From: Candidatus Streptomyces philanthi
Lineage (GTDB): Bacteria; Actinomycetota; Actinomycetes; Streptomycetales; Streptomycetaceae
Direction: 5' to 3'
Length of the DNA stretch: 64,000 bases
Assembly: GCA_018114805.1 (NCBI GenBank)
Contig: CP073042.1
Coordinates: 4,819,501 to 4,883,500, forward strand
The notes under the pieces are model-generated. The model did not search any database. It saw only the letters and a list, made by a program, of their open reading frames with translations, and had not been told where the DNA came from. Made by a program: the position numbers and the translations under genes. Shown in pieces: positions 1-64,000 of the stretch; the first letter of the stretch is position 1; every line of letters starts with the position of its first letter.

Positions 1-2431
1 ACCGCGCGCGCCGTCCGCGCGGTGCTGAGCGACGCGGGCATCGCGGCCGAGGTGCTCGTACGCCCGCGGCACATCGTCTCCGTGTACCGGGTGCGCTGCA
101 AACGCGGCGAGCTGTCCGGGGCGGACCTGGGGCGGCTGCTGGTGCTCGTCGGGGAGGACGCCGACTGTTACGCGGTCCTGGGCGAACTGCACACGTGTTT
201 CACACCGGTCATCTCGGAGTTCAAGGACTTCATCGCCGTACCGAAGTTCAACCTCTACCAGTCGCTGCACACCGCCGTCGCGGGCGAGGGCGGCAAGGTC
301 ATCGAGGTGCTCATCCGCACCCAGCAGATGCACAAGGTCGCCGAGGCGGGAGTGGTGGCGCTCGGCAACCCGTACGCCGCCGCGGCGGACGGGGCAGAGA
401 CCGCGGAACCAGGCGCGGCCCAGGCCGCCGACGGGGCGGGCGGCACCGGGGCGCCCGGCGGCCTCGGCGAGGCCGTGGACGGCGAGCGGGCGGATCCGAC
501 GCGGCCCGGCTGGCTGTCCCGGCTGCTGGACTGGCAGCGCGCCGTGTCGGACACGGACGCCTTCTGGTCCTCGCTCTGTGACGACCTTGCCCAGGACCGG
601 GAGATCACCGTGTTCGCTGCCGACGGCATCGTCCTCAGCGTTCCGGACGGGGCGAGCTGCGTGGACGCCGTGTACGCCCGGTACGGGGCGGTGGGGCACT
701 CCTGCGTGGGCGCCCGGGTCAACGGCCGTCTCGTCACGCTCAGCACGATGCTGGACGACGGGGACAGCGTGCAGTTCCTCATGACGACGGGGCGCGACGC
801 CGCGTCTTCCGGGCCCTCGCCGGAATGGCTCGCGCACGCGCGCACGCCCGCCGCGCGCATCGCCATCACGCACTGGCTCGCCGCCCACGCCACCCCGTCG
901 GAGCGGCCGACGCCTCCCGCCCCGGCGACCGGGCCCCGCCCCGCCCCTCACCCCGCCCACGGCGCCGCCGCCCCCGCACCCGACGCTCCGGAGGCGGACA
1001 GCGCGCAGGCGGATGCGCGCCGCCCGGGCGCCACGGTGCCCGACGTGAGAGCCCGCCGTACGGAGCAGGTGACGGCGGGCCACAGGCCGGACGGTGGCCA
1101 CGCGACGGACGAGACCCAGCGGCCTCACGTCCAGCCTGCTCCCACGCACGGGACGACGGAAGACGCCGTAACGGGGCACGGGGCGCGGGGCGTGGAGCGC
1201 CAGCCACGACATGGCACACGGGGCACGGAGCACGGAGCCCGGGGCGCGGAGCCTCCCAGCGGCCGTCCGGGCCGCGCAGGCCGACCGGTCCGCCACCGGT
1301 GCGCCGCCCGGCAGCACCGACGGCGCACCGGGCGCCGTCACCGGCGCGCCGGCCGGCGCCGAGCCCCGGTCGCGCGGCGCCGACCGCGTGCCGCCGTCCG
1401 CCGCGCGCGCCGAGGAGTCACCGGGTTCGGTCGCCGGCGACGGCACCGCCCCGGGCGTCGGTTCCCGCCCCGTCTCCGGCGCCGAGGGGCCACCGGGCGG
1501 CCCCGCAGCGGCGACCGACACCACGACCTCCCGTGCCGCAGCCACTCCCACCGCCACGCCCGTCACGCCCGTCAGCGGCACTCCGTTGAGCGAGACGGAG
1601 CCGTCCGCGCACGCGCCCGTCACGCCCACACAGGCCGCGGCCACTGCCGTCGAACCGGACACCCGAGGCGGCGACCGCGAGACCGCCGACGCGCGGCCCG
1701 CGCCCCAGGCGCAACGGTTCGCCACGGCACCCCACGGGGCGGGAACGGCCACCGCGGCAGCCGTCGCCGACGCCCGTGACGTGGCCGATGCTCCAGCCGA
1801 CTCCGACTCCGACTCCGACTCCGACTCCGACTCCGACTCCGACTCCGACTCCGACTCCGACTCCGACTCCGACTCCGACTCCACGGTGCGGACGGTGGCC
1901 TCGCCCGCGCGGGCCGCTACGGACGCACCGCCAGGCCCGCCCCCCGGCAGGCGACGGAGCGTCGGTGTGGTCGTGGACCAACCCGGCGCGACGGTGCGGT
2001 TGGCCGGGTGCTGCACGCCGGTGCCGCCCGACGAGGTCACCGCGTTCGCGGTACGGGGCCGGGCGGTGACCGTGCACCGGGTGCCGTGCCCGGCCGTGGC
2101 ACGGATGACCGAGGCCGGGCGGCAACCGGTCGCCGTGCGCTGGCAGACCGATGCCGACGCGGCGCCGGTCGGGTACCGCGTGACGCTGTGCGCCGAGGCG
2201 TTCAGCCGGCCCTACCTGCTCGCCGACCTCACCGAGGTCATCGCGGCTCAGGGCGCCGAGGTCGTATCCGCCGCCGTCGAGCCGCCGTACGAGCAGCGGG
2301 TGCGGCACACGTACACGCTGCAACTGCCCGACGCCGGCCGGCTGCCGGTGCTGATGCGCGCGATGCGCCAGGTGCCGAGCGTGTACGACGTCGTCCGCGC
2401 GGGGCACGAGCTGGCGGCGGCGGGGCTCTAG
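1..2431 (+). pseudogene. rshA: RelA/SpoT homologue RshA, 5' truncated by the window and frameshifted
   Basis: The gene enters from the left edge, and its reading frame is open from base 1. The first part reads as the C-terminal half of a (p)ppGpp synthetase domain: ECD-type CYAVLGELH, then FKDFIAVPKFNLYQSLHT and EVLIRTQQMH. A TGS domain follows at about nt 590-785. A long Ala/Pro-rich linker comes next, and then an ACT-like C-terminal domain (nt about 1960-2425, ending HELAAAGL). Synthetase and TGS lie in frame 1, but from about nt 1210-1290 the normal Streptomyces codon pattern switches to frame 2, so the ACT part needs a one-base shift. Frame 1 would otherwise run into Arg-rich nonsense and stop at 1779. 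The linker contains a Ser-Asp repeat. In S. coelicolor the rshA paralogue of relA lies just upstream of hflX, as here. Whether the hydrolase half exists cannot be seen. Confidence 0.78.
1799..1882 (+). repeat. GACTCC hexanucleotide repeat, 14 copies
   Basis: Fourteen perfect tandem copies of GACTCC inside the rshA linker encode (Asp-Ser)14 in the frame used by the ACT domain. Copy-number change would keep the frame. It is a disordered acidic spacer between the TGS and ACT domains. Confidence 0.95.
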
Positions 2432-2722
2432 CCGTAGCGACCGCGAGCGAGCGTCCTCGCTCGAGCTGGCACGTCGCGCACCGTAGCCGCCAGTAACGTT
2501 TCGCCGGCGCGGCCGCCGCCAGCCCCGCCACCGGTGAGCCGCGCGGCCCGCTCCCGCGACTCGTGCGGCCCGCCCCGTGTACCGAGACGGCGGACAAAAC
2601 CCGGGTGACCCTCGCGACGGTGCGTGGGACCATCGATGTGTCGACGCGTTGGCGGCCCGGGAATCGTTCGGGCCGGTCGAGCGTTATCGACACTGACCGT
2701 TCTCACACGACGTAAGGATCCA
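2432..2722. other. Intergenic region upstream of hflX
   Basis: About 290 bases between the rshA stop and the hflX start. I see no coding frame with Streptomyces codon bias and no strong hairpin. It presumably carries the hflX promoter, but no clear -35/-10 pair stands out. Confidence 0.4.
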
Positions 2723-4243
2723 ATGACAACCCCTTCCCAGCAGCAGTCGTTCCCCGCCGCGGATTCCTCGGACCGGCAGCGCCTTCCCGAGCACCTTCGG
2801 GCCGACGCCCTGATGGAAGAGGACGTTGCCTGGAGCTACGAGATCGACGAGGAGCGCGACGGCGAGCAGTACGACCGCTCCGAGCGGGCCGCTCTGCGTC
2901 GCGTGGCGGGCCTGTTCACCGAGTTGGAAGACGTCAGCGAGGTCGAGTACCGACAGCTCCGACTGGAGCGCGTCGTGCTGGTCGGCGTCTGGACCTCCTG
3001 CACCATGACGGACGCCGAGAACTCCCTCGCGGAGCTCGCGGCGCTCGCCGAGACGGCGGGCGCGTTGGTTCTCGACGGCGTCATCCAGCGCCGCCCCAAG
3101 CCCGATCCGGCCACCTACATCGGCTCCGGCAAGGCCCAGGAGCTGCGGGACATCGTGCTCGAGTCGGGCGCGGACACCGTCGTCTGCGACGGTGAACTCA
3201 GTCCCGGCCAGCTCATCCACCTCGAAGACGTCGTGAAGGTCAAGGTCGTTGACCGTACGGCGCTGATCCTCGACATCTTCGCTCAGCATGCCAAGTCGCG
3301 TGAGGGCAAGGCGCAGGTCGCGCTCGCGCAGATGCAGTACATGCTGCCGCGGCTGCGCGGTTGGGGTCAGTCGCTGTCCCGGCAGATGGGCGGCGGCAGT
3401 GGCGGCATGGCCACCCGTGGTCCCGGTGAGACGAAGATCGAGACGGACCGGCGCCGCATCCGCGAGAAGATGGCGAAGATGCGCCGGGAGATCGCCGAGA
3501 TGAAGACCGGACGCGACATCAAGCGGCAGGAGCGCAAGCGTCACAAGGTGCCGTCCGTCACCATCGCCGGCTACACCAACGCGGGCAAGTCGTCGCTGCT
3601 CAACCGCCTCACCGGGGCCGGGGTGCTGGTGGAGAACGCCCTGTTCGCCACCCTGGACCCGACGGTGCGCCGGGCCGAGACGCCCAGCGGCCGGCTCTAC
3701 ACCCTCGCCGACACCGTGGGATTCGTACGGCACCTGCCGCACCACCTCGTCGAGGCGTTCCGTTCCACGATGGAGGAGGTCGCGGACTCCGACCTGATCC
3801 TGCACGTGGTGGACGGCTCGCATCCGGCACCGGAGGAGCAGTTGGCGGCCGTGCGTGAGGTGATCCGGGACGTGGGCGCCGTGGACGTGCCGGAGATCTT
3901 GGTGGTCAACAAGGCGGACGCGGCGGACCCCGTGGTGCTGCAACGGCTGCTGCGCATCGAGCCGCACGCGATCGCCGTGTCGGCGCGCTCCGGGCAGGGC
4001 CTCGCCGAGCTGCTGGCGCTCATCGACGCGGAGCTGCCCAGGCCGAGCGTGGAGATCGAGGTGCTGGTGCCGTACACGCGCGGAGGCCTGGTCTCGCGTA
4101 CGCACGCTGAGGGCGAGGTGATCTCCGAGGAGCACACGTCGGAGGGCACGTTGCTCAAGGCCTGGGTGCACGCGGAGCTGGCGGCGGAACTGCAGCCGTA
4201 CCTGCCCGTGGGCTCTGCCGGCAGCCAGGCGATCATCGCCTGA
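2723..4243 (+). CDS. hflX: GTPase HflX, ribosome-associated
   Basis: A 506-residue protein of the HflX branch of TRAFAC GTPases, which bind the large ribosomal subunit and rescue stalled ribosomes. The N-terminal HflX domain contains the glycine-rich loop MGGGSGGMATRGPGE and a basic coiled-coil segment (about residues 235-275). The G domain follows: Walker A GYTNAGKSS at about residues 283-291, switch region TLDPTVRR, DTVGFVRHLPH, and NKAD near residue 395. The chosen ATG (MTTPSQQQ) has TAAGGA upstream; an in-frame extension to 2624 has no ribosome site. The gene runs towards a strong terminator shared with the convergent peptidase gene. The reading frame is intact and all G motifs are present. 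Confidence 0.95.
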   Translation: MTTPSQQQSFPAADSSDRQRLPEHLRADALMEEDVAWSYEIDEERDGEQYDRSERAALRRVAGLFTELEDVSEVEYRQLRLERVVLVGVWTSCTMTDAENSLAELAALAETAGALVLDGVIQRRPKPDPATYIGSGKAQELRDIVLESGADTVVCDGELSPGQLIHLEDVVKVKVVDRTALILDIFAQHAKSREGKAQVALAQMQYMLPRLRGWGQSLSRQMGGGSGGMATRGPGETKIETDRRRIREKMAKMRREIAEMKTGRDIKRQERKRHKVPSVTIAGYTNAGKSSLLNRLTGAGVLVENALFATLDPTVRRAETPSGRLYTLADTVGFVRHLPHHLVEAFRSTMEEVADSDLILHVVDGSHPAPEEQLAAVREVIRDVGAVDVPEILVVNKADAADPVVLQRLLRIEPHAIAVSARSGQGLAELLALIDAELPRPSVEIEVLVPYTRGGLVSRTHAEGEVISEEHTSEGTLLKAWVHAELAAELQPYLPVGSAGSQAIIA

Positions 4244-4396
4244 CCCGCACCGCCCCGGTCTCCTCGGCTGACCCGCTTCACCGTCTCGGCCGGTCGGTAC
4301 CCAGTCTCGGCTGGTCGGTACCCGGACCCGGTAGCGTCGCGGCGTGACACCGTCGCGCCCTCCCGGTCCGCCGAAGCGGGAGCCCGAGAGCACGTC

Positions 4397-4442
4397 GAGG
4401 GCCCGTTCCCTCCCCACTGTCTGGGGGAGGGAACGGGCCCTC
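4397..4442. terminator. Bidirectional terminator between hflX and the peptidase gene
   Basis: A perfect 19-bp inverted repeat, GAGGGCCCGTTCCCTCCCC at 4397-4415 and its complement at 4424-4442, with an 8-base loop. It lies between two convergent genes. Confidence 0.85.
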
Positions 4443-4575
4443 TGTCGTAGCCGTACGGCACCCGGCGGCCCGGCCGCGCCGGGCCGGAACACGAGTCGGC
4501 CCGGCGCCGTGAACCCGGGCGCCGGGCCGACCGCGCCGGGCGCTCACCCCCGGGGTGCGCGCCCGACGCTCACAC

Positions 4576-5796
4576 TTACCGGTTGGCGAACTTCTTGCTC
4601 ACCGTGTTGTAGACGCCCTTCGCCTCGTCGCCCAGGTGCGGGCCGGCCAGCCAGGTGGCGTTGGCCGGGTCGATCGAGGTGTTGGACACCAGGGCCGGCT
4701 GGCCATCCTGGCCCTTGGCGACCCAGCCGCCACCGGATGAACCGGCGGTCATCCGGCAACCGATGCGGTACATCGTCGGCTGCGCGGTGTCCAGCGAGAG
4801 CCGGCCCGGCTTGTCCGTGCACTGGTGCATGGACTGGCCGTCGAACGGCGGGGTCGCCGGGTAGCCGGTGGCCGTCATGTCCTCGATCGACTCCACCGGC
4901 GGAGCGTCGAACTCGACCGGCAGCGCCCCGCCGACGGTCTCCTCAAGCGACTTGCCGCTGCCGTCCTCCGGCTTGACCTTCAGCGCGGCGAAGTCGTACG
5001 GCGGGCCCTGGCCACCCACCTTGGCACCCCGCTCGATCCACTGGTCGGAGGTCTGCGCCCACTCGGCCCACCACAGGCCCTTCGGTGCGATCTGCTCCTT
5101 GGGCGCGTTCTCCAACTCCGCCGCCGACAGGCCGCTGTCGTTGTACGAGGGCACGAACATGACGTTGCGGTACCAGCCGCCGCCCTTGCCCGCGTGCACA
5201 CAGTGGCCCGCGGTCCACACCATGTTGGACTTGCCCGGGTTCGCCGGGTCCTTCACCACGGTCGCGGAGCAGACCATCGAGCCCTCGGGGCCGTCGAAGA
5301 AGACCTTCCCCGCCTGCGGCGCGTTCGCGCTGTACGGGGTCTGCACCTGCTGCGCGTTCACCGGCTGCGGTTCGGGGTCGGTCACGCCCTGGTCGTCGGC
5401 GATGTCGTCCTCGACCGGCTGGTCGGGCTCCTCGGCGTCCTTCATCCGGTCCGAGTCCCACAGGTCCTCGATGATGGGGTTGATGAAGTCGCCTGCCTCG
5501 CGCAGCCACTCCTTGTCGAAGTCCTTCCAGGCCCCGTCCTTCCACTTGTCCAGGTCGAGGCCGAGGTTCTCGAGCTTGTCGTTCAGGTCGCTCGGCAGCG
5601 CCAGCTCGTTCGACCCCTGCTCGGCGGACGAACTCGGGGTGGAGCCGCCCTCGTCGTCCGAGGGGCCACAGGAGGCGACGGTGAGCGCCAGGACGGCGGT
5701 CAGCGCCGCCGCGGTCAGCGCGGACGAGGAGTTCCAGGCGCGCGATGGCCGCCGCTTGCCGCGCTGGCGAGAGCTGGATGGACGCATGGATGGCAT
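4576..5796 (-). CDS. Secreted trypsin-like serine peptidase, lipoprotein
   Basis: A 406-residue predicted exported peptidase. The N-terminus is basic, followed by a hydrophobic stretch and a lipobox LTVASC at about residues 38-43, so it is probably anchored as a lipoprotein. An acidic Ser/Asp-rich spacer follows. The catalytic domain of the S1/S7-like fold starts near residue 190: His in WTAGHC, a candidate Asp in YDFAALKV, and Ser in AGSSGGGW. The start is supported by GGGGGAG eight bases upstream; a second ATG three codons in is possible. The natural substrate is unknown. It converges with hflX and is transcribed away from the siderophore region. Confidence 0.85.
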   Translation of the reverse strand: MPSMRPSSSRQRGKRRPSRAWNSSSALTAAALTAVLALTVASCGPSDDEGGSTPSSSAEQGSNELALPSDLNDKLENLGLDLDKWKDGAWKDFDKEWLREAGDFINPIIEDLWDSDRMKDAEEPDQPVEDDIADDQGVTDPEPQPVNAQQVQTPYSANAPQAGKVFFDGPEGSMVCSATVVKDPANPGKSNMVWTAGHCVHAGKGGGWYRNVMFVPSYNDSGLSAAELENAPKEQIAPKGLWWAEWAQTSDQWIERGAKVGGQGPPYDFAALKVKPEDGSGKSLEETVGGALPVEFDAPPVESIEDMTATGYPATPPFDGQSMHQCTDKPGRLSLDTAQPTMYRIGCRMTAGSSGGGWVAKGQDGQPALVSNTSIDPANATWLAGPHLGDEAKGVYNTVSKKFANR

Positions 5797-6263
5797 GGGT
5801 GCAACTCCCCCTGGAATGTTCGGGCCGCTCGGTAAGCGACTACAAGCGATCTGTATGTGTCATGTACCGCCCTGGTTGAGGGCGGCCCCCCACTATGCCG
5901 GTGCCGCGTACGACGGCCGAACGCGGGTCCCCGGTTCCGCGACGTCAGAGATCTGCCACCGAACCGTGATTCGGCGCGGCCCGCGTCGTTGGTACGTACG
6001 GCGCGCCCCGCCCATCGTCCGAGGCCGGCATCGCCCAGCACCGGCGCCACCCCGAAACGCCCCGCCACGCGTCGTTGCCACGCCGTCGCCATAACAGTGC
6101 CCCGGCGGCGGTCGATGGCCGAAGCCCCGACGGCGACGGTGCGCCGAGCAAGCCCCCGCACACCCGCCATGCCCAGGCCCTGGGCCCGTCCCGCACGGCC
6201 AGCCGATGAAGGAGGAAGGCGCATCCCGCGGGCCCAGCGCCCCCGTCACGCGCCGCACACCGT
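5797..6263. other. Intergenic region between peptidase and siderophore genes
   Basis: About 470 bases with no supported gene. I looked for a DmdR/IdeR iron box (TTAGGTTAGGCTCACCTAA type), which would be expected ahead of siderophore genes, and did not find one. A GGAGG-containing run near 6208-6218 has no start codon at a usable distance. Confidence 0.4.
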
Positions 6264-8555
6264 ATGAACCCAGCCTCCGGAGCCGACGCGCTGTCGGGCG
6301 CTCTCGTTCCGTTCGTCCCCGGACATGCCCGTCGCGGCCGCGGGCCGCTCCCGCCGGGCGCGTCTCCTCCTTCGACCCGCTGGACCACGCTGACCCACAC
6401 ACCGCGGCCGACGTGTCGGCCGTCGAGAACCTGTTGCGGTGCTGGGTGCGCGAGACGAACACGGTGCCGCCCGAGGGGGACGTGCTGTGGCTTCCGCTCG
6501 CGGCCAGCGGCCTCGCCCTCCTCGTCCCCGTGACCTACTGGTCGGCGACCGGCTGGTACCGCTTCGGCCGCCCCGCCCTGGTGGGCGGCCCCACCGACGC
6601 CCCGGCCGTGGACGCCCCACCCTGGCCGCGCTGCTCAGCCGGGAGGCCGCCTACGGCGCCGCCCGCCGCACCGCTCCGTCGCGTGGCGGCGCGCCGCTCG
6701 CCGGCACCGGTCCTGAGATCGGAACTGAGACCGGCCCGGCCCCGGGCGGCCCGGCGCCGTGGTCCCCGTGCCCACCGGGCCCGGCTGAGGCGGCGCATCC
6801 CGGGGACGGTGCCAGCGAAGCCGACCGTGCCCGCCGCGGGGCGGCACCGGGTGACGCGCTGGCCCCGGGGGAGGAGGAGATCTACCCGGTCGAGGGCGCC
6901 CAGGGCAGCGTGTACGGCGGCGACGGCGCGCCCCCCGGCGCCGTACGACACGACGGGCGCGCTGGACAGCGCCTACGGTACCCTCGACGGCGTCGCCGAC
7001 GCCACGGCCGCCCTCGCCGACGCGTTCAGCGCCGAGCACGAAGCGGGGTACGGGCCGGAGGAGGGGACCGACGGTGCGGCGTACGGTGCGCCGGAGGGCG
7101 CGACCGGGGGCGGCTCCGAACTCGTGGGCCGGGTCGCGGACTCGGTGCGGCGCACCGCCGCCTTCATCGCCGGTCGCCGCGCCGCCCCGGGCGATCCCTG
7201 TATGAGCGGCGCCTTCCTCAGCGGCGAGCAGTCGCTCCTGTTCGGCCACCCGCTGCACACCCCACGCCCAAGAGCCGCGAGGGGCTCTCCGAGGCGGAGG
7301 CCCGGGCGTACTCGCCCGAGCTGCGCGGTTCGTTTCCGCTGCACTGGTTGGCCGTACGTCCCTCCGTACTCGCCGCCGACTTGGCCTGGACCGAGCGCGG
7401 CCGCACCGTACCCGCCGAGCGGCTCGTCACCATGGTCGCCGGCCCGCTGCCGACGCTGCCCGACGGCATGGTCCCCCTGCCGCTGCACCCCTGGCAGGCG
7501 CACGAGATCCGGCACCGCAGCGCGGTGCGGGCGCTGACCGACGCGGGTCTGGTACGCGACCTCGGCCTGGCCGGCGAACCCTGGCACCCCACGTCGTCGG
7601 TGCGCACCGTCTACCGTCCCCCGCCGGCCGCGCCATGCTCAAGCTCTCCCTCGGGCTGCGCATCACCAACTCCCGCCGCGAGAAACTCCGCAAGGAACTG
7701 CTGCGCGGCGTCGAGGTGCACCGGTTGCTCCGAAGCGGCCTCGCCAAGGAGTGGCGGGCCGCCTGGCCCGGCAAGCTGGGCTTCGACATCGTCCGCGACC
7801 CCGCCTGGCTTGCCGTCGACGGTCTCGACGGCGAGCCGGTGACCGGCGTGGACGTCATCATCTGGCACAACCCCATCGCCGTCGACGACGACGTGGTGTG
7901 CCTGGCGGGACTCGTCTCGCCCCGCCCGTGGCCGGGCCAGCGGGCGCTGCGCTCGCGGCTGGCCGCCCCCACCGGCCGATCCGTCGGCGCCGTGTCGACG
8001 GAGTGGTTCCTGCGCTACCTGCACACCGTCGTCCGGCCGCTCCTGTGGCTGGACGGAGCGGCCGGCGTCGCGCTCGAAGCCCACCAGCAGAACACCCTCG
8101 TACACCTCGACGCCGACGGTTGGCCCGTCGGCGGCCGCTGCCGCGACAACCAGGGCTACTACTTCCGCGAGTCCCGGCGTACGGAACTCGACCACCGGCT
8201 GCCCGGCATCGGCGCGGCCAGTGACACGTTCGTCTCCGACGCCGTCGCCGACGAACGCTTCGCCTACTACCTGGGCGTCAACAACGTGTTCGGCCTCATC
8301 GGCGCGTTCGGCGCCCAACGGCTCGGCGACGAGCCCCTGCTGCTCGCCGCCTTCCGCCGCTTCCTGCGCGAGGCCAGCCGCCAACCAGCCGCGTCCCGCT
8401 CCTCCCTGCCCGTCCGACTTCTGGAAGCGCCCACCCTGCGCTCCAAGGCCAACCTGCTCACCCGGCTCCACGGCCTGGACGAACTGGTCGGGCCGGTGGA
8501 CACGCAGTCCGTTTACGTCACCATCGCCAACCCCGTCGTCACCTCTGCCCCCTGA
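6264..8555 (+). pseudogene. IucA/IucC-family NIS siderophore synthetase, multiply frameshifted (first copy)
   Basis: NIS synthetases join a citrate-type carboxylate to an amine using ATP. The similarity is continuous but jumps frames. Frame 2 gives AVENLLRCWVRETNTVPPEG (about 6370-6610). Frame 1 gives LAALLSREAAYGA. Frame 2 gives SGEQSLLFGHPLHTPRP (to about 7260). Frame 1 gives PLPLHPWQAHEIR and SSVRTVYRP (to about 7620). Frame 3 gives LKLSLGLRITNSRREKL, GVALEAHQQNTLVHLD and the C-terminus (to 8555). That is at least four shifts, near 6615, 6940, 7262 and 7620. The last 300 codons include the FhuF-like C-terminal region and are uninterrupted. The start is uncertain; ATG 6264 would need one more shift near 6350. 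The product cannot be made in full as written. Confidence 0.75.
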
Positions 8556-8598
8556 ACCCGCGAATCTGCCCCCTGAACCCCGCGAACCGGAAACCGCC

Positions 8599-9562
8599 AT
8601 GCCCCCCACCGATCCCGCGCCCGACCCGACGCCACCGCCGACCCGGCGGCGGGCGCGGGCCCGCCCCACCTCAGCCCCCTCCGCCTCCGACCTCGCAGCC
8701 GCTCCGCCCGCGGTGGGGCAGGCCCGACCCCGCGGGCCGCGGCTCCTCCGGCACACGCCTGCGACGACACCGTCGATCTCTGGCTTACCGCACTCCACGA
8801 AACTCCGCCTTCCACCGGAGCCGCGCCCTCCGCCTCGTCCCCCCGACCCGTCGACGGTCGCTGGGCGGGAGGGGTGGACCCGGCCGCTCCTCCCGCGTAC
8901 CCATCCGGACCGGGGCTGGCTGCCCAGGCGGTAGCGGCGCCCCCCGGCCCGGCCCGCCCGGCTCACGGCGCCGTTCCCGCCCCCCACGGCCGGCCTCATC
9001 GGCGACGTCGAACGCTGGGGGCCGGCCACCATGCCCTTCGGCGCCTTCTCGCTCGTATCGGTCTCCATCCAGCGAGACTTGCCGCTCCTCACCCGCTGGA
9101 TGAACGATCCGTCGGTGGCCGCCTTTCTGGGAACTCGCCGGACCCGAACACGTCACCGAGCACCACCTGCGGGCCCAACTCGACGGGGACGGGCGCAGCC
9201 TGCCCTGCCTCGGCGTGCTCGACTGGGTGCCCATCGGTTACTGGGAGGTCTACCGCGCTGACCTGGACCCGCTGGCCCGCCACTACCCGGCCCGCCCCCA
9301 CGACACCGGCCTGCATCTGTTGATCGGTGGCGTGACGGACCGGGGCCGGGACATCGGCACAGCCCTGCTCCGCGCGGTCGCCGACCTCGTGTTGGACCAC
9401 CGGCCCGACTGCGGCCGCGTGATCGCCGAGCCCGACCTGCGTAATACCCCCTCCATCGCGGCCTTCCTCGGCGCCGGATTCCGCTTCGGCGCCGAGGTGG
9501 CCCTCCCCGGCAAGCGCGCGGCCCTGATGGTTCGGGACCGGGCGCTACGCCACCTCCTGTGA
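8599..9562 (+). pseudogene. Siderophore GNAT acyltransferase (IucB/RhbD-type), frameshifted
   Basis: The C-terminal part is a GNAT domain of the type that acylates hydroxylamine or diamine groups for NIS siderophores. Frame 1 carries LLTRWMNDPSVAAF (to about 9123). Frame 2 continues WELAGPEHVTEHHLRAQLDG, PIGYWEVYRADLDPLARHYP, then GVTDRGRDIGTALLRAVADL (the acetyl-CoA loop) and LRNTPSIAAFLGAGFRF. The 1-to-2 jump looks like one extra T in TTTCTGG near 9123. Upstream, the N-terminal region (DDTVDLWLTALHE) sits in frame 3 between about 8740 and 8985, so two further shifts are needed if ATG 8599 is the start. The gene lies between two IucA/IucC genes, which suggests one siderophore operon. Confidence 0.7.
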
Positions 9563-9585
9563 CCTCCGGCACCGAGGAGCCCACC

Positions 9586-11492
9586 ATGCGACCTTCACCG
9601 CAGCCGCAGCCGCAGCCGCAGCCGCAGCCGCAGCCGCAGCCGCAGCCGCAGCCGCGACCGCAGTCCGCGCAGCCGCCCCGCCCCCGCCCGGCCGCGGGGC
9701 CGCCCGGCCGGCCCGAACCCGGCCCAGCCCGCGGCGTCACCGCGGGCCCGACGCCTGGCAACACGCCGGCCGGCGCATGCTGGCCAAGATGCTCGCCGAG
9801 TTCGCCTATGAGGGCGTGCTGCCCCCCGAGCCCGACACCGTGGCCCGGCCCCGCTCCCCGCCGAAGCGGAGCCGGTGACGTATCGCCTTCCCGAGGTGGA
9901 CGGCGTGACCTATCGCTTCCGCGCCCGTCGCGGCGCGTACGGCCACTGGATCGTCGATCCCGCCTATGTCACACCTGCGTCGACCCGCTGCGCTTCCTCG
10001 CCCGCGCCCACCACGAACTGCTCTGCCTCAGCGGAGACACCACTGGCCACCTGCTCCGCGAGCTCACTGCCACCCTGGCCGCCGACGTGCGACTGGACAC
10101 GGACGCCCTGACCGCCGCCGACCTCGCCGACCTCGACTACGCCGACCTCGAAGGCCACCAGACCGGCCACCCTTTGCTCGTGGCCAACAAGGGCCGCCTG
10201 GGATTCTCGGCGGCCGACGCCGCCCACTGGGCCCCCGAAGCCCGTCATGCCCACCTCCTTCCCTGGCTGGCCGTCCGGCGCGGCCTGGCCCACTACCGAG
10301 GGGTGCCCGCACTGGTCACCCCCAGCTCTACCGCGAGGAACTTGACGCCCCCCACGCGCGCCACCTTCCGCCGCACCCTCACCGCACACGGCCGGGACCC
10401 GGCCGATTACCTCCTGCTCCCCGTCCACCCCTGGCAGTGGGACGAGGTGGTCGCCCCCTCTTCGCCCCGCAGATCGCCGACGGGGGCATCATCCCCCTCC
10501 CCACTGACAACGCCCGCCGACTGCCCCAGCAGTCCATCCGGACCTTCCTCAACGTCACCCGCCCCGAGGCGCGCACCGTCAAGCTCCCGCTCTCCGTCCT
10601 CAACACCCTGGTCTGGCGCGGGCTTCCCACCGAACGCACGCTCGCCGCGCCGGCCGTCACCGCCTGGGTGCACGGACTCCGCGACGCCGATCCGTTCCTG
10701 CGCGACGAGACCCGGGTGATCCTGCTCGGCGAGACCGCGTCCGTCACCGTCCAGCACCCGCTCTACGACCGCCTGCCCGGCGCGCCCTACCAGTACCGGG
10801 AGTTGCTCGGCTGCATCTGGCGCGAACCACTGGCGCCCCAGCTCGAGGCGGGGGAGTGCGCACGCACCCTGGCCGCGCTGTTGCACACCGATGCGCGGGG
10901 GCGCGCCTTCACCGCCGAACTGGTCGCGTGCTCCGGGCTCGCCCCGAGCACCTGGCTGCGCCGCCTGTTCGCCGCTCTGCTGCCGCCGTTACTACGCTTC
11001 CTGTACCGCTACGGAACGGTGTTCTCCCCGCACGGTGAGAACACCGTCGTCGTCTTCGACGAGCGGGACGTACCGGTCCGTCTCGCGATCAAGGACTTCG
11101 TCGACGACATCAACGTCAGTGCCCAGCGGCTCCCGGAACTCGCCTATATGCCGGCTGACGTGCGGCGGGTGCTGCTCAGCGAGCCCCCCGGATTCCTCAC
11201 CCAGTTCATCCACTCCGGCCTCTTCGTGGGCGTCTTCCGCTACCTGGCGCCCCTGTGCGCGGACCAACTCGACGTGCCCGAGCGGCAGTTCTGGTCGCTG
11301 GTGCGGCGCGAGATCCTCCGCCACCACCGGCGCTTCCCCGACCTCGCGGCGCGGTACCGGATGTTCGACCTGCTCACCCCGTCCATCGAGCGGCTGTGTC
11401 TGAACCGCAACCGGCTGCATCTGGACGGCTACCGAGACAGCCCCCACGCCGCCGTGCACGGCTTCGTGCCCAACCCGCTGCACGGTTCGTGA
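9586..11492 (+). pseudogene. IucA/IucC-family NIS siderophore synthetase, multiply frameshifted (second copy)
   Basis: A second NIS synthetase. ATG 9586 has GAGGAG six bases upstream and is followed by a Pro-Gln repeat. The frame then changes near 9765 (AWQHAGRRMLAKMLAEFAYE), 9860 (VTYRLPEVDGVTYRFRA), 9975 (VDPLRFLARAHHELL), 10312 (HPQLYREELDAP), 10352 (PTRATFRRTLTAHGRDP) and 10458. From about 10460 to the stop, one frame is continuous: QQSIRTFLNVTRPEARTVKL, GTVFSPHGENTVVVFDE (the His-Asn motif of the active site), RLAIKDFVDDINV and the C-terminal ferric-reductase-like part. Several shifts are visible as one missing or extra C in runs of C. The gene overlaps the end of the acyltransferase region closely, as in an operon. 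Confidence 0.75.
9601..9654 (+). repeat. CAGCCG hexanucleotide repeat, 9 copies
   Basis: Nine perfect tandem copies near the start of the second siderophore synthetase gene encode (Gln-Pro)9. It is a simple-sequence tract of the same unit length as the GACTCC tract in rshA. Confidence 0.95.
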
Positions 11493-11530
11493 CCGACACT
11501 GTCAGTGGTGCCCCTTAGGCTGGCTTTCCT

Positions 11531-13588
11531 ATGACTCCTTCGCCTTCACCGTCTTTCACCGACCTGCTGCACGCCGCCGTGACCGCCGTCGGCGGCGCGG
11601 AGCGTCCCGGGCAGGTCAGCATGGCCCAAGCCGTCGCCGAGGCCATCGGCGCGACCCGGTTCATCGACCAGGACGACGGTGGGGGTGAGACGAAGGGCGA
11701 GAACGCGCACCTGCTCGTTCAGGCGGGCACGGGGACGGGGAAGTCGCTCGGCTACCTGGTGCCCGCCATCGCCCACGGCGAGCGCGTGGTGATCGCCACC
11801 GCGACCCTGGCGCTGCAGCGCCAGCTCGTGGAGCGCGACCTGCCGCGCACGGTCGACGCGCTGCATCCGCTGCTCCGCCGCCGCCCCGAGTTCGCCATGC
11901 TCAAGGGCCGGTCCAACTACCTGTGCCTGCACCGACTGCACGAGGGCGTGCCGCACGAGGAGGAGGACGGGCTCTTCGACCCGTTCGAGGCCGCCGCGGC
12001 ACTCCCCGGCCAGGCTACCAGCAAGCTGGGCAAGGACCTGCTGCGGCTGCGCGACTGGGCGGACGAGACGGAGACCGGCGATCGGGACGACATGACGCCC
12101 GGCGTCTCGGACCGCGCCTGGGGCCAGGTCTCCGTCTCCTCGCGCGAGTGCCTGGGCGCGTCGAAGTGCACGTACGGCGCGGACTGCTTCGCCGAGGCGG
12201 CCCGTGAGCGCGCCAAGCTCTCCGACGTCATCGTGACCAACCACGCGCTGCTGGCCATCGACGCCATCGAGGGCGCCCCCGTGCTCCCCGGACACGAGGT
12301 GTTGATCATCGACGAGGCGCACGAGCTGGTGTCCCGACTCACCGGCGCGGCGACCGGCGAGCTCACCCCGGGCCAGGTCAACCGCGCCGTCCGGCGGGCG
12401 GCGAAGCTCGTCAACGAGAAGGCGGCGGACGCCCTCCAGACGGCCGCCGAAAGCTTCGAGAGGCTGATGGAGCTGGCCTTCCCGGGCCGCCTGGAAGAGA
12501 TCCCCGAGGACCTCGGTTACGCGTTGATGGCGCTGCGTGACGCGTCCCGCACGGTGATCTCGGCCATCGGCAGCACCCGCGACAAGTCGGTGCAGGACGA
12601 GGACGCGGTCCGCAAGCAGGCCCTGGCCTCGGTGGAGAACGTGCACGCGGTCGCGGAGCGCATCGTGGAGGGCTCCGAGTACGACGTGGTGTGGTACGAG
12701 CGGCACGACAGGTTCGGCGCGTCGCTGCGGGTCGCACCGATGTCCGTCTCCGGGCTGCTGCGCGAGAAGCTCTTCAACGAGCGTTCCGTCGTGCTCACGT
12801 CGGCCACGCTCAAGCTGGGCGGCGACTTCAACGGCGTGGGCGCCTCGCTCGGTCTCGCCCCGGAGGGCATGGCGGAGAAGGCCGGCGCGAACGACCCGAC
12901 TATGCCGCGCTGGAAGGGCCTGGAAGTCGGCTCGCCGTTCGACTACCGCAAGCAGGGCATTCTCTACGTGGCCCAGCACCTGGCCCAGCCGGGGCGGGAG
13001 GCCGGGCGGGCCGACATGCTCGACGAGCTGACCGAACTGGTCGAGGCGGCCGGCGGGCGCACGCTGGGCCTCTTCTCGTCCATGCGGGCAGCGCAGACCG
13101 CGGCCGAGGAACTGCGCGGCCGGTTGGACACACCTATCCTGTTGCAGGGCGAGGAGACGCTGGGGGAGCTGATCCGCGCCTTCGCCGCCGATCCGCGAAC
13201 CTGCCTGTTCGGCACGCTCTCCCTCTGGCAGGGCGTCGACGTGCCGGGACCGAGCTGCCAGTTGGTCGTGATGGACCGGATCCCCTTCCCGCGCCCCGAC
13301 GACCCGCTGATGAGCGCTCGCCAGAAGGCGGTCGAGGAGGCCGGCGGCAACGGCTTCATGGCGGTCGCGGCGACGCACGCGGCGCTTCTGATGGCACAGG
13401 GAGCCGGCCGCCTGGTCCGCGCCTCGGGGGACCGCGGCGTGGTGGCGGTCCTCGACCCCCGGCTGGCCAAGGCCAGGTACGGAAGCTTCCTGCGGTCCTC
13501 GATGCCGGACTTCTGGTACACCACCGACCGCAACCAGGCCCGCCGCTCACTGGCCGCCATCGACGCCGCGGCGAAGGCCAGCGAGTAG
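11531..13588 (+). CDS. dinG: DinG-family ATP-dependent DNA helicase
   Basis: A 685-residue superfamily 2 helicase of the XPD/DinG iron-sulphur group. Walker A AGTGTGKS is at about residues 65-72. A cysteine cluster SRECLGASKCTYGADC marks the Fe-S region near residues 200-220. VTNHALLAID and the DEAH box LIIDEAHEL follow. The second RecA-like domain contains LFGTLSLWQGVDVPG and the final motif GAGRLVRASGDRGVVAVLD. DinG proteins unwind D-loops, R-loops and other structured DNA in recombination and repair. The frame is intact. ATG 11531 has no Shine-Dalgarno sequence, but TAGGCT ends nine bases upstream, so the mRNA may be leaderless. The gene is adjacent to lexA, but I see no LexA box in its short upstream region. 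Confidence 0.9.
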   Translation: MTPSPSPSFTDLLHAAVTAVGGAERPGQVSMAQAVAEAIGATRFIDQDDGGGETKGENAHLLVQAGTGTGKSLGYLVPAIAHGERVVIATATLALQRQLVERDLPRTVDALHPLLRRRPEFAMLKGRSNYLCLHRLHEGVPHEEEDGLFDPFEAAAALPGQATSKLGKDLLRLRDWADETETGDRDDMTPGVSDRAWGQVSVSSRECLGASKCTYGADCFAEAARERAKLSDVIVTNHALLAIDAIEGAPVLPGHEVLIIDEAHELVSRLTGAATGELTPGQVNRAVRRAAKLVNEKAADALQTAAESFERLMELAFPGRLEEIPEDLGYALMALRDASRTVISAIGSTRDKSVQDEDAVRKQALASVENVHAVAERIVEGSEYDVVWYERHDRFGASLRVAPMSVSGLLREKLFNERSVVLTSATLKLGGDFNGVGASLGLAPEGMAEKAGANDPTMPRWKGLEVGSPFDYRKQGILYVAQHLAQPGREAGRADMLDELTELVEAAGGRTLGLFSSMRAAQTAAEELRGRLDTPILLQGEETLGELIRAFAADPRTCLFGTLSLWQGVDVPGPSCQLVVMDRIPFPRPDDPLMSARQKAVEEAGGNGFMAVAATHAALLMAQGAGRLVRASGDRGVVAVLDPRLAKARYGSFLRSSMPDFWYTTDRNQARRSLAAIDAAAKASE

Positions 13589-13611
13589 GACGGCGACCCA
13601 CACAGCACAGT

Positions 13612-13649
13612 CGGGTGGTGGGCGCCGATGTGGAGCCCACCACTACCCG
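13612..13649 (+). terminator. Hairpin downstream of dinG
   Basis: GTGGTGGGC at 13615-13623 pairs with GCCCACCAC at 13635-13643, and flanking CGGG/ACCCG extends the stem past a one-base bulge. It begins about 25 bases after the dinG stop. The remaining 240 bases up to the lexA stop show nothing else that I can support. Confidence 0.6.
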
Positions 13650-13889
13650 AGCGCTGTACGTACGTCTCGACGCCCGGGTTCGTCGTAGGCGGTGTGCCCG
13701 AGGCAGCGGGCCTGGACGGTGCGGAGGGCCCGGGGCAGCGCGGCCAGCGGCGCCTGGTCGCGCTAGGGCGGCGCCCCGTCACCACACAGCCGATCCATGT
13801 CACGTCGCGCGGGCGCAGCACGGGGAGAACCGGAGCGAGGCAGCCCCGAAACCGGCGCAGTGGTCCCCGGAGCCGGTCGTGAGAGGCGG

Positions 13890-14663
13890 TCAGACCCGGC
13901 GCAGTACCGCCACTACCTTGCCGAGGATCGTGGCTTCGTCGCCGGGAATCGGCTGATACGCGGCGTTGTGCGGGAGCAACCAGACGTGACCGTCCTCGCG
14001 CTTGAACCGCTTGACGGTGGCTTCGCCGTCGAGCATCGCGGCCACGATGTCCCCGTTCTCGGCCACCGGCTGTCGGCGGACGGTGACCCAGTCCCCGTCG
14101 CAGATGGCCGCCTCGACCATGGAGTCACCGACTACCTTGAGCACGAACAGTTCGCCGTCGCCGACGAGTTGCCGGGGGAGCGGGAAGACGTCCTCGACCG
14201 ACTCCTCGGCGAGGATCGGCCCACCAGCGGCGATGCGCCCCACGAGCGGTACGTACGAGGTGGCGGGCTTGCCCGCGGTGTCCGCGGGAGGCGTCGCGCT
14301 GAGCTGGTCTGAGCCACGGACTTCGTAGGCGCGCGGCCGGTGCGGGTCTCGGCGTAGAAACCCCTTGCGTTCGAGCGCCATGAGCTGGTGGGCGACGGAC
14401 GAGGTGCTGGAGAGCCCTACGGCCTGCCCGATCTCCCGCATGGAGGGCGGGTAACCCCGTCGCTGCACGGAGTCGCGAATCACCTCGATGACGCGCCGCT
14501 GCCGATCGGTCAGCCCTGAGCTGTCCGCGCGAATACCGGGAGGTCGGCCGGGTAGCGAGCGGCCTGGCCGCTGCCCCTCTGGATGTGTGATGGCGTCATT
14601 CATCGTGTGTGCCGATTCGAGTCGGTTCCGGGAGCGGTCCCGGGCGGTGATGGTGGTGGTCAC
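13890..14663 (-). CDS. lexA: SOS repressor LexA
   Basis: A 257-residue LexA with an N-terminal winged helix ([20 protein letters not shown], then [20 protein letters not shown]) and a C-terminal self-cleaving S24 peptidase domain. Visible are the Ala-Gly cleavage site in GRIAAGGPI, catalytic Ser in [11 protein letters not shown] and catalytic Lys in ATVKRFKRE. The GTG start at 14663 (VTTTITARD) has GAGAGGGG just upstream and matches the length of Streptomyces LexA as I recall it; a longer reading to 14735 would run through the LexA box. It represses DNA-damage genes until RecA-stimulated cleavage. A LexA box about 60 bases upstream implies autoregulation. Confidence 0.95.
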
Positions 14664-14725
14664 GTCGGCCCCTCTCGATATGTTCTCCCTAGTTAGCCAA
14701 CGGTAGTTGCTTTCGAAAGGTTGCG

Positions 14726-14741
14726 CCAAACACACGTTCGA
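14726..14741 (-). promoter_or_regulatory. LexA box (SOS operator) upstream of lexA
   Basis: Read on the lexA strand the sequence is TCGAACGTGTGTTTGG. It differs at one core base from the actinobacterial/Bacillus-type consensus CGAAC-N4-GTTCG. Its position just upstream of lexA fits autorepression. Confidence 0.75.
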
Positions 14742-14764
14742 GTGAAAATTGGCAGATTAGCTGA

Positions 14765-14816
14765 CGTGATCACGAAGCTTCGTGTATGAGACGGGGAGTG
14801 ATTTCGGGACATCACT
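14765..14816. promoter_or_regulatory. Cluster of palindromes in the lexA-nrdR divergent region
   Basis: Three nested palindromes lie within 52 bases: CGTGATCACG (14765-14774), the perfect 14-mer CACGAAGCTTCGTG (14771-14784), and AGTGAT/ATCACT (14797-14802 and 14811-14816). They are separate from the LexA box and the NrdR boxes. The rest of the 640-base lexA-nrdR gap (14664-15306) contains only those two known sites and GC-rich sequence. The binding protein, if any, is unknown. Confidence 0.45.
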
Positions 14817-15127
14817 GTACCGCTCCCTCTTGCGTCGGACGCTGGCGGGGCGGCCCTTCCCCGTGCACCGCCGGCGTAACCGTGGGTGATCGTGCTCCGG
14901 TCCGCTCGGCTCTGCTGGTGTCCGCTGTGCGCGCGGTGTGCGGCGGTCGCCGCGGTGGGTGCGCGGGCCGGAGACTGGTGCTCGCGCGCGAGGGCGCACC
15001 GGCGCGGTCCCGCCCGGCGTAGCCGGTGTGCCACTCGCGCCCCCCTGGCTTCGCGCCCGCCCGTCTTCCCGTACCCCCATGGCTGCCGCCGTGCTGTGAC
15101 ACGCCGCGCCAAGGCTTGACTGCCCGT

Positions 15128-15175
15128 CACCAGATCTAGTGGTTTGATGGGTGCCGGTTGCCCATAGGTTGTGGT
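15128..15175 (+). promoter_or_regulatory. Tandem NrdR boxes upstream of nrdR-nrdJ
   Basis: Two related 16-base elements, CACCAGATCTAGTGGT (15128-15143) and GCCCATAGGTTGTGGT (15160-15175), are spaced 32 bases start to start, about three helical turns. This is the arrangement known for NrdR boxes. A TTGACT at 15116-15121 could be the -35 element, so the first box would overlap the -10 region and allow repression by NrdR. Confidence 0.75.
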
Positions 15176-15306
15176 CCCGGGTGAATCGCCGCGGAAGTCT
15201 TCGCCTATGCTGGGGGCCGCGTCGACAGCCCTACCAGCGGGCCTGTCGAGACCATTGACGCTGGGATTCGTACGCCGTTTTTCAGGGCGAGAAGGGTGAG
15301 GGAGTC

Positions 15307-15768
15307 ATGCACTGCCCCTTCTGTAGGCATCCCGACAGCCGCGTGGTCGACAGTCGCACCACCGATGACGGCTGCTCGATCCGTAGGCGCCGGCAGTGCC
15401 CCGACTGCTCCCGCCGGTTCACCACCGTGGAGACGGCGTCACTCATGGTGATCAAGCGCAGCGGGGTCACCGAGCCCTTCCGGCGCGACAAGGTCATCTC
15501 CGGCGTGCGCAAGGCGTGCCAGGGTCGACCCGTCACGGAGGACGCCCTCGCCCAACTCGGCCAGCGGGTCGAGGAGGCGGTTCGCGCCACCGGCAGTGCC
15601 GAGCTGACCACGCACGACGTCGGGCTGGCCATACTCGGGCCGCTGCGCGAGCTGGACCTCGTCGCCTACCTGCGCTTCGCCAGCGTGTACCAAGCGTTCG
15701 AGTCGCTTGAGGACTTCGAGACCGCGGTCGCCGAACTGCGCGACGGGTCGGCCCGCGCCGCCGACTAG
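15307..15768 (+). CDS. nrdR: Transcriptional repressor NrdR
   Basis: A 153-residue repressor of ribonucleotide reductase genes. The N-terminal zinc ribbon has cysteines in MHCPFCRH and [10 protein letters not shown]. The ATP-cone follows (about residues 46-136; [20 protein letters not shown]), which senses ATP/dATP. GGTGAGGGAG is a few bases before the ATG. nrdJ follows 112 bases downstream on the same strand, so the pair is probably co-transcribed and autoregulated through the two upstream boxes. Full length and intact. Confidence 0.96.
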
Positions 15769-15822
15769 TGGCCACACACATACGTGCCCGGGGCGCTCCG
15801 CGTGCCCGGGAGACAGACAGGC

Positions 15823-15850
15823 ATTGCGCCATGGAACAAACTGGCGCAAT
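15823..15850 (+). other. Inverted repeat in the nrdR-nrdJ gap
   Basis: ATTGCGCCA (15823-15831) and its perfect complement TGGCGCAAT (15842-15850) flank a 10-base AT-rich loop. The repeat ends about 20 bases before the nrdJ ribosome site. It could be an RNA hairpin that tunes nrdJ relative to nrdR, or a protein-binding palindrome. Confidence 0.55.
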
Positions 15851-15880
15851 AGGGCGTTTTGCCCGTATCAGGGAGGCGGA

Positions 15881-18730
15881 ATGACAGAGACGACGAGCGG
15901 TCCGGCACGAGGTTCCCGCTCCAAGGGAAGCAAGGCCAGCAAGGGCCTGCGTATCGAGCGCGTCCACACCGCCCCCGGGGTGCACCCGTACGACGAGGTG
16001 GTGTGGGAGCGCCGAGACGTCGTCATGACCAACTGGCGCGACGGCTCGGTCAACTTCGAGCAGCGTGGCGTCGAGTTCCCCGACTTCTGGTCGGTGAACG
16101 CGGTCAACATCGTCACCAGCAAGTACTTCCGCGGCGCGGTCGGCTCTCCCGGCCGCGAGTCGAGCCTGAAGCAGCTCATCGACCGCGTGGTCCACACGTA
16201 CCGCAAGGCCGGTGAGGACCACGGCTACTTCGCCTCCCCGGCCGACGCCGAGATCTTCGAGCACGAGCTGACGTACGCCCTGCTGCACCAGGTGTTCTCG
16301 TTCAACTCGCCGGTCTGGTTCAACGTCGGAACCAAGCAGCCGCAGCAGGTCAGCGCCTGCTTCATCCTCTCTGTCGACGACTCCATGGAGTCGATCCTCG
16401 ACTGGTACAAGGAAGAGGGGATGATCTTCAAGGGCGGTTCCGGCGCGGGCTTGAACCTCAGCCGCATCCGCTCCAGCAAGGAGCTGCTGTCCTCGGGCGG
16501 CAACGCCTCGGGCCCCGTCTCGTTCATGCGCGGCGCGGACGCCTCGGCGGGAACGATCAAGTCGGGTGGCGCCACCCGGCGCGCGGCCAAGATGGTCGTC
16601 CTCGACGTCGACCACCCCGATGTCGAAGCCTTCATCGAGACCAAGGTGAAGGAAGAGGAGAAGGTCCGCGCGCTGCGGGACGCCGGCTTCGACATGGACC
16701 TGGGCGGCGATGACATCACCTCCGTCCAGTACCAGAACGCCAACAACTCGGTCCGCGTCAACGACGAGTTCATGCGCGCCGTCGAGGCGGGCAGCTCGTT
16801 CGGGCTGCGCGCCCGGATGACCGGCGAGGTCATCGACGAGGTCGACGCCAAGGGCCTGTTCCGGAAGATGGCGGAGGCCGCCTGGGCCTGCGCCGACCCC
16901 GGCATCCAGTACGACGACACCATCAACCACTGGCACACCTCGCCGGAGTCGGGTCGGATCACCGCCTCCAACCCGTGCAGCGAGTACATGCACCTGGACA
17001 ACTCCTCGTGCAACCTCGCCTCGCTCAACCTCATGAAGTTCCTGCGCGACGACGACCAGGGCAACCAGTCCTTCGACGCCGAGCGCTTCGTGAAGGTCGT
17101 CGAGCTTGTCATCACCGCGATGGACATCTCCATCTGCTTCGCCGACTTTCCGACCCAGAAGATCGGCGAGACGACGCGGGCCTTCCGCCAGCTCGGCATC
17201 GGCTACGCCAACCTCGGCGCGCTCCTCATGGCCACCGGCCACGCGTACGACAGCGACGGCGGCCGCGCTCTGGCCGGCGCCATCACCTCGCTGACGACCG
17301 GCACCTCCTACAGGCGCTCCGCGGAGCTGGCCGCGGTCGTGGGCCCGTACGAGGGGTACGCGCGCAACGCCGACGCCCACAAGCGCGTCATGAAGCAGCA
17401 CTCCGACGCCAACGGCGCCGCCAAGCGCATGGACGACCTGGACACGCCGGTCTGGGCCGCGGCGACGGAGGCGTGGCAGGACGTCATCCGGCTCGGCGAC
17501 AAGAACGGTTTCCGCAACGCCCAGGCGTCGGTGCTCGCCCCGACCGGCACCATCGGCCTGATGATGGACTGCGACACCACGGGTGTCGAGCCCGACCTGG
17601 CGCTGGTCAAGTTCAAGAAGCTGGTCGGCGGCGGCTCCATGCAGATCGTGAACAACACGGTCCCCAAGGCGCTGAAGCGGCTCGGCTACCAGCCCGAGCA
17701 GGTCGAGGCGATCGTGAGCTACATCGCCGAGCACGGGAACGTCATCGACGCCCCGGGGCTGCGCCACGAGCACTACGAGGTGTTCGACTGCGCGATGGGC
17801 GAGCGGGCCATCTCGGCCGTGGGACACGTCCGGATGATGGCGGCGGCCCAGCCGTTCCTGTCCGGTGCGATCTCCAAGACCGTGAACCTGCCCGAGTCGG
17901 CCACGGTCGAAGAGGTCGAGGAGGTGTACTTCGAGGGCTGGAAGCTCGGCCTGAAGGCGCTGGCGATCTACCGCGACAACTGCAAGGTCGGCCAGCCGCT
18001 GTCGGCGAAGAAGAAGGAAGAGAAGGCCAAGGCAGAGCCGGAGAAGGTCGTCGAGTACCGCCCGGTGCGCAACCGCCTTCCCAAGGGGCGTCCCGGCGTC
18101 ACGACCTCCTTCACGGTCGGCGGCGCCGAGGGCTACATGACCGCCAACTCCTACCCGGACGACGGGCTGGGCGAGGTCTTCCTCAAGATGTCCAAGCAGG
18201 GCTCGACCCTCGCCGGGATGATGGACGCCTTCTCCATCGCCGTCTCGGTCGGCCTGCAGTACGGCGTGCCGCTGGAGACCTACGTCTCCAAGTTCACCAA
18301 CATGCGTTTCGAGCCCGCTGGCATGACCGACGACCCGGACGTGCGGATGGCGCAGTCGATCGTTGACTACATCTTCCGCCGCCTGGCGTTGGACTTCCTG
18401 CCGTTCGAGACCCGCTCGGCGCTCGGCATCCACTCCGCCGAGGAACGTCAGCGCCACCTGGACACCGGTTCGTACGAGGCCAGCGACGACGAGGTGGACG
18501 TGGAAGGCCTGGCGCAGTCGGCTCCGCGTCAGCTCGCCGCCCCGAACCAGGCAGAGCGCAATGTGGAGGTGCCGGCGCCCAAGCAAGCGCACAACTCCAC
18601 GGAGCTGGTGGAGATGCAGCTCGTGCTCAACGCGGACGCCCCGCTGTGCTTCTCCTGCGGGACGAAGATGCGCCGCGCGGGGAGCTGCTACCTGTGCGAG
18701 GGCTGCGGCTCGACGAGTGGTTGCAGCTAA
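15881..18730 (+). CDS. nrdJ: Class II (adenosylcobalamin-dependent) ribonucleotide reductase NrdJ
   Basis: A 949-residue vitamin B12-dependent reductase that makes deoxyribonucleotides independently of oxygen. Visible are the substrate-site cysteine segment QQVSACFILSVDDSMESI, the finger-loop motif SNPCSEYMHLDNSSCNLASL, FRNAQASVLAPTGTIGLMM, and the Cys-rich C-terminal tail (CFSCGTKMRRAGSCYLCEGC) that re-reduces the active site. ATG 15881 has GGGAGG five bases before it; the frame upstream is open but lacks a start with a ribosome site. It is the second gene of the nrdR-nrdJ unit and ends at a hairpin. No interruption is seen over 2.85 kb. Confidence 0.96.
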   Translation: MTETTSGPARGSRSKGSKASKGLRIERVHTAPGVHPYDEVVWERRDVVMTNWRDGSVNFEQRGVEFPDFWSVNAVNIVTSKYFRGAVGSPGRESSLKQLIDRVVHTYRKAGEDHGYFASPADAEIFEHELTYALLHQVFSFNSPVWFNVGTKQPQQVSACFILSVDDSMESILDWYKEEGMIFKGGSGAGLNLSRIRSSKELLSSGGNASGPVSFMRGADASAGTIKSGGATRRAAKMVVLDVDHPDVEAFIETKVKEEEKVRALRDAGFDMDLGGDDITSVQYQNANNSVRVNDEFMRAVEAGSSFGLRARMTGEVIDEVDAKGLFRKMAEAAWACADPGIQYDDTINHWHTSPESGRITASNPCSEYMHLDNSSCNLASLNLMKFLRDDDQGNQSFDAERFVKVVELVITAMDISICFADFPTQKIGETTRAFRQLGIGYANLGALLMATGHAYDSDGGRALAGAITSLTTGTSYRRSAELAAVVGPYEGYARNADAHKRVMKQHSDANGAAKRMDDLDTPVWAAATEAWQDVIRLGDKNGFRNAQASVLAPTGTIGLMMDCDTTGVEPDLALVKFKKLVGGGSMQIVNNTVPKALKRLGYQPEQVEAIVSYIAEHGNVIDAPGLRHEHYEVFDCAMGERAISAVGHVRMMAAAQPFLSGAISKTVNLPESATVEEVEEVYFEGWKLGLKALAIYRDNCKVGQPLSAKKKEEKAKAEPEKVVEYRPVRNRLPKGRPGVTTSFTVGGAEGYMTANSYPDDGLGEVFLKMSKQGSTLAGMMDAFSIAVSVGLQYGVPLETYVSKFTNMRFEPAGMTDDPDVRMAQSIVDYIFRRLALDFLPFETRSALGIHSAEERQRHLDTGSYEASDDEVDVEGLAQSAPRQLAAPNQAERNVEVPAPKQAHNSTELVEMQLVLNADAPLCFSCGTKMRRAGSCYLCEGCGSTSGCS

Positions 18731-18766
18731 CTCTGGGCCTCGCTGAGGCGTAGGTTGCCTGATCAT

Positions 18767-18797
18767 GGCGGTGGAGTCGGCTTGCGGCTCCACCGCC
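18767..18797 (+). terminator. Terminator of nrdRJ
   Basis: GGCGGTGGAG (18767-18776) pairs perfectly with CTCCACCGCC (18788-18797) around an 11-base loop, 36 bases after the nrdJ stop. Confidence 0.7.
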
Positions 18798-18907
18798 TTC
18801 GGCGATCTCGGTAGCTGGCTGGCGTGTTTGACGCGATGTGCCGGCGCGTGGCGGGCTTGTCGCCGCGACTGCCGTCCTAACACTCTTCGGGCCATGATCA
18901 AGAGGCG

Positions 18908-19288
18908 ATGGGGCTCACTCTCGCTCACCACCCCCACGCGAAGGTGGTTCTGGAAGCTCATGCCCGCCACGCGGGTTCGCTTAGCCCGACCACGGAGCGC
19001 TACTACACGATCGCGCTGCTCGCTCAGTACCTGACGACGAAGCCACCCGAGGCATCGGGGTGTTCTGCGGCGCAGCGGGAAGCGATCCGGGCGAGGGCGA
19101 GCTGCCTCGAAGTCCTGGACCGAGCGGAGTGGACCCGGGCGGCACGCGCCGGCCTCGCGGCGGATGACAACGGCATGCGGTGGCTCGGCGACCACAGGGC
19201 ACCGCAGCTCAGGTCGCGCGCGTTCCCTGATCGGGAGCCGGATGTCGGGAAACAGGGCACGCCAGGAGTACGCGATCTCGGTCAGTAG
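18908..19288 (+). CDS. Small hypothetical protein
   Basis: A 126-residue reading frame with high third-position GC over most of its length, which is why I treat it as probably coding. It begins MGLTLAHHPHAKVVLEAHAR and contains TTERYYTIALLAQYLTTKPP. I recognise no domain. There is no good ribosome site at the ATG. The last 40 residues look less natural (Arg/Gly/Pro), so the 3' end may have been shifted as in neighbouring genes. It sits between the nrdJ terminator and another hairpin. It may be a decayed remnant. Confidence 0.4.
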   Translation: MGLTLAHHPHAKVVLEAHARHAGSLSPTTERYYTIALLAQYLTTKPPEASGCSAAQREAIRARASCLEVLDRAEWTRAARAGLAADDNGMRWLGDHRAPQLRSRAFPDREPDVGKQGTPGVRDLGQ

Positions 19289-19356
19289 CCTCGCGACAGT
19301 GCGGACAACGAGCGGTGCCGATCGGCCTCCGGACTGAGGCTGCCTACGTCTGACAC

Positions 19357-19387
19357 GGCGGGGGCCGGCGGTGCACCGGCCCCCGCC
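19357..19387 (+). terminator. GC-rich hairpin upstream of nat
   Basis: A 12-bp perfect stem, GGCGGGGGCCGG (19357-19368) with CCGGCCCCCGCC (19376-19387), loop CGGTGCA. It could end transcription of the small gene before it. The rest of the 228-base gap shows no further feature. Confidence 0.65.
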
Positions 19388-19516
19388 GCGGTGTTCCCCG
19401 ACCGCCGCCCGTGAGGGGAGTGCCCCGCCCGGCCGCTGGGTGGCGTTTGGGAAGATGCCTACCGTGCAGTGGACAAGCGCAGGTCGGACGGCTGCGTCTG
19501 GGGAAAGGGAAGGCTC

Positions 19517-20435
19517 GTGAGCGAATCCATGTGGGGCGGCGACCGGCTGGACCTGGACGCGTACCTGGCGCGCATTGGCCTCACGGGCTCGATGGGCGAC
19601 GGCGGCGGTACGGAAGAGGCCGCACCCCTGGCCCCCGGGTTCGGAGGCCGGCGTGAGTCCGTGGCTGCCGGCGCGAAGCTCACCGCCGACGTGAGCACCC
19701 TGCGGGCGCTGCAACGGGCGCACGTGGCAGCCATTCCCTTCGAGAACCTGGAGATCATGCTCGGGCGGCCCATCTTGCTGGACATCGAGGCGCTCCAGGC
19801 CAAGCTGGTGCGCCAGCGGCGTGGATTCTACTGCTACGAGCAGAACCTGCTGTTCGCCGCCGCTCTGGAACGGCTGGGCTTCTCGGTCACGGGACTCGGC
19901 GCACGGGTGCGGATGGGGTCCGACAAGCTGACCGCCGAGACGCACATGTTGCTGCTGGTCTCGATCGACGGCGAGGGCTGGATCGCGGACGTGGGCTTCG
20001 GTGGCGAGGGCCTCCTGGAACCACTGCCGTGGGTGGCCGGCTGCCAGCACCGGCAGGGCGACTGGACCTTCGGGCTGGCCAGCGAGGCCGATGGGGTCTG
20101 TTCGCTGCGGTCGCTGCACTCCGATGGTTGGTTCGACCTCTACGCCTTCACCTCGGAGCAGCGCTACCTGATCGACTACGAAGTCCGCAACTACTACGTC
20201 TCCACGCACGAACGGTCTCCCTATCGTCTCCCGGCCGGTGGTCCAGCGGACCGACCCCGGCGCGCGGCATCGTTTGGTCGGCGCGCGACTTTCCCTCGCA
20301 CGCCCTGATGGCACGACTGAAGAGCGCGAGGTCGCGCCACAGGAGCTGATCGAGGTGCTGCTCAGCGAGTTCGGCGTCGAACTGGACGACACCGATGCGG
20401 AAAAGCTTGTCCAGGGGCATGCCTCCGGTTCGTGA
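19517..20435 (+). pseudogene. nat: Arylamine N-acetyltransferase, frameshifted near its C-terminus
   Basis: Transfers acetyl from acetyl-CoA to arylamines. The Cys-His-Asp triad is visible: RGFYCYEQNLLFAAAL (Cys), AETHMLLLV (His), WIADVGFGG (Asp). The N-terminus DLDAYLARIGL is typical; an unusual Gly/Glu/Ala-rich insert of about 30 residues follows before LRALQRAHVAAIPFENLEI. GTG 19517 has GGGAAGG upstream. The main frame ends at 20308 after Arg-rich nonsense, but the expected C-terminal domain (VVQRTDPGARHR, LARPDGTTEEREVAPQEL, to 20435) continues in another frame. One extra base near 20222 explains it. Without the shift the enzyme loses about 65 residues that form the substrate-pocket lid. 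Confidence 0.8.
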
Positions 20436-20468
20436 CGGTGGTGGTCGCCTGGGCCGTACGATGGCGCG

Positions 20469-21075
20469 GTGCTGGTCAAGTGGATTCGCTGCTCCGTGAC
20501 GGACCGTCCCGGGTTCGAGCGTGGCCAGCAGAAATGGGCGGGGTTGCTCGGCGAGCCGGGCTTCCGTGGGCAGGGCGGCGGGTGGAGCCGTACGCGTCCG
20601 GAGGCGGCGCACGTCTTCGGCTTCTGGGAGAGCAGGGCGTTCTACGACTCCTTCATGGCGCGAGCGCATGACCGCCTGGCTGTGGGCCAGACCGGAACGT
20701 ACACCGACATGCAAGTGCTGCTCTTCGAGCGACAGTTCGACGTCAAGGTCGGCTTCGAGCCGCGCTTCCGCGATGTCGACGTGGTGCGGGTCGCGCACTG
20801 TCAGGTGCACGCGGACCGGGTCGAGCACTTCACCATTGGTGCAGGAGAAGGTGTGGAACCCCGCGATGGCCGGTTCGCCGGGCATGCTCAGGGGCGTATT
20901 CGGTCAGGCCCCTGGCCATGAGTTCCTCGTACTGTCCATGTGGAATTCGGCCGCGGAGCACGGCAAGTACCGCGAAGAGCGAGTGCAGCGACTCGGCACC
21001 CGGGCCGAAGTGGACACGGACATCGCCGCACTAGCGGGCGACGTCGTCGCGATAGAGCCGTCCTGGACCGCTTGA
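20469..21075 (+). pseudogene. DUF4937/YdbC-like monooxygenase-fold protein, frameshifted
   Basis: The first part (LVKWIRCSVTDRPGFERGQQ, then FWESRAFYDSFMARAHDRL and VRVAHCQVHADRVEHFT) and the second (LVQEKVWNPAMAGSPGMLRG, then LVLSMWNSAAEHGKYREERV) form one dimeric alpha-beta barrel-like protein of about 200 residues, which I recall as a conserved Streptomyces family annotated as DUF4937. They are in frames 3 and 1; one extra base near 20837 (ACCATTGGTG) separates them. The GTG start at 20469 has TACGAT seven bases before it and no Shine-Dalgarno, suggesting a leaderless message. The substrate is unknown. Confidence 0.65.
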
Positions 21076-21150
21076 CAGGCGTCGCCGCCGCCCGGGGGCG
21101 CGCCGCGCGCGCCCTCGCTCCGTGCGCGGCGTGAGCCGGCGGCCTCCGGC

Positions 21151-21840
21151 TCACGGCTCTCGCCCGGTGTGCTCGTCAGCGGACGAGCTGTCGTCGGCCG
21201 TGTCGGCTGGCGAGGTCGAGTCGGTGCTGCCTACATACGCCCCGGCCTGGATCGCGGCCAACACGGCGAGGGCGCTCTGCCGCGCGTGCGTGGCGCCGAT
21301 CGGCTCGCGGGTCACGAAGACGCGGAAGAACAGAGGGGCGGAAACGGCCTGGGCGACCGCGCCCGCATCCGTCCCGGGGGGAGCCTCGCCGCGCTCTATG
21401 GCGCGGCTGATCAGCGGGCCACACCGGCCGAAGCGCTCGCGGTAGAAGTCGCGTAGCCCCTGCGCGGCGCGCTCCGACTGGAACGCGGCCGCGATGAACG
21501 CGGTGGGCGCGGCAGCCGTCGCACGGTCGCCGAACGTCGCCTCCACCTCATCAGCCAAGGCGCACAGGTCACCTTCGAGCGTTCCCGTGTCGGGCGGCGT
21601 CCAGGAATCCTCTCCCGCGAGGTCGAGCGCGTCCACGAGCAGCCCGTCGACACCGCCCCAGCGTCTGTAGAGCGTGGTCTTGTGCACCCCCGAATGTTCC
21701 GCGACGTACTCGACGGTGAGGCCCGGATACCCGTGGTCGGTGAGGCCGGTGAGGACGGCGTCGCGCACGGCTGCGCGGGTGCGAGCCGTCCGCCCACTGG
21801 GGCGCACCGTCCCAGGGGCGGCGGTGGAGTCACGAGTCAT
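21151..21840 (-). CDS. TetR-family transcriptional regulator
   Basis: A 229-residue regulator. The N-terminal helix-turn-helix is LTVEYVAEHSGVHKTTLYRRWGG, preceded by ARTRAAVRDAVLTGL. The C-terminal ligand domain resembles the TetR_C group (ERAAQGLRDFYRERFGRCGP). ATG 21840 has GGGAG at a good distance; the frame extends further upstream through the operator but without a ribosome site. It is divergent from a decayed ABC-F gene, with palindromes in the gap, so the ancestral role was probably ligand-responsive control of that gene and of itself. Intact, although its likely target is not. Confidence 0.88.
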   Translation of the reverse strand: MTRDSTAAPGTVRPSGRTARTRAAVRDAVLTGLTDHGYPGLTVEYVAEHSGVHKTTLYRRWGGVDGLLVDALDLAGEDSWTPPDTGTLEGDLCALADEVEATFGDRATAAAPTAFIAAAFQSERAAQGLRDFYRERFGRCGPLISRAIERGEAPPGTDAGAVAQAVSAPLFFRVFVTREPIGATHARQSALAVLAAIQAGAYVGSTDSTSPADTADDSSSADEHTGREP

Positions 21841-21842
21841 GT

Positions 21843-21896
21843 GCAACTCCCGTTGCTTTAGCGAGGTCGAGCATGTCATGCTGAGCGTAACGCAAC
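21843..21896. promoter_or_regulatory. Candidate TetR operator in the divergent gap
   Basis: An imperfect extended palindrome lies between the TetR gene and the ABC-F remnant. GTTGCTTTA at 21852-21860 is mirrored by TAACGCAAC at 21888-21896. At the centre is the perfect AGCATG-T-CATGCT (21870-21882). A second small palindrome, GCAAC-TCCC-GTTGC, is at 21843-21856. Confidence 0.55.
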
Positions 21897-21948
21897 TCAG
21901 GGTGCATTTAAAGCCCGACTGTGAACTGGGGGTCACTTGCCTACATAA

Positions 21949-23552
21949 ATCTCGCTACGAGGCGTCACCGTCTCTCGTGGGGATCGACTGCTCCTCGATG
22001 ACGTGTCGTTCTCCGCGCGGCCCGGGGAGCGCGTCGGCATCGTGGGGGAGAACGGCGCGGGCAAGTCCACGCTGCTGCGGCTGATCGCCGGCATGGACCG
22101 TCCTGACAAGGGCGAGGTCGTCACCATCACCGACGGCGAGGTGGGGCATCTCGCCCAAGCCCCGCAGCTTCCCCAGGACCACACGGTCGGAGACCCCATA
22201 GACCGAGCGCTGGAGGGGCTGCGCCGCATGGAGCGCAGGCTGCGCGCGTTGGAGCCCACCCTCGGCGACGCCCGTCGCGAAGTCCTCGAGGAATACGGAG
22301 AGTTGCTCACCGGGTTCGAGGTCCGCGGCGGGTACGAGGTGGACGTGCGCGTGGACAAGGCCCTGCAGGCCCTGAATCTCGCGCACGTCGGCCGCGAGCG
22401 ACGACTCGGTGAACTCTCCGGTGGTGAGCAGGCCCGCCTCGGTCTCGCCTGTCTGATCGCCGCGGCTCCCGAGGTGATGCTCCTCGACTAGCCCACCAAC
22501 CACCTCGATGCCACAGCCCTGACCTGGTTGGAGGACGCCCTTCGGGCCCACCCGGGCACGGTGCTCGTGATCTCCCACCATCGCGTGTTCCTGGAGTGGG
22601 TAGCCACCGCGATCCTGGAAGTGGACGCCGACCGACGCGCACTCGTTCGCTACGGAGGCGGGTACCCGGGGTTCGTCGCGGAGCGAGCCGCCGCACGGCA
22701 GCGCTGGGAAGAGGCATACGAGCAGTGGTGCGCCGACACCGCCGAGTTGTCGGAGTTCGCCGCCACGACCGCCCCGCGTGTCGCTCCCGGCCGCGCGAGA
22801 AAGGACGGCAACAAGATGCCCTACGGCCGGGACAAGGGGCGCGTCCAGGCATCGGTCTCCAGTCGGGTGCGCAACGCCCAGGAGCGGCTGAGAAGGCTGC
22901 AGGCGGACCCGGTCCCCAGGCCACCTGACGTGCTGCAATTCGCTGCCCGCCCCGCGCAGGCGGCCACCGGCGGCCAACTCGTCGCCCTGGACGAGGTCCG
23001 GGTCGCTGACCGGCTGTCTGTGCGCGCACTGTCCGTCCGGGCCGGAGAGCGACTGCCTGATCCACGGTGACAACGGAGCAGGGAAGACGACCCTGCTACG
23101 CCTGATGGCCGGAGTGACGACGCCTGACAGCGGCCGGGTCCACCGTCGAGGCCGCATCGGCTACCTCGCCTAGGAGATACCGGTGAACAATCCCCAGGAG
23201 TGACTGCTCGCGGTCTTCGGCCGAGGGCAGCCGGAGGGGCCCGACGAGCACGCCCAGCGCCTCCTGTCGTACGGGCTGTTCCGTGAGCGCGACCTGCACG
23301 TCCCGGTGGGGTCACTCTCCGTCGGGCAGCGCCGCCGACTCGCCCTGGCTCGCCTGCTGGCCAGGCCGATAGATCTGCTGCTGTTGGACGAGCCGACCAA
23401 TCACCTCGCTCTCGGCCTGGTCGAGGAACTGGAGGCCGCCCTGACCCGGTGGCAGGGCGCCCTTGCTCGTCGTCACCTACGACCGGTTGCTGCGCGCGCG
23501 ATTCACCGGCGAACACCGGGAGCTGCGCTGCGGACGCCTCGTCCCCGGCTAG
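21949..23552 (+). pseudogene. ABC-F ATPase (antibiotic-resistance/translation factor type), decayed
   Basis: Two ATPase domains without membrane segments, as in ABC-F ribosome-protection proteins. Domain 1 has Walker A GENGAGKST and signature LSGGEQARLGLA, then LLLD cut by TAG at 22489-22491 where GAG (Glu of DEPTNHLD) is expected. The linker and second domain continue to about 23055, where one extra base shifts the frame. Domain 2 has Walker A GDNGAGKTT, then TAG at 23171 and TGA at 23201, signature LSVGQRRRLALARLL and LLLLDEPTNHLALG. A third frame carries the end (LLVVTYDRLLRARFTGEHRE, stop 23550-23552) after a shift near 23463. Domain 1 is also preceded directly by TAA at 21946. The substitutions to stop codons show that this is real decay. 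Confidence 0.9.
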
Positions 23553-23626
23553 TCACCGCCCGTTGGGTGTGCGCAGGGTCGGTGAGGGTCACGGCGGCGG
23601 CGCGACGGTCGATCTAGGGTGGCCGA

Positions 23627-24230
23627 ATGGCACGACCTCAGCGCATCGTCCTCATCCGCCATGGCGAGTCCGAGGGAAACGTCGACGACACCGTCTACGA
23701 AAGGGAGCCCGATCATGCGCTGGCCCTGACACCACGCGGACAACAGCAGGCTGCCGAAGCGGGCATCGCGCTACGGAGCACCTTCGGAGACGAACCGATC
23801 TCTGCCTACGTCTCCCCCCTACCGCCGCACCCATGAGGCGTTCCACCTGCTGGGCCTGAACCCCTCGCCGACCCGGGTCCGCGAGGAGCCGCGGCTGCGC
23901 GAGCAGGACTGGGGAAACTGGCAGGACCGGGAGGACGTTCGCAAACAGAAGGCGTACCGCGACGCGTACGGCCATTTCTTCTACCGTTTCGCGCAGGGAG
24001 AGTCCGGCGCGGACGTCTATGACTGGGTGGGTGCCTTCCTGGAGAGCCTCTGGCGCAGCTTCGAGGACCCCGACCACCCGCGGAACGTCCTGCTGGTGAC
24101 CCATGGCCTGACCATGCGCTTGTTCTGCATGCGCTGGTTCCACTGGAGCGTCGCGGAATTCGAGTCACTTTCCAACCCGGGCAATGCCGAATACCGCACC
24201 CTGCTGCTCGGAGACGACGGGCGCTACTGA
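23627..24230 (+). pseudogene. Histidine phosphatase (phosphoglycerate-mutase-like), frameshifted
   Basis: A branch-1 histidine phosphatase. RIVLIRHGESEGNVDD at the N-terminus contains the RHG phospho-histidine loop; LTPRGQQQAAEAG and ISAYVSPL follow in frame 2. The continuation RRTHEAFHLLGL, EEPRLREQDWGNWQDRE and LLVTHGLTMRLFCMRW (second active-site His) is in frame 3. A run of six C near 23815 where five are expected explains the shift, and the first frame stops after 69 codons. TAGGGT ends seven bases before ATG 23627, so it may be leaderless. The substrate is unknown; ADP-ribose and nucleotide-handling neighbours are not informative. Confidence 0.8.
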
Positions 24231-24297
24231 TTGGACCGGCCGTTCGAGCGCTGGTGCACCCCTGAACCGTATCCACTACCGGTTAGAGTTCGCTGCG

Positions 24298-25185
24298 ATG
24301 ACCGCTGACCGCTTTCAACGCACCCACGCGAGCCTGCGTGGTCTGGCCGTGGGCGATGCCCTCGGCTCCCAGTTCTTCGTTCCCGCCAACTACGCCCGCC
24401 TGCAACCACACGCACTGCCTCCCGGCTCCTGGCAGTGGACCGACGACACCGAGATGGCGTGTTCCGTGCTCGCCGTGTTGGCCACGCACGGCCGCATCGA
24501 CCAGGACCCCCTCGCCACCTCGTTCGCCGAGCACCACGACTTCCACCGCGGATACGGGCCCGCGGTGAACCGGATGCTGAGGCTGGTACGGGAAGGAGCC
24601 GACTGGCGGGAACTGGCCGCGGCGCTCTTCAACGGTCAGAGCTCGTGGGGCAACGGCGCCGCGATGCGGATCGCCCCACTGGGCGCCTGGTAAGCGGGCG
24701 ACGCCGAGCAGGCGACACACCAGGCGGAGATCTCCGCCTACACCACCCACCAACATCGCGAGGCGGTAGCCGGGGCCATGGCGGTGGCGGCGGCCCTGGT
24801 CGCCGCTCCCGACGGGCCCGGCGATCCCGCGCGACTGCTAGACGAGGTGGTGGCGCTGGTACCGCGCAGCGCTGTTCAGGCCGGGCTTCGCCGCGCGCGC
24901 GACATGCTCGACTTCGCCGACCCGGTCACCGTTGCCGCCGTCCTCGGCTGCGGCCGCCGTACCAGCGCGCACGACACCGTGCCCTTCGCGCTGTGGGCCG
25001 CGGCCGGAAACGTCGCCTCCTTCGAACGGGCGTTCTGGGTGACCGCGCAGGCAGGCGGAGACGTGGACACCACCTGCGCCATCGTCGGCGGCGTCCTCGC
25101 TGGCAGCCCGGCGGGCGCCCCGCCGGCCGAGTGGCAGGACCGCACCGAGGCGCTCCCCGACTGGCTACCGGGCCAGCCGCGCTGA
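24298..25185 (+). pseudogene. ADP-ribosylglycohydrolase family protein with one in-frame stop
   Basis: An all-helical DraG/ARH-type hydrolase that would remove ADP-ribose from targets using two magnesium ions. Metal motifs are visible: QWTDDTEMACSVLAVLA near the start and AGGDVDTTCAIVGGVLAG near the end. Both halves are in the same frame, separated only by TAA at 24691-24693, where TAC (Tyr) would restore GAW-Y-AGDAEQATHQ. This is a single nonsense substitution; 131 residues would be made before it, and the C-terminal metal ligands would be lost. TAGAGT ends eight bases before the ATG, so it may be leaderless. It could become functional again by one reversion or by readthrough. Confidence 0.85.
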
Positions 25186-25503
25186 GCGGGAAGACCACTC
25201 CTGCCGTCAGAGCCGGCCGCACCAGAGCAGTGCGCACGCGACCGCGCTTCAAGCGCGAGTGTCCGGCCTCAGCCGCCGGCGCGACGCCGCTCACGCTGCG
25301 AGGTCCGCCCTGGCGTGATGTGGGGGACCGGCACCCGTCGACGCCACCGCCTGCGACGCCGCGTACGCCCTGACGGCGCACCGCTCACAGGCGTTTCCGA
25401 CCGCTGACACGCGCCGTGCGCTATGGAGATCACGAGCCATGTGGCACTGGAACGGTGCCGGGTGCACAACCCTTCACCCGGGCGGCGTAGTCTTAGCATC
25501 GCC
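25186..25503. other. Intergenic region upstream of rnhB
   Basis: About 320 bases without a supported gene. The only signal I can point to is TAGTCT at 25488-25493, ten bases before the rnhB ATG, which would fit a -10 element of a leaderless or very short leader. Confidence 0.4.
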
Positions 25504-26214
25504 ATGCCCTACGAACCGCCTACTCACACCGTCGAGCGCTCGCTACGCGCCACGACCGGAGCCAAGATCGTCGCCGGAGTCGATGAGGTCGGCCGTGGTG
25601 CATGGGCCGGTCCGGTCACCGTCTGCGCCGCGATCACCGGGCTGCGACGCCCGCCTGCCGGACTGACCGACTCGAAACTGCTCACGCGGGAGCGCCGCAC
25701 GGCACTCGCCGCGGAGCTGACGACGTGGGTCACGGCTCACGGCCTCGGGCACTCGTCGCCGGAAGAGATCGACAAGCTGGGCATGACCGAGGCGCTCCGC
25801 TTGGCCGCGACCCGCGCTCTGGACGCACTGCCGGTGCGACCCGACGCGGTGATCCTCGATGGCAAGCACGACTACCTCGGCGCTCCCTGGCAGGTGCGTA
25901 CGGTGATCAAGGGCGACCAGTTGTGCATCGCCGTGGCCGCTGCCTCCGTGCTCGCCAAGGTGCAACGCGACGCGATGATAGCGGAATTGGGCACGGGGTG
26001 CTCGGAGTTCTACTTCGAGGACAACGTGGGCTATCCGTCGCCCGCGCACCGTGCAGCCCTGGAGGAACTGGGCCCCACCCCGCATCACCGACTGTCGTGG
26101 GCGTATCTCGACTCGCTGCCGCGCTGGCAGCACCTCAAGCGGCCCCGAATCACCTCGGACGTCATCGACTTGGAGAGCGAAGGCCAACTCGGCTTCGACT
26201 TCTCCGGGGCCTGA
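25504..26214 (+). CDS. rnhB: Ribonuclease HII
   Basis: A 236-residue type 2 RNase H that cuts the RNA strand of RNA-DNA hybrids and starts removal of misincorporated ribonucleotides. Catalytic carboxylates are visible in [15 protein letters not shown] (Asp, Glu, with the GRG motif), in [11 protein letters not shown] (Asp) and in the following [20 protein letters not shown]. The [13 protein letters not shown] segment is typical. The ATG lacks a Shine-Dalgarno sequence. The coding frame is intact. Orphan here, with no obvious operon partner. Confidence 0.93.
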
Positions 26215-26273
26215 GTCGCCCCAACTAGCCACCCGCCGACGCGCTCCGCGTCGGCGTTTGATAGACATCACAT

Positions 26274-26897
26274 ATGCCTCTCATCCCCGAGGAGCCTCAG
26301 ATTCACGAGAGTGTCCCGGGTCCCCGCGTAGCGCCGGCCTCCGGCCATGCCGCGTCGACCCCTCGTCCTGTTCCCGGTCCCCGGCCCGTTCCGATGCCGC
26401 CTGGCCGTCCTGGACCGAACCGAGTTCCGGCGGCCCCGGCCCAGCGCACGCCAGCGGATGCCGCGCGGCCCACGCCTGCCGTTCCCTTCGTCCCGTCCAA
26501 GGCGTCGGCTAAGGCGCAGCTCCAGCTCATCCCCGCCTCCGAGCAGGGCGCGCTGGACGCAGCGGACGAGGCCGTCGACCTGTTGCTGGAATCCGGCCGC
26601 GCACCCGGCGACGTGCTGGTGCTCACCACGGGCGACCCGCACCCGTGGGCCGCGCACGAGCTGTCCTTCGGTGAGGCGTCGTACTGGGCCCAGTACGACG
26701 CGGGCGACGACGTCTTCTACGCCGCCGCCGACGCGGGCCTAGCCACCGCGCGACCGGTGGTGGTCGTGGCCGTTAACGGCAGCGCGGACCCAGACGTGGC
26801 CCGGCTGCTGCCTCAGGCGATGGCTCGCGCCGGCGTGCTGCTCATCGTCTGCGGTGACCCGGAGTGCATCAACGTCATGCTGACCGCGAGCGTCTAG
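26274..26897 (+). CDS. Conserved hypothetical protein with Pro-rich N-terminus
   Basis: A 207-residue protein. The first 75 residues are Pro/Ala/Arg-rich and probably disordered. A compact domain follows (AKAQLQLIPASEQGALDAAD, GDVLVLTTGDPHPWAAHELS, DVFYAAADAGLATARPVVVV, VLLIVCGDPECINVML). The alternating beta-alpha pattern and the GDPHPW segment recall the C-terminal part of UvrD-like helicases, but no Walker motif is present, so I do not assign a function. It follows rnhB on the same strand after about 60 bases and ends before a strong hairpin. No ribosome site is clear at the ATG. Confidence 0.7.
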   Translation: MPLIPEEPQIHESVPGPRVAPASGHAASTPRPVPGPRPVPMPPGRPGPNRVPAAPAQRTPADAARPTPAVPFVPSKASAKAQLQLIPASEQGALDAADEAVDLLLESGRAPGDVLVLTTGDPHPWAAHELSFGEASYWAQYDAGDDVFYAAADAGLATARPVVVVAVNGSADPDVARLLPQAMARAGVLLIVCGDPECINVMLTASV

Positions 26898-26938
26898 CCT
26901 CCAGCGGCCGGCGACGCTGACCGACGTGGCCCACCCCG

Positions 26939-26973
26939 AGCCGTGCACCCTCTCGCCGAGAGGGTGCACGGCT
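26939..26973. terminator. Bidirectional terminator
   Basis: A 16-bp perfect stem, AGCCGTGCACCCTCTC at 26939-26954 and its complement at 26958-26973, with a 3-base loop. It separates the rnhB-side genes from the convergent minus-strand genes. Confidence 0.85.
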
Positions 26974-27092
26974 GACGGCGTTTCCCTGCGGGCTGGCTCG
27001 CCTTTCGCGTCTCTCGCGGTGGTGGGTCGGGGCGCGGCAGTCGAGCCAACCGGTAGGCAACAACACCGGTGACGGCTCCGTCCGCCGAGCAG

Positions 27093-27706
27093 TCAGCACG
27101 CAGCCATCGGCCGCAGGTTGTCGGTGGAAGCGCCGCCCGCTCCGCGGGACGGGACGACCCTGCTCGTTGTCTCCGTCTCCTCCGATATGAGCTTGTCAAC
27201 CGGCGAGCCCACGTACGGACGCCCCCGCGCCCGTCGCCCAGCACCTGCCAGCCGTGACGCGTCATCATGATGTAGGCGCCGCAGCGCAGACCATGCAGGG
27301 CACGCGTCCCGCAGCCCCCACATCCAGGCCCCGTCCTCTTCCGTCCAGTCGCCGTCCCCGCCACGGCAGTACATGAGGACCGCCGTACGCACCGGACTCC
27401 GCAGCCGCAGGTCATGCGGGACGATCCGGCGTAGCCGTGCCAGCAGCCCGTTACGCAACTCCCAACCGTCCGCGATGTCGGCGCGATGGCGGAACGAAGC
27501 GCTAGCCGCCAGCCGCCCGTCCTGCTGCAGTACGCCCACGACCGCGGTGGACAACGCGGGCGCGTGCCGCGCGTACAGACCGCTGACCAGCTCGCGGGGG
27601 TTGGAGAGTAGGGGATACCGGCGGCAGCCCACTCGGCGGATTCGAGTATGCGTCCCAGTCGGTGGGAGGGGTCGGACGTGGGGGGCGGGGCGAAGCCGAA
27701 GGCCAC
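27093..27706 (-). pseudogene. Hypothetical protein, frameshifted
   Basis: Protein-like segments lie in two alternating frames. First IVAFGFAPPPTSDPSHRLGR, then (after about 27610) LLSNPRELVSGLYARHAPAL, WELRNGLLARLRRIVPHDLR and YCRGGDGDWTEEDGAWMWGL, then (after about 27300) ALHGLRCGAYIMMTRHGWQV, and finally a tail ending at 27093. At least three shifts are needed. The GTG at 27706 has GGGAG close upstream. I do not recognise the family. It lies about 200 bases downstream of recQ on the same strand. Confidence 0.5.
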
Positions 27707-27911
27707 GATCCTCCCTTCGTTGTGTGCCCGAGCCGGGCGGCGAGCATGGTTCACACAGCAGCACCCAGCCCTGGGGACGCCACGACCGAAGAGCCGGTTC
27801 AATTCTCGCGGTCACGTTGGACGGCGGCAACGAAGAGCCGAGGCCAGTGACGGCTATCCGGCCATATGTCCCTCATGTTTCTGGCTGGTACGCCGCTCGG
27901 CGCGCCTTGTG

Positions 27912-30077
27912 TCACCCCTGCACCGCGAGAACCAGCGGAAACACTGCTCCCGCACCGGCTTGGCGAAGCAGTCGAGCAGCGACCGCCAGGGTCCAACCGG
28001 TGTCCGTGTAGTCGTCCACGAGGAGCACTGGACCATCGGCCGAGGACAGTGTCTGAGCCAGGTCCGGCGGTACGGTCAACGCGCCGTCCAGGGCCCGCAG
28101 CCGTTGGGCGCTGTTGGTGCGTGGCACACGCGTGTCGACCCCGTCGTCCCGGTAGGCGACGGTGCCCAACAACGGCATGCGACCGACGGTCGCGATCCGT
28201 TCGCCCAGGGACTGGATGAGCCGTGGCCTGCTCCGTGAGGCCACGGTGACCACGCCTATCGGTCGACTTGGCGCATCGGAAGCGTTGGAGGCCCAGCCTC
28301 CCGGCCCGCGCGCCCAGTCGGCGAGCACCGTGACCACCGCTTTGGCGACGTCGTCGGGCACCTCCGCGTCCGGCGACTGTGGCGCGAGCAGCGGGCGGAG
28401 GCGATTGCCCCATCCGATGTCGGACAACCGGCCGAGGGCCCGGCCGGGGGCGGCTTGCTCACCGGCGGGAATCTTCCCCTTGAGGCAGACCCCGATGGCG
28501 GGCAGACCCGTGGGCCACATGCGACGCGGCTCCACCTCTACTCCCGGCCGGCCAAGCTCGCCCTGCGCCGCCTGGAGCGCGGCGGCGGAAACATCGACGG
28601 AGAACCTGGCGCCTGCGCAGTTGTCGCAACGGCCACACGGCTGCGCCGTCTCGTCGTCCAGTTGCCGGCGCAGGAACTCCATGCGGCACTCCGCCGTGGA
28701 CGCGTACGCGCGCATGGCCTCCTGCTCGGCCGCGCGCTGTCGCGCCACGCAGGCGTACCGCTCGGCGTCGTACGTCCACGGCTGACCCGTGGACGTCCAG
28801 CCGCCGCGCACTCGACGCACCGCGCCGTCCACATCGAGCACCTTCAGCATCGTCTCCAACCGGGAGCGGCGCAGCTCGACTTGGGGTTCCAGGGCGGGCA
28901 GGGACAGCGGGCGGTCGGCCGCTGCCAGCACATCGAGCGTGCGGCGCACCTGCTCCTCGGAGGGGAAGGCCAGGGAAGCGAAGTACCGCCAGATCGTCTC
29001 GTCCTCGCGCCCCGGCAGCAGGAGCACCTCGGCGTGCTCAACTCCTCGGCCCGCTCGGCCTACCTGCTGGTAGTAGGCGATCGGTGACGCGGGCGAACCC
29101 AGGTGCATCACGAACCCGAGGTCTGGTTTGTCGAAGCCCATGCCCAGTGCGGACGTGGCCACCAGCGCCTTGACGCGGTTCGCCAGGAGGTCGGCCTCCG
29201 CGGCCCGGCGGTCTGCGTCCTCCGTCTTGCCTGAGTATGAGGCCACATCGTGTCCGCTGCGGCGCAGGTACGTGGTCACCTCGTCCGCTGCCGCCACGGT
29301 GAGGGTGTAGATGATGCCGGAGCCCGGCAACTCGTCGAGGTGGTCAGCGAGCCAGGCCAAGCGATGTGCCGCGTCCGGGAGGTTCAGCACGCCAAGACTG
29401 AGACTCTCCCGCTCCAGCGAGCCCCGCAGCACCAACGTCCGCGCCAACCCTCCCCCCGTGCCCAACTGCTCGGCGACATCGGCGGTGACACGGGCGTTGG
29501 CCGTCGCCGTGGTGGCGAGCACGGGTACGTCGGGCGGCAGGTCGGCCAGCATGGTTCGCAGACGGCGGTAGTCGGGGCGGAAGTCGTGACCCCAGTCGGA
29601 AATGCAATGAGCCTCGTCGACGACGAGCAGACCCGTCGACGCGGAGAGCTCGGGCAGCACCTGATCACGGAAGTCGGGGTTGTTGAGGCGCTCAGGACTC
29701 ACGAGAAGGACGTCCACCACCCTGGCGGCGACCTCCTCCTGGACGGTCTCCCACTCTTCGGTGTTCGCGGAGTTGATGGTGCGCGCCCGGATCCCCGCGC
29801 GCTCGGCGGCCTCGACCTGGTTGCGCATCAGCGCGAGGAGCGGCGAAACGATCACCGTGGGCCCGCTGCCACGCTCTCGCAGCAGTGCGGTCGCCACGAA
29901 GTAGACCGCGGACTTCCCCCAACCGGTGCGCTGGATGACCAGTGCCCTGCGGTGGTCGGCCACCAGGGCCTCGATGGCTCGCCACTGGTCCTCGCGCAGC
30001 TTGGCCGCACCCGTCGTGTCGCCGACGAGGCGAGCCAGGACGCGGTCGGCTGAGACGCGGAGTTCGTCGTTGGTCAT
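27912..30077 (-). CDS. recQ: RecQ-family DNA helicase fused to a phosphoribosyltransferase domain
   Basis: A 721-residue protein. Residues 1-480 form a RecQ helicase: LREDQWRAIEALV (Q motif region), Walker A QRTGWGKSAVY, VVDEAHCISDWGHDFRPDY, LVATSALGMGFDKPDL, and the QQVGRAGRG motif. A zinc-binding cysteine set is present in AECRMEFL and CGRCDNC. The last 150 residues are a phosphoribosyltransferase-like domain with the PRPP loop VLLVDDYTDTGWTLAVA. The fusion is known in actinobacteria; the role of the second domain is not established to my knowledge. ATG 30077 (MTNDEL) fits homologues as I recall them; ATG 30089 is possible. It is divergent from a DUF4192 gene across a gap with paired DnaA-box-like sequences. 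Confidence 0.92.
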   Translation of the reverse strand: MTNDELRVSADRVLARLVGDTTGAAKLREDQWRAIEALVADHRRALVIQRTGWGKSAVYFVATALLRERGSGPTVIVSPLLALMRNQVEAAERAGIRARTINSANTEEWETVQEEVAARVVDVLLVSPERLNNPDFRDQVLPELSASTGLLVVDEAHCISDWGHDFRPDYRRLRTMLADLPPDVPVLATTATANARVTADVAEQLGTGGGLARTLVLRGSLERESLSLGVLNLPDAAHRLAWLADHLDELPGSGIIYTLTVAAADEVTTYLRRSGHDVASYSGKTEDADRRAAEADLLANRVKALVATSALGMGFDKPDLGFVMHLGSPASPIAYYQQVGRAGRGVEHAEVLLLPGREDETIWRYFASLAFPSEEQVRRTLDVLAAADRPLSLPALEPQVELRRSRLETMLKVLDVDGAVRRVRGGWTSTGQPWTYDAERYACVARQRAAEQEAMRAYASTAECRMEFLRRQLDDETAQPCGRCDNCAGARFSVDVSAAALQAAQGELGRPGVEVEPRRMWPTGLPAIGVCLKGKIPAGEQAAPGRALGRLSDIGWGNRLRPLLAPQSPDAEVPDDVAKAVVTVLADWARGPGGWASNASDAPSRPIGVVTVASRSRPRLIQSLGERIATVGRMPLLGTVAYRDDGVDTRVPRTNSAQRLRALDGALTVPPDLAQTLSSADGPVLLVDDYTDTGWTLAVAARLLRQAGAGAVFPLVLAVQG

Positions 30078-30126
30078 GCCCCCATGCAACCCGATGCCAC
30101 TGACATCGCGCGAATGAGTCCGGCCG

Positions 30127-30192
30127 CCTGTGGATAACTTCGCGGAAGTTCAATTAGTACGACAATCTTCCAATCTGCGAGTTATCCACAGG
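30127..30192. promoter_or_regulatory. Paired DnaA-box-like inverted repeat
   Basis: CCTGTGGATAAC at 30127-30138 and its perfect complement GTTATCCACAGG at 30181-30192 face each other across 42 bases of comparatively AT-rich DNA. Each contains TTATCCACA, the high-affinity DnaA-box sequence of other bacteria. A further palindrome AACTTC-GCG-GAAGTT (30136-30150) overlaps the first arm. The element fills the divergent gap between recQ and the DUF4192 gene. Confidence 0.6.
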
Positions 30193-30229
30193 CCTGGTGG
30201 GATCTTGCCGACCACGCGACTCTCGTGCT

Positions 30230-31792
30230 ATGACGAACCGCAACCAGCCCTTCGGTCCCGCCGGCTCCTCCGAAGCCTGGCCCTCACACCAGCCCTCGCT
30301 CGCCTCTGGCCTGGAGCAGATCACTCTCCGTAGTCCGGCGGAGCTCGCTGACGCCCTTCCGTATCTCCTGGGTTTCTATCCCACTGACAGCGTGGTCATG
30401 ATCGCGCTGCACGGTGAGAAGGGACGCTTCGGTGGCAGGCTGCGCCTGGGCATTCCAGCCATCCCCGAGGACTGGGCAGACATGTGCGATCAGCTCGCCG
30501 ACTGCCTGATCACGGGCTGCCGTGGGCGAGGGCACCAGGTCACCGGCGTCATCATCTTCGTCTGCCAGGACCCTGAGCGGGGGGCAGCGGGCGGCAGGTC
30601 ATGGAACGGCTCCGCCCGCTGGTCCAGCGGCTGCGCGTGGCGTGCGGGAAACTGGAGGCCCCTGTTCTCGAGGCGCTCTGCATTTCCGCGGGGACCTTCT
30701 GGTCGTACTGCTGCCCTGACGGGCGTTGCTGCCCTCGCGAGGGGACGCCGCTTCCGCCATGGCCACCTACGCGGGAATCCAGGTCCGTGGCTCGCTACGA
30801 CTAATGGAGGCCCGGCTGGCACCCCTGTCTACCACGCGCCTGCCCGAGCAGGAACGGGTGCTGGACGCTGCCGCGGGCACCCTCGTCCCCAAGATGCTCG
30901 GAGACTCCGCCCTCGCCGTGCGCGGGCGGACATTTGACCTGGCGGTCGGGGCGCTTGAGCGTTTCAAGGGGGCGGACCCGGTCTCCGGACGCGCGGCGGC
31001 GGACGACCGCGACGACGACCTTCTCGCGCAGGACGAGGCGGCCGAGATGATCCTCGGCCTCCAGGACCGAGTCACGCGCGACCGAGCTGCGGAGTGGATG
31101 GAGGGGCCGGAGGCGGAGCCCGCACTGCGACTGTGGCGAGCCCTCGCGCGCCGTTGCGTGGCGCCTACTCGGAGCACGCTGCCGCGCCGCTCACTCTGGC
31201 GGGCTGGGTCGCCTGGTCGCTGGGGGACGAGCCCGAGGCCCGGGTGGCTCTCAGTCGTGCCCTGCACGCTGATCCCGACTACGTCTTCGCCCGGCTGTTG
31301 CACCAGGCGTGCAACGAGGGGGTCGACCCCGAGCTGCTTCGCCGGTCGCTCCGCGAGGAGCGGGCGGGACGCTCGGCGGACGGCGCACTGCGCAGTGCGG
31401 TCCAGGAGGAACTGCTCCGGATCGACGCGCGGAAGAGCCGACAGGCTCGGCCACGGCGGAACGGTCCGCGATCCGTGGCGAAGTGCGCGAGCCGTCAGAA
31501 GCCCGACCCTGAGACGTCGAGGCGGGACGCTCAGGCCGCGACGGCGAGCGGACAGAAATGCGAGCAAGGCGCCACTCTTCCCGCGACCTCACCCGGCGAC
31601 CAAGAGGCGGCCCCGGCGGCATCGGACCTTCGGCCGATGGTGCCCCGCCAGCGACGGCGTAGCGCCCCGCCGCGGTCGGCCGGGGGAAACCGACCTGCTA
31701 CGCGGCGCGATGCGGGGGAGACCCGTGGGCCAGCCGGCAGGCCCCGGGCGCGCCGCCACGGTGGGCCGCAGGACACCAACGGTACGAGCTAG
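30230..31792 (+). pseudogene. DUF4192 protein, frameshifted
   Basis: The N-terminus reads ITLRSPAELADALPYLLGFY and DSVVMIALHGEKGRFGGRLR, typical of the actinobacterial DUF4192 family (function unknown). Segments follow in frame 2 to about 30585, frame 1 to about 30745 (LRVACGKLEAPVLEALCISA), frame 3 to about 31155 (TYAGIQVRGSLRLMEARLAP, QDRVTRDRAAEWM) and frame 2 to 31792 (PLTLAGWVAWSLGDEPEARV, LHADPDYVFARLLHQACNEG, then an Arg-rich tail). Three shifts are therefore needed. It is divergent from recQ, and the two are neighbours in other Streptomyces as I recall. Confidence 0.75.
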
Positions 31793-32437
31793 CCCACCGC
31801 AGGTGGCCGTCGCGACCGGCGCCCGCCTCACGGAGCGCCTGCACCTCTCCCGTAGAGGGTCCTCGCGTCGCCGCGGACAGCAGGGCCGAGCACGATGGAC
31901 TTCGCCCGGGGCAGCGGGGGCCCCTCGCCAGAACGGCCGCGCCACAGCCGTGACAGGCGCTGTGCCCAGTGCGACCGTCTCCGTGTCATGCCGTGTTGAT
32001 CACGCGCACTGGCCACGCGGACACAGGTCGGGCTGAGGGAGACGCGCGCACCGGACTCGCTCCCCTTGTCAGAGCAGGGGCCTTCGTGACACCTCTGGCC
32101 CCCGACCTGGTGCCCCTTCGCCTGGCGGCGGCCGAGACCCCATGCGTCATGCGAGGAGGACATGGGCGCATCGCCTGATCGGGGGGACTGAGCCGGTGCC
32201 GCGCGCCGCACAGCCCGTGCGGCGCGGTGCGGCGGCCGCGAGTCGAGCGTTCCGGTCGAGCGATGACGAGGGCGGAGGGGAGAGAGGACCCGGTCGGTGA
32301 ACAGGGCAGTCGACAGTGGTGGGACGGCAGTTGGGAGACCTCCGTGAGCAAGTGGCGATCCAGGGCGGCGAGGGTGGTGGCGATGTTGTGTGCGCTCGCT
32401 CAGTGGGTTGTGCCGAGACAAGGCAGCGGCCTTTTTA
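31793..32437. other. Gene-free stretch
   Basis: About 645 bases in which no frame on either strand combines a start, a ribosome site and Streptomyces codon bias. A 70-codon frame at 31969-32178 is the best candidate and is not convincing. It may be the remains of a lost gene. Confidence 0.4.
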
Positions 32438-32459
32438 TCGTCAGGCAGACGACTATGAT
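32438..32459 (+). promoter_or_regulatory. Promoter and likely autoregulatory operator of the NrtR-type gene
   Basis: A perfect inverted repeat TCGTC-AGGCA-GACGA (32438-32452) lies directly upstream of a -10 element TATGAT (32454-32459). The ATG follows six bases later, so the message is probably leaderless, and a protein bound to the repeat would block RNA polymerase. Confidence 0.6.
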
Positions 32460-32465
32460 CCCCTC

Positions 32466-33248
32466 ATGCCCTACGACCCGTCGGCCTTTCCGCCCTTCGC
32501 CGTCACTGTCGATCTGGTCGTGCTCACCGTGCGACAGCACGCGCTCTGCGCACTTGTCGTCCGCCGTGGCGAGCTTGTCGTCCGCCGTGGCGAGCAGCCG
32601 CACCAGGGGCGTTGGGCCCTACCAGGTGGGTTCGTACGCGGAGATGAGGACCTGTCAGCCGCCGCCGCGCGCGAGCTCACCGAGGAAACCGGACTCCTCC
32701 CCCACGACCCGACACGCCCCGCGCCGCCGAACGCGGCGCATCTGGAGCAGTTGGCCACCTACGGTGACCCCAAGCGCGATCCTCGGATGCGTGTGGTCAG
32801 CGTGGCGCACCTGGCACTCGCCCCCGACCTCCCGGCCCCTCGGGCGGGCGGCGACGCCCACAGCGCGCGCTGGGCTCCGGTCGAGTCGCTGCTCAAACAG
32901 GAGGACGCGTTCGGGCGCGAGACCGGGCACGGTGAGCTGCTCGCCTTCGACCACGCTCGGATCCTCGCGGACGGCGTGGAGCGGGCGCGCTCGAAGATCG
33001 AGTACTCCTCGCTCGCCACCGCGTTCTGCCCCCGTGAGTTCACCGTCGGGGAGCTGCGTCGTGTGTACGAGGCGGTGTGGGGCGTGGTGCTTGACCCGCG
33101 CAACTTTCACCGCAAGGTCACCGGCACGCCTGGGTTCCTCGTCCCCACCGGGGGCACGACGACGCGCCAGGGTGGTCGGCCTGCCCAACTGTTCAGGGCC
33201 GGGGGCGCGACCCTCCTGAACCCGCCGATGTTGCGTCCCGAGGTGTGA
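32466..33248 (+). CDS. NrtR-type regulator: Nudix domain plus winged helix
   Basis: A 260-residue protein. The N-terminal Nudix domain has an intact Nudix box, GGFVRGDEDLSAAAARELTE followed by ETGLL. The C-terminal winged helix is IEYSSLATAFCPREFTVGEL through RNFHRKVTGTPGFLVPTG. NrtR-family proteins repress NAD-synthesis or related genes and release DNA on binding ADP-ribose-type ligands; the exact regulon here is unknown. The strand just before the Nudix box contains a duplicated LVVRRGE heptapeptide caused by a 21-bp tandem duplication. ATG 32466 directly follows a -10 element. No NAD gene is adjacent, so the target may be its own promoter or a distant gene. Confidence 0.82.
   Translation: MPYDPSAFPPFAVTVDLVVLTVRQHALCALVVRRGELVVRRGEQPHQGRWALPGGFVRGDEDLSAAAARELTEETGLLPHDPTRPAPPNAAHLEQLATYGDPKRDPRMRVVSVAHLALAPDLPAPRAGGDAHSARWAPVESLLKQEDAFGRETGHGELLAFDHARILADGVERARSKIEYSSLATAFCPREFTVGELRRVYEAVWGVVLDPRNFHRKVTGTPGFLVPTGGTTTRQGGRPAQLFRAGGATLLNPPMLRPEV
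32553..32594 (+). repeat. 21-bp perfect tandem duplication inside the Nudix gene
   Basis: The 21 bases from 32553 to 32573 are repeated exactly at 32574-32594. The duplication adds seven codons (LVVRRGE) in frame at a core beta-strand. Perfect identity implies a recent event. Confidence 0.95.
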
Positions 33249-33365
33249 CACTACGGCGTTGCAAAGGTTGCGTATGCGGAGAATATAGGACAGATAGGGT
33301 TACGGTGCTGCGATAGCCCACATCCCACCTGCCGCAGTGCGGTCTCACGCCTCGCGAGAGAAGCC

Positions 33366-35387
33366 ATGATCCAGGCCATCGGGCTGACCAGTGCCCCCCG
33401 CCGCAACCAGCCGCCCGCCGTCGATGACCTCACTTTCGAAGCGCGCCCCGGACTCGTCACCGTCGTGTTCGGCGCGCCAGGTGCCGAGAAGAGCACCGCA
33501 CTGCGTCTGTTGTTGCAACTGGAGGCGGGGCGCGGCCTCGCGCTCTTCCGCGGTCGCCCCCTGCACCGGGTGCCGCACCCCGCGCGCGAGGTCGGAGTGG
33601 TGCTCGGCGATGTTCCGGGCCACCCCGCGCGGACCGCGCGACGGCACCTCGGCAGGCTCACGGCGGCCGCTGGAATGCCAGTCGCACGCGTGGACGAGGT
33701 GTTGGACCTCGTGGGCTTGAGCAGCCTCGCCGAACAGCGATTGGGCGACTACTCGCGCGGCATGGACCGCCGCCTTGGCCTGGCGTCCGCGCTGCTCGGG
33801 AACCCGCATGCGCTGGTGCTCGACGAGCCCGTGCGCGATCTGTCACCCCGCGAGACTGCCTGGCTGCACGGTTTGCTGCGTGGCTACGCGGACCAGGGCG
33901 GCGCGGTGCTCGTCACTACCAGCGAACCTCGGGGCCTGGATCGCTTCGCCGACCGGGTGATCAGTATCGAGGGTGGGCGCCTGGCCGCTGACCAGAGCGC
34001 CGCCGACTTCGTGCGTACCCGGTTGCGGCCACGCGTCGTCGTGCGCTCGCCGTTCGCCGACCGCCTTGCCGGCCTGCTGGCGCGGGAGGCGCGGGCCGCC
34101 GGAGAGCGGATCGAGGTGGTGCCCGAGGGCAGCGGCCGCATCGCCGTGTACGGCAGCAGTTGCGCCGCCGTAGGCGAACTCGCCTATCGTAACGGCATTC
34201 TCGTGCACCGCCTCGCGGACGAACTCGGAGTTCCGAGCCTGACGACACCGCTGGGATGGGATGACGTCCGTCGTCGTGTCCCGGCTTCCTCGTCGGACCA
34301 CGTCACTCTCCTGGCCCGTGTTGGCGGTTCGTCCGAGCAAGGCTTCGCCCCGGTTGAGGAGCTTCACGGAGTCGCGCGGGTGGGTGTCGCGGACGAGCCG
34401 GCGTGCGCCTCCCAGCCCGAAGGCCTCGTCGTGGCCGGCAGCGGCACGTGGGTGGGGTTCGGCGGCGTCGGGGGAGTGGCCGGCCGTGCCGGTGCGCCCT
34501 GGCCCACGCCGGTGGACGAACCGACGCCCGAGGGGGCCGTGGTGCCGGCCTCACGGGCCTTGGCGCTCACCCGGTTCCCCCCCCCACCGGGACCGGCCTG
34601 GCCGGTGCGGTACGAACTGCGTCGCGTGATCAGTGTGAGCACCGCCTGGTACGTCGCGGCCGTGACGCTCGTCGCCTCGCTTCTCGCCGGTGTGCTGCTT
34701 GCCCGCACGGGGGACGCGGCGGTGGCCCGACTGTTCACCGGGTGGCCGAGGTTGCTGCCCCTGCCGCCCGTGGCCGTGGGCGCCGGGCTGCTCGGCGTGC
34801 TCGCGTGCGGACAGGAGTACCGCTACCCCGCTCTGGCTCCGACGCAGGGTCCCGTTCCGCGCCGGCTCGCCCTGCTCGGTGCGAAGTTGCTGGTGTGGTC
34901 GGGCGGCGCGGTGTTGCTCGCGACCATCGCGGCGCTGACCAACGGGGCGGCGCTGTGGCTCCTGTACTGCGCGGACGTGGCCAGACCGCCATCGGACTGG
35001 CCCGCGCTGCTGGGCGGCTGGTGCCTGCTGTCGGTCGGCTGCGCGTGGGTGGGGCTGCTGGCCGCGGCAGTGTTCCGCTCCACGCTGCTGGGGTTCGGCG
35101 CCGCCCTGCCCGTGCCGCTGCTCGCGCTGACCTTCCTGCGGCGGGCGGTCGACGAGCCGTCCGCGAGGTCGTTGTCGGGCATGTCGGACCGGGTGCGCGC
35201 GGCGACGTTGGTCGAATGGCCGTCCCTGCCCGACCGGGGTCTGACCCTGGCCGCACGGCTGGGCAGCGAACCCGTGGGGCACGTGATGGCGCTCTCGATC
35301 TCCGTACTGTTGTGCGCTTATGTGCTCACGGCGCTCCGTGCCCGTCCGCGCCTTGGGCGCGCCATGCGCTGGCAGCGCGCGAAATGA
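33366..35387 (+). CDS. ABC transporter, ATPase fused to a membrane domain, altered Walker A
   Basis: A 673-residue protein with an N-terminal ABC ATPase (residues 1-215) and a C-terminal membrane part with about six hydrophobic segments (from residue 420, for example WYVAAVTLVASLLAGVLLA and VLLATIAALTNGAALWLLY). Walker B is ALVLDEPV, and the signature region is YSRGMDRRLGLA. Walker A reads GAPGAEKS: Glu 41 (GAG at 33486-33488) replaces the glycine normally next to the catalytic Lys. That substitution is expected to hamper ATP binding. The gene lies directly upstream of whiH as in S. coelicolor. The substrate is unknown. The frame is open throughout. Confidence 0.8.
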   Translation: MIQAIGLTSAPRRNQPPAVDDLTFEARPGLVTVVFGAPGAEKSTALRLLLQLEAGRGLALFRGRPLHRVPHPAREVGVVLGDVPGHPARTARRHLGRLTAAAGMPVARVDEVLDLVGLSSLAEQRLGDYSRGMDRRLGLASALLGNPHALVLDEPVRDLSPRETAWLHGLLRGYADQGGAVLVTTSEPRGLDRFADRVISIEGGRLAADQSAADFVRTRLRPRVVVRSPFADRLAGLLAREARAAGERIEVVPEGSGRIAVYGSSCAAVGELAYRNGILVHRLADELGVPSLTTPLGWDDVRRRVPASSSDHVTLLARVGGSSEQGFAPVEELHGVARVGVADEPACASQPEGLVVAGSGTWVGFGGVGGVAGRAGAPWPTPVDEPTPEGAVVPASRALALTRFPPPPGPAWPVRYELRRVISVSTAWYVAAVTLVASLLAGVLLARTGDAAVARLFTGWPRLLPLPPVAVGAGLLGVLACGQEYRYPALAPTQGPVPRRLALLGAKLLVWSGGAVLLATIAALTNGAALWLLYCADVARPPSDWPALLGGWCLLSVGCAWVGLLAAAVFRSTLLGFGAALPVPLLALTFLRRAVDEPSARSLSGMSDRVRAATLVEWPSLPDRGLTLAARLGSEPVGHVMALSISVLLCAYVLTALRARPRLGRAMRWQRAK

Positions 35388-35592
35388 GCACCGGCGGTAG
35401 ATGCCGCCGCGCAGGGGCTCGACCAGGGCGTACGCGGACGGACTCATGGGCGCGTGAACTGTGCGCAACTCCCCACAGCTCGCTCACTTCTGTCCGATTA
35501 GACGTCAATTATGAGGTAATGGGCGATCACCCTTTCGTGTGCTTTTCACCAAAGACCTTAAGGGCCTTCGGGGCGTTGCCGACAAAGGATGC

Positions 35593-36477
35593 GTGAGTAC
35601 CCTTGCGCACACCACCACGACCGCGGCTCGCCCCGCCGACTCCGGCCTCGCAGGCTCGGGCGAGCTTGACCGCTACCCCTACGCCGAGGCCCCCGGCGCC
35701 GAACGTGTTGCCCTCCCCGCCTGGGACGCGGACGCAGAGCTGGGCCGAGTGGGCAGGCGCTCCACCGGCAACCGCGGCCGCGGCCTGCACAGCCAACTCG
35801 TCCAGCAGCTAGGACAGATGATCGTATCCGGCGATCTGGGGGCCGACCGGCCACTTGTTCCGGAGGAGATCGGCCAGCGCTTCGAGGTTTCGCGGACGGT
35901 CGTGCGCGAATCCCTGCGGGTGCTGGAAGCCAAGGGTTTGGTCAGCGCCCGGCCCAACGTCTGGACCCGGGTTCGCCCGGTCAGCGACTGGAACCTGCTC
36001 GACCCCGACAGCATCGAGTGGCGGGCGTTCGGGCCGCAGCGCGATGACCAGCGACGAGAGCTGTGCCAGTTGCGCTGGACCATCGAGCCGCTCGCCGCCC
36101 GGCTCGCCGCCGGAAACGGGCGCGAGGAAGGCAAGGAGCGACTCGCCGAGGTCGTCGAGATTATGAGCCACGCGCTGGGGCAGGGCGACGCCCTGACCTA
36201 CTCGCGGGCGGACGCCGAGTTCCACGCGGTGCTGCTCCAGGTCGCGGGCAATCGCATGCTGGAGCACCTGGCCGGCATCGTCGCCGCCGCACTCCAGGTC
36301 TCCGGCGGCCCGGTCACCGGCTGTGACCGCCCCACCGAGGCCAGCGTGGGGCAGCACCGTCGGATTGTGGACGCGGTGAGCTCCGGCGACGGGGCCGGCG
36401 CGGAGGCCGCGATGGCTCAACTGCTCATGGCCCACCCCGAGGTCGATCGAGTGGTGCCCGCGCCGCGTGAGCACTGA
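35593..36477 (+). CDS. whiH: Sporulation regulator WhiH (GntR family)
   Basis: A 294-residue FadR-type GntR regulator needed for sporulation septation in S. coelicolor. The winged helix spans about residues 64-128: LVQQLGQMIVSGDLGADRPL, EEIGQRFEVSRTVVRESLRV, LEAKGLVSARPNVWTRV. A C-terminal FCD ligand domain follows (LRWTIEPLAARLAAGNGREE, ADAEFHAVLLQVAGNRMLEH). The wing normally has Gly before Thr-Arg-Val; here it is Trp 124 (TGG). GTG 35593 has AAAGGA upstream. Its identity as WhiH rests on sequence and on its place just before hrdB. The 205-base upstream gap holds a weak match to a WhiG-type -10 (GGCGATCA, 35522-35529). Confidence 0.9.
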   Translation: MSTLAHTTTTAARPADSGLAGSGELDRYPYAEAPGAERVALPAWDADAELGRVGRRSTGNRGRGLHSQLVQQLGQMIVSGDLGADRPLVPEEIGQRFEVSRTVVRESLRVLEAKGLVSARPNVWTRVRPVSDWNLLDPDSIEWRAFGPQRDDQRRELCQLRWTIEPLAARLAAGNGREEGKERLAEVVEIMSHALGQGDALTYSRADAEFHAVLLQVAGNRMLEHLAGIVAAALQVSGGPVTGCDRPTEASVGQHRRIVDAVSSGDGAGAEAAMAQLLMAHPEVDRVVPAPREH

Positions 36478-36831
36478 CCGCACCCTCCGGCGGGGGCGCT
36501 GACCCGGTTGCCCGGTTGCGGTGACGTCGCCGAACCCTGTCCGGTTGGCCGGGACAGACTGCGGGTTCGGTGACGCGGCGGCCTCTGTCTGTTTAGATGA
36601 TTTTTTAGATCGCTATGTGGTGTGACTCGGGCCACGGTGATTGGGCGTAACGCTCTTTGAGGCAGCGCGATGACTAAAGAGGTGGCAGCCGAGGAGGAAT
36701 ACGGGCGTCGTTCGCGGCGCTGTTGTCCTCTGCGCCTCCACCTGCGCCGTCGGTTCATCCTTGCCGGCGGTCGTCGGCTCCCGTCTACGGACGGGGCCGG
36801 AAGCCGTTTCCATCGTTCCGAGAGGTTGTTC
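36478..36831. other. hrdB upstream region
   Basis: About 350 bases between whiH and hrdB. It contains a comparatively AT-rich patch near 36590-36625 (two TTTAGAT-like hexamers) that probably holds the hrdB promoter, and a long leader. The frame of hrdB is open back to an ATG at 36670, but the implied N-terminal extension is Arg/Cys-rich and unlike known HrdB. Confidence 0.45.
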
Positions 36832-38448
36832 GTGTCGGCCAGCACATCCCGTACGCTCCCGTCGGAGATCGCCGAGTCCGAGTCTGTCATGGCGCTCATC
36901 GAGCGGGGAAAGGCTGAGGGGCAGATCGCCGGCGACGATGTGCGTCGGGCCTTCGAGGCTGACCAGATTCCGCCAACCCAGTGGAAGAACGTTCTGCGCA
37001 GCCTCAACCAGGTCCTCGACGAGGAGGGTGTGACGCTCATGGTCAGTGCCGCAGAGGCGCCGAGGCGCACCCGCAAGAGCGTCGCAGCGAAGAGCCCAGC
37101 CAAGCGCACCGCCACCAAGACCGTCGCGGCCAAGACGGTCGCCGCCAAGAAGACCACTGCCGCCGCGACCGCCTCGACGGCCACGGCCGACGACCGGGTG
37201 GGCGAGGAGTCCGAGTCGGCGCCCGCGAAGAAGGCCGCGGCGAAGAAGGCCGCGACCAAGAAGGCGGTGGCGAAGAAGGCGCCCGCCAAGAAGGACGCCA
37301 CGAAGAAGGCGGCGTCCAAGAAGGACGCCACGAAGAAGGCGGCGTCCAAGAAGGACGCCACGAAGAAGGCGGCGTCCAAGAAGGACGCCGACGAACTCCT
37401 CGACGGCGACGAGCCGATCGACGAGCCGCAGGCCGCGGGCAAGGCTGAGGGCGGCGAGGGGGAGCCCGAGAACCAGGGCTTCGTCCTCTCCGACGACGAC
37501 GAGGACGACGCGCCGGCCCAGCAGGTCGCCGCGGCGGGCGCCACCGCCGACCCCGTCAAGGACTACCTCAAGCAGATCGGCAAGGTTCCCCTCCTCAACG
37601 CCGAGCAGGAGGTCGAACTCGCCAAGCGGATCGAGGCGGGCCTGTTCGCCGAGGACAAGCTGGCCAACTCGGACAAGCTCGCCCCCAAGCTCAAGCGTGA
37701 GCTGGAGATCATCGCGGAGGACGGCCGCCGGGCCAAGAACCACCTTCTGGAGGCCAACCTCCGCCTGGTGGTCTCGCTGGCCAAGCGGTACACCGGCCGC
37801 GGAATGCTCTTCCTAGACCTCATCCAGGAGGGCAACCTTGGCCTGATCCGTGCGGTCGAGAAGTTCGACTACACGAAGGGCTACAAGTTCTCCACGTACG
37901 CCACGTGGTGGATTCGTCAGGCCATCACGCGTGCCATGGCCGACCAGGCCCGCACCATCCGTATCCCGGTGCACATGGTCGAGGTCATCAACAAGCTCGC
38001 CCGCGTCCAGCGGCAGATGCTCCAGGACCTGGGCCGCGAGCCCACCCCGGAGGAGCTTGCCAAGGAGCTCGACATGACCCCGGAGAAGGTCATCGAGGTC
38101 CAGAAGTACGGTCGCGAGCCGATTTCGCTGCACACGCCGCTCGGTGAGGACGGCGACAGTGAGTTCGGTGACCTGATCGAGGACTCCGAGGCGGTCGTGC
38201 CCGCCGACGCGGTCAGCTTCACGCTGCTGCAGGAGCAGCTGCACTCCGTCCTCGACACACTCAGCGAGCGGGAGGCCGGCGTGGTCTCCATGCGCTTCGG
38301 CCTCACGGACGGTCAGCCGAAGACTCTGGACGAGATCGGCAAGGTCTACGGGGTGACGCGTGAGCGCATCCGTCAGATCGAGTCGAAGACCATGTCGAAG
38401 CTGCGTCACCCGTCTCGCTCCCAGGTGCTGCGCGACTACCTGGACTGA
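36832..38448 (+). CDS. hrdB: Principal RNA polymerase sigma factor HrdB
   Basis: A 538-residue group 1 sigma-70 factor. The N-terminus [20 protein letters not shown] matches Streptomyces HrdB. Lys/Ala-rich and acidic segments (residues 70-240) follow, with [10 protein letters not shown] repeated three times. The conserved core begins [20 protein letters not shown] (region 1.2). Region 2 contains [20 protein letters not shown] and [20 protein letters not shown] (2.3-2.4). Region 3 follows, and region 4.2 is [23 protein letters not shown] 36832 has AGAGG upstream. It directs transcription of housekeeping genes and is intact. The acidic/basic N-terminal tract varies between species. Confidence 0.97.
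37288..37377 (+). repeat. 30-bp in-frame tandem repeat in hrdB, 3 copies
   Basis: Three perfect copies of a 30-base unit (37288-37317, 37318-37347, 37348-37377), followed by a 12-base partial copy. Each encodes [10 protein letters not shown] in the disordered basic tract before region 1.2. Confidence 0.95.
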
Positions 38449-38473
38449 TCGGTGGCCGTACGCTGCGCGTTTG

Positions 38474-38506
38474 CGGGCCGGACCCTCCTCGGGAGGGCCC
38501 GGCCCG
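38474..38506 (+). terminator. Terminator of hrdB
   Basis: CGGGCCGGACCCTC (38474-38487) pairs with GAGGGCCCGGCCCG (38493-38506) with one mismatch and a 5-base loop, followed by TTTG. It lies 26 bases after the hrdB stop. Confidence 0.8.
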
Positions 38507-38584
38507 TTTGCTGTCCGGATGCGGGGCGCGCCCGTCTGGGTGACGCTTAGCGCGCAGCTCACTCCGCTTGGTCAGGAGGCCCGC

Positions 38585-39418
38585 ATGCGTACCCCGCTCT
38601 CTTCGCTGTCCACTTCCCTGCTCGCGGCGCTCGTGACGGTCCCGGCCCTGTCGGGTTCAGCGGCTGCGGACGGTGTCGTTATCGGGGGCCAGCCGGTTCG
38701 GGTCGCGGACGCGCCGTGGCCCGTCGCGCTGGGCAGCCGTGACCGGTTCGGTGAGGCGCGCTCCGGCCAGTTCTGCGGCGGGGCGCTCGTCTCGCGGACC
38801 ACGGTGGGGCGGCTCACTGCATGAGTCGCGAGGTGCTGGGGGTGGACCGTGGTGCGGTCGGTGACCTGCGGGCCATTGTGGGCCGGGGTGACTTGGGGAG
38901 CGGCCTGGGTGAGGAGGTGCCACTGCGGCGCGTGTGGGTCAATCCGGACTTCGATCCGGCGACGAACGCGGGGGACGTGGCCGTGCTCACGCTCGAACGG
39001 GAGCAGCCCGCGGAGTGGGTGCTCCCCATGGCGCAGGAGGGCGATGCCGCCTATCGGCCGGGCACGGCCGCGAAGGTGTACGGCTGGGGCGACACCACGG
39101 GCACCGGCAACTACTCAGCGCAGCTCATGGCGTCCGAGGTGGAGATGCTCGATGACAAGCGCTGCGAGGAGGCCTACCCAGCGACCAGCGAGGGCACCTA
39201 CATGGCCCGGTCGATGGTGAGCGCCGGAGACCCGGGCGGCGGGCGGGACGCCTGCCAGGGGCACAGCGGCGGCCCGCTCGTGGCGCGGGGACGGTTGGTG
39301 GGGCTGGTCTCCTGGGGGAACGGCTGCGCCCAGCCAGGCCGCCCGGGGGTCTATACGCGCATCTCGGCCGTGGCTCCGCTTGTGGGCCGTGGCTCCGCTT
39401 GTGGAGCGACACGGGTAG
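38585..39418 (+). pseudogene. Secreted trypsin-like serine peptidase, decayed
   Basis: A chymotrypsin-fold peptidase with signal peptide (LLAALVTVPALSGSAAADG) and N-terminal VIGGQPV. AGGAGG is five bases before ATG 38585. At about 38808 the frame breaks just at the catalytic His: a VVTAAHC-type motif is expected, but four bases are missing and the first frame stops at once. Frame 1 continues with GDVAVLTLEREQ (catalytic Asp), VYGWGDTTGTG and DACQGHSGGPLV, where the Asp of the usual GDSGG is His. Near the end a 19-bp tandem duplication shifts the frame again; without it the protein would end ISAVAPLVERHG at the TAG 39416-39418. At least three inactivating lesions are present. Confidence 0.88.
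39366..39403 (+). repeat. 19-bp perfect tandem duplication
   Basis: GGCCGTGGCTCCGCTTGTG occurs at 39366-39384 and again at 39385-39403. Its length is not a multiple of three, so it shifts the peptidase frame near its natural stop. Confidence 0.95.
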
Positions 39419-39452
39419 TACGGCCGCGGAGATACCGAGGGAGAGACGAGGA

Positions 39453-39486
39453 GGGCGGTCCCCCCGCGCTGCGGGGGTGACCGCCC
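39453..39486. terminator. Terminator between trypsin remnant and DUF7455 gene
   Basis: GGGCGGTC plus CCCCCGC (39453-39467) pairs with GCGGGGG plus GACCGCCC (39471-39486), with a one-base bulge and a 3-base loop. It is shared by convergent genes. Confidence 0.75.
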
Positions 39487-39529
39487 GTCGCCGGCTACGC
39501 CGGTCCTCGCTCGTCGTGGATGCGATGTG

Positions 39530-39760
39530 TCAGTGTTCCTCAGTGGACGCGGACGCCGGGGCAGCGGTCAGCCGCTCGGTCTCGTCCTGTATTTCCGCGG
39601 CGATCTTCTTGAGTTCTGGCTCAAACTTGCGCCCGTGGTGGGCGCAGAAGAGCAGTTCGCCACCGCTTGTCAGCACGACGCGCAGATATGCCTGGGCGCC
39701 GCAACGATCGCAGCGGTCAGCGGCCGTCAGCGGGCTCGCGGGGGTCAGAACAGTAGTCAC
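39530..39760 (-). CDS. Small zinc-ribbon protein, DUF7455 type
   Basis: A 76-residue conserved Streptomyces protein found near hrdB and parE. Metal ligands are visible: two cysteines in ADRCDRCGAQA and Cys-His-His in LFCAHHGRKFEPEL. The C-terminal third is helical and acidic (KKIAAEIQDETERL). The GTG start at 39760 has GAGG upstream. No function is established that I know of; the fold suggests nucleic-acid or protein binding. Confidence 0.85.
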   Translation of the reverse strand: MTTVLTPASPLTAADRCDRCGAQAYLRVVLTSGGELLFCAHHGRKFEPELKKIAAEIQDETERLTAAPASASTEEH

Positions 39761-40190
39761 GTCGCCTCTTCTCTAGCTCGACGAGCTGTCGTACAAGGGT
39801 CAACATCCAACCAGGCCGAAAACGTTCCCGTTCGTGGCTTTCTCTCGAAATTTCTTTCCGAGTCGGCCGGATGTGACGGTTGGCGGCGAATGAGCCGTAT
39901 TTCCCTGGCTTACGGTTTCACGTTGCTTGTCGGTCTTGTCCCGCCGGCTGGGTTGCCGGGTTGTTCATCAGGACGTGCCCGGAGCCTAAATGGTTCATGC
40001 CTCCTTGGGAACGTGATGTACGCGTCACCCCATCGAGGGATCGAACGTACGAGCGGCTCTCGATTAGCATGGGCGTTCTCACGGGTGGCGGCACAAAGGC
40101 TCTACCAGGCATCTGTACGCTTCTGACGGCGCCCAGCCCACCCCTGAGCCCGGCCGAGGGCCAGTCGAAATTCAGCGAGGAGCGAACCGC
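39761..40190. other. Divergent region between the DUF7455 gene and parE
   Basis: About 430 bases without a supported gene. It is somewhat less GC-rich than the surroundings (39810-39960) and should contain the promoters of both divergent genes. I see no clear operator. Confidence 0.4.
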
Positions 40191-42308
<2,118 letters not shown>

Positions 42309-42590
42309 CGGGTAGGCGCTCGGAGGAAGGGGCGCGCTGGGGCCCGGCGCGTGTCCCCGAGGGATCGACGGGTCGCCAGGGCGCTCGCGCGCCAGCTCAC
42401 GCGGGTGCCGTGGCGGCGCTGTGTAGCCGTTCAGGGCGCTGATGGGGTCGCGCCGGGGCCCTTTTAAGCGGTGGACGGGTCCCGGAAGGCCTGGTGGGGC
42501 GGCTCGGCGCCGGATGGGCCGTACGGGGCGCGCGGGCAGGGCTCGGGCGGCCGGAACCCGGATGGGCGAGCGGTGGGGCGTGGGGACTGG

Positions 42591-43271
42591 TCAGGGCGCG
42601 CGCCAGAGGTAGCGGTGTTCGGGGCGGCCCGTTTCGCCGTAGCGCAAGCTCAGGCGTACGCGGCCGGCGCGCTCAAGGAGCTTCAGGTAGCGCTGGGCTG
42701 TCTGTCTGCTGAGCTGCGAGCGGTCGGCGACCTCCTGGGCGGACACCGGGCCGTCGGCGCCGCGCAGGACCTGGCGCACGATGTCCGCGGTCAGCGTGGA
42801 GTGGCCCTTGGGGAGCGCCGGGGGGCCGGCCGAGGCGCCGCCGAGGGCGCCGAAGATGCGGTCGACCTGGTCCTGGCCGGCCTCCTCGTCGGTGGCCAGC
42901 GCGCGGCGCAGCGCGGCGTAACCGTCGAGCTTGGCCCGCAGCCCGGCGAAGGTGAAGGGCTTCACCAGGTACTGGAGGGCGCCGTGGCGCATGGCGGCCT
43001 GGACGGTGACGATGTCCCGCGCGGCCGTCACCATGATCACGTCGGTGTGGTGGCCGAGTTGGCGCAGTCGGGCCACGAGGGCGAGGCCGGTCTCGTCCGG
43101 CAGGTAGTGGTCCAGCAGCACGAGGTCCACGTGGGTGCGCTCAAGGCAGGCCAGGGCCTCGGCGGCGGTGTGGGCGCGCCCGACGACGGTGAAGCCCCGT
43201 GTCTTCGTGACGTACGCGGCGTTGATGTCGGCCACCCGGACGTCGTCATCCACGACCAGTACGTCGATCAT
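42591..43271 (-). CDS. Response regulator of the CitB/DcuR type
   Basis: A 226-residue regulator. The receiver domain (residues 1-120) has acidic pocket VLVVDDDVRVA, phospho-acceptor Asp 54 in LVLLDHYLPDETGL and Lys in LQYLVKPF. The C-terminal winged-helix/HTH part is typical of the CitB group (DIVRQVLRGADGPVSAQEVA, SQLSRQTAQRYLKLLERAGR). GAGGAG precedes ATG 43271. The start overlaps the stop of the upstream sensor kinase gene by four bases, implying translational coupling. Such systems usually answer external C4-dicarboxylates or citrate. No transporter is adjacent; the nearest metabolic genes are the citrate-synthase-like pair 3 kb away. Confidence 0.92.
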   Translation of the reverse strand: MIDVLVVDDDVRVADINAAYVTKTRGFTVVGRAHTAAEALACLERTHVDLVLLDHYLPDETGLALVARLRQLGHHTDVIMVTAARDIVTVQAAMRHGALQYLVKPFTFAGLRAKLDGYAALRRALATDEEAGQDQVDRIFGALGGASAGPPALPKGHSTLTADIVRQVLRGADGPVSAQEVADRSQLSRQTAQRYLKLLERAGRVRLSLRYGETGRPEHRYLWRAP

Positions 43272-44860
43272 CGATGCTCCTCGGTGAGTGCATCCGGCAG
43301 GATGATGGTGAACTCGGCGCCGCCGGCGGCCGGGGCGCTCACGCGCGCGCTGCCGCCCTGGCGCTCGGCGAGCCGGCGCACGAGCGCGAGCCCGATGCCG
43401 CGTTTGCCGTGGGCCGGTGGCGTCTTGGTGGACCAGCCCTCGGTGAAGACCAGTTCGCGCTGGTCGGCGGGGATGCCGGGGCCGGAGTCGGTGACGCGGA
43501 CCAGGACGGTGCCGCCCTCCGCGCACAGCTCGACCTTCACCCAGGGGTCCGCGGCGCCGGGCGCCGCGTCGAGCGCGTTGTCGACCAGGTTGCCCACGAT
43601 GGTGACCAGCCCCGGCGGGTCCACCACCCGGTCCGGCAGCCAGGTGTCCGGGGAGACGCGCAGCGAGACGCCGCGCTCGGTGGCGACGGCGGCCTTGCCG
43701 ACCAGCAGGGCGGCGAGCAGCGCGTCGTGGACGCGCTCGGTGACCTGTTCGGCCGTGGCCCGGTGCACGCCGACGGCCTCGGTGATGAACTCGGCCGCCT
43801 CCTCGTACAGCCCGAGTTCCAGCAGCCCGAGCAGGGTGTGCAGCCGGTTGGCGTGCTCGTGGTCCTGGGCGCGCAGGGCGTCGATCAGGCCACGGGTGCC
43901 GTCCAGTTCGCTGCCGAGCCGTTCGAGTTCGGTGCGGTCGCGGAGGGTGGCGACGGCACCGCCGTCGTCGGTGGGCATGCGGTTGGCGACCAGCACCCGC
44001 TCGTTGCTGACGGTGAGCAGGTCGGCGCCGGTGACGCGGCCGGCGAGGACGTCCGTCGTGCGGCCGAGCGGAAGCGCCTCGTCCAGCGGCCGTCCGGTGT
44101 CGCTCGGGCTGAGGTCGAGCAGGCGCTGCGCCTCGTCGTTCACCAGCTGGATCCGGCCGTTCTTGTCGAGGGCGAGCACGCCCTCGCGGATGCCGTGCAG
44201 CATGGTCTCGCGTTCGGCCAGCAGTGCGGAGATGTCCGAGAACGCGAGGTCGTGGGTGCGGCGCTGGAGCCGGCGGGCCACCAGGTAGGCGGCGATCGCG
44301 CCCACCGCCAGCGCCCCGCCCGCGTACGCCAGCAGCCCGGGCACGGCCGAAAGGAGCCGGTCCCGGACGTTCTCGTACGCGATGCCGACGGAGACGGCGC
44401 CGACGATGCGGCCGTGCTCGTCGCGCAGCGGGACCTTGCCACGGGCTGAGCGGCCGAGCGTGCCGTGGTCGATCTCCATCAGTTCGCGCCCGGCGAGCAC
44501 CTCGCTGGGGTCGGTGGAGACCCGCTTGCCGATCTCGTCAGGGGAGGTATGGGACCAGCGCACTCCCCGGCGGTCCATGATCACGACGTACTCGGCTCCG
44601 GTGGAGCGCCGGATCGCCTCCGCCTCGGCCTGCACCGGCCCGCGCGCCGACGGGCGTCCCGTCCGCAACTCGTCGTCGAGGTGGGCGCGGGTGGCGGTGG
44701 TCTGCGCGATGGCCAGCGCTCGGCGCATGGCCTGGTCGTCCAGTTGGGAGCTGAGCGGTGCGAGGAAGAGGCCGGTGGCCAGGGCCGTGACGCCGGTGGC
44801 GATGGCCAACTGCATCAGCAGCACCTGTGAGAAGACGCGCCGGGGACACCCGATCCGCAT
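43268..44860 (-). CDS. Sensor histidine kinase of the CitA/DcuS type
   Basis: A 530-residue membrane sensor. The first membrane segment (VFSQVLLMQLAIATGVTALA) is at about residues 10-33, then an extracytoplasmic PAS-like sensor domain (EAIRRSTGAEYVVIMDRRGV, GRSARGKVPLRDEHGRIVGA). A second membrane segment (LLAYAGGALAVGAIAAYLVA) and a cytoplasmic PAS domain follow. The phospho-acceptor His is in RAQDHEHANRLHTLLGL. The ATPase domain shows NLVDNALDAAPG, DSGPGIP and GIGLALVRRLAE. ATG 44860 has GGAGG seven bases upstream, better than the longer reading to 44944. It is the first gene of the pair with the response regulator. Confidence 0.92.
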   Translation of the reverse strand: MRIGCPRRVFSQVLLMQLAIATGVTALATGLFLAPLSSQLDDQAMRRALAIAQTTATRAHLDDELRTGRPSARGPVQAEAEAIRRSTGAEYVVIMDRRGVRWSHTSPDEIGKRVSTDPSEVLAGRELMEIDHGTLGRSARGKVPLRDEHGRIVGAVSVGIAYENVRDRLLSAVPGLLAYAGGALAVGAIAAYLVARRLQRRTHDLAFSDISALLAERETMLHGIREGVLALDKNGRIQLVNDEAQRLLDLSPSDTGRPLDEALPLGRTTDVLAGRVTGADLLTVSNERVLVANRMPTDDGGAVATLRDRTELERLGSELDGTRGLIDALRAQDHEHANRLHTLLGLLELGLYEEAAEFITEAVGVHRATAEQVTERVHDALLAALLVGKAAVATERGVSLRVSPDTWLPDRVVDPPGLVTIVGNLVDNALDAAPGAADPWVKVELCAEGGTVLVRVTDSGPGIPADQRELVFTEGWSTKTPPAHGKRGIGLALVRRLAERQGGSARVSAPAAGGAEFTIILPDALTEEHR

Positions 44861-45104
44861 CCGTCCGCCTCCGCTCTGTCCCCCGTCGCCACCGCGGCCA
44901 GCCCTGGCCCGGACCGGTGGAACTGCCCCTGCCGACCCGCTCATGGGGATGAACGTACGGGGACGCGGCTGCCGGTGCCGTGTTCTGAGAGGTGATCAGT
45001 GTCCGTTCTAGCGTGAGCAAAAGGAGCAGAACAGAGAGCAGAACGTTTTCGCTCGGCCCCGGCGACGCGGACGGCCTGGTGACGGGGCACGGGCGCCGTG
45101 GTGG

Positions 45105-46154
45105 CTAGCCGGCGGCCAGCGGGGCCGCCGGCAGGGGATGGATGGACACGACTTCGAGGCGAGCGGGGGGTGCCGAGGGCGGCGCCGCAGCTCTCGGGGC
45201 GGGGCGGGTCGGAGGGCGACTGGGACAGGAAGACCCGCCAGGCGCGGCCGTCGACGTGCGTGACGGTGGCGCTCCAGTCAGCCCCGTTGACGGGGGCCGC
45301 GTCGTGGGCGGTGTCCGTCGTGGGGTGCGCGGGCCGGGCCACCACGTCCGAGACGGTCAGCGCGTCGGCCCGGTCCTCCCCGGTGTGCCGGCGTATGGCC
45401 AGGTCGGCGGCCTGTCCGGGGCGGTCCCACGGGGAGCGGCCCCGTGCGCCGGCGACGACGACGCGGCCCCGTCGCGCGGAGGCGAGCACCTCCTTCACGG
45501 AGTGGGCGGTGGCCCGGCCGTAGGCGTATCCGTACGGCAGCACGAGCAGGGTGGGGGAGAAGCGGTGGCCGGCCGATGTGGGTGATCTCCCAGACGTCGG
45601 TGGCGCTGGCGGCCAGTTCCACGGCGAGTGGGCGGCCGAGCAGGGCGCAGCAGCGGTCGCGCTTGCCGTTGGTGCACACGAAGGCCAGGGGTTCGCCCTC
45701 GTACGGGCTCCACCGCGCCGGCGCGGTGGGGGCACCCGGGGGCGAGGCGGGGGGCGCCCACGGCGCGAAAGGGCGCTGGGTGGCCAGCGGGAGCGCCCGT
45801 ACGTCGCCGGCTCCCAGGGCCGCGAAGTCCAGCGCGAGCAGCGCCGACGGGTCGCTGACCTCGGTCGTGCGCATCCACGACCGGCCGGGCAGGGTGTGCG
45901 GCGAACACCCGCTGCCGCGTCGGGAGGCGGCGGTCGGCGTGCCGCCCGGGCCATCGGATCAGGGCGACGCGGACACCGGTGCCCTCCGCCGCACGCTCCA
46001 GCGCGCGACCGACCTCGGGGTCGAGGTGGCTGGCGGTGAGGGCCTTCGCGCCCCAGGGGCCGGTCTGCTCGATCAGGAGCCAGGTGCGGGTAGCGGCGGC
46101 GGTACCCGCGAGGGGCTCGGCCAGCTCCCGCGAACTGGTCGCACAGGTGCTCAC
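45105..46154 (-). pseudogene. Sucrase/ferredoxin-like protein, iron-box controlled, frameshifted
   Basis: A thioredoxin-like iron-sulphur protein of the sucrase/ferredoxin-like family. Segments in order: STCATSSRELAEPLAGTAAA and WLLIEQTGPWGAKALTASHL in one frame; LLALDFAALGAGDVRALPLA and FVCTNGKRDRCCALLGRPLA (cysteine motif) in a second after about 45870; FSPTLLVLPYGYAYGRATAH and WRVFLSQSPSDPPRPESCGA in a third after about 45560. The natural end (LEVVSIHPLPAAPLAAG, TAG at 45105) needs a further shift near 45180. The GTG start 46154 directly adjoins an iron box. Relatives of this family sit with siderophore genes, which suggests a role in iron release or reduction. Confidence 0.72.
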
Positions 46155-46173
46155 GCAGGCGAGCCTAACCTGA
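46155..46173 (-). promoter_or_regulatory. Iron box (DmdR/IdeR operator)
   Basis: Read on the minus strand: TCAGGTTAGGCTCGCCTGC. It matches 15 of 19 positions of the DmdR1/IdeR consensus TTAGGTTAGGCTCACCTAA, including the central GGTTAGGCTC. It abuts the start codon of the sucrase/ferredoxin-like gene, so iron-loaded repressor would block it. Confidence 0.78.
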
Positions 46174-46360
46174 GCTGTGGCCGCGCCCGGGCGGTACGGG
46201 CCTTCGTTGCTCACTCCGTGAGCAACGATGACGCGGCTTCTGGCGATCGGTGGCGCGGCGAGGGCGATGCCATCGGTTCCGCCGTATGGGGGACGGGAGG
46301 GAGGTGACGTGTACGGGGCGCGCGGGCCGCGCGCCCCGTACGCCGGTCCCCGGGGGCGCA

Positions 46361-47689
46361 CTACGGCATCGGCTGGGGCGGTTTGGGCCCCCGGTAGTGG
46401 CCGCGGGGGCGCATGCGCAGGGGGTGTTCGGCGTACTCCTCCAGCGCGTGCGCGATCCAGCCCGCCACCCGGCCCACCGCGGACACCGTCTCGCCGGCCT
46501 CGGGCGGCATGTCGGCCGACACGGTCAGCACGGCGAGCGCGAGGTCCACGTTGGCGTGCGACCGCGTGCGCTGGGCGGCGGTCGCCGCGACCTCGCGCGC
46601 GGCGGCCAGGGCGTCCGCCGCGCCGGGCACCTTCGCGAGCAGCGCGAAAAGGGCCTGTGCGCGCGGGTCGTGCGCCGGGTAGAGTCGGTGGCCGAGCCCC
46701 GGGACCCCACCGCCGGCGCGCAACTGGTCCGCCACCACGGCCGCCGCGCTCCCGCGCTCCAGGACCTCAGCCAGCATGCGGTGCGCGAGCCCGCTCGCCG
46801 CGCCGTGCAGTGGCCCGTCCGCCGCGCCGAGCCCGGCGGACACGGCCGCGTACGGATGGGCCCGCGCCGAGGCTGCCACCCGGACGGCCAGCGTGGACGC
46901 GGCCAGGTCGTGGTCGATGAGCAGCACGAGCGCGCTCTGGAGCACGCGCAGCGAGGCGGGGCCCGCGGGGCGGGGCGAGAGCCGTAGCCAGAGCTGCTCG
47001 GCGACGCTCGGCGGGAGCGCGTCGTCGCTGGCGGGCGCGGCGTCGCCGGCGCGGGGCCCGTCGGCCGCCGGCACGCGCTGGCCGGGCGCCGGGGGCAGGG
47101 CGTCCACCAGCGTGGCGATCAGGCTGCGGGCGCTGGTCAGCACCGTCCGCTCGGTCAGGTCGAAGCGGAGCGGGTCCGCGGCCGCGGCGGCGATGGCGGC
47201 GACCCGCAGCCCGTCCATCGGGCCGCTGTGCGCGGGGAGCGCGGAGACCGCCCGACGCGCCGCGGCGCGCGTCTCCGGCGGGGCGGTGAACCGGACGCCG
47301 GGGCTGAGCCGCCCGGTCCACAGCCACTCGGCCACCTCCTCGTACCCGTGCCGCCGCGCCAGCGCCGTGGCGTCCACGCCGCGGTAGTAGTACCGGTCCG
47401 GCTCGATGAGGGTGATGCCGGTGCGCACCACGGTGTCCCCCGGGGCCGGCTGTCCCTGGGGCCGCTCCGCGGTCTCGCGCCGCCCGCGCCGGAGCAGCGC
47501 CTCGACCTCGCCGGCGTCGAAGGTACTGCCCCGCGCGCCCGGCGCGCGCCGGCTGGTGAGCTGGCCGCGGCTGACGTACGCGTACACCGTCTCGTGCTTG
47601 ACGCCGAGTAGTTCGGCGGCCTCGCGCGTGGTCAGTCGGCGCTCGCCGCGTCCGGTCTCTGGTTCGGTGTCCGACTCCGTGTCCGCCAT
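46361..47689 (-). CDS. Citrate synthase-like protein with N-terminal helix-turn-helix
   Basis: A 442-residue protein. Residues 17-70 form a MerR/excisionase-type DNA-binding domain (RRLTTREAAELLGVKHETVY, AYVSRGQLTSRR). The rest is a citrate synthase fold with active-site elements GPLHGAASG (His), GLGHRLYPAHDPRA (His) and SHANVDLALAVL (Asp). An acidic/Ala insert lies near residues 225-250. ATG 47689 has GTGAGG close by. It is divergent from a second citrate-synthase-like gene across an AT-rich gap with three AATCAATAT copies. The fused domain suggests that it may be both enzyme and DNA-binding sensor, or a regulator with a degenerate enzyme domain. Confidence 0.85.
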   Translation of the reverse strand: MADTESDTEPETGRGERRLTTREAAELLGVKHETVYAYVSRGQLTSRRAPGARGSTFDAGEVEALLRRGRRETAERPQGQPAPGDTVVRTGITLIEPDRYYYRGVDATALARRHGYEEVAEWLWTGRLSPGVRFTAPPETRAAARRAVSALPAHSGPMDGLRVAAIAAAAADPLRFDLTERTVLTSARSLIATLVDALPPAPGQRVPAADGPRAGDAAPASDDALPPSVAEQLWLRLSPRPAGPASLRVLQSALVLLIDHDLAASTLAVRVAASARAHPYAAVSAGLGAADGPLHGAASGLAHRMLAEVLERGSAAAVVADQLRAGGGVPGLGHRLYPAHDPRAQALFALLAKVPGAADALAAAREVAATAAQRTRSHANVDLALAVLTVSADMPPEAGETVSAVGRVAGWIAHALEEYAEHPLRMRPRGHYRGPKPPQPMP

Positions 47690-47726
47690 GACCTCACCGT
47701 ATCCATGCTGATGGGCTCCCCTCGAC

Positions 47727-47796
47727 ATATTGATTTGTTTCTCTTTAATCAATATTAATAGCTTTATCATGTGTACTGTACATTCAAAATCAATAT
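47727..47796. promoter_or_regulatory. Three AATCAATAT repeats between the citrate-synthase-like genes
   Basis: ATATTGATT at 47727-47735 and its exact complement AATCAATAT at 47747-47755 form an inverted repeat with an 11-base spacer; a third copy is at 47788-47796. The patch is strikingly AT-rich for this genome and fills the divergent promoter region. The natural candidate ligand is the helix-turn-helix domain of the adjacent gene. Confidence 0.65.
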
Positions 47797-47818
47797 GAAG
47801 CGAGAAGGGGAGTCGAAC

Positions 47819-49059
47819 ATGCCGATCCAGGAGCCGGAAGCAGTCGCCCAAGCGCCGCGAGCGCCGCTGCCGAGCGGCGGCGAGCAGCCGCCCTCCCGAG
47901 GCCGGACGCGGGACGGTGCTCCGATCGAGGTGCCGCGCGGGCTCGCGGGAGTCGTTGTGACCGACACCGCGCTCGGCGACGTCCGTGGCCGCGAGGGCTT
48001 CTACCACTACCGCCAGTACTCCGCCGTCGAACTCGCCGAAAGCCGCACCTTCGAGGACGTATGGCACCTGCATGTTCTACGGAGAGCTGCCGGACGCCGC
48101 GCGCCGTGCCGCGTTCACGGCGCAGACCGCCGCCCTGCGCCGGCTCCCCGAGGCGCTGCGGGCCGCGCTTGCCTGGCATCGCCCGCGCCGGCGGGCCCTC
48201 GGGGCCGCTCGCCGGGCTGCGCACGGCGCTCTCCCTGCTCGGCGCGTCCGCCGGGTTCCGGCCGCTGTACGACATCGACACCGAGCGCCGGCGCACGGAC
48301 GCGCTGGCGGCGTGCGCCGCCGTACCCACGTTGCTCACCGCGCTCCACCGGCTCGGCGAGGGCCTCGAACCGGTCGAGCCACGGGACGACCTCCCGTACG
48401 CCGCCAACTACCTCTACATGCTGAGCGGCACCGAGCCGGAGCCGGAGCGCGCCCGCGCCGTCGAGCGGTACCTGATCTCCACCGTCGACCACGGGTTCAA
48501 CGCCTCCACCTTCACCGCCCGCGTGATCACCTCCACCTGCGCCGATCTCGCCGCCTGCCTGGTGGGCGCGGTGGGCGCGTTGTCGGGGCCGCTGCACGGG
48601 GGCGCGCCGAGCCGGGCCCTGGACACGCTCGACGCCATCAGCACCCCCGACCGGATCGACGCCTGGATCAGGGAACGGGTGCGGGCGGGGGAGCGGATCA
48701 TGGGGTTCGGGCACCCCGTCTACCGCACCGAGGACCCGCGCTCACGGATGCTGCGCGGCGTCGCCCGGAGCTTCGGCGGCCCGCTCGTGGACTTCGCCGT
48801 ACAGGTGGAGGAGCAGATGGAGGCGATCCTGGCGGAGCTGAAGCCGGGTCGCGAACTGCACACCAACGTCGAGTTCTACGCCGGCGTCGTGATGGAGCTG
48901 TGCGGGCTGCCGCGTGCCATGTTCACGCCGACGTTCGCCGCGGCCCGCGTGGTCGGCTGGAGCGGCAATATCCTGGAGCAGGCGGAGGACTCGAAGATCA
49001 TCCGCCCGGCGGCCCGCTACGTCGGCCCGCCACCGCCGCAGCCCGTGCCCACCGTGTGA
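47819..49059 (+). pseudogene. Second citrate synthase-like protein, frameshifted
   Basis: A citrate/methylcitrate synthase-like enzyme. The N-terminus GVVVTDTALGDVRGREGFYH and YRQYSAVELAESRTFEDVWH is in frame 2. FYGELPDAARRAAFTAQTAA is in frame 3 from about 48068. The rest is in frame 1 from about 48172: FNASTFTARVITSTCADLAA, GPLHGGAPS (His), GFGHPVYRTEDPRS (His), HTNVEFYAG. Each shift is explained by one extra base. GGGGAGTCGAAC precedes ATG 47819. The last 290 residues are uninterrupted. It overlaps or abuts the CobW gene downstream. Confidence 0.8.
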
Positions 49060-49070
49060 GAGGTCCCCCG

Positions 49071-50330
49071 TTGAGCGAGCAGCAGATCCCGGTCATCGTC
49101 CTCGCGGGCTTTCTGGGGTCGGGCAAGACCACCCTGCTCAACCACCTGCTCCGGCACAGCGGCGACACGCGGATCGGCGTCATCGTCAACGACTTCGGCT
49201 CGATCGAGATCGACGCCATGAGCGTGTCGGGGCAGGTGGGATCGACCGTCTCACTCGGCAACGGGTGCCTGTGCTGCGCCGTGGACGTTAGCGAACTCGA
49301 CGGTTACCTGGACACCCTGACCGTCTCCGCCGCCCGCCTGGACGTCATCGTCATCGAGGCGAGCGGGCTCGCCGAACCGCAGGAACTCGTGCGCATGGTG
49401 CTGGCCAGCGACAACCGGCGGGTGGTCTACGGGGGCCTGGTCGAGGTCGCCGACGCGGCCGAGTTCGCCGCCACCCGGGAGCGCCACCCGGAACTCGACC
49501 GGCACCTGGCCATCGCCGACCTGGTCGTGCTGAACAAGGCCTACCGGGTCCCGCCGACCGAACTGGCTGCCCTCCGGGACACCCTCGACGAACTGAGCCG
49601 GGGCACGGCGGTGATCGTCGCGGAGCACGGCCGTGTCGATCCGGAACTGCTCTTCGCGTGCCGCCCGCGCGATGAGAGCGCCGGGCGACAGCTCTCCTTC
49701 GAGGACCTGCGCGCCGAGTCGGACCCCGGCGACGGCGACGGGCACGCCGGCCACCCACACGCCACGTACGAGAGCCTCGCGTTCACCTCGTCCGTGCCGC
49801 TGCACCCGAGGCGGCTGATGGATTTCCTCGACGCGCGACCGGCGGGGCTCTACCGGATCAAGGGATTCGTCGACTTCGGGACCGGCGACCCGCGCAACCG
49901 GTACGTGCTGCACGCGGTCGGGCGCTTCCTGCGCTTCTACCCGGAGCCCTGGCCCTCGGGCGAGCCCCGGCTGACCCAACTCGTGCTCATCGGCTCGGGC
50001 GTCGACGCCCCCGCCCTGCGCGAACAGCTCACCGGCTGCCGGGTGGACGACGCCCCGGTGGCGCGGGCGGCGGATGTGGCATGGGCGCGACCAGCGGCCG
50101 GCGTCGCGCTGCCGGGTGAGCCCGGCGCGAGCGCGGCCGACTTCCCGCTGCTGGCCCAGCGCGCCGCCGAGTCCGCCGAGCCGACCGCGACCCCGACCGC
50201 GCTCCCGGCCGCCGAGGGTGACTCGGGGGCCGGCTCGGGCGGGTTGGCGGAGGTCTCGGTTGTGGCGCGCGCCATGTGGGGCGTGCTGCGGTACGTCCAG
50301 CACCAGGACCGCGAGCAGGACGAGGAGTAG
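49071..50330 (+). CDS. CobW/COG0523 G3E GTPase, metal-chaperone type
   Basis: A 419-residue GTPase. Walker A GFLGSGKTT is at residues 13-21, the metal-binding CxCC in NGCLCCAV at about 64-71, and Walker B/linker VIVIEASGLAEPQEL. The C-terminal CobW domain contains FTSSVPLHPRRLMDFLDARP and GLYRIKGFVDFG, and a His-rich patch GHAGHPHA. The guanine-specificity motif reads NKAY (residues 155-158) instead of NKxD. TTG 49071 has GAGAGG seven bases upstream; a GTG at 49056 overlapping the preceding stop is an alternative. The protein is likely to deliver zinc or cobalt to a target enzyme. The partner is unknown. Confidence 0.85.
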   Translation: MSEQQIPVIVLAGFLGSGKTTLLNHLLRHSGDTRIGVIVNDFGSIEIDAMSVSGQVGSTVSLGNGCLCCAVDVSELDGYLDTLTVSAARLDVIVIEASGLAEPQELVRMVLASDNRRVVYGGLVEVADAAEFAATRERHPELDRHLAIADLVVLNKAYRVPPTELAALRDTLDELSRGTAVIVAEHGRVDPELLFACRPRDESAGRQLSFEDLRAESDPGDGDGHAGHPHATYESLAFTSSVPLHPRRLMDFLDARPAGLYRIKGFVDFGTGDPRNRYVLHAVGRFLRFYPEPWPSGEPRLTQLVLIGSGVDAPALREQLTGCRVDDAPVARAADVAWARPAAGVALPGEPGASAADFPLLAQRAAESAEPTATPTALPAAEGDSGAGSGGLAEVSVVARAMWGVLRYVQHQDREQDEE

Positions 50331-50361
50331 GCCGCGCACTCACCGGCTGCTCGACCTGCGG

Positions 50362-50381
50362 CCCGGGCCCGGAGGCCCGGG
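50362..50381. terminator. Hairpin between convergent cobW-like gene and parC
   Basis: CCCGGGCC (50362-50369) pairs with GGCCCGGG (50374-50381) around CGGA. It lies 31 bases after the CobW stop; a run of C follows. Confidence 0.55.
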
Positions 50382-50509
50382 TGAACCTCCCACCCCCCCC
50401 CGCGGCCCGGAAACCGCCGAGCCGCGAGGCCGGCGGCCTCAATGGCGTGCGGGCCCCCGCCGCTCACCGAGCGGTCCGCCCGCACGCGCCGCGCCGGCTC
50501 GCGCTCCCG

Positions 50510-52963
50510 CTACGCGGCCGGGCCCGCGATCGCCGCCACCGGCTTGGCCAGCGGGACGCCGGAACCGTCCCGGCGCGGGTCGGGCTCGGGCAGCGGCACC
50601 GGGGCGCCGGCGTTGCTGGCGGCCCGCGGCGGGGCCGCCCCCGCCCACGCCATGACCAGGCAGTCCTCGCCCTTCAGGAAGCGCTGGCAGCGCACTCCGC
50701 CGGTGGCCCGGCCCTTGCGCGGATACTGGTCGAACGGGGTGAGCTTGGCCGTTTGCAGCGCTCCGTCGAGCGTGTCGCGCGCACTCGCCACCGTGAAGAC
50801 CACCGCGTCGACGGCCGGATCCACCGCGCCGAACGACAGCGCCCTGGCGCTGGCGCCCAGCTTCACCCCCGCCATGCCGCCCGCAGCCCGCCCCTGCGGG
50901 CGCACCTGCGCGGCCGGGTAGCGCAGCAGTTGGGCCTCGCTGGTGATGAAGACCAGGTCCTCGTCGCCGGTGCGCAGCTCCACGGCACCGACGACCTCGT
51001 CGCCCTCGCGGAGCGTGATGACTTCCAACTCGCCCTTGTTCGTCGGGTAGTCCGGCACCACCCGCTTGACCACGCCCTGCGCCGTGCCCAGCGCCAGGCC
51101 GGGCGACGACTCGTCCAGCGTGGTCAGACACACCACGCGCTCGCCGTCGGCCAGGGTCAGGAACTCCGTGAGCGGCGCCCCGCCCGCGACGTTGGGCGCC
51201 GACGCGGTGTCCGGCAGCGTCGGCAGGTCGATCACCGAGATCCGCAGCAGCCGCCCGGTCGAGGTCACCGCGCCCACGTTGGCGCGCGCCGTGGCCGGCA
51301 CCGAGGAGACGATCACGTCGTGCTTGGCGCGCCCGGCCGCGCCGTCGTCCACCGGCGGCTCCCCGGTGGCGGTGCGCGCCAGCAGCCCCGTGGACGAGAG
51401 CAGCACGCGGCACGGGTCGTCGGGGACCTTCAGCGGCACCGACGCCACCGTGGCGCCGGCCGACTCCAGGAGCACCGTGCGCCGGTCGTTGCCGAACTTC
51501 TTCGCCACGGTCGCCAGCTCGCTCGACACCAGCTTCCGCAGCTCGGCGTCGGACTCCAGGATGCGGGTCAGCTCGGCGATCTCCCCGGTGAGCTTGTCTC
51601 GCTCCGACTCCAGCTCGATCCGGTCGAACTTGGTCAGCCGGCGCAGCGGCGTGTCCAGGATGTACTGCGTCTGGGTGTCCGACAGCGCGAACCGGCCCAT
51701 CAGCGATTCCTTGGCCTGCGCCGCGTTCTCGCTGGAGCGGATGATGCGGATGACCTCGTCGATGTCGAGCAGCGTCGTGAGCAGGCCCTCGACCAGGTGC
51801 AGCCGGTCCTGCCGCTTCCTGCGCCGGAACTCGCTGCGCCGCCGCACGACCTCGAAGCGGTGGTCGAGGTAGACCTCCAGGAGTTCCTTCAGGCCGAGGG
51901 TGAGCGGCTGGCCGTCCACCAGGGCGACGTTGTTGATGCCGAAGGACTCCTCCATCGGCGTCAGCTTGTACAACTGCTCCAGGACGGCCTCCGGGTTGAA
52001 GCCGTTCTTCACCTCGATGACCAGCCGCAGCCCGTGCTCGCGGTCGGTCAGGTCCTTGACGTCGGCGATGCCCTGGAGCTTCTTCGTGCCGACCAGGTCC
52101 TTGATCTTGGCGATGACCTTCTCCGGGCCGACCGCGAACGGCAGCTCCGTGACGACCAGGCCCTTGCGGCGCGGTGAGACGTTCTCCACCGTCACCGTCG
52201 CGCGGATCTTGAACGTGCCGCGCCCGGTCTCGTACGCGTCCCGCACGCCCGACAGGCCGACGATGCGCCCGCCGGTGGGCAGGTCGGGGCCCGGCACGAA
52301 GCGCATCAGGGTGTCGAGGTCGGCGCCCGGGTGCTTGATCAGGTGCCGCGCCGCGGCGATGACCTCGCCGAGGTTGTGCGGCGGCATGTTCGTCGCCATC
52401 CCGACCGCGATCCCCGACGAGCCGTTGACCAGCAGGTTGGGGTAGGCCGCCGGCAGCGCGACGGGCTCCTGCTCGCTGCCGTCGTAGTTGGGGCTGAAGT
52501 CGACCGTGTCCTCGTCGATGGACTCGGTCATCAGCGAGGTCGCCGACGCCATCCGACACTCGGTGTACCGCATGGCGGCCGGCGGGTCGTCGTTGCCCAG
52601 CGAGCCGAAGTTGCCGTGCCCGTCGACCAGCGGCACGCGCATCGAGAACGGCTGGGCCATGCGCACCAGCGCGTCGTAGATGGACGCGTCGCCGTGCGGG
52701 TGCAGCTTGCCCATCACCTCGCCGATGACCCGGGCGCACTTGACGTACCCCCGCTCGGGGCGCAGCCCCACGTCGTTCATCTGGTACAGGATGCGGCGGT
52801 GCACCGGCTTGAGGCCGTCCCTCGCGTCGGGCAGCGCGCGGGAGTAGATGACGGAGTAGGCGTATTCGAGGAAGGAGCCCTGCATTTCATCGACGACGTC
52901 GATGTCGAGGATGCGCTCCTCGAAATCCTCCGGTGGCGGGGTCTTCGTGCTGCGGCGGGCCAT
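50510..52963 (-). CDS. parC: DNA topoisomerase IV subunit A (ParC/GyrA paralogue)
   Basis: An 817-residue breakage-reunion subunit. The quinolone-resistance region is [20 protein letters not shown] (residues 86-105), and the catalytic tyrosine is Tyr 133 in [10 protein letters not shown]. The coiled-coil and tower follow ([20 protein letters not shown]), then the C-terminal beta-pinwheel with [23 protein letters not shown] and [12 protein letters not shown] blade motifs. ATG 52963 is preceded by AAGGAG at a somewhat long distance. It is divergent from the M16 peptidase gene, as in other Streptomyces. Intact. Confidence 0.94.
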
Positions 52964-53180
52964 CGCGGCTGCGGCTCCTTCTCCTGCCGGTGCGAGTTCT
53001 GACGCCGACCATTGTGGACCGCCGCACTGACAACGCTGACCACGACCCGGCTGGGGGACCCCGCACGACGCCGCCGCGCGCGGGGGGCTTCGCCGGGAAC
53101 TTCGCCAGATGTCAGCCCGCTTGCATACAGTGAACAGGACTGCTCAACCCGCGATAGATCGCGCGATCGAAGGGACGTAC

Positions 53181-56030
53181 ATGCCCATGGGTCACACGGC
53201 CACGCAACAGGCCGGTTCCGGCGGCCTGACAGCGACCGAGCACCGCCTGGCGAACGGCCTGCGGGTGGTGCTCTCCGAGGACCACCTGACCCCGGTCGCC
53301 GCGGTCTGCCTCTGGTACGATGTGGGCTCCCGCCACGAGGTCAAGGGGCGTACGGGGCTCGCCCACCTCTTCGAGCACCTGATGTTCCAGGGCTCGAAGC
53401 AGGTGCCCGGCAACGGCCACTTCGAGCTGGTCCAGGGCGCCGGCGGCTCGCTGAACGGCACCACGAGCTTCGAGCGCACCAACTACTTCGAGACCATGCT
53501 CACCCACCAGGTGGAGCTGGCCCTGTGGCTGGAGGCCGACCGGATGGGTTCGCTGCTTTCCGCGCTCGACGAGGAGAGCATGGAGAACCAGCGGGACGTG
53601 GTGAAGAACGAGCGCCGCCAGCGGTACGACAACGTGCCCTACGGCACCGCCTTCGAGCGGCTGACCGCGATGGTCTACCCGGAGGGCCACCCGTACCACC
53701 ACACCCCCATCGGCTCGATGGCGGACCTGGACGCGGCCTCGCTGGAGGACGTGCGGCAGTTCTTCCGCACGTACTACGCGCCGAACAACGCCGTACTCGC
53801 CGTCGTCGGGGACATCGACCCCGAGCAGACCCTGGCCTGGGTCGAGAAGTACTTCGGCAGCATTCCGGCGCACGACGGAAAGCCCACCCTGCGGGACGGC
53901 GCGCTGCCCGACATCATCGGCGCGCAGTTGCGCGAGGAGTTGCGCGAGGAGGTGCCCGCGCGCGCCCTGATGGCCGCCTACCGGCTGCCGCACGACGGCA
54001 CCCGGGAGGCGGACGCCGCCGACCTGGCGCTGACCATGCTCGGTGGCGGCGAGTCCTCGCGCCTGCACAACCGGCTGGTGCGCTGCGACCGCACGGCCGT
54101 CGCAGCCGGTTTCGGGCTGCTGCGCCTGGCCGGCGCGCCCTCGCTCGGCTGGCTGGACGTCAAGACCTCGTGCGGCGTGGAGGTGGCCGCCATCGAGGCC
54201 GCGGTGGACGAGGAGCTGGCGCGCTTCGCCGCCGAGGGTCCGAGCCCGGAGGAGATGGAGCGGGCCCAGGCGCAGCTCGAACGCGAGTGCCTGGACCGGC
54301 TGGCCACGGTCGGCGGCCGGGCCGACGAACTGTGCCGGTACGCGGTGCTCTTCGGCGACCCGCAGCTCGCGCTGAGCGCCGTGGGCCGGGTCCTGGACAT
54401 CACCGCCGACGAGGTGCGGGCCGTCGCCGCCGCCCGACTGCGCCCCGACAACCGCGCGGTCCTCGTCTACGAGCCGATCGAGGCCGCCGAGGACGGCGAC
54501 AGCGACGAGGGCGCGGAGCCCACCGAGCCGGCCAACGTCGTACGGGCGGCACCCGCCGCGACCGCGGCCGACGCGGCGACCGAGGAAGGGGGCCGGCCGG
54601 TGAGCGACGCCGCAACTACGACCGCGACGCAGACGAACGCGACGGACACCACCGTGACGAGCATGCAGTTCCACCCCCAGCCGCAGCCGGGCCAGGCCAG
54701 GCCGTGGGCCTTCCCCGCGCCCGAGCGCGGCCAGTTGCCCAACGGCCTGACCGTGTTGCGCTGCCACCGCCCCGGCCAGCAGGTCGTCGCGGTCGAGGTC
54801 AGCCTCGCCGCACCGTTGGAGGCCGAGCCGCAGGGGCTCGAAGGCGTGGCCACCATCATGGCGCGGGCGCTGTCGGAGGGCACCGACCGGCACTCGGCCG
54901 AGGAGTTCGCCGCCGAGCTGGAGCGCTGCGGCGCCACCCTGGACGCCTACGCGGACCACCCCGGCGTGCGCGTCTCCCTGGAGGTCCCCGCCTCCCTGCT
55001 GACGAAGGCGCTCGCGCTGCTCGCCGACGCCCTGCGCGCCCCCGGCTTCCCGGAGGGCGAGGTCGAGCGACTGGTGCGCAACCGGCTCGACGAGATCCCG
55101 CACGAGCTGGCCAACCCGGCCCGGCGGGCCGCGATGACGCTGTCCAAGGAGCTCTTCCCGGCCGACTCCCGGATGTCCCGGCCGCGCCAGGGCACCGAGG
55201 AGTCGGTCGCGCGCGTGGACGCCGCCGCCGTGCGCGCCTTCTACGCGGCCCACGTGCGCCCCGCCACGGCCACCGCCGTCGTCGTCGGCGACCTCACCGG
55301 CGTCGACCTCGACCAGGCGCTGGCCGACACGCTGGGCGCCTGGAGCGGCGACACGGCCGCGCCCCGCCCGGTGCCCGCCGTCACCGCCAACGACACCGGC
55401 CGGGTCGTCATCGTGGACCGGCCGGGCGCGGTGCAGACCCAACTGCTCATCGGCCGGGTCGGCGCCGACCGGCACGACCAGGTCTGGCCCGCCCAGACGC
55501 TCGGCACCTACTGCCTGGGCGGCACCCTCACCTCCCGGCTCGACCGGGTGCTGCGCGAGGAGAAGGGCTACACCTACGGCGTACGGGCCTTCCCCCAGGT
55601 TCTGTGCTCCATGCCGGAGGGCACGGGCCTGTCCCTCCTGGCCATCAGCGGCTCGGTGGCCACCGAGGTGACGCGCGCGGCGCTCGAGGACGCGTGGAAG
55701 GTGCTGCGCACGCTGGCCGCCGACGGGCTCACGGACGACGAGCGCGACGTGGCCGTGCAGAATCTGGTGGGGATCGCCCCGTTGAAGTACGAGACGGCCG
55801 CCTCGGTCGCGGGCACCCTCGCGGACCAGGTGGAGCAGCACCTGCCAGACGACTTCCAGGCCCACCACTACCGGCGGCTCGCGGAGACCGGCACGGTCGA
55901 GGCGACCGCCGCGGCCGTCGCCGCCTTCCCCACCGACCGGCTGGTGACCGTGCTGGTCGGCGACGCCTCGGTGATCGCCGAGCCGGTGAAGGCGCTGGGC
56001 ATCGGGGATGTACGGGTGGTGGGCGTCTAG
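53181..56030 (+). CDS. M16 zinc peptidase, active and inactive halves fused in one frame
   Basis: A 949-residue protein made of two M16 (insulinase/processing-peptidase-like) units. Unit 1 (residues 15-440) has the inverted zinc motif HLFEH at 62-66 (GLAHLFEHLMFQG) and downstream Glu in SMENQRDVVKNE. Unit 2 (from about residue 500) lacks the zinc motif but has the substrate-binding pair in SRLDRVLREEKGYTYG, like a non-catalytic partner subunit. In other Streptomyces I recall two separate adjacent genes. Here no stop divides them, and an internal GTG at 54600 with GAGGAAGGGGG upstream marks the old start. ATG 53181 has GAAGGG seven bases upstream. Divergent from parC. Confidence 0.88.
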   Translation: MPMGHTATQQAGSGGLTATEHRLANGLRVVLSEDHLTPVAAVCLWYDVGSRHEVKGRTGLAHLFEHLMFQGSKQVPGNGHFELVQGAGGSLNGTTSFERTNYFETMLTHQVELALWLEADRMGSLLSALDEESMENQRDVVKNERRQRYDNVPYGTAFERLTAMVYPEGHPYHHTPIGSMADLDAASLEDVRQFFRTYYAPNNAVLAVVGDIDPEQTLAWVEKYFGSIPAHDGKPTLRDGALPDIIGAQLREELREEVPARALMAAYRLPHDGTREADAADLALTMLGGGESSRLHNRLVRCDRTAVAAGFGLLRLAGAPSLGWLDVKTSCGVEVAAIEAAVDEELARFAAEGPSPEEMERAQAQLERECLDRLATVGGRADELCRYAVLFGDPQLALSAVGRVLDITADEVRAVAAARLRPDNRAVLVYEPIEAAEDGDSDEGAEPTEPANVVRAAPAATAADAATEEGGRPVSDAATTTATQTNATDTTVTSMQFHPQPQPGQARPWAFPAPERGQLPNGLTVLRCHRPGQQVVAVEVSLAAPLEAEPQGLEGVATIMARALSEGTDRHSAEEFAAELERCGATLDAYADHPGVRVSLEVPASLLTKALALLADALRAPGFPEGEVERLVRNRLDEIPHELANPARRAAMTLSKELFPADSRMSRPRQGTEESVARVDAAAVRAFYAAHVRPATATAVVVGDLTGVDLDQALADTLGAWSGDTAAPRPVPAVTANDTGRVVIVDRPGAVQTQLLIGRVGADRHDQVWPAQTLGTYCLGGTLTSRLDRVLREEKGYTYGVRAFPQVLCSMPEGTGLSLLAISGSVATEVTRAALEDAWKVLRTLAADGLTDDERDVAVQNLVGIAPLKYETAASVAGTLADQVEQHLPDDFQAHHYRRLAETGTVEATAAAVAAFPTDRLVTVLVGDASVIAEPVKALGIGDVRVVGV

Positions 56031-56625
56031 CGGCGCCCCTCCCGGCGGCCGAGCCGGGCTGGCGAGCCGTCAGGCATCGTCCGCGGCCCGGCTCGGCCCC
56101 CGTGCCGCCCGCGTCCGGGGTACCCGATCGGCGCGCCGAGCGGCCCACGCGACCGAGGTACCGGGGAGCGCGTCGAGTGGCCCACGGGCCCGGGGCGGCT
56201 ACCGTGGTGCCGAGGCGCCGGGACGCGCGGGCCGGCGGGCGTGGGCCGGCGCATGGGTCGGTGGGCGCCCAGGGCAACCGGACCGCCCGGGACTTGCCGT
56301 GGGACCGGGCGGCCCGCCTGACGAGGACGTAGGGGGCGTGGGGGACGGTGCCCGGTATCTGACCGTGCCCCAGAGAGCGCCGTGAGCGCCCGGATTGCCC
56401 CGGGTGTCCGCGGCGGAAGCTGGGACTCCTGTTACTGATGAGCCGTTAAGAGGCCCTGGTGTCAAGTGGGATGCCGAGGCCTCTCGGTTTGTCTGTTTTG
56501 CGGGAGAGGCTGCCTGTCTGCCGTGTGGCGTGCGCAACAAACGGTCGGTTCTGTTTGCCGATCAAAAGACGTCCCGCTTAGCGTCAGCCCCGTTGTCCGT
56601 CACACCTTCGCCACACCCGTGGCAC
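56031..56625. other. Long leader/promoter region before the M23 gene
   Basis: About 600 bases without a supported gene. The first 300 bases are GC-rich filler after the M16 stop. A less GC-rich part (56460-56600) has an imperfect repeat GCCTCTC/GAGAGGC and a possible promoter: TTGCCG (56555-56560), 18-base spacer, TAGCGT (56579-56584), which would start RNA just ahead of the riboswitch. Confidence 0.45.
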
Positions 56626-56780
56626 CGGGCAACCATCGCCGAGTCCCTTATGGCCCGAGCCAGGGGAGCCGGGGGCCCAAGTCCCCTGGGGTGAATCGGC
56701 CGCCATACTCGCGGGAGGCGTGGTGACCGTAGGAGACCTTCCTGCTCCGAACCCGTCAGCTAACCCGGTAGGCGAGAAGG
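56626..56780 (+). promoter_or_regulatory. c-di-AMP riboswitch (ydaO/yuaA class)
   Basis: Conserved blocks of the class are visible in order: CATCGCCGAGTCCC (56634-56647), the GGGG-rich stem around CCTGGGGTGAATCGG (56685-56699), GGAGACCTTCCTGC (56732-56745), and the highly characteristic CCGAACCCGTCAGCTAACC (56747-56765) followed by CGGTAGGCGAGAAGGA. Such riboswitches sense cyclic di-AMP and in actinobacteria precede cell-wall hydrolase genes; here it leads into an M23 peptidase gene. I judge it from sequence blocks, not from a folded model; its outer limits are approximate. Confidence 0.88.
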
Positions 56781-56802
56781 AAGGAAAGGAGTACGCCTCC
56801 GC

Positions 56803-57699
56803 ATGGCGTTCACCCGTGCCACTGGGCGGCACCGTCGCCCCAGCCGCTTTGTTCGTACCAGCGCGAACGCCGCGGGCATGGCCACCCTCGCGGCCACCGG
56901 CGTCGTCGCCGGCATAGCCGCCCCCGCGGTGGCCGCCCCGGGCGCCGACGGCGTCCCCGAGCTCCAGGACACCGGCCTGCGCCAGGCCGCGACCCTGGAC
57001 GAGGACATCGCGGACAAGATCGGCGCCCAGGCGGACGCCCAGTACTCCGCCGCCGAGCAGCAGGCCGAGGAAGAGGCGCGCCAGCAGGCCGCCGAGATGA
57101 AGAAGAAGGCGGAGGAGGCCAAGCGCAAGGCCGCCGCCGAGGCCGCGAAGAAGAAGACCGCCGCGAAGAAGAAGACCGCCGCGAAGAAGGCGGCCGAGGC
57201 GCGCGCCGCCGCGGAGCGCGAGGCTGAGGAGGCCCGTGCCAGCGAGGTCGTGGACACGCGCGCGTCGCGTACCGCCGAGCGTCCGGCGGCGGGCTCCTAC
57301 GTGCTGCCGGTCGCGGGCTCGTACGTCTCGACGCAGTACCAGGCGTCCGGTGGCGCCTGGTCCTCCGGCAGCCACACCGGCGTCGACTTCCACGCCAGCA
57401 CCGGCACCTCGGTGCGCGCCGTGGGCGCCGGCACCATCGTCGAGGCCGGCTGGGGCGGCGCGTACGGCAACAACGTTGTGATCAAGATGAACGACGGCAC
57501 CTACACCCAGTACGGGCACCTCGATTCGATCTCCGTCTCGGTGGGCCAGAGCGTCGCCCCTAGGGAGCAGATCGGGCTCGCCGGCAACACGGGCAACTCC
57601 TTCGGCGCGCACCTGCACTTCGAGGCCCGCACGTCGCCCGAGTACGGCTCGGACATCAACCCCGTCGCCTACCTGCGCTCCCACGGCGTCAACATCTGA
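56803..57699 (+). CDS. Secreted M23 peptidase (peptidoglycan endopeptidase)
   Basis: A 298-residue exported protein. A twin-basic N-terminus and hydrophobic stretch (ANAAGMATLAATGVVAGIAA, then APAVAA) form a signal peptide of about 45 residues. A long Lys/Ala/Glu coiled coil follows (residues 75-150), then the LytM domain (165-298) with zinc ligands in GSHTGVDFHA (His, Asp) and AHLHFEART (HxH), and the GLAGNTGNSFG loop. It should cut peptide cross-bridges of the cell wall. A c-di-AMP riboswitch lies in its leader, so its level should follow the osmotic and cell-wall signal c-di-AMP. Confidence 0.92.
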   Translation: MAFTRATGRHRRPSRFVRTSANAAGMATLAATGVVAGIAAPAVAAPGADGVPELQDTGLRQAATLDEDIADKIGAQADAQYSAAEQQAEEEARQQAAEMKKKAEEAKRKAAAEAAKKKTAAKKKTAAKKAAEARAAAEREAEEARASEVVDTRASRTAERPAAGSYVLPVAGSYVSTQYQASGGAWSSGSHTGVDFHASTGTSVRAVGAGTIVEAGWGGAYGNNVVIKMNDGTYTQYGHLDSISVSVGQSVAPREQIGLAGNTGNSFGAHLHFEARTSPEYGSDINPVAYLRSHGVNI

Positions 57700-57753
57700 G
57701 GCGACGCCCGCCCACCCCGCCCGGCCCCCCGCACGTCACACACCGAAGCCCCC

Positions 57754-57770
57754 GGCACCGAGCCGGTGCC
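57754..57770 (+). terminator. Terminator of the M23 gene
   Basis: GGCACCG (57754-57760) pairs with CGGTGCC (57764-57770), loop AGC; outer CCGAA/TTCGG can extend it. It starts 54 bases after the stop. Confidence 0.6.
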
Positions 57771-57874
57771 TTCGGCGCGTCCCGGCTCGCGCGCGGGACG
57801 CCAGAGCCGACGCGCGACCGCGCGTCGCGGCGGCGCCCGTACGACAGCGTGCGCCCCTTCCCGGGCGGAAACGA

Positions 57875-57914
57875 CGAAGCCGCGATGACGCCCCAGGGGG
57901 TCACCGCGGCTTCG
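57875..57914 (-). terminator. Terminator of ptsH
   Basis: CGAAGCCGCG (57875-57884) pairs with CGCGGCTTCG (57905-57914), with further pairing of TGAC and CCCC inside. It lies about 20 bases after the HPr stop on the minus strand. Confidence 0.8.
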
Positions 57915-57933
57915 CAGGGTGCTGAAAAGCGAG

Positions 57934-58215
57934 TCAGACCGTCTCCGGGAGCTCCTCAAGCCCCTCGGCGAGGAGCTTGGCCAGGCGGTCGAGCGCGGCC
58001 TCGGCGCCGTCGGCCTCCGAGGCGAGCACGATCTCCTCGGCGCCCTGCGCGCCGAGCCCGAGCACGGCGAGCATCGAGGCGGCGTTGACCGGGGTGCCGT
58101 CCGGCTTGGCGATCGTCACGGGGACGCCGGAGGCCGTCGCCGCGCGGACGAAGATGGACGCGGGGCGAGCGTGCAGGCCCTCTGCCCAGCCGACGGTGAC
58201 GCGGCGCTCAACCAT
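57934..58215 (-). CDS. ptsH: HPr phosphocarrier protein of the PTS
   Basis: A 93-residue HPr. The phosphorylated His is in EGLHARPASIFV, and the regulatory-serine region reads NAASMLAVLGLGAQGAEEI. It passes phosphate from enzyme I to sugar-specific EII proteins. AAGGG lies upstream of ATG 58215. Single gene, ended by a strong hairpin. Intact. Confidence 0.95.
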   Translation of the reverse strand: MVERRVTVGWAEGLHARPASIFVRAATASGVPVTIAKPDGTPVNAASMLAVLGLGAQGAEEIVLASEADGAEAALDRLAKLLAEGLEELPETV

Positions 58216-58362
58216 GGTGTTGCCCTTCAGGTGGTTGCTGTTGTCTAGACCAGTCTCTCACGGGGTGCGGAGTGCTCTGGCGGAGCCCTTCCACAGCCTG
58301 CCCAGGCGCAACGCTGAGCGCGAGTCGGACCGTTGTCGGTGCCCCCGCCTAGTCTTGGAGCC

Positions 58363-59199
58363 ATGGAAACGCCGCCCGAGCACGCCTATCCGACGCACTG
58401 GGAAGCGGACGTGGTGCTCCGCGACGGCGGCACCGCCCAGATCTGCCCCATCACGCCCGACGACGGCCAGCGCCTGGTCGACTTCTACGAGCGCGTCTCG
58501 GACGAGTCCAAGTACTACCGCTTCTTCGCCCCCTACCCCCGACTCTCCGACCGCGACGTGCACCGCTTCACCCACCACGACTACGTGAACCGTGTCGGCC
58601 TGGCGGCGACGGTCGGGGACGAGTTCATCGCCACGGTGCGGTACGACCGCATCGACGAGCGCGGCCGTCCCTCCTCGGCGCCGGCGGACGAGGCCGAGGT
58701 CGCCTTCCTCGTGCAGGACGTCCACCAGGGGCGCGGCGTCGCCTCCGCCCTGCTCGAACACATCGCCGCCGTCGCCAGGGAGCGCGCCATCCGCTGCTTC
58801 GCCGCCGAGGTGCTCCCCGCCAACACCAAGATGATCAAGGTGTTCACGGACGCGGGCTACACCCAGCAGCGCAGTTTCGAGGACGGCGTCGTCCGACTGG
58901 AGTTCGACCTCGAACCCACGGCCCGGTCGCTGGCCGTCATGCGGGCCCGGGAGCAGCGCGCCGAGGCCCGCTCCGTGCAGCGGCTGCTCGCCCCGGGTTC
59001 GGTGGCGGTCGTCGGGGCCAGCCGCCGGCCCGGCGGCGCCGGCCGGGCGGTCCTCGTGGACCTGCTGAGCGGCGGCGCCCCGGGTGCGGTCCGCCTCTTC
59101 CGTCATCGCGGCGGCCGACGCGCGGGGCATCATGCGCGTGCGCTCCAGGTCGTACCGCGGCAGCGGCCGGGTGTGCTCGGCGTCGGCCGCGGGCAGTAG
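58363..59199 (+). pseudogene. GNAT acetyltransferase/acyl-CoA synthetase fusion, truncated by a deletion
   Basis: Residues 1-195 form a GNAT domain (LRDGGTAQICPITPDDGQRL, EVAFLVQDVHQGRGVASALL as acetyl-CoA loop, VLPANTKMIKVFTDAGY). A CoA-binding domain then begins (VQRLLAPGSVAVVGASRRPG) but ends after about 25 residues at roughly 59080. Family members of this order normally continue for about 700 more residues with an ADP-forming acyl-CoA synthetase. The sequence beyond belongs to the tail of a convergent membrane-protein gene read backwards, so a deletion joined the two. TAGTCT ends seven bases before ATG 58363, so it may be leaderless. The GNAT domain alone may remain active. Confidence 0.8.
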
Positions 59200-59650
59200 A
59201 CGCGTGGCGGCCCCGTCGCGCGTCGCGCGGGACGTCGGCGCCGCGGCCATCGGCCGACGTCGGCGCGCGGTGGGCGGCGCCTGGGGCCGGCGACCGGGGC
59301 GCGCTCGTGTACGCGTGCCGGGTGGGTGGCGCGGAGGCTCGCGTGGCCTCCGGCGCGCCGTCGCCGATGTGGGGCACCTGTCGAGCACGCGGCCGATGGT
59401 GAACCGTGACCACGCGGAGCTGCTCCCCCGTGCGGTGGAAGAAGTGCTGGAAGACGGAGCCGCCCGCGGTGGCCACCACGCTGACCACGCCCGCGCCGAT
59501 GATGGTTCCGTAGACGCCGAGTCGCGAGGCGAGCACGGCGGCCGCCACGGCCGCCAGGGCGCTGCCGGCGACCTGAGCGACACTCAGTTCGAGCCGTCCG
59601 CTCTTCTCTTTTGCCTCATCTTTTGCCTCACTTTCCGCTGTTTTGCGCAT
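59085..59650 (-). pseudogene. Small conserved membrane protein, frameshifted and 3'-truncated
   Basis: ATG 59650 has AGAGG six bases upstream. The N-terminus is charged (KTAESEAKDEAKEKSGRLEL), then comes a hydrophobic segment ALAAVAAAVLASRLGVYGTI and GAGVVSVVATAGGSVFQHFF followed by HRTGEQLR. This pattern is familiar from a Streptomyces hypothetical membrane protein. After about 59390 the frame degenerates, and a likely continuation (TRLLPAADAEHTRPLPRYDL, ERTRMMP) is in another frame. The 3' end meets the truncated acetyltransferase gene. The function is unknown. Confidence 0.55.
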
Positions 59651-60149
59651 CTCCCGCCTCTGGTCACCTTTCGATCCTCCTTGCACAAAGAAGTGACATT
59701 TGGGCGAAGCTGTCAGTTCCGGTTCCGTCGATTCTGTGAAACTCGACACCCGAGGGCCCGATCAGGCAGCCTTTGCGGCCCTTCAACTCCCCTGGCCCAC
59801 GACAACTTCGATGGCGCGGCGGTCCTCTCACATGGCCCAAATGGAGTACTGTTGCGAACCCCGGCCTCGCCATCCCGCCCGGCCGCCCGGACCGAGCGGG
59901 AGAGGCCATCGGCGCCAACTCGACCAGCGGCGCCGCGACATGGCATGGCGCGTACTGCGCAGAGTGACCTATCGTCACTTTGGGTCGTAAACACGTCACT
60001 CTGCCATAACGGCGGATCAGAGCCTAGGCTCGACACGCCAGGCAACTCGGCAATGTTGTGGCAGGTTGCACCTGGGCAGGTCACACTCATCTAGCGGGAG
60101 AACGGCAGCGACGGACGTGACGTCGGCAGGCACCACCCGGGAGGTTCCC
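59651..60149. other. Divergent region upstream of sepH
   Basis: About 500 bases. It holds an inverted repeat AGTGAC-CTATC-GTCACT (59963-59979) and a nearby third half-site GTCACT (59995-60000), probably within the sepH promoter region. No gene is supported. Confidence 0.45.
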
Positions 60150-61181
60150 ATGCCCGAACTGCGTGTCGTGGCCGTCAGCAACGACGGCACACGGCTGGTG
60201 CTCAAGGCTGCGGACAGCACGGAGTACACGCTTCCGATCGACGAGCGGCTGCGCGCTGCCGTGCGCAACGACCGTGCTCGGCTCGGCCAGATCGAGGTCG
60301 AGAGCCACCTGCGGCCCCGGGACATCCAGGCCCGGATACGAGCCGGCGCGTCGGCCGAAGAGGTCGCCCAGCTCGCGGGCATCCCCGTCGAGCGCGTGCG
60401 CAGGTTCGAGGGCCCCGTACTGGCGGAGCGGGCGTTCATGGCCGAGCGCGCTTGCAAGACTCCCGTGCGCCGCCCCAGCGAGAACACCGGCCCGCAGCTC
60501 GGCGAGTCCGTCACCAAGCGGCTGTTGCTGCGCGGGGCAGACAAGGACGCCACGCAGTGGGACTCGTGGCGGCGCGACGACGGCACCTGGGAGGTGCTGC
60601 TCGTCTACAGCGTCGCGGGCGAGACCCACACGGCGAGCTGGACCTACGACCCGCCGCGCCGCCTGGTGCAGGCCGTGGACGAAGAGGCCAGGTCGCTGAT
60701 CGGCGAGGCCGATGACACCCCGGAGCCGAGCTTCCCGTTCGTACCGCGCATCGCGCGGTTGCCGCGCGACCGGCCGCTGGACCGCACCCCGCAGCGGCAG
60801 GTGCCGGGCGCGGCCGACGAGGCGGAGTCGACGCCCGCCGTGCTGGAGGAGGCGCCGTCCGAGCGGGACTCGCTGACCAGCCTGTTGGAGGCCATGCCCA
60901 GCTTCCGGGGCGACATGGTGGTGCCGGAGCCCGTGCAGGCCCCCCACCCGCCGGACGAGCCCGTCGAGGAGGCGGAGCCGGTGGAGCCGGCTCCCGCGGC
61001 GAGCGCCGGTTCGGCGTACGCGGACGTGCTGATGCCCCGGGCGGTCGCCGGTCACCGCGACCGACTGACGGGGACGACGGACCGTCAGGCCGAGGCTGAC
61101 GGCGTGCGGCCGGGGCGCCGCGCGGCCGTGCCGAGCTGGGACGAGATCGTCTTCGGCACCCGGCGCAAGAAGCAGGAATAG
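60150..61181 (+). CDS. sepH: Septation protein SepH
   Basis: A 343-residue actinobacterial cell-division protein that binds FtsZ and promotes its assembly. The N-terminal DUF3071 domain with helix-turn-helix is ELRVVAVSNDGTRLVLKAAD, LGQIEVESHLRPRDIQARIR, AEEVAQLAGIPVERVRRFEG and KDATQWDSWRRDDGTWEVLL. A long disordered Pro/Glu-rich region and a conserved C-terminal tail (VPSWDEIVFGTRRKKQ) follow. ATG 60150 has GGGAGG five bases upstream. Intact. The identity rests on both conserved ends. Confidence 0.93.
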   Translation: MPELRVVAVSNDGTRLVLKAADSTEYTLPIDERLRAAVRNDRARLGQIEVESHLRPRDIQARIRAGASAEEVAQLAGIPVERVRRFEGPVLAERAFMAERACKTPVRRPSENTGPQLGESVTKRLLLRGADKDATQWDSWRRDDGTWEVLLVYSVAGETHTASWTYDPPRRLVQAVDEEARSLIGEADDTPEPSFPFVPRIARLPRDRPLDRTPQRQVPGAADEAESTPAVLEEAPSERDSLTSLLEAMPSFRGDMVVPEPVQAPHPPDEPVEEAEPVEPAPAASAGSAYADVLMPRAVAGHRDRLTGTTDRQAEADGVRPGRRAAVPSWDEIVFGTRRKKQE

Positions 61182-61531
61182 CGGCGACGGGCGCGGGCGT
61201 GGGCGGAGGTTCGACGGTGACCACCGCATGCCACCGTGCCGCCCCGCGCCCGCGTGCCTTCGCCCTGTTCCGCTCCCTCGGCCGGGCCCCGCTGGCGCGC
61301 CGGGGTTATCCTCGCGCCGACAGGACCCGCTGGCCGACCGGTCGCCGGGCCGCCCTGGGCTGGCCGCCCCGCAGGCTAGCCGTGCGGGGCGGGGCCGGGC
61401 GCAGCGTGGGCGGGGCCCGGCGCCGGGCCCGCGACCTGCCGACCGGTCGGTCCAGGGCCCCAGCGCGTACCAGCGGTGGCTCCCTCGTTCCGTTAGCCAC
61501 CCGGCGGGGGCCGGCCCGGGCGGTCGTACCG
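61182..61531. other. Convergent gap with hairpin between sepH and the sulfurtransferase gene
   Basis: A gene-free 350-base stretch. GCCCCGCA (61366-61373) and TGCGGGGC (61383-61390) with an inner GGCTAGCC palindrome form a hairpin at 61366-61390 that could stop both convergent genes. The rest is GC-rich without a recognisable signal. Confidence 0.5.
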
Positions 61532-62405
61532 CTAGCCCGGTTCGGCGCCGGTGGCCACCGGGCGGGACGGGTCGCCGGACCACTCGCTCCACGAGCCGAC
61601 CGTACAGCGCCGCCGGCACCCCGGCCACCGCCAGGGCCAATACCTCGTGGGCGCCGGAGACGCCGGAGCCGCAGTAGACGCCGACCTCGGCCGCCTTCGT
61701 GGCGCCGAGGGCCGCGAAGCGCTGGGCGAGTCGGGCGGGCGGCAGGAAGCGGCCGTCCTCGCCGACGTTCTCGGTGGTGGGCGCGGAGAGCGCGCCCGGG
61801 ATGTGGCCCGCCACCCGGTCGATGGGCTCCACCTCGCCCCGGTAGCGGTTCCCCGCCCGCGCGTCCAGCAGCACCCCCCGGCGGCCCCGTCCGCGTCGAG
61901 CAGCGGCAACCCCGCCTGGGCGTGGCGTGAAGTCGCCCACGGCCGGCTCCGGAACGTCAGTGCTGACCGGTCCGTCGGCGGCGAGCCACGCGCTGAGCCC
62001 GCCGTCCAGGACACGCACCGAGGGGTGACCGGCCCAGCGCAGCAGCCACCAGGCGCGCGCGGCGGCCCAACCACCGGAAGGCGACGGCGGGTCGCCCGCT
62101 CCCCCGTCGTAGACGACCACCGGATGCTGGGCACGCACCCCGGCCCGGCGCATCGCCGCGCCGAAGACCTCCAGGTCGGGCAACAGGTGGCGGCCCGCGG
62201 GGCCGGGCGGGCCGGCGAGTTCGGTCTCCAGGTCGACGAAGACGGCACCGGGCAGGTGCCCCCCCTCGTACGCGGCGCGACCGGACCTCTCACCCTCGGC
62301 GCGACCGCCGGGCGGCGTCATCTGCCAGCGGATGTCGAGCAGCAGCGGGGGGCGGTCGGCGGCCAGTTCGGCGGCGAGTTCGCGAGGCGTGATGGTGGCG
62401 TTCAT
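61532..62405 (-). pseudogene. Thiosulfate/3-mercaptopyruvate sulfurtransferase, frameshifted
   Basis: A two-rhodanese-domain enzyme. Domain 1: PPLLLDIRWQM, GHLPGAVFVDLETELAG, VVYDGGAGDP, VRVLDGGLSAWLAADGP. Domain 2: LLDARAGNRYRGEVEPIDRV, AGHIPGALSAPTTEN and active-site loop VYCGSGVSGAHEVL with catalytic Cys. Shortly after the active site, one extra G near 61609 shifts the frame; the expected C-terminus VGSWSEWSGDPSRPVATGAE ends at 61532. A short stretch between the domains (PLLDADGAAG) is also displaced, flanked by two compensating shifts. ATG 62405 has GAGG upstream. Loss of the C-terminal strand might still leave a folded enzyme. Confidence 0.8.
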
Positions 62406-62680
62406 GGTCCTCATCCTCGCGTAAGCGCGCCCGCGCCGTACGAATCACGCCGAACCTCACGTACGACCGATCGACACCGGCCCGCTACCTCGGCGCATGA
62501 GGTGCGCCGTGCCGCAGCGGGCATGGTTCGAGGGGAACCCGGGCAGTGCGGCGCGGTCGCGGAGCGCGCCGCGACCGCTACTGCGAGCATCTGGGAAGTC
62601 CCGTTCCGTAACAACCCCGCGTGCCGCGTCGGCACGGGGGTAATCAGGCCCCACGACGACGTTCCAAGGAGACGAAGACG

Positions 62681-63559
62681 ATGACCGAGGCACGGCGGTC
62701 CCCCGAGTGGCACCACCCCGGGGTCAGCCCGGGTGCTCCCACCGTACGCGGCGTCCGGGAAGGTTCCGGTGGCGAGGTCGGCCTGAGTGGGCGCGAGCCC
62801 GCCCGGCGCACGCCGGGGACGCCCTGCTGGACGAGCCTGATGGTGCACGGCCTGGCCGCGACGCAGGAGTTCTACCAGGGCCTGTTCGGCTGGGAGTTCC
62901 AGCCCGGGCCCTCCCAGTTCGGCCCATACGTGCGGGCGTTGCTCGACGGGCGTCCGGTCGCCGGGATCGGGGAGCTGGCACCGGGGTTGCGGCTTGCCGT
63001 GGCCTGGACGACGTTCCTGGCCAGCGACAACGCGGACGCCACGGCCGAGCAGATCCGCTGCTGCGGCGGCACGGTGGCGGTCGGCCCGCTGGACTCCGGG
63101 GACGAGGGCAGGATGGCCATCGCCTCCGACCCGCTAGGCGCGGTGTTCGGCGTCTGGCAGGCGCGCGGCCACCTCGGCAGCGAGGGGGGCGGCGAGCCGG
63201 GGACACCCGTGTGGACGGAGTTGCTGACGCCGCAGACGGCGAGCGTCGACAAGTTCTACCAGACGGTCTTCGGCTGCGCAGGCGAGCAACTCGCGGCGTC
63301 CGACGAGGACTACGTGACGCTGACGGTGCGCGGTCACCCGGTCGCGGCGGTGCACGGCGTCGGCCAGTCCCTCCCCCGTGACCGGGGCCCGCACTGGGTG
63401 ACGTACTTCGAGGTCGCGGACCCGGACCAGGCGGCCAGCCGGGTCGCGGAGCTGGGCGGGCGCGTGGTGAGCGGCCCGCGGGCCACGGCGACCGGCGACT
63501 GCGTGCAGGTCACCGACCCGGAGGGCGCGGCGCTCACCCTGGTGCGGACGGAGCACTGA
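62681..63559 (+). CDS. VOC-family protein with two glyoxalase-like domains
   Basis: A 292-residue protein of the vicinal-oxygen-chelate fold. Domain 1 (residues 45-165): GTPCWTSLMVHGLAATQEFY, QGLFGWEFQPGPSQ, MAIASDPLGAVFGVWQ. Domain 2 (170-290): GTPVWTELLTPQTASVDKFY, VFGCAGEQLA, WVTYFEVADPDQAASRVAEL, DPEGAALTLV. Such two-domain proteins are common in Streptomyces; the substrate is unknown and it need not be a glyoxalase. ATG 62681 has AAGGAG ten bases upstream. Intact. Confidence 0.88.
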   Translation: MTEARRSPEWHHPGVSPGAPTVRGVREGSGGEVGLSGREPARRTPGTPCWTSLMVHGLAATQEFYQGLFGWEFQPGPSQFGPYVRALLDGRPVAGIGELAPGLRLAVAWTTFLASDNADATAEQIRCCGGTVAVGPLDSGDEGRMAIASDPLGAVFGVWQARGHLGSEGGGEPGTPVWTELLTPQTASVDKFYQTVFGCAGEQLAASDEDYVTLTVRGHPVAAVHGVGQSLPRDRGPHWVTYFEVADPDQAASRVAELGGRVVSGPRATATGDCVQVTDPEGAALTLVRTEH

Positions 63560-63869
63560 CCACGGTACGGACGCGCGGCCAGGCGGCCGAGCGCACTCGG
63601 CGCGCGCACGGCGCACGCTACGGCCGCGGCCGGCCGGTACGCCGGGCGGCGGGGCGCGACCCCACGGGACGCGGGCGCGGCGGGCCGGGCGGGGTAGCAG
63701 CCCGCGCCGCCGGGCGCGGACGGGAGGAGGAGGCCGCGCGGGCGAGGCGCGGCGGTCGCGGCGGTCGCGAACGGCGACGGACGGCGACGGACGGCCAGCG
63801 ACGAGCCGTCACGGGGGGGCGCCGCTCGCCACGAGCCGTGCGCTCGGGTGGGGCGCTACGGGCGGTGCG
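63560..63869. other. GC-rich spacer
   Basis: About 310 bases of extremely GC-rich, low-complexity sequence (many CGGCGG and GGCGCG runs) with no supported gene or clear hairpin. Confidence 0.4.
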
Positions 63870-64000
63870 CTACGGGTGGAGCCCGCTGGTGGGCGCCGCG
63901 ACGACGGCGCGGGCCCCGGTGGCGGGCTGGACGCCGTCCACGGGCAGCACCTCGGGGGAGAGCGCGGCGGCGCGGGCGGCGGAGGCCGTCATGCGGCGCC
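63870..64000 (-). CDS. C-terminal end of an unidentified minus-strand gene
   Basis: An open minus-strand frame enters from the right edge and ends at TAG (63870-63872). The last 43 codons have Streptomyces-type third-position GC and read ALSPEVLPVDGVQPATG and ending PTSGLHP. Too short to name. Confidence 0.35.
   Translation of the reverse strand, partial: RRMTASAARAAALSPEVLPVDGVQPATGARAVVAAPTSGLHP

Follow-up and report, generated by a model that had tools for sequence, protein, structure and literature searches.

Organization of the locus

Two citrate synthase-like genes lie divergently in the window (the whole 64-kb stretch of DNA that was analysed), one of which, here called the fusion gene, also encodes a helix-turn-helix (HTH), while the other is referred to as its partner. 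The features on which the analysis draws are, in order of position:

42591..43286, minus strand: DcuR-like response regulator (below NCBI's curated cut-off)
43268..44944, minus strand: DcuS/MalK-like sensor kinase (below NCBI's curated cut-off)
46361..47689, minus strand: fusion gene (HTH + citrate synthase), 442 aa, Pfam HTH_17 and Citrate_synt
46403..47431, minus strand: citrate synthase domain, residues 87-429 (Pfam; fold match to (methyl)citrate synthases)
47468..47638, minus strand: winged HTH, residues 18-74, BldC/excisionase-like (AlphaFold2 secondary structure; weak PDB sequence matches)
47696..47701, minus strand: -10-like hexamer TACGGT, 6 nt before the fusion gene's ATG (putative promoter element)
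47727-47735, minus strand: operator copy 1 (AATCAATAT), inverted-repeat arm; exact, conserved in relatives
47747-47755, plus strand: operator copy 2 (AATCAATAT), other arm; exact, 11 bp from copy 1 versus 1 bp in most Streptomyces
47755..47782, plus strand: putative partner promoter (conserved block in 81 gaps; alignment with S. buecherae)
47788-47796, plus strand: operator copy 3 (AATCAATAT); exact, 41 bp from copy 2
47819..49059, plus strand: partner citrate synthase, start ATG 47819, frame broken at ~48071 and ~48169 in the assembly
49071..50330, plus strand: CobW/COG0523-type GTPase gene, start codon uncertain; beside the synthase in relatives too

Gene order, together with the accessible portions of two papers (PMC12323332, PMC9739823), makes the fusion gene the orthologue of SCO5831/citA3 and the divergent synthase that of SCO5832/citA4. 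A longer open reading frame start was rejected for the fusion gene in favor of the ATG at 47689, which is the most likely start: in 80 of the 81 gaps between synthase pairs the -10-like hexamer precedes the start codon by 6 or 7 nt, the pattern of a leaderless transcript. The partner's frame is interrupted by two single-base insertions relative to S. buecherae (L006), and on the other side a sucrase/ferredoxin-like gene (SucFd, 45166-46181, minus strand) is spread over three frames in the window and occupies one in both S. buecherae and L007. The breaks in these two genes reflect either errors of assembly or decay of both neighbours; the intervening fusion gene is open, as are CobW and parC (the flanking genes we take to be parC/parE). 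The CobW/COG0523 gene begins 11 bp past the partner synthase, and it is retained at the seven fetched loci that have lost the synthase pair or carry it broken. The CitA/DcuS-type two-component pair reported nearby in a preliminary description of this DNA is real, as a DcuS-like kinase and a DcuR-like regulator.

A winged helix-turn-helix on a divergent citrate synthase

Both domains reside on a single chain, as had been read from the letters alone: Pfam places HTH_17 at residues 19-69 (E 4.9e-07) and Citrate_synt at residues 87-429 (E 7.6e-59). The secondary structure predicted by AlphaFold2 (E18-20, H21-28, H32-40, E46-48, E55-58, H59-74) agrees with a MerR/BldC-like winged HTH, for which HTH_17 scores above and Pfam MerR below cut-off. 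PDB sequence matches are weak (4j2n, E 0.05; BldC 6ama, E 0.32 and 6amk, E 0.75), and the NCBIfam model HTH_BldC matches below its cut-off (E 4.3e-04). Two hallmarks of classical MerR proteins are absent: the coiled coil, the C-terminal part of the chain being citrate synthase according to Pfam, and placement of the operator between -35 and -10, its distance from the fusion gene's own -10 being variable.

Foldseek returns PrpC and citrate synthases as the top matches to the synthase domain (E 4.4e-14, and <1e-12 for the 50 best listed), which together with the Pfam domain assigns it to the citrate/2-methylcitrate synthase superfamily. It reached no named enzyme model among NCBIfam (best score 147 bits against a cut-off of 332) and is a divergent subfamily. 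Residues H260, H295, H334, R343, D382 and R407 are invariant across 38 aligned orthologues and align with 2c6x and 6abx; they correspond to the catalytic His, His and Asp plus the oxaloacetate-binding His/Arg. This invariance fits a fusion protein that still binds substrates. The catalytic Asp reads as D in the fusion protein at 70 of 93 loci (unreadable at 23), and as Glu in the partner synthase at 52 of 93 (unreadable at 41), a replacement that the alignment also finds in the B. subtilis protein 2c6x.

A conserved operator in the divergent gap

The gap does contain three exact copies of the 9-mer AATCAATAT, two of them as an inverted repeat, within an AT-rich patch (GC 43% in 47700-47849, about 70-80% further out), all as first described. 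Allowing one mismatch, the 9-mer occurs at these three places only in the 64 kb, where 0.17 are expected, and none of 100 shuffles reached three. A fourth exact copy in the 7.34-Mb genome was rejected as a site; it lies inside a 211-codon reading frame.

The preliminary description had staked its reading on the repeats recurring in other Streptomyces, and they do. We compared 81 gaps, those of the 80 named loci fetched (the best 80 of 359 relatives) and that of the window. The palindrome ATATTGATT-N-AATCAATAT was found with at most 4 mismatches in 79 of these, S. buecherae included with its arms 11 bp apart: 0 mismatches in 9 gaps, 1 in 30, 2 in 26, 3 in 10, 4 in 4 and 5 in 2. Among 1620 shuffled gaps (20 per gap) 4 mismatches were reached three times and fewer never. 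The two gaps with 5 mismatches are those of the window and L039, and S. buecherae has 4; because the centre is 11 bp instead of 1 bp in the window and S. buecherae, their arms fit better than these scores suggest. Reduced to TTGAY-N3-RTCAA, the repeat is found in 77/81 gaps, with N13 in the window and S. buecherae and an imperfect arm in L029 and L039. By this comparison the repeat in the window is a 19-bp palindrome that has been stretched by 10 bp, or about one helix turn, between its arms. The first reading of the repeats thus stands as to their conservation, and had missed both the stretched 19-bp palindrome and the second target gene described below. Four other genera, belonging to three families, contributed 13 further gaps (L264-L276, seven from one genus); all 13 also carry TTGAY-N3/4-RTCAA, N4 in 12 and N3 in one, a repeat met in 8 of 4700 shuffled stretches.

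Further TTGAYY-type half-sites occur 40 bp (71/81 gaps) and 21 bp (61/81) upstream, near whole helix turns, and copy 3 in the window is the counterpart of the 40-bp one. The 40-bp half-site and the partner's -10 together make up a conserved block, TTGATTCGACTGTCC. The position assigned to the partner's -35 reads TTGACA in most relatives and TTAATA in the window, where it abuts operator copy 2; the -10 position reads TGGACA in most relatives. On the other side, the distance from the palindrome to the fusion gene's -10 is 13 bp in 6 gaps, 22-25 in 24, 33-38 in 34, 41-46 in 10 and 66-67 in 3, of 80 gaps ranging from 13 to 82 bp. These spacers repeat with a period of about one helix turn: 38 of them, dereplicated by a crude 60% identity rule from 78 of the 81 gaps (the window and L039, with 5 mismatches, and L077, with no recognised hexamer, were dropped), give R 0.63 at 11.2 bp and 0.59 at 10.5 bp, and none of 5000 jittered sets was phased as strongly.

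The operator tracks the fusion gene

The fusion gene is present in 97 of 150 Streptomyces genomes (E<1e-50), in pieces in three of them (G102, G112, G137). The palindrome, at no more than 2 mismatches, occurs in 88 of these 97 genomes and in 0 of the 53 without the gene, counts that are inflated by relatedness among the genomes and that treat G144, which retains a C-terminal fragment, as lacking the gene. Nine genomes have the gene and no match at this threshold. Two of them (G000, G031) carry the form with the N11 centre; of the other seven (L161-L167), four have best matrix scores of 41-47, two score 29 and 19, and G060, whose operator has one extra base in its centre, scores 0.9. In this the fusion protein resembles a trigger enzyme or one-component regulator: enzyme and DNA-binding domain share a polypeptide, and a conserved operator goes with their gene.

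Rearranged loci were also seen. In G032 (L160) the synthase genes stand in tandem, each preceded by the same 19-bp palindrome, as though a rearrangement had duplicated the intergenic region. The synthase pair has been separated naturally in four genomes: G013 (L169), G107 (L326) and G110 (L168) retain neither the partner synthase nor the local operator but do keep the fusion gene and an operator at a CoA-transferase gene, and the fragmented assembly G102 (L331) keeps the same two features and a weak local site, its partner synthase being gone.

A CoA-transferase gene as predicted second target

The 88 genomes contain 101 palindrome places, and all of the 75 among those listed lie either at the synthase pair or fusion gene or immediately 5' of a single class III CoA-transferase gene (PF02515 at residues 208-409 of 455, E 7.7e-52), which we predict to be a second target in many relatives. 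A 27-column matrix trained on the synthase gaps alone was run on 93 of 96 CoA-transferase upstream regions; G112 and G019, with an unmatched 5' end, and G060, only 40% identical, were left out. Of the 56 genomes with the fusion gene, 25 have a site scoring at least 8.7 (next best 1.5), against none of the 37 without it (best score -3.2), so that 31 of the 56 genomes having both genes lack it. At 21 of the 25 sites a CATAGT-like hexamer follows 2 bp after the end of the palindrome, and the hexamer lies 6 nt from the ATG. One genome without the fusion gene (G067) has a GC-shifted TTGACTCAGTCAA at its CoA-transferase (matrix score -7.5), which we interpret as the remains of an operator. In the window's own genome no orthologue of the CoA-transferase is present at E<1e-60.

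Because the genomes are related, a CoA-transferase tree was built from 53 of the 93 rows, selected mostly for their higher identity. On this tree the pattern of absence of the fusion gene requires 10 changes, of which well-supported branches force at least 5; since 3 of 500 label shuffles were as low, absence is partly clustered. The operator is missing in all 16 tree rows without the fusion gene, and within the main clade (41 rows, midpoint-rooted and poorly resolved) it is present in 23 of 28 rows with the gene and 0 of 13 without. Thirteen genomes in the tree have both genes and no site, 8 of them outside the main clade and 5 inside.

Among further TTGAYTNARTCAA places in 36 genomes, the off-locus ones comprise one in G090 and others of which five were inspected (L332, L333, L335, L344, L359). 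These five have differing surroundings, one sitting between TTGAC-type repeats beside a MarR-like frame, and we therefore claim no third target. The TTGACT-type repeats at 1501-1513 of L332 (G013), upstream of a MarR-like frame, are perhaps that regulator's own operator.

Which protein binds the operator

Co-occurrence makes the fusion protein the likely binder, the operator following the fusion gene even though the DcuS/DcuR-like pair persists without it at the loci checked. This is the simplest reading; less simply, some third factor lost together with the fusion gene might bind instead. The preliminary description had also raised a link to the two-component pair, by which the DcuR/CitB-like regulator 3 kb away would bind the repeats and the synthase pair would be a target of a dicarboxylate/citrate two-component system. 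Kinase and regulator do adjoin the pair in most loci whose flank extends far enough, and a proteomics paper suggests, in the portion accessible, that the DcuS/DcuR-like pair might repress SCO5831 (PMC9739823). The operator, however, does not go with the response regulator. At all seven loci examined that are without an intact fusion gene (one with a partner synthase remnant, G022, and one with a fusion gene fragment, G144) CobW, SucFd, the sensor kinase and the response regulator are kept, in a gene-order tally that is only indicative, the overlap filter having removed the fusion gene from some rows, and no matrix match above 0 occurs at any of the seven. The regulator likewise matches at E<1e-85 in 12 of the 13 genomes of the main clade in which neither the fusion gene nor the CoA-transferase operator is present (in the remaining one, G130, it matches at E 5.5e-56), and that operator is absent from 37/37 genomes without the fusion gene. 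The proposed link is thus disfavoured, and we consider binding by the DcuR/CitB-like regulator very improbable.

BldC, MtrA and Lsr2 have many targets and, as far as is known, are present in all Streptomyces, and the palindrome could merely be the site of such a global, AT-preferring regulator. This too we judge a slim prospect, since the palindrome tracks one gene and two loci. In its favor, the HTH of BldC resembles that of the fusion protein, and the accessible part of one study reports that MtrA binds the S. coelicolor gap probe in gel shift and lowers citA3/citA4 expression, which is raised in an mtrA mutant (PMC12323332). The S. coelicolor MtrA site, in such part of that work as was accessible, resembles the conserved block TTGATTCGACTGTCC, not the palindrome core, when compared with the relatives' gaps. 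MtrA acting at the gap means that more than one regulator operates there.

Similarly improbable is a Crp/Fnr-family protein binding the half-sites as those of an FNR box (TTGAT-N4-ATCAA), a spacing found in 12 of the 13 other-genus gaps and opposed by N3 in 77/81 gaps of the Streptomyces set, by N13 in the window and S. buecherae, and by the restriction of the 75 listed palindrome places (of 101) to two loci, none in a genome without the fusion gene.

Proposed mechanism

The fusion protein is very probably, to judge from these comparisons, a one-component regulator of the trigger-enzyme type that binds its own gap and the site upstream of the CoA-transferase gene, most likely as a repressor. 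The earlier proposal of an enzyme-regulator controlling its own locus through the repeats is in this respect strongly borne out by the conserved operator and its co-occurrence with the fusion gene. In the mechanism we envisage, the citrate synthase dimer would pair two N-terminal winged HTHs, which would bind TTGATT half-sites in inverted and in-phase direct arrangement. At the first site, in the gap between fusion gene and partner, the palindrome abuts the putative -35 of the partner and a further half-site would cover the partner's -10 and start region. The second site, in many relatives, would lie directly upstream of the -10 of the class III CoA-transferase gene. Bound fusion protein would most likely repress these promoters, and occupancy of the intact synthase pocket by oxaloacetate, acetyl-CoA or citrate may shift its affinity for DNA.

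Repression is favored by the predicted occlusion of the partner and CoA-transferase promoters, and for those two promoters we hold it to be reasonably likely. The helical phasing also fits activation, which may apply at the promoter of the fusion gene, whose -10 lies at a distance of 13 to 82 bp from the operator. More tentatively, as a possibility rather than an expectation, the protein might be active as a citrate (or methylcitrate) synthase and set transcription through its catalytic state: filling with oxaloacetate and acetyl-CoA would close the dimer, move the paired HTHs and release the in-phase half-sites, tuning the second synthase and the CoA-transferase, both in Streptomyces and in those other actinobacterial genera that carry an operator of this type. 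Members of the family were found (E<1e-35) in 14 genera, counting Streptomyces, out of 114 in a class-wide sample of 296 genomes; in one of the 13 non-Streptomyces genera the match stops short of the HTH.

Comparison with known systems

The literature searched, to which most subscription journals are external, yielded neither TTGATTGAATCAA nor an HTH-citrate synthase with an operator, and the accessible portions of papers mentioning SCO5831 contained no DNA binding by it. Within that coverage the operator, its binder and the CoA-transferase target appear undescribed. For a family of HTH-citrate synthases that is annotated but functionally unexplained in the same literature, the comparison thereby supplies a cognate operator and predicts both its binder and a second target. 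Here a central metabolic enzyme probably serves as a gene switch, as far as genome comparison can tell. If so, a citrate synthase would function as a transcription factor carrying its own oxaloacetate/acetyl-CoA sensor, and the state of the TCA cycle would be linked directly to gene expression in antibiotic-producing bacteria.

PutA, NadR and BirA are trigger enzymes that couple metabolite occupancy to transcription, and the fusion protein is like them in joining a metabolic enzyme to a DNA-binding domain; to our knowledge none of the three is a citrate synthase. Also related are proteins named 'citrate synthase family protein' on proteobacterial plasmid records, a name given by annotation only. 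Their tblastn alignments (29-47% identity in the best 25 of 268 records) begin within the HTH, at query residue 29 or 30, and extend across the synthase domain, leaving part of the HTH outside. Caulobacter CitA is a citrate synthase with a regulatory role independent of its enzymatic activity, and it differs, on the portion of the report accessible, in being a regulator of a cell cycle checkpoint (PMC7083601). A counterpart of the HTH itself is the MerR-like Streptomyces protein BldC, whose winged HTH is of the same type according to the weak matches to 6ama and 6amk. BldC binds DNA repeats as cooperative multimers and, as described in the accessible part of its structural report, is a protein of 68 residues that has no effector domain and recognizes direct repeats (PMC5859096), whereas here the HTH is carried on a citrate synthase and the core of the operator is an inverted repeat.
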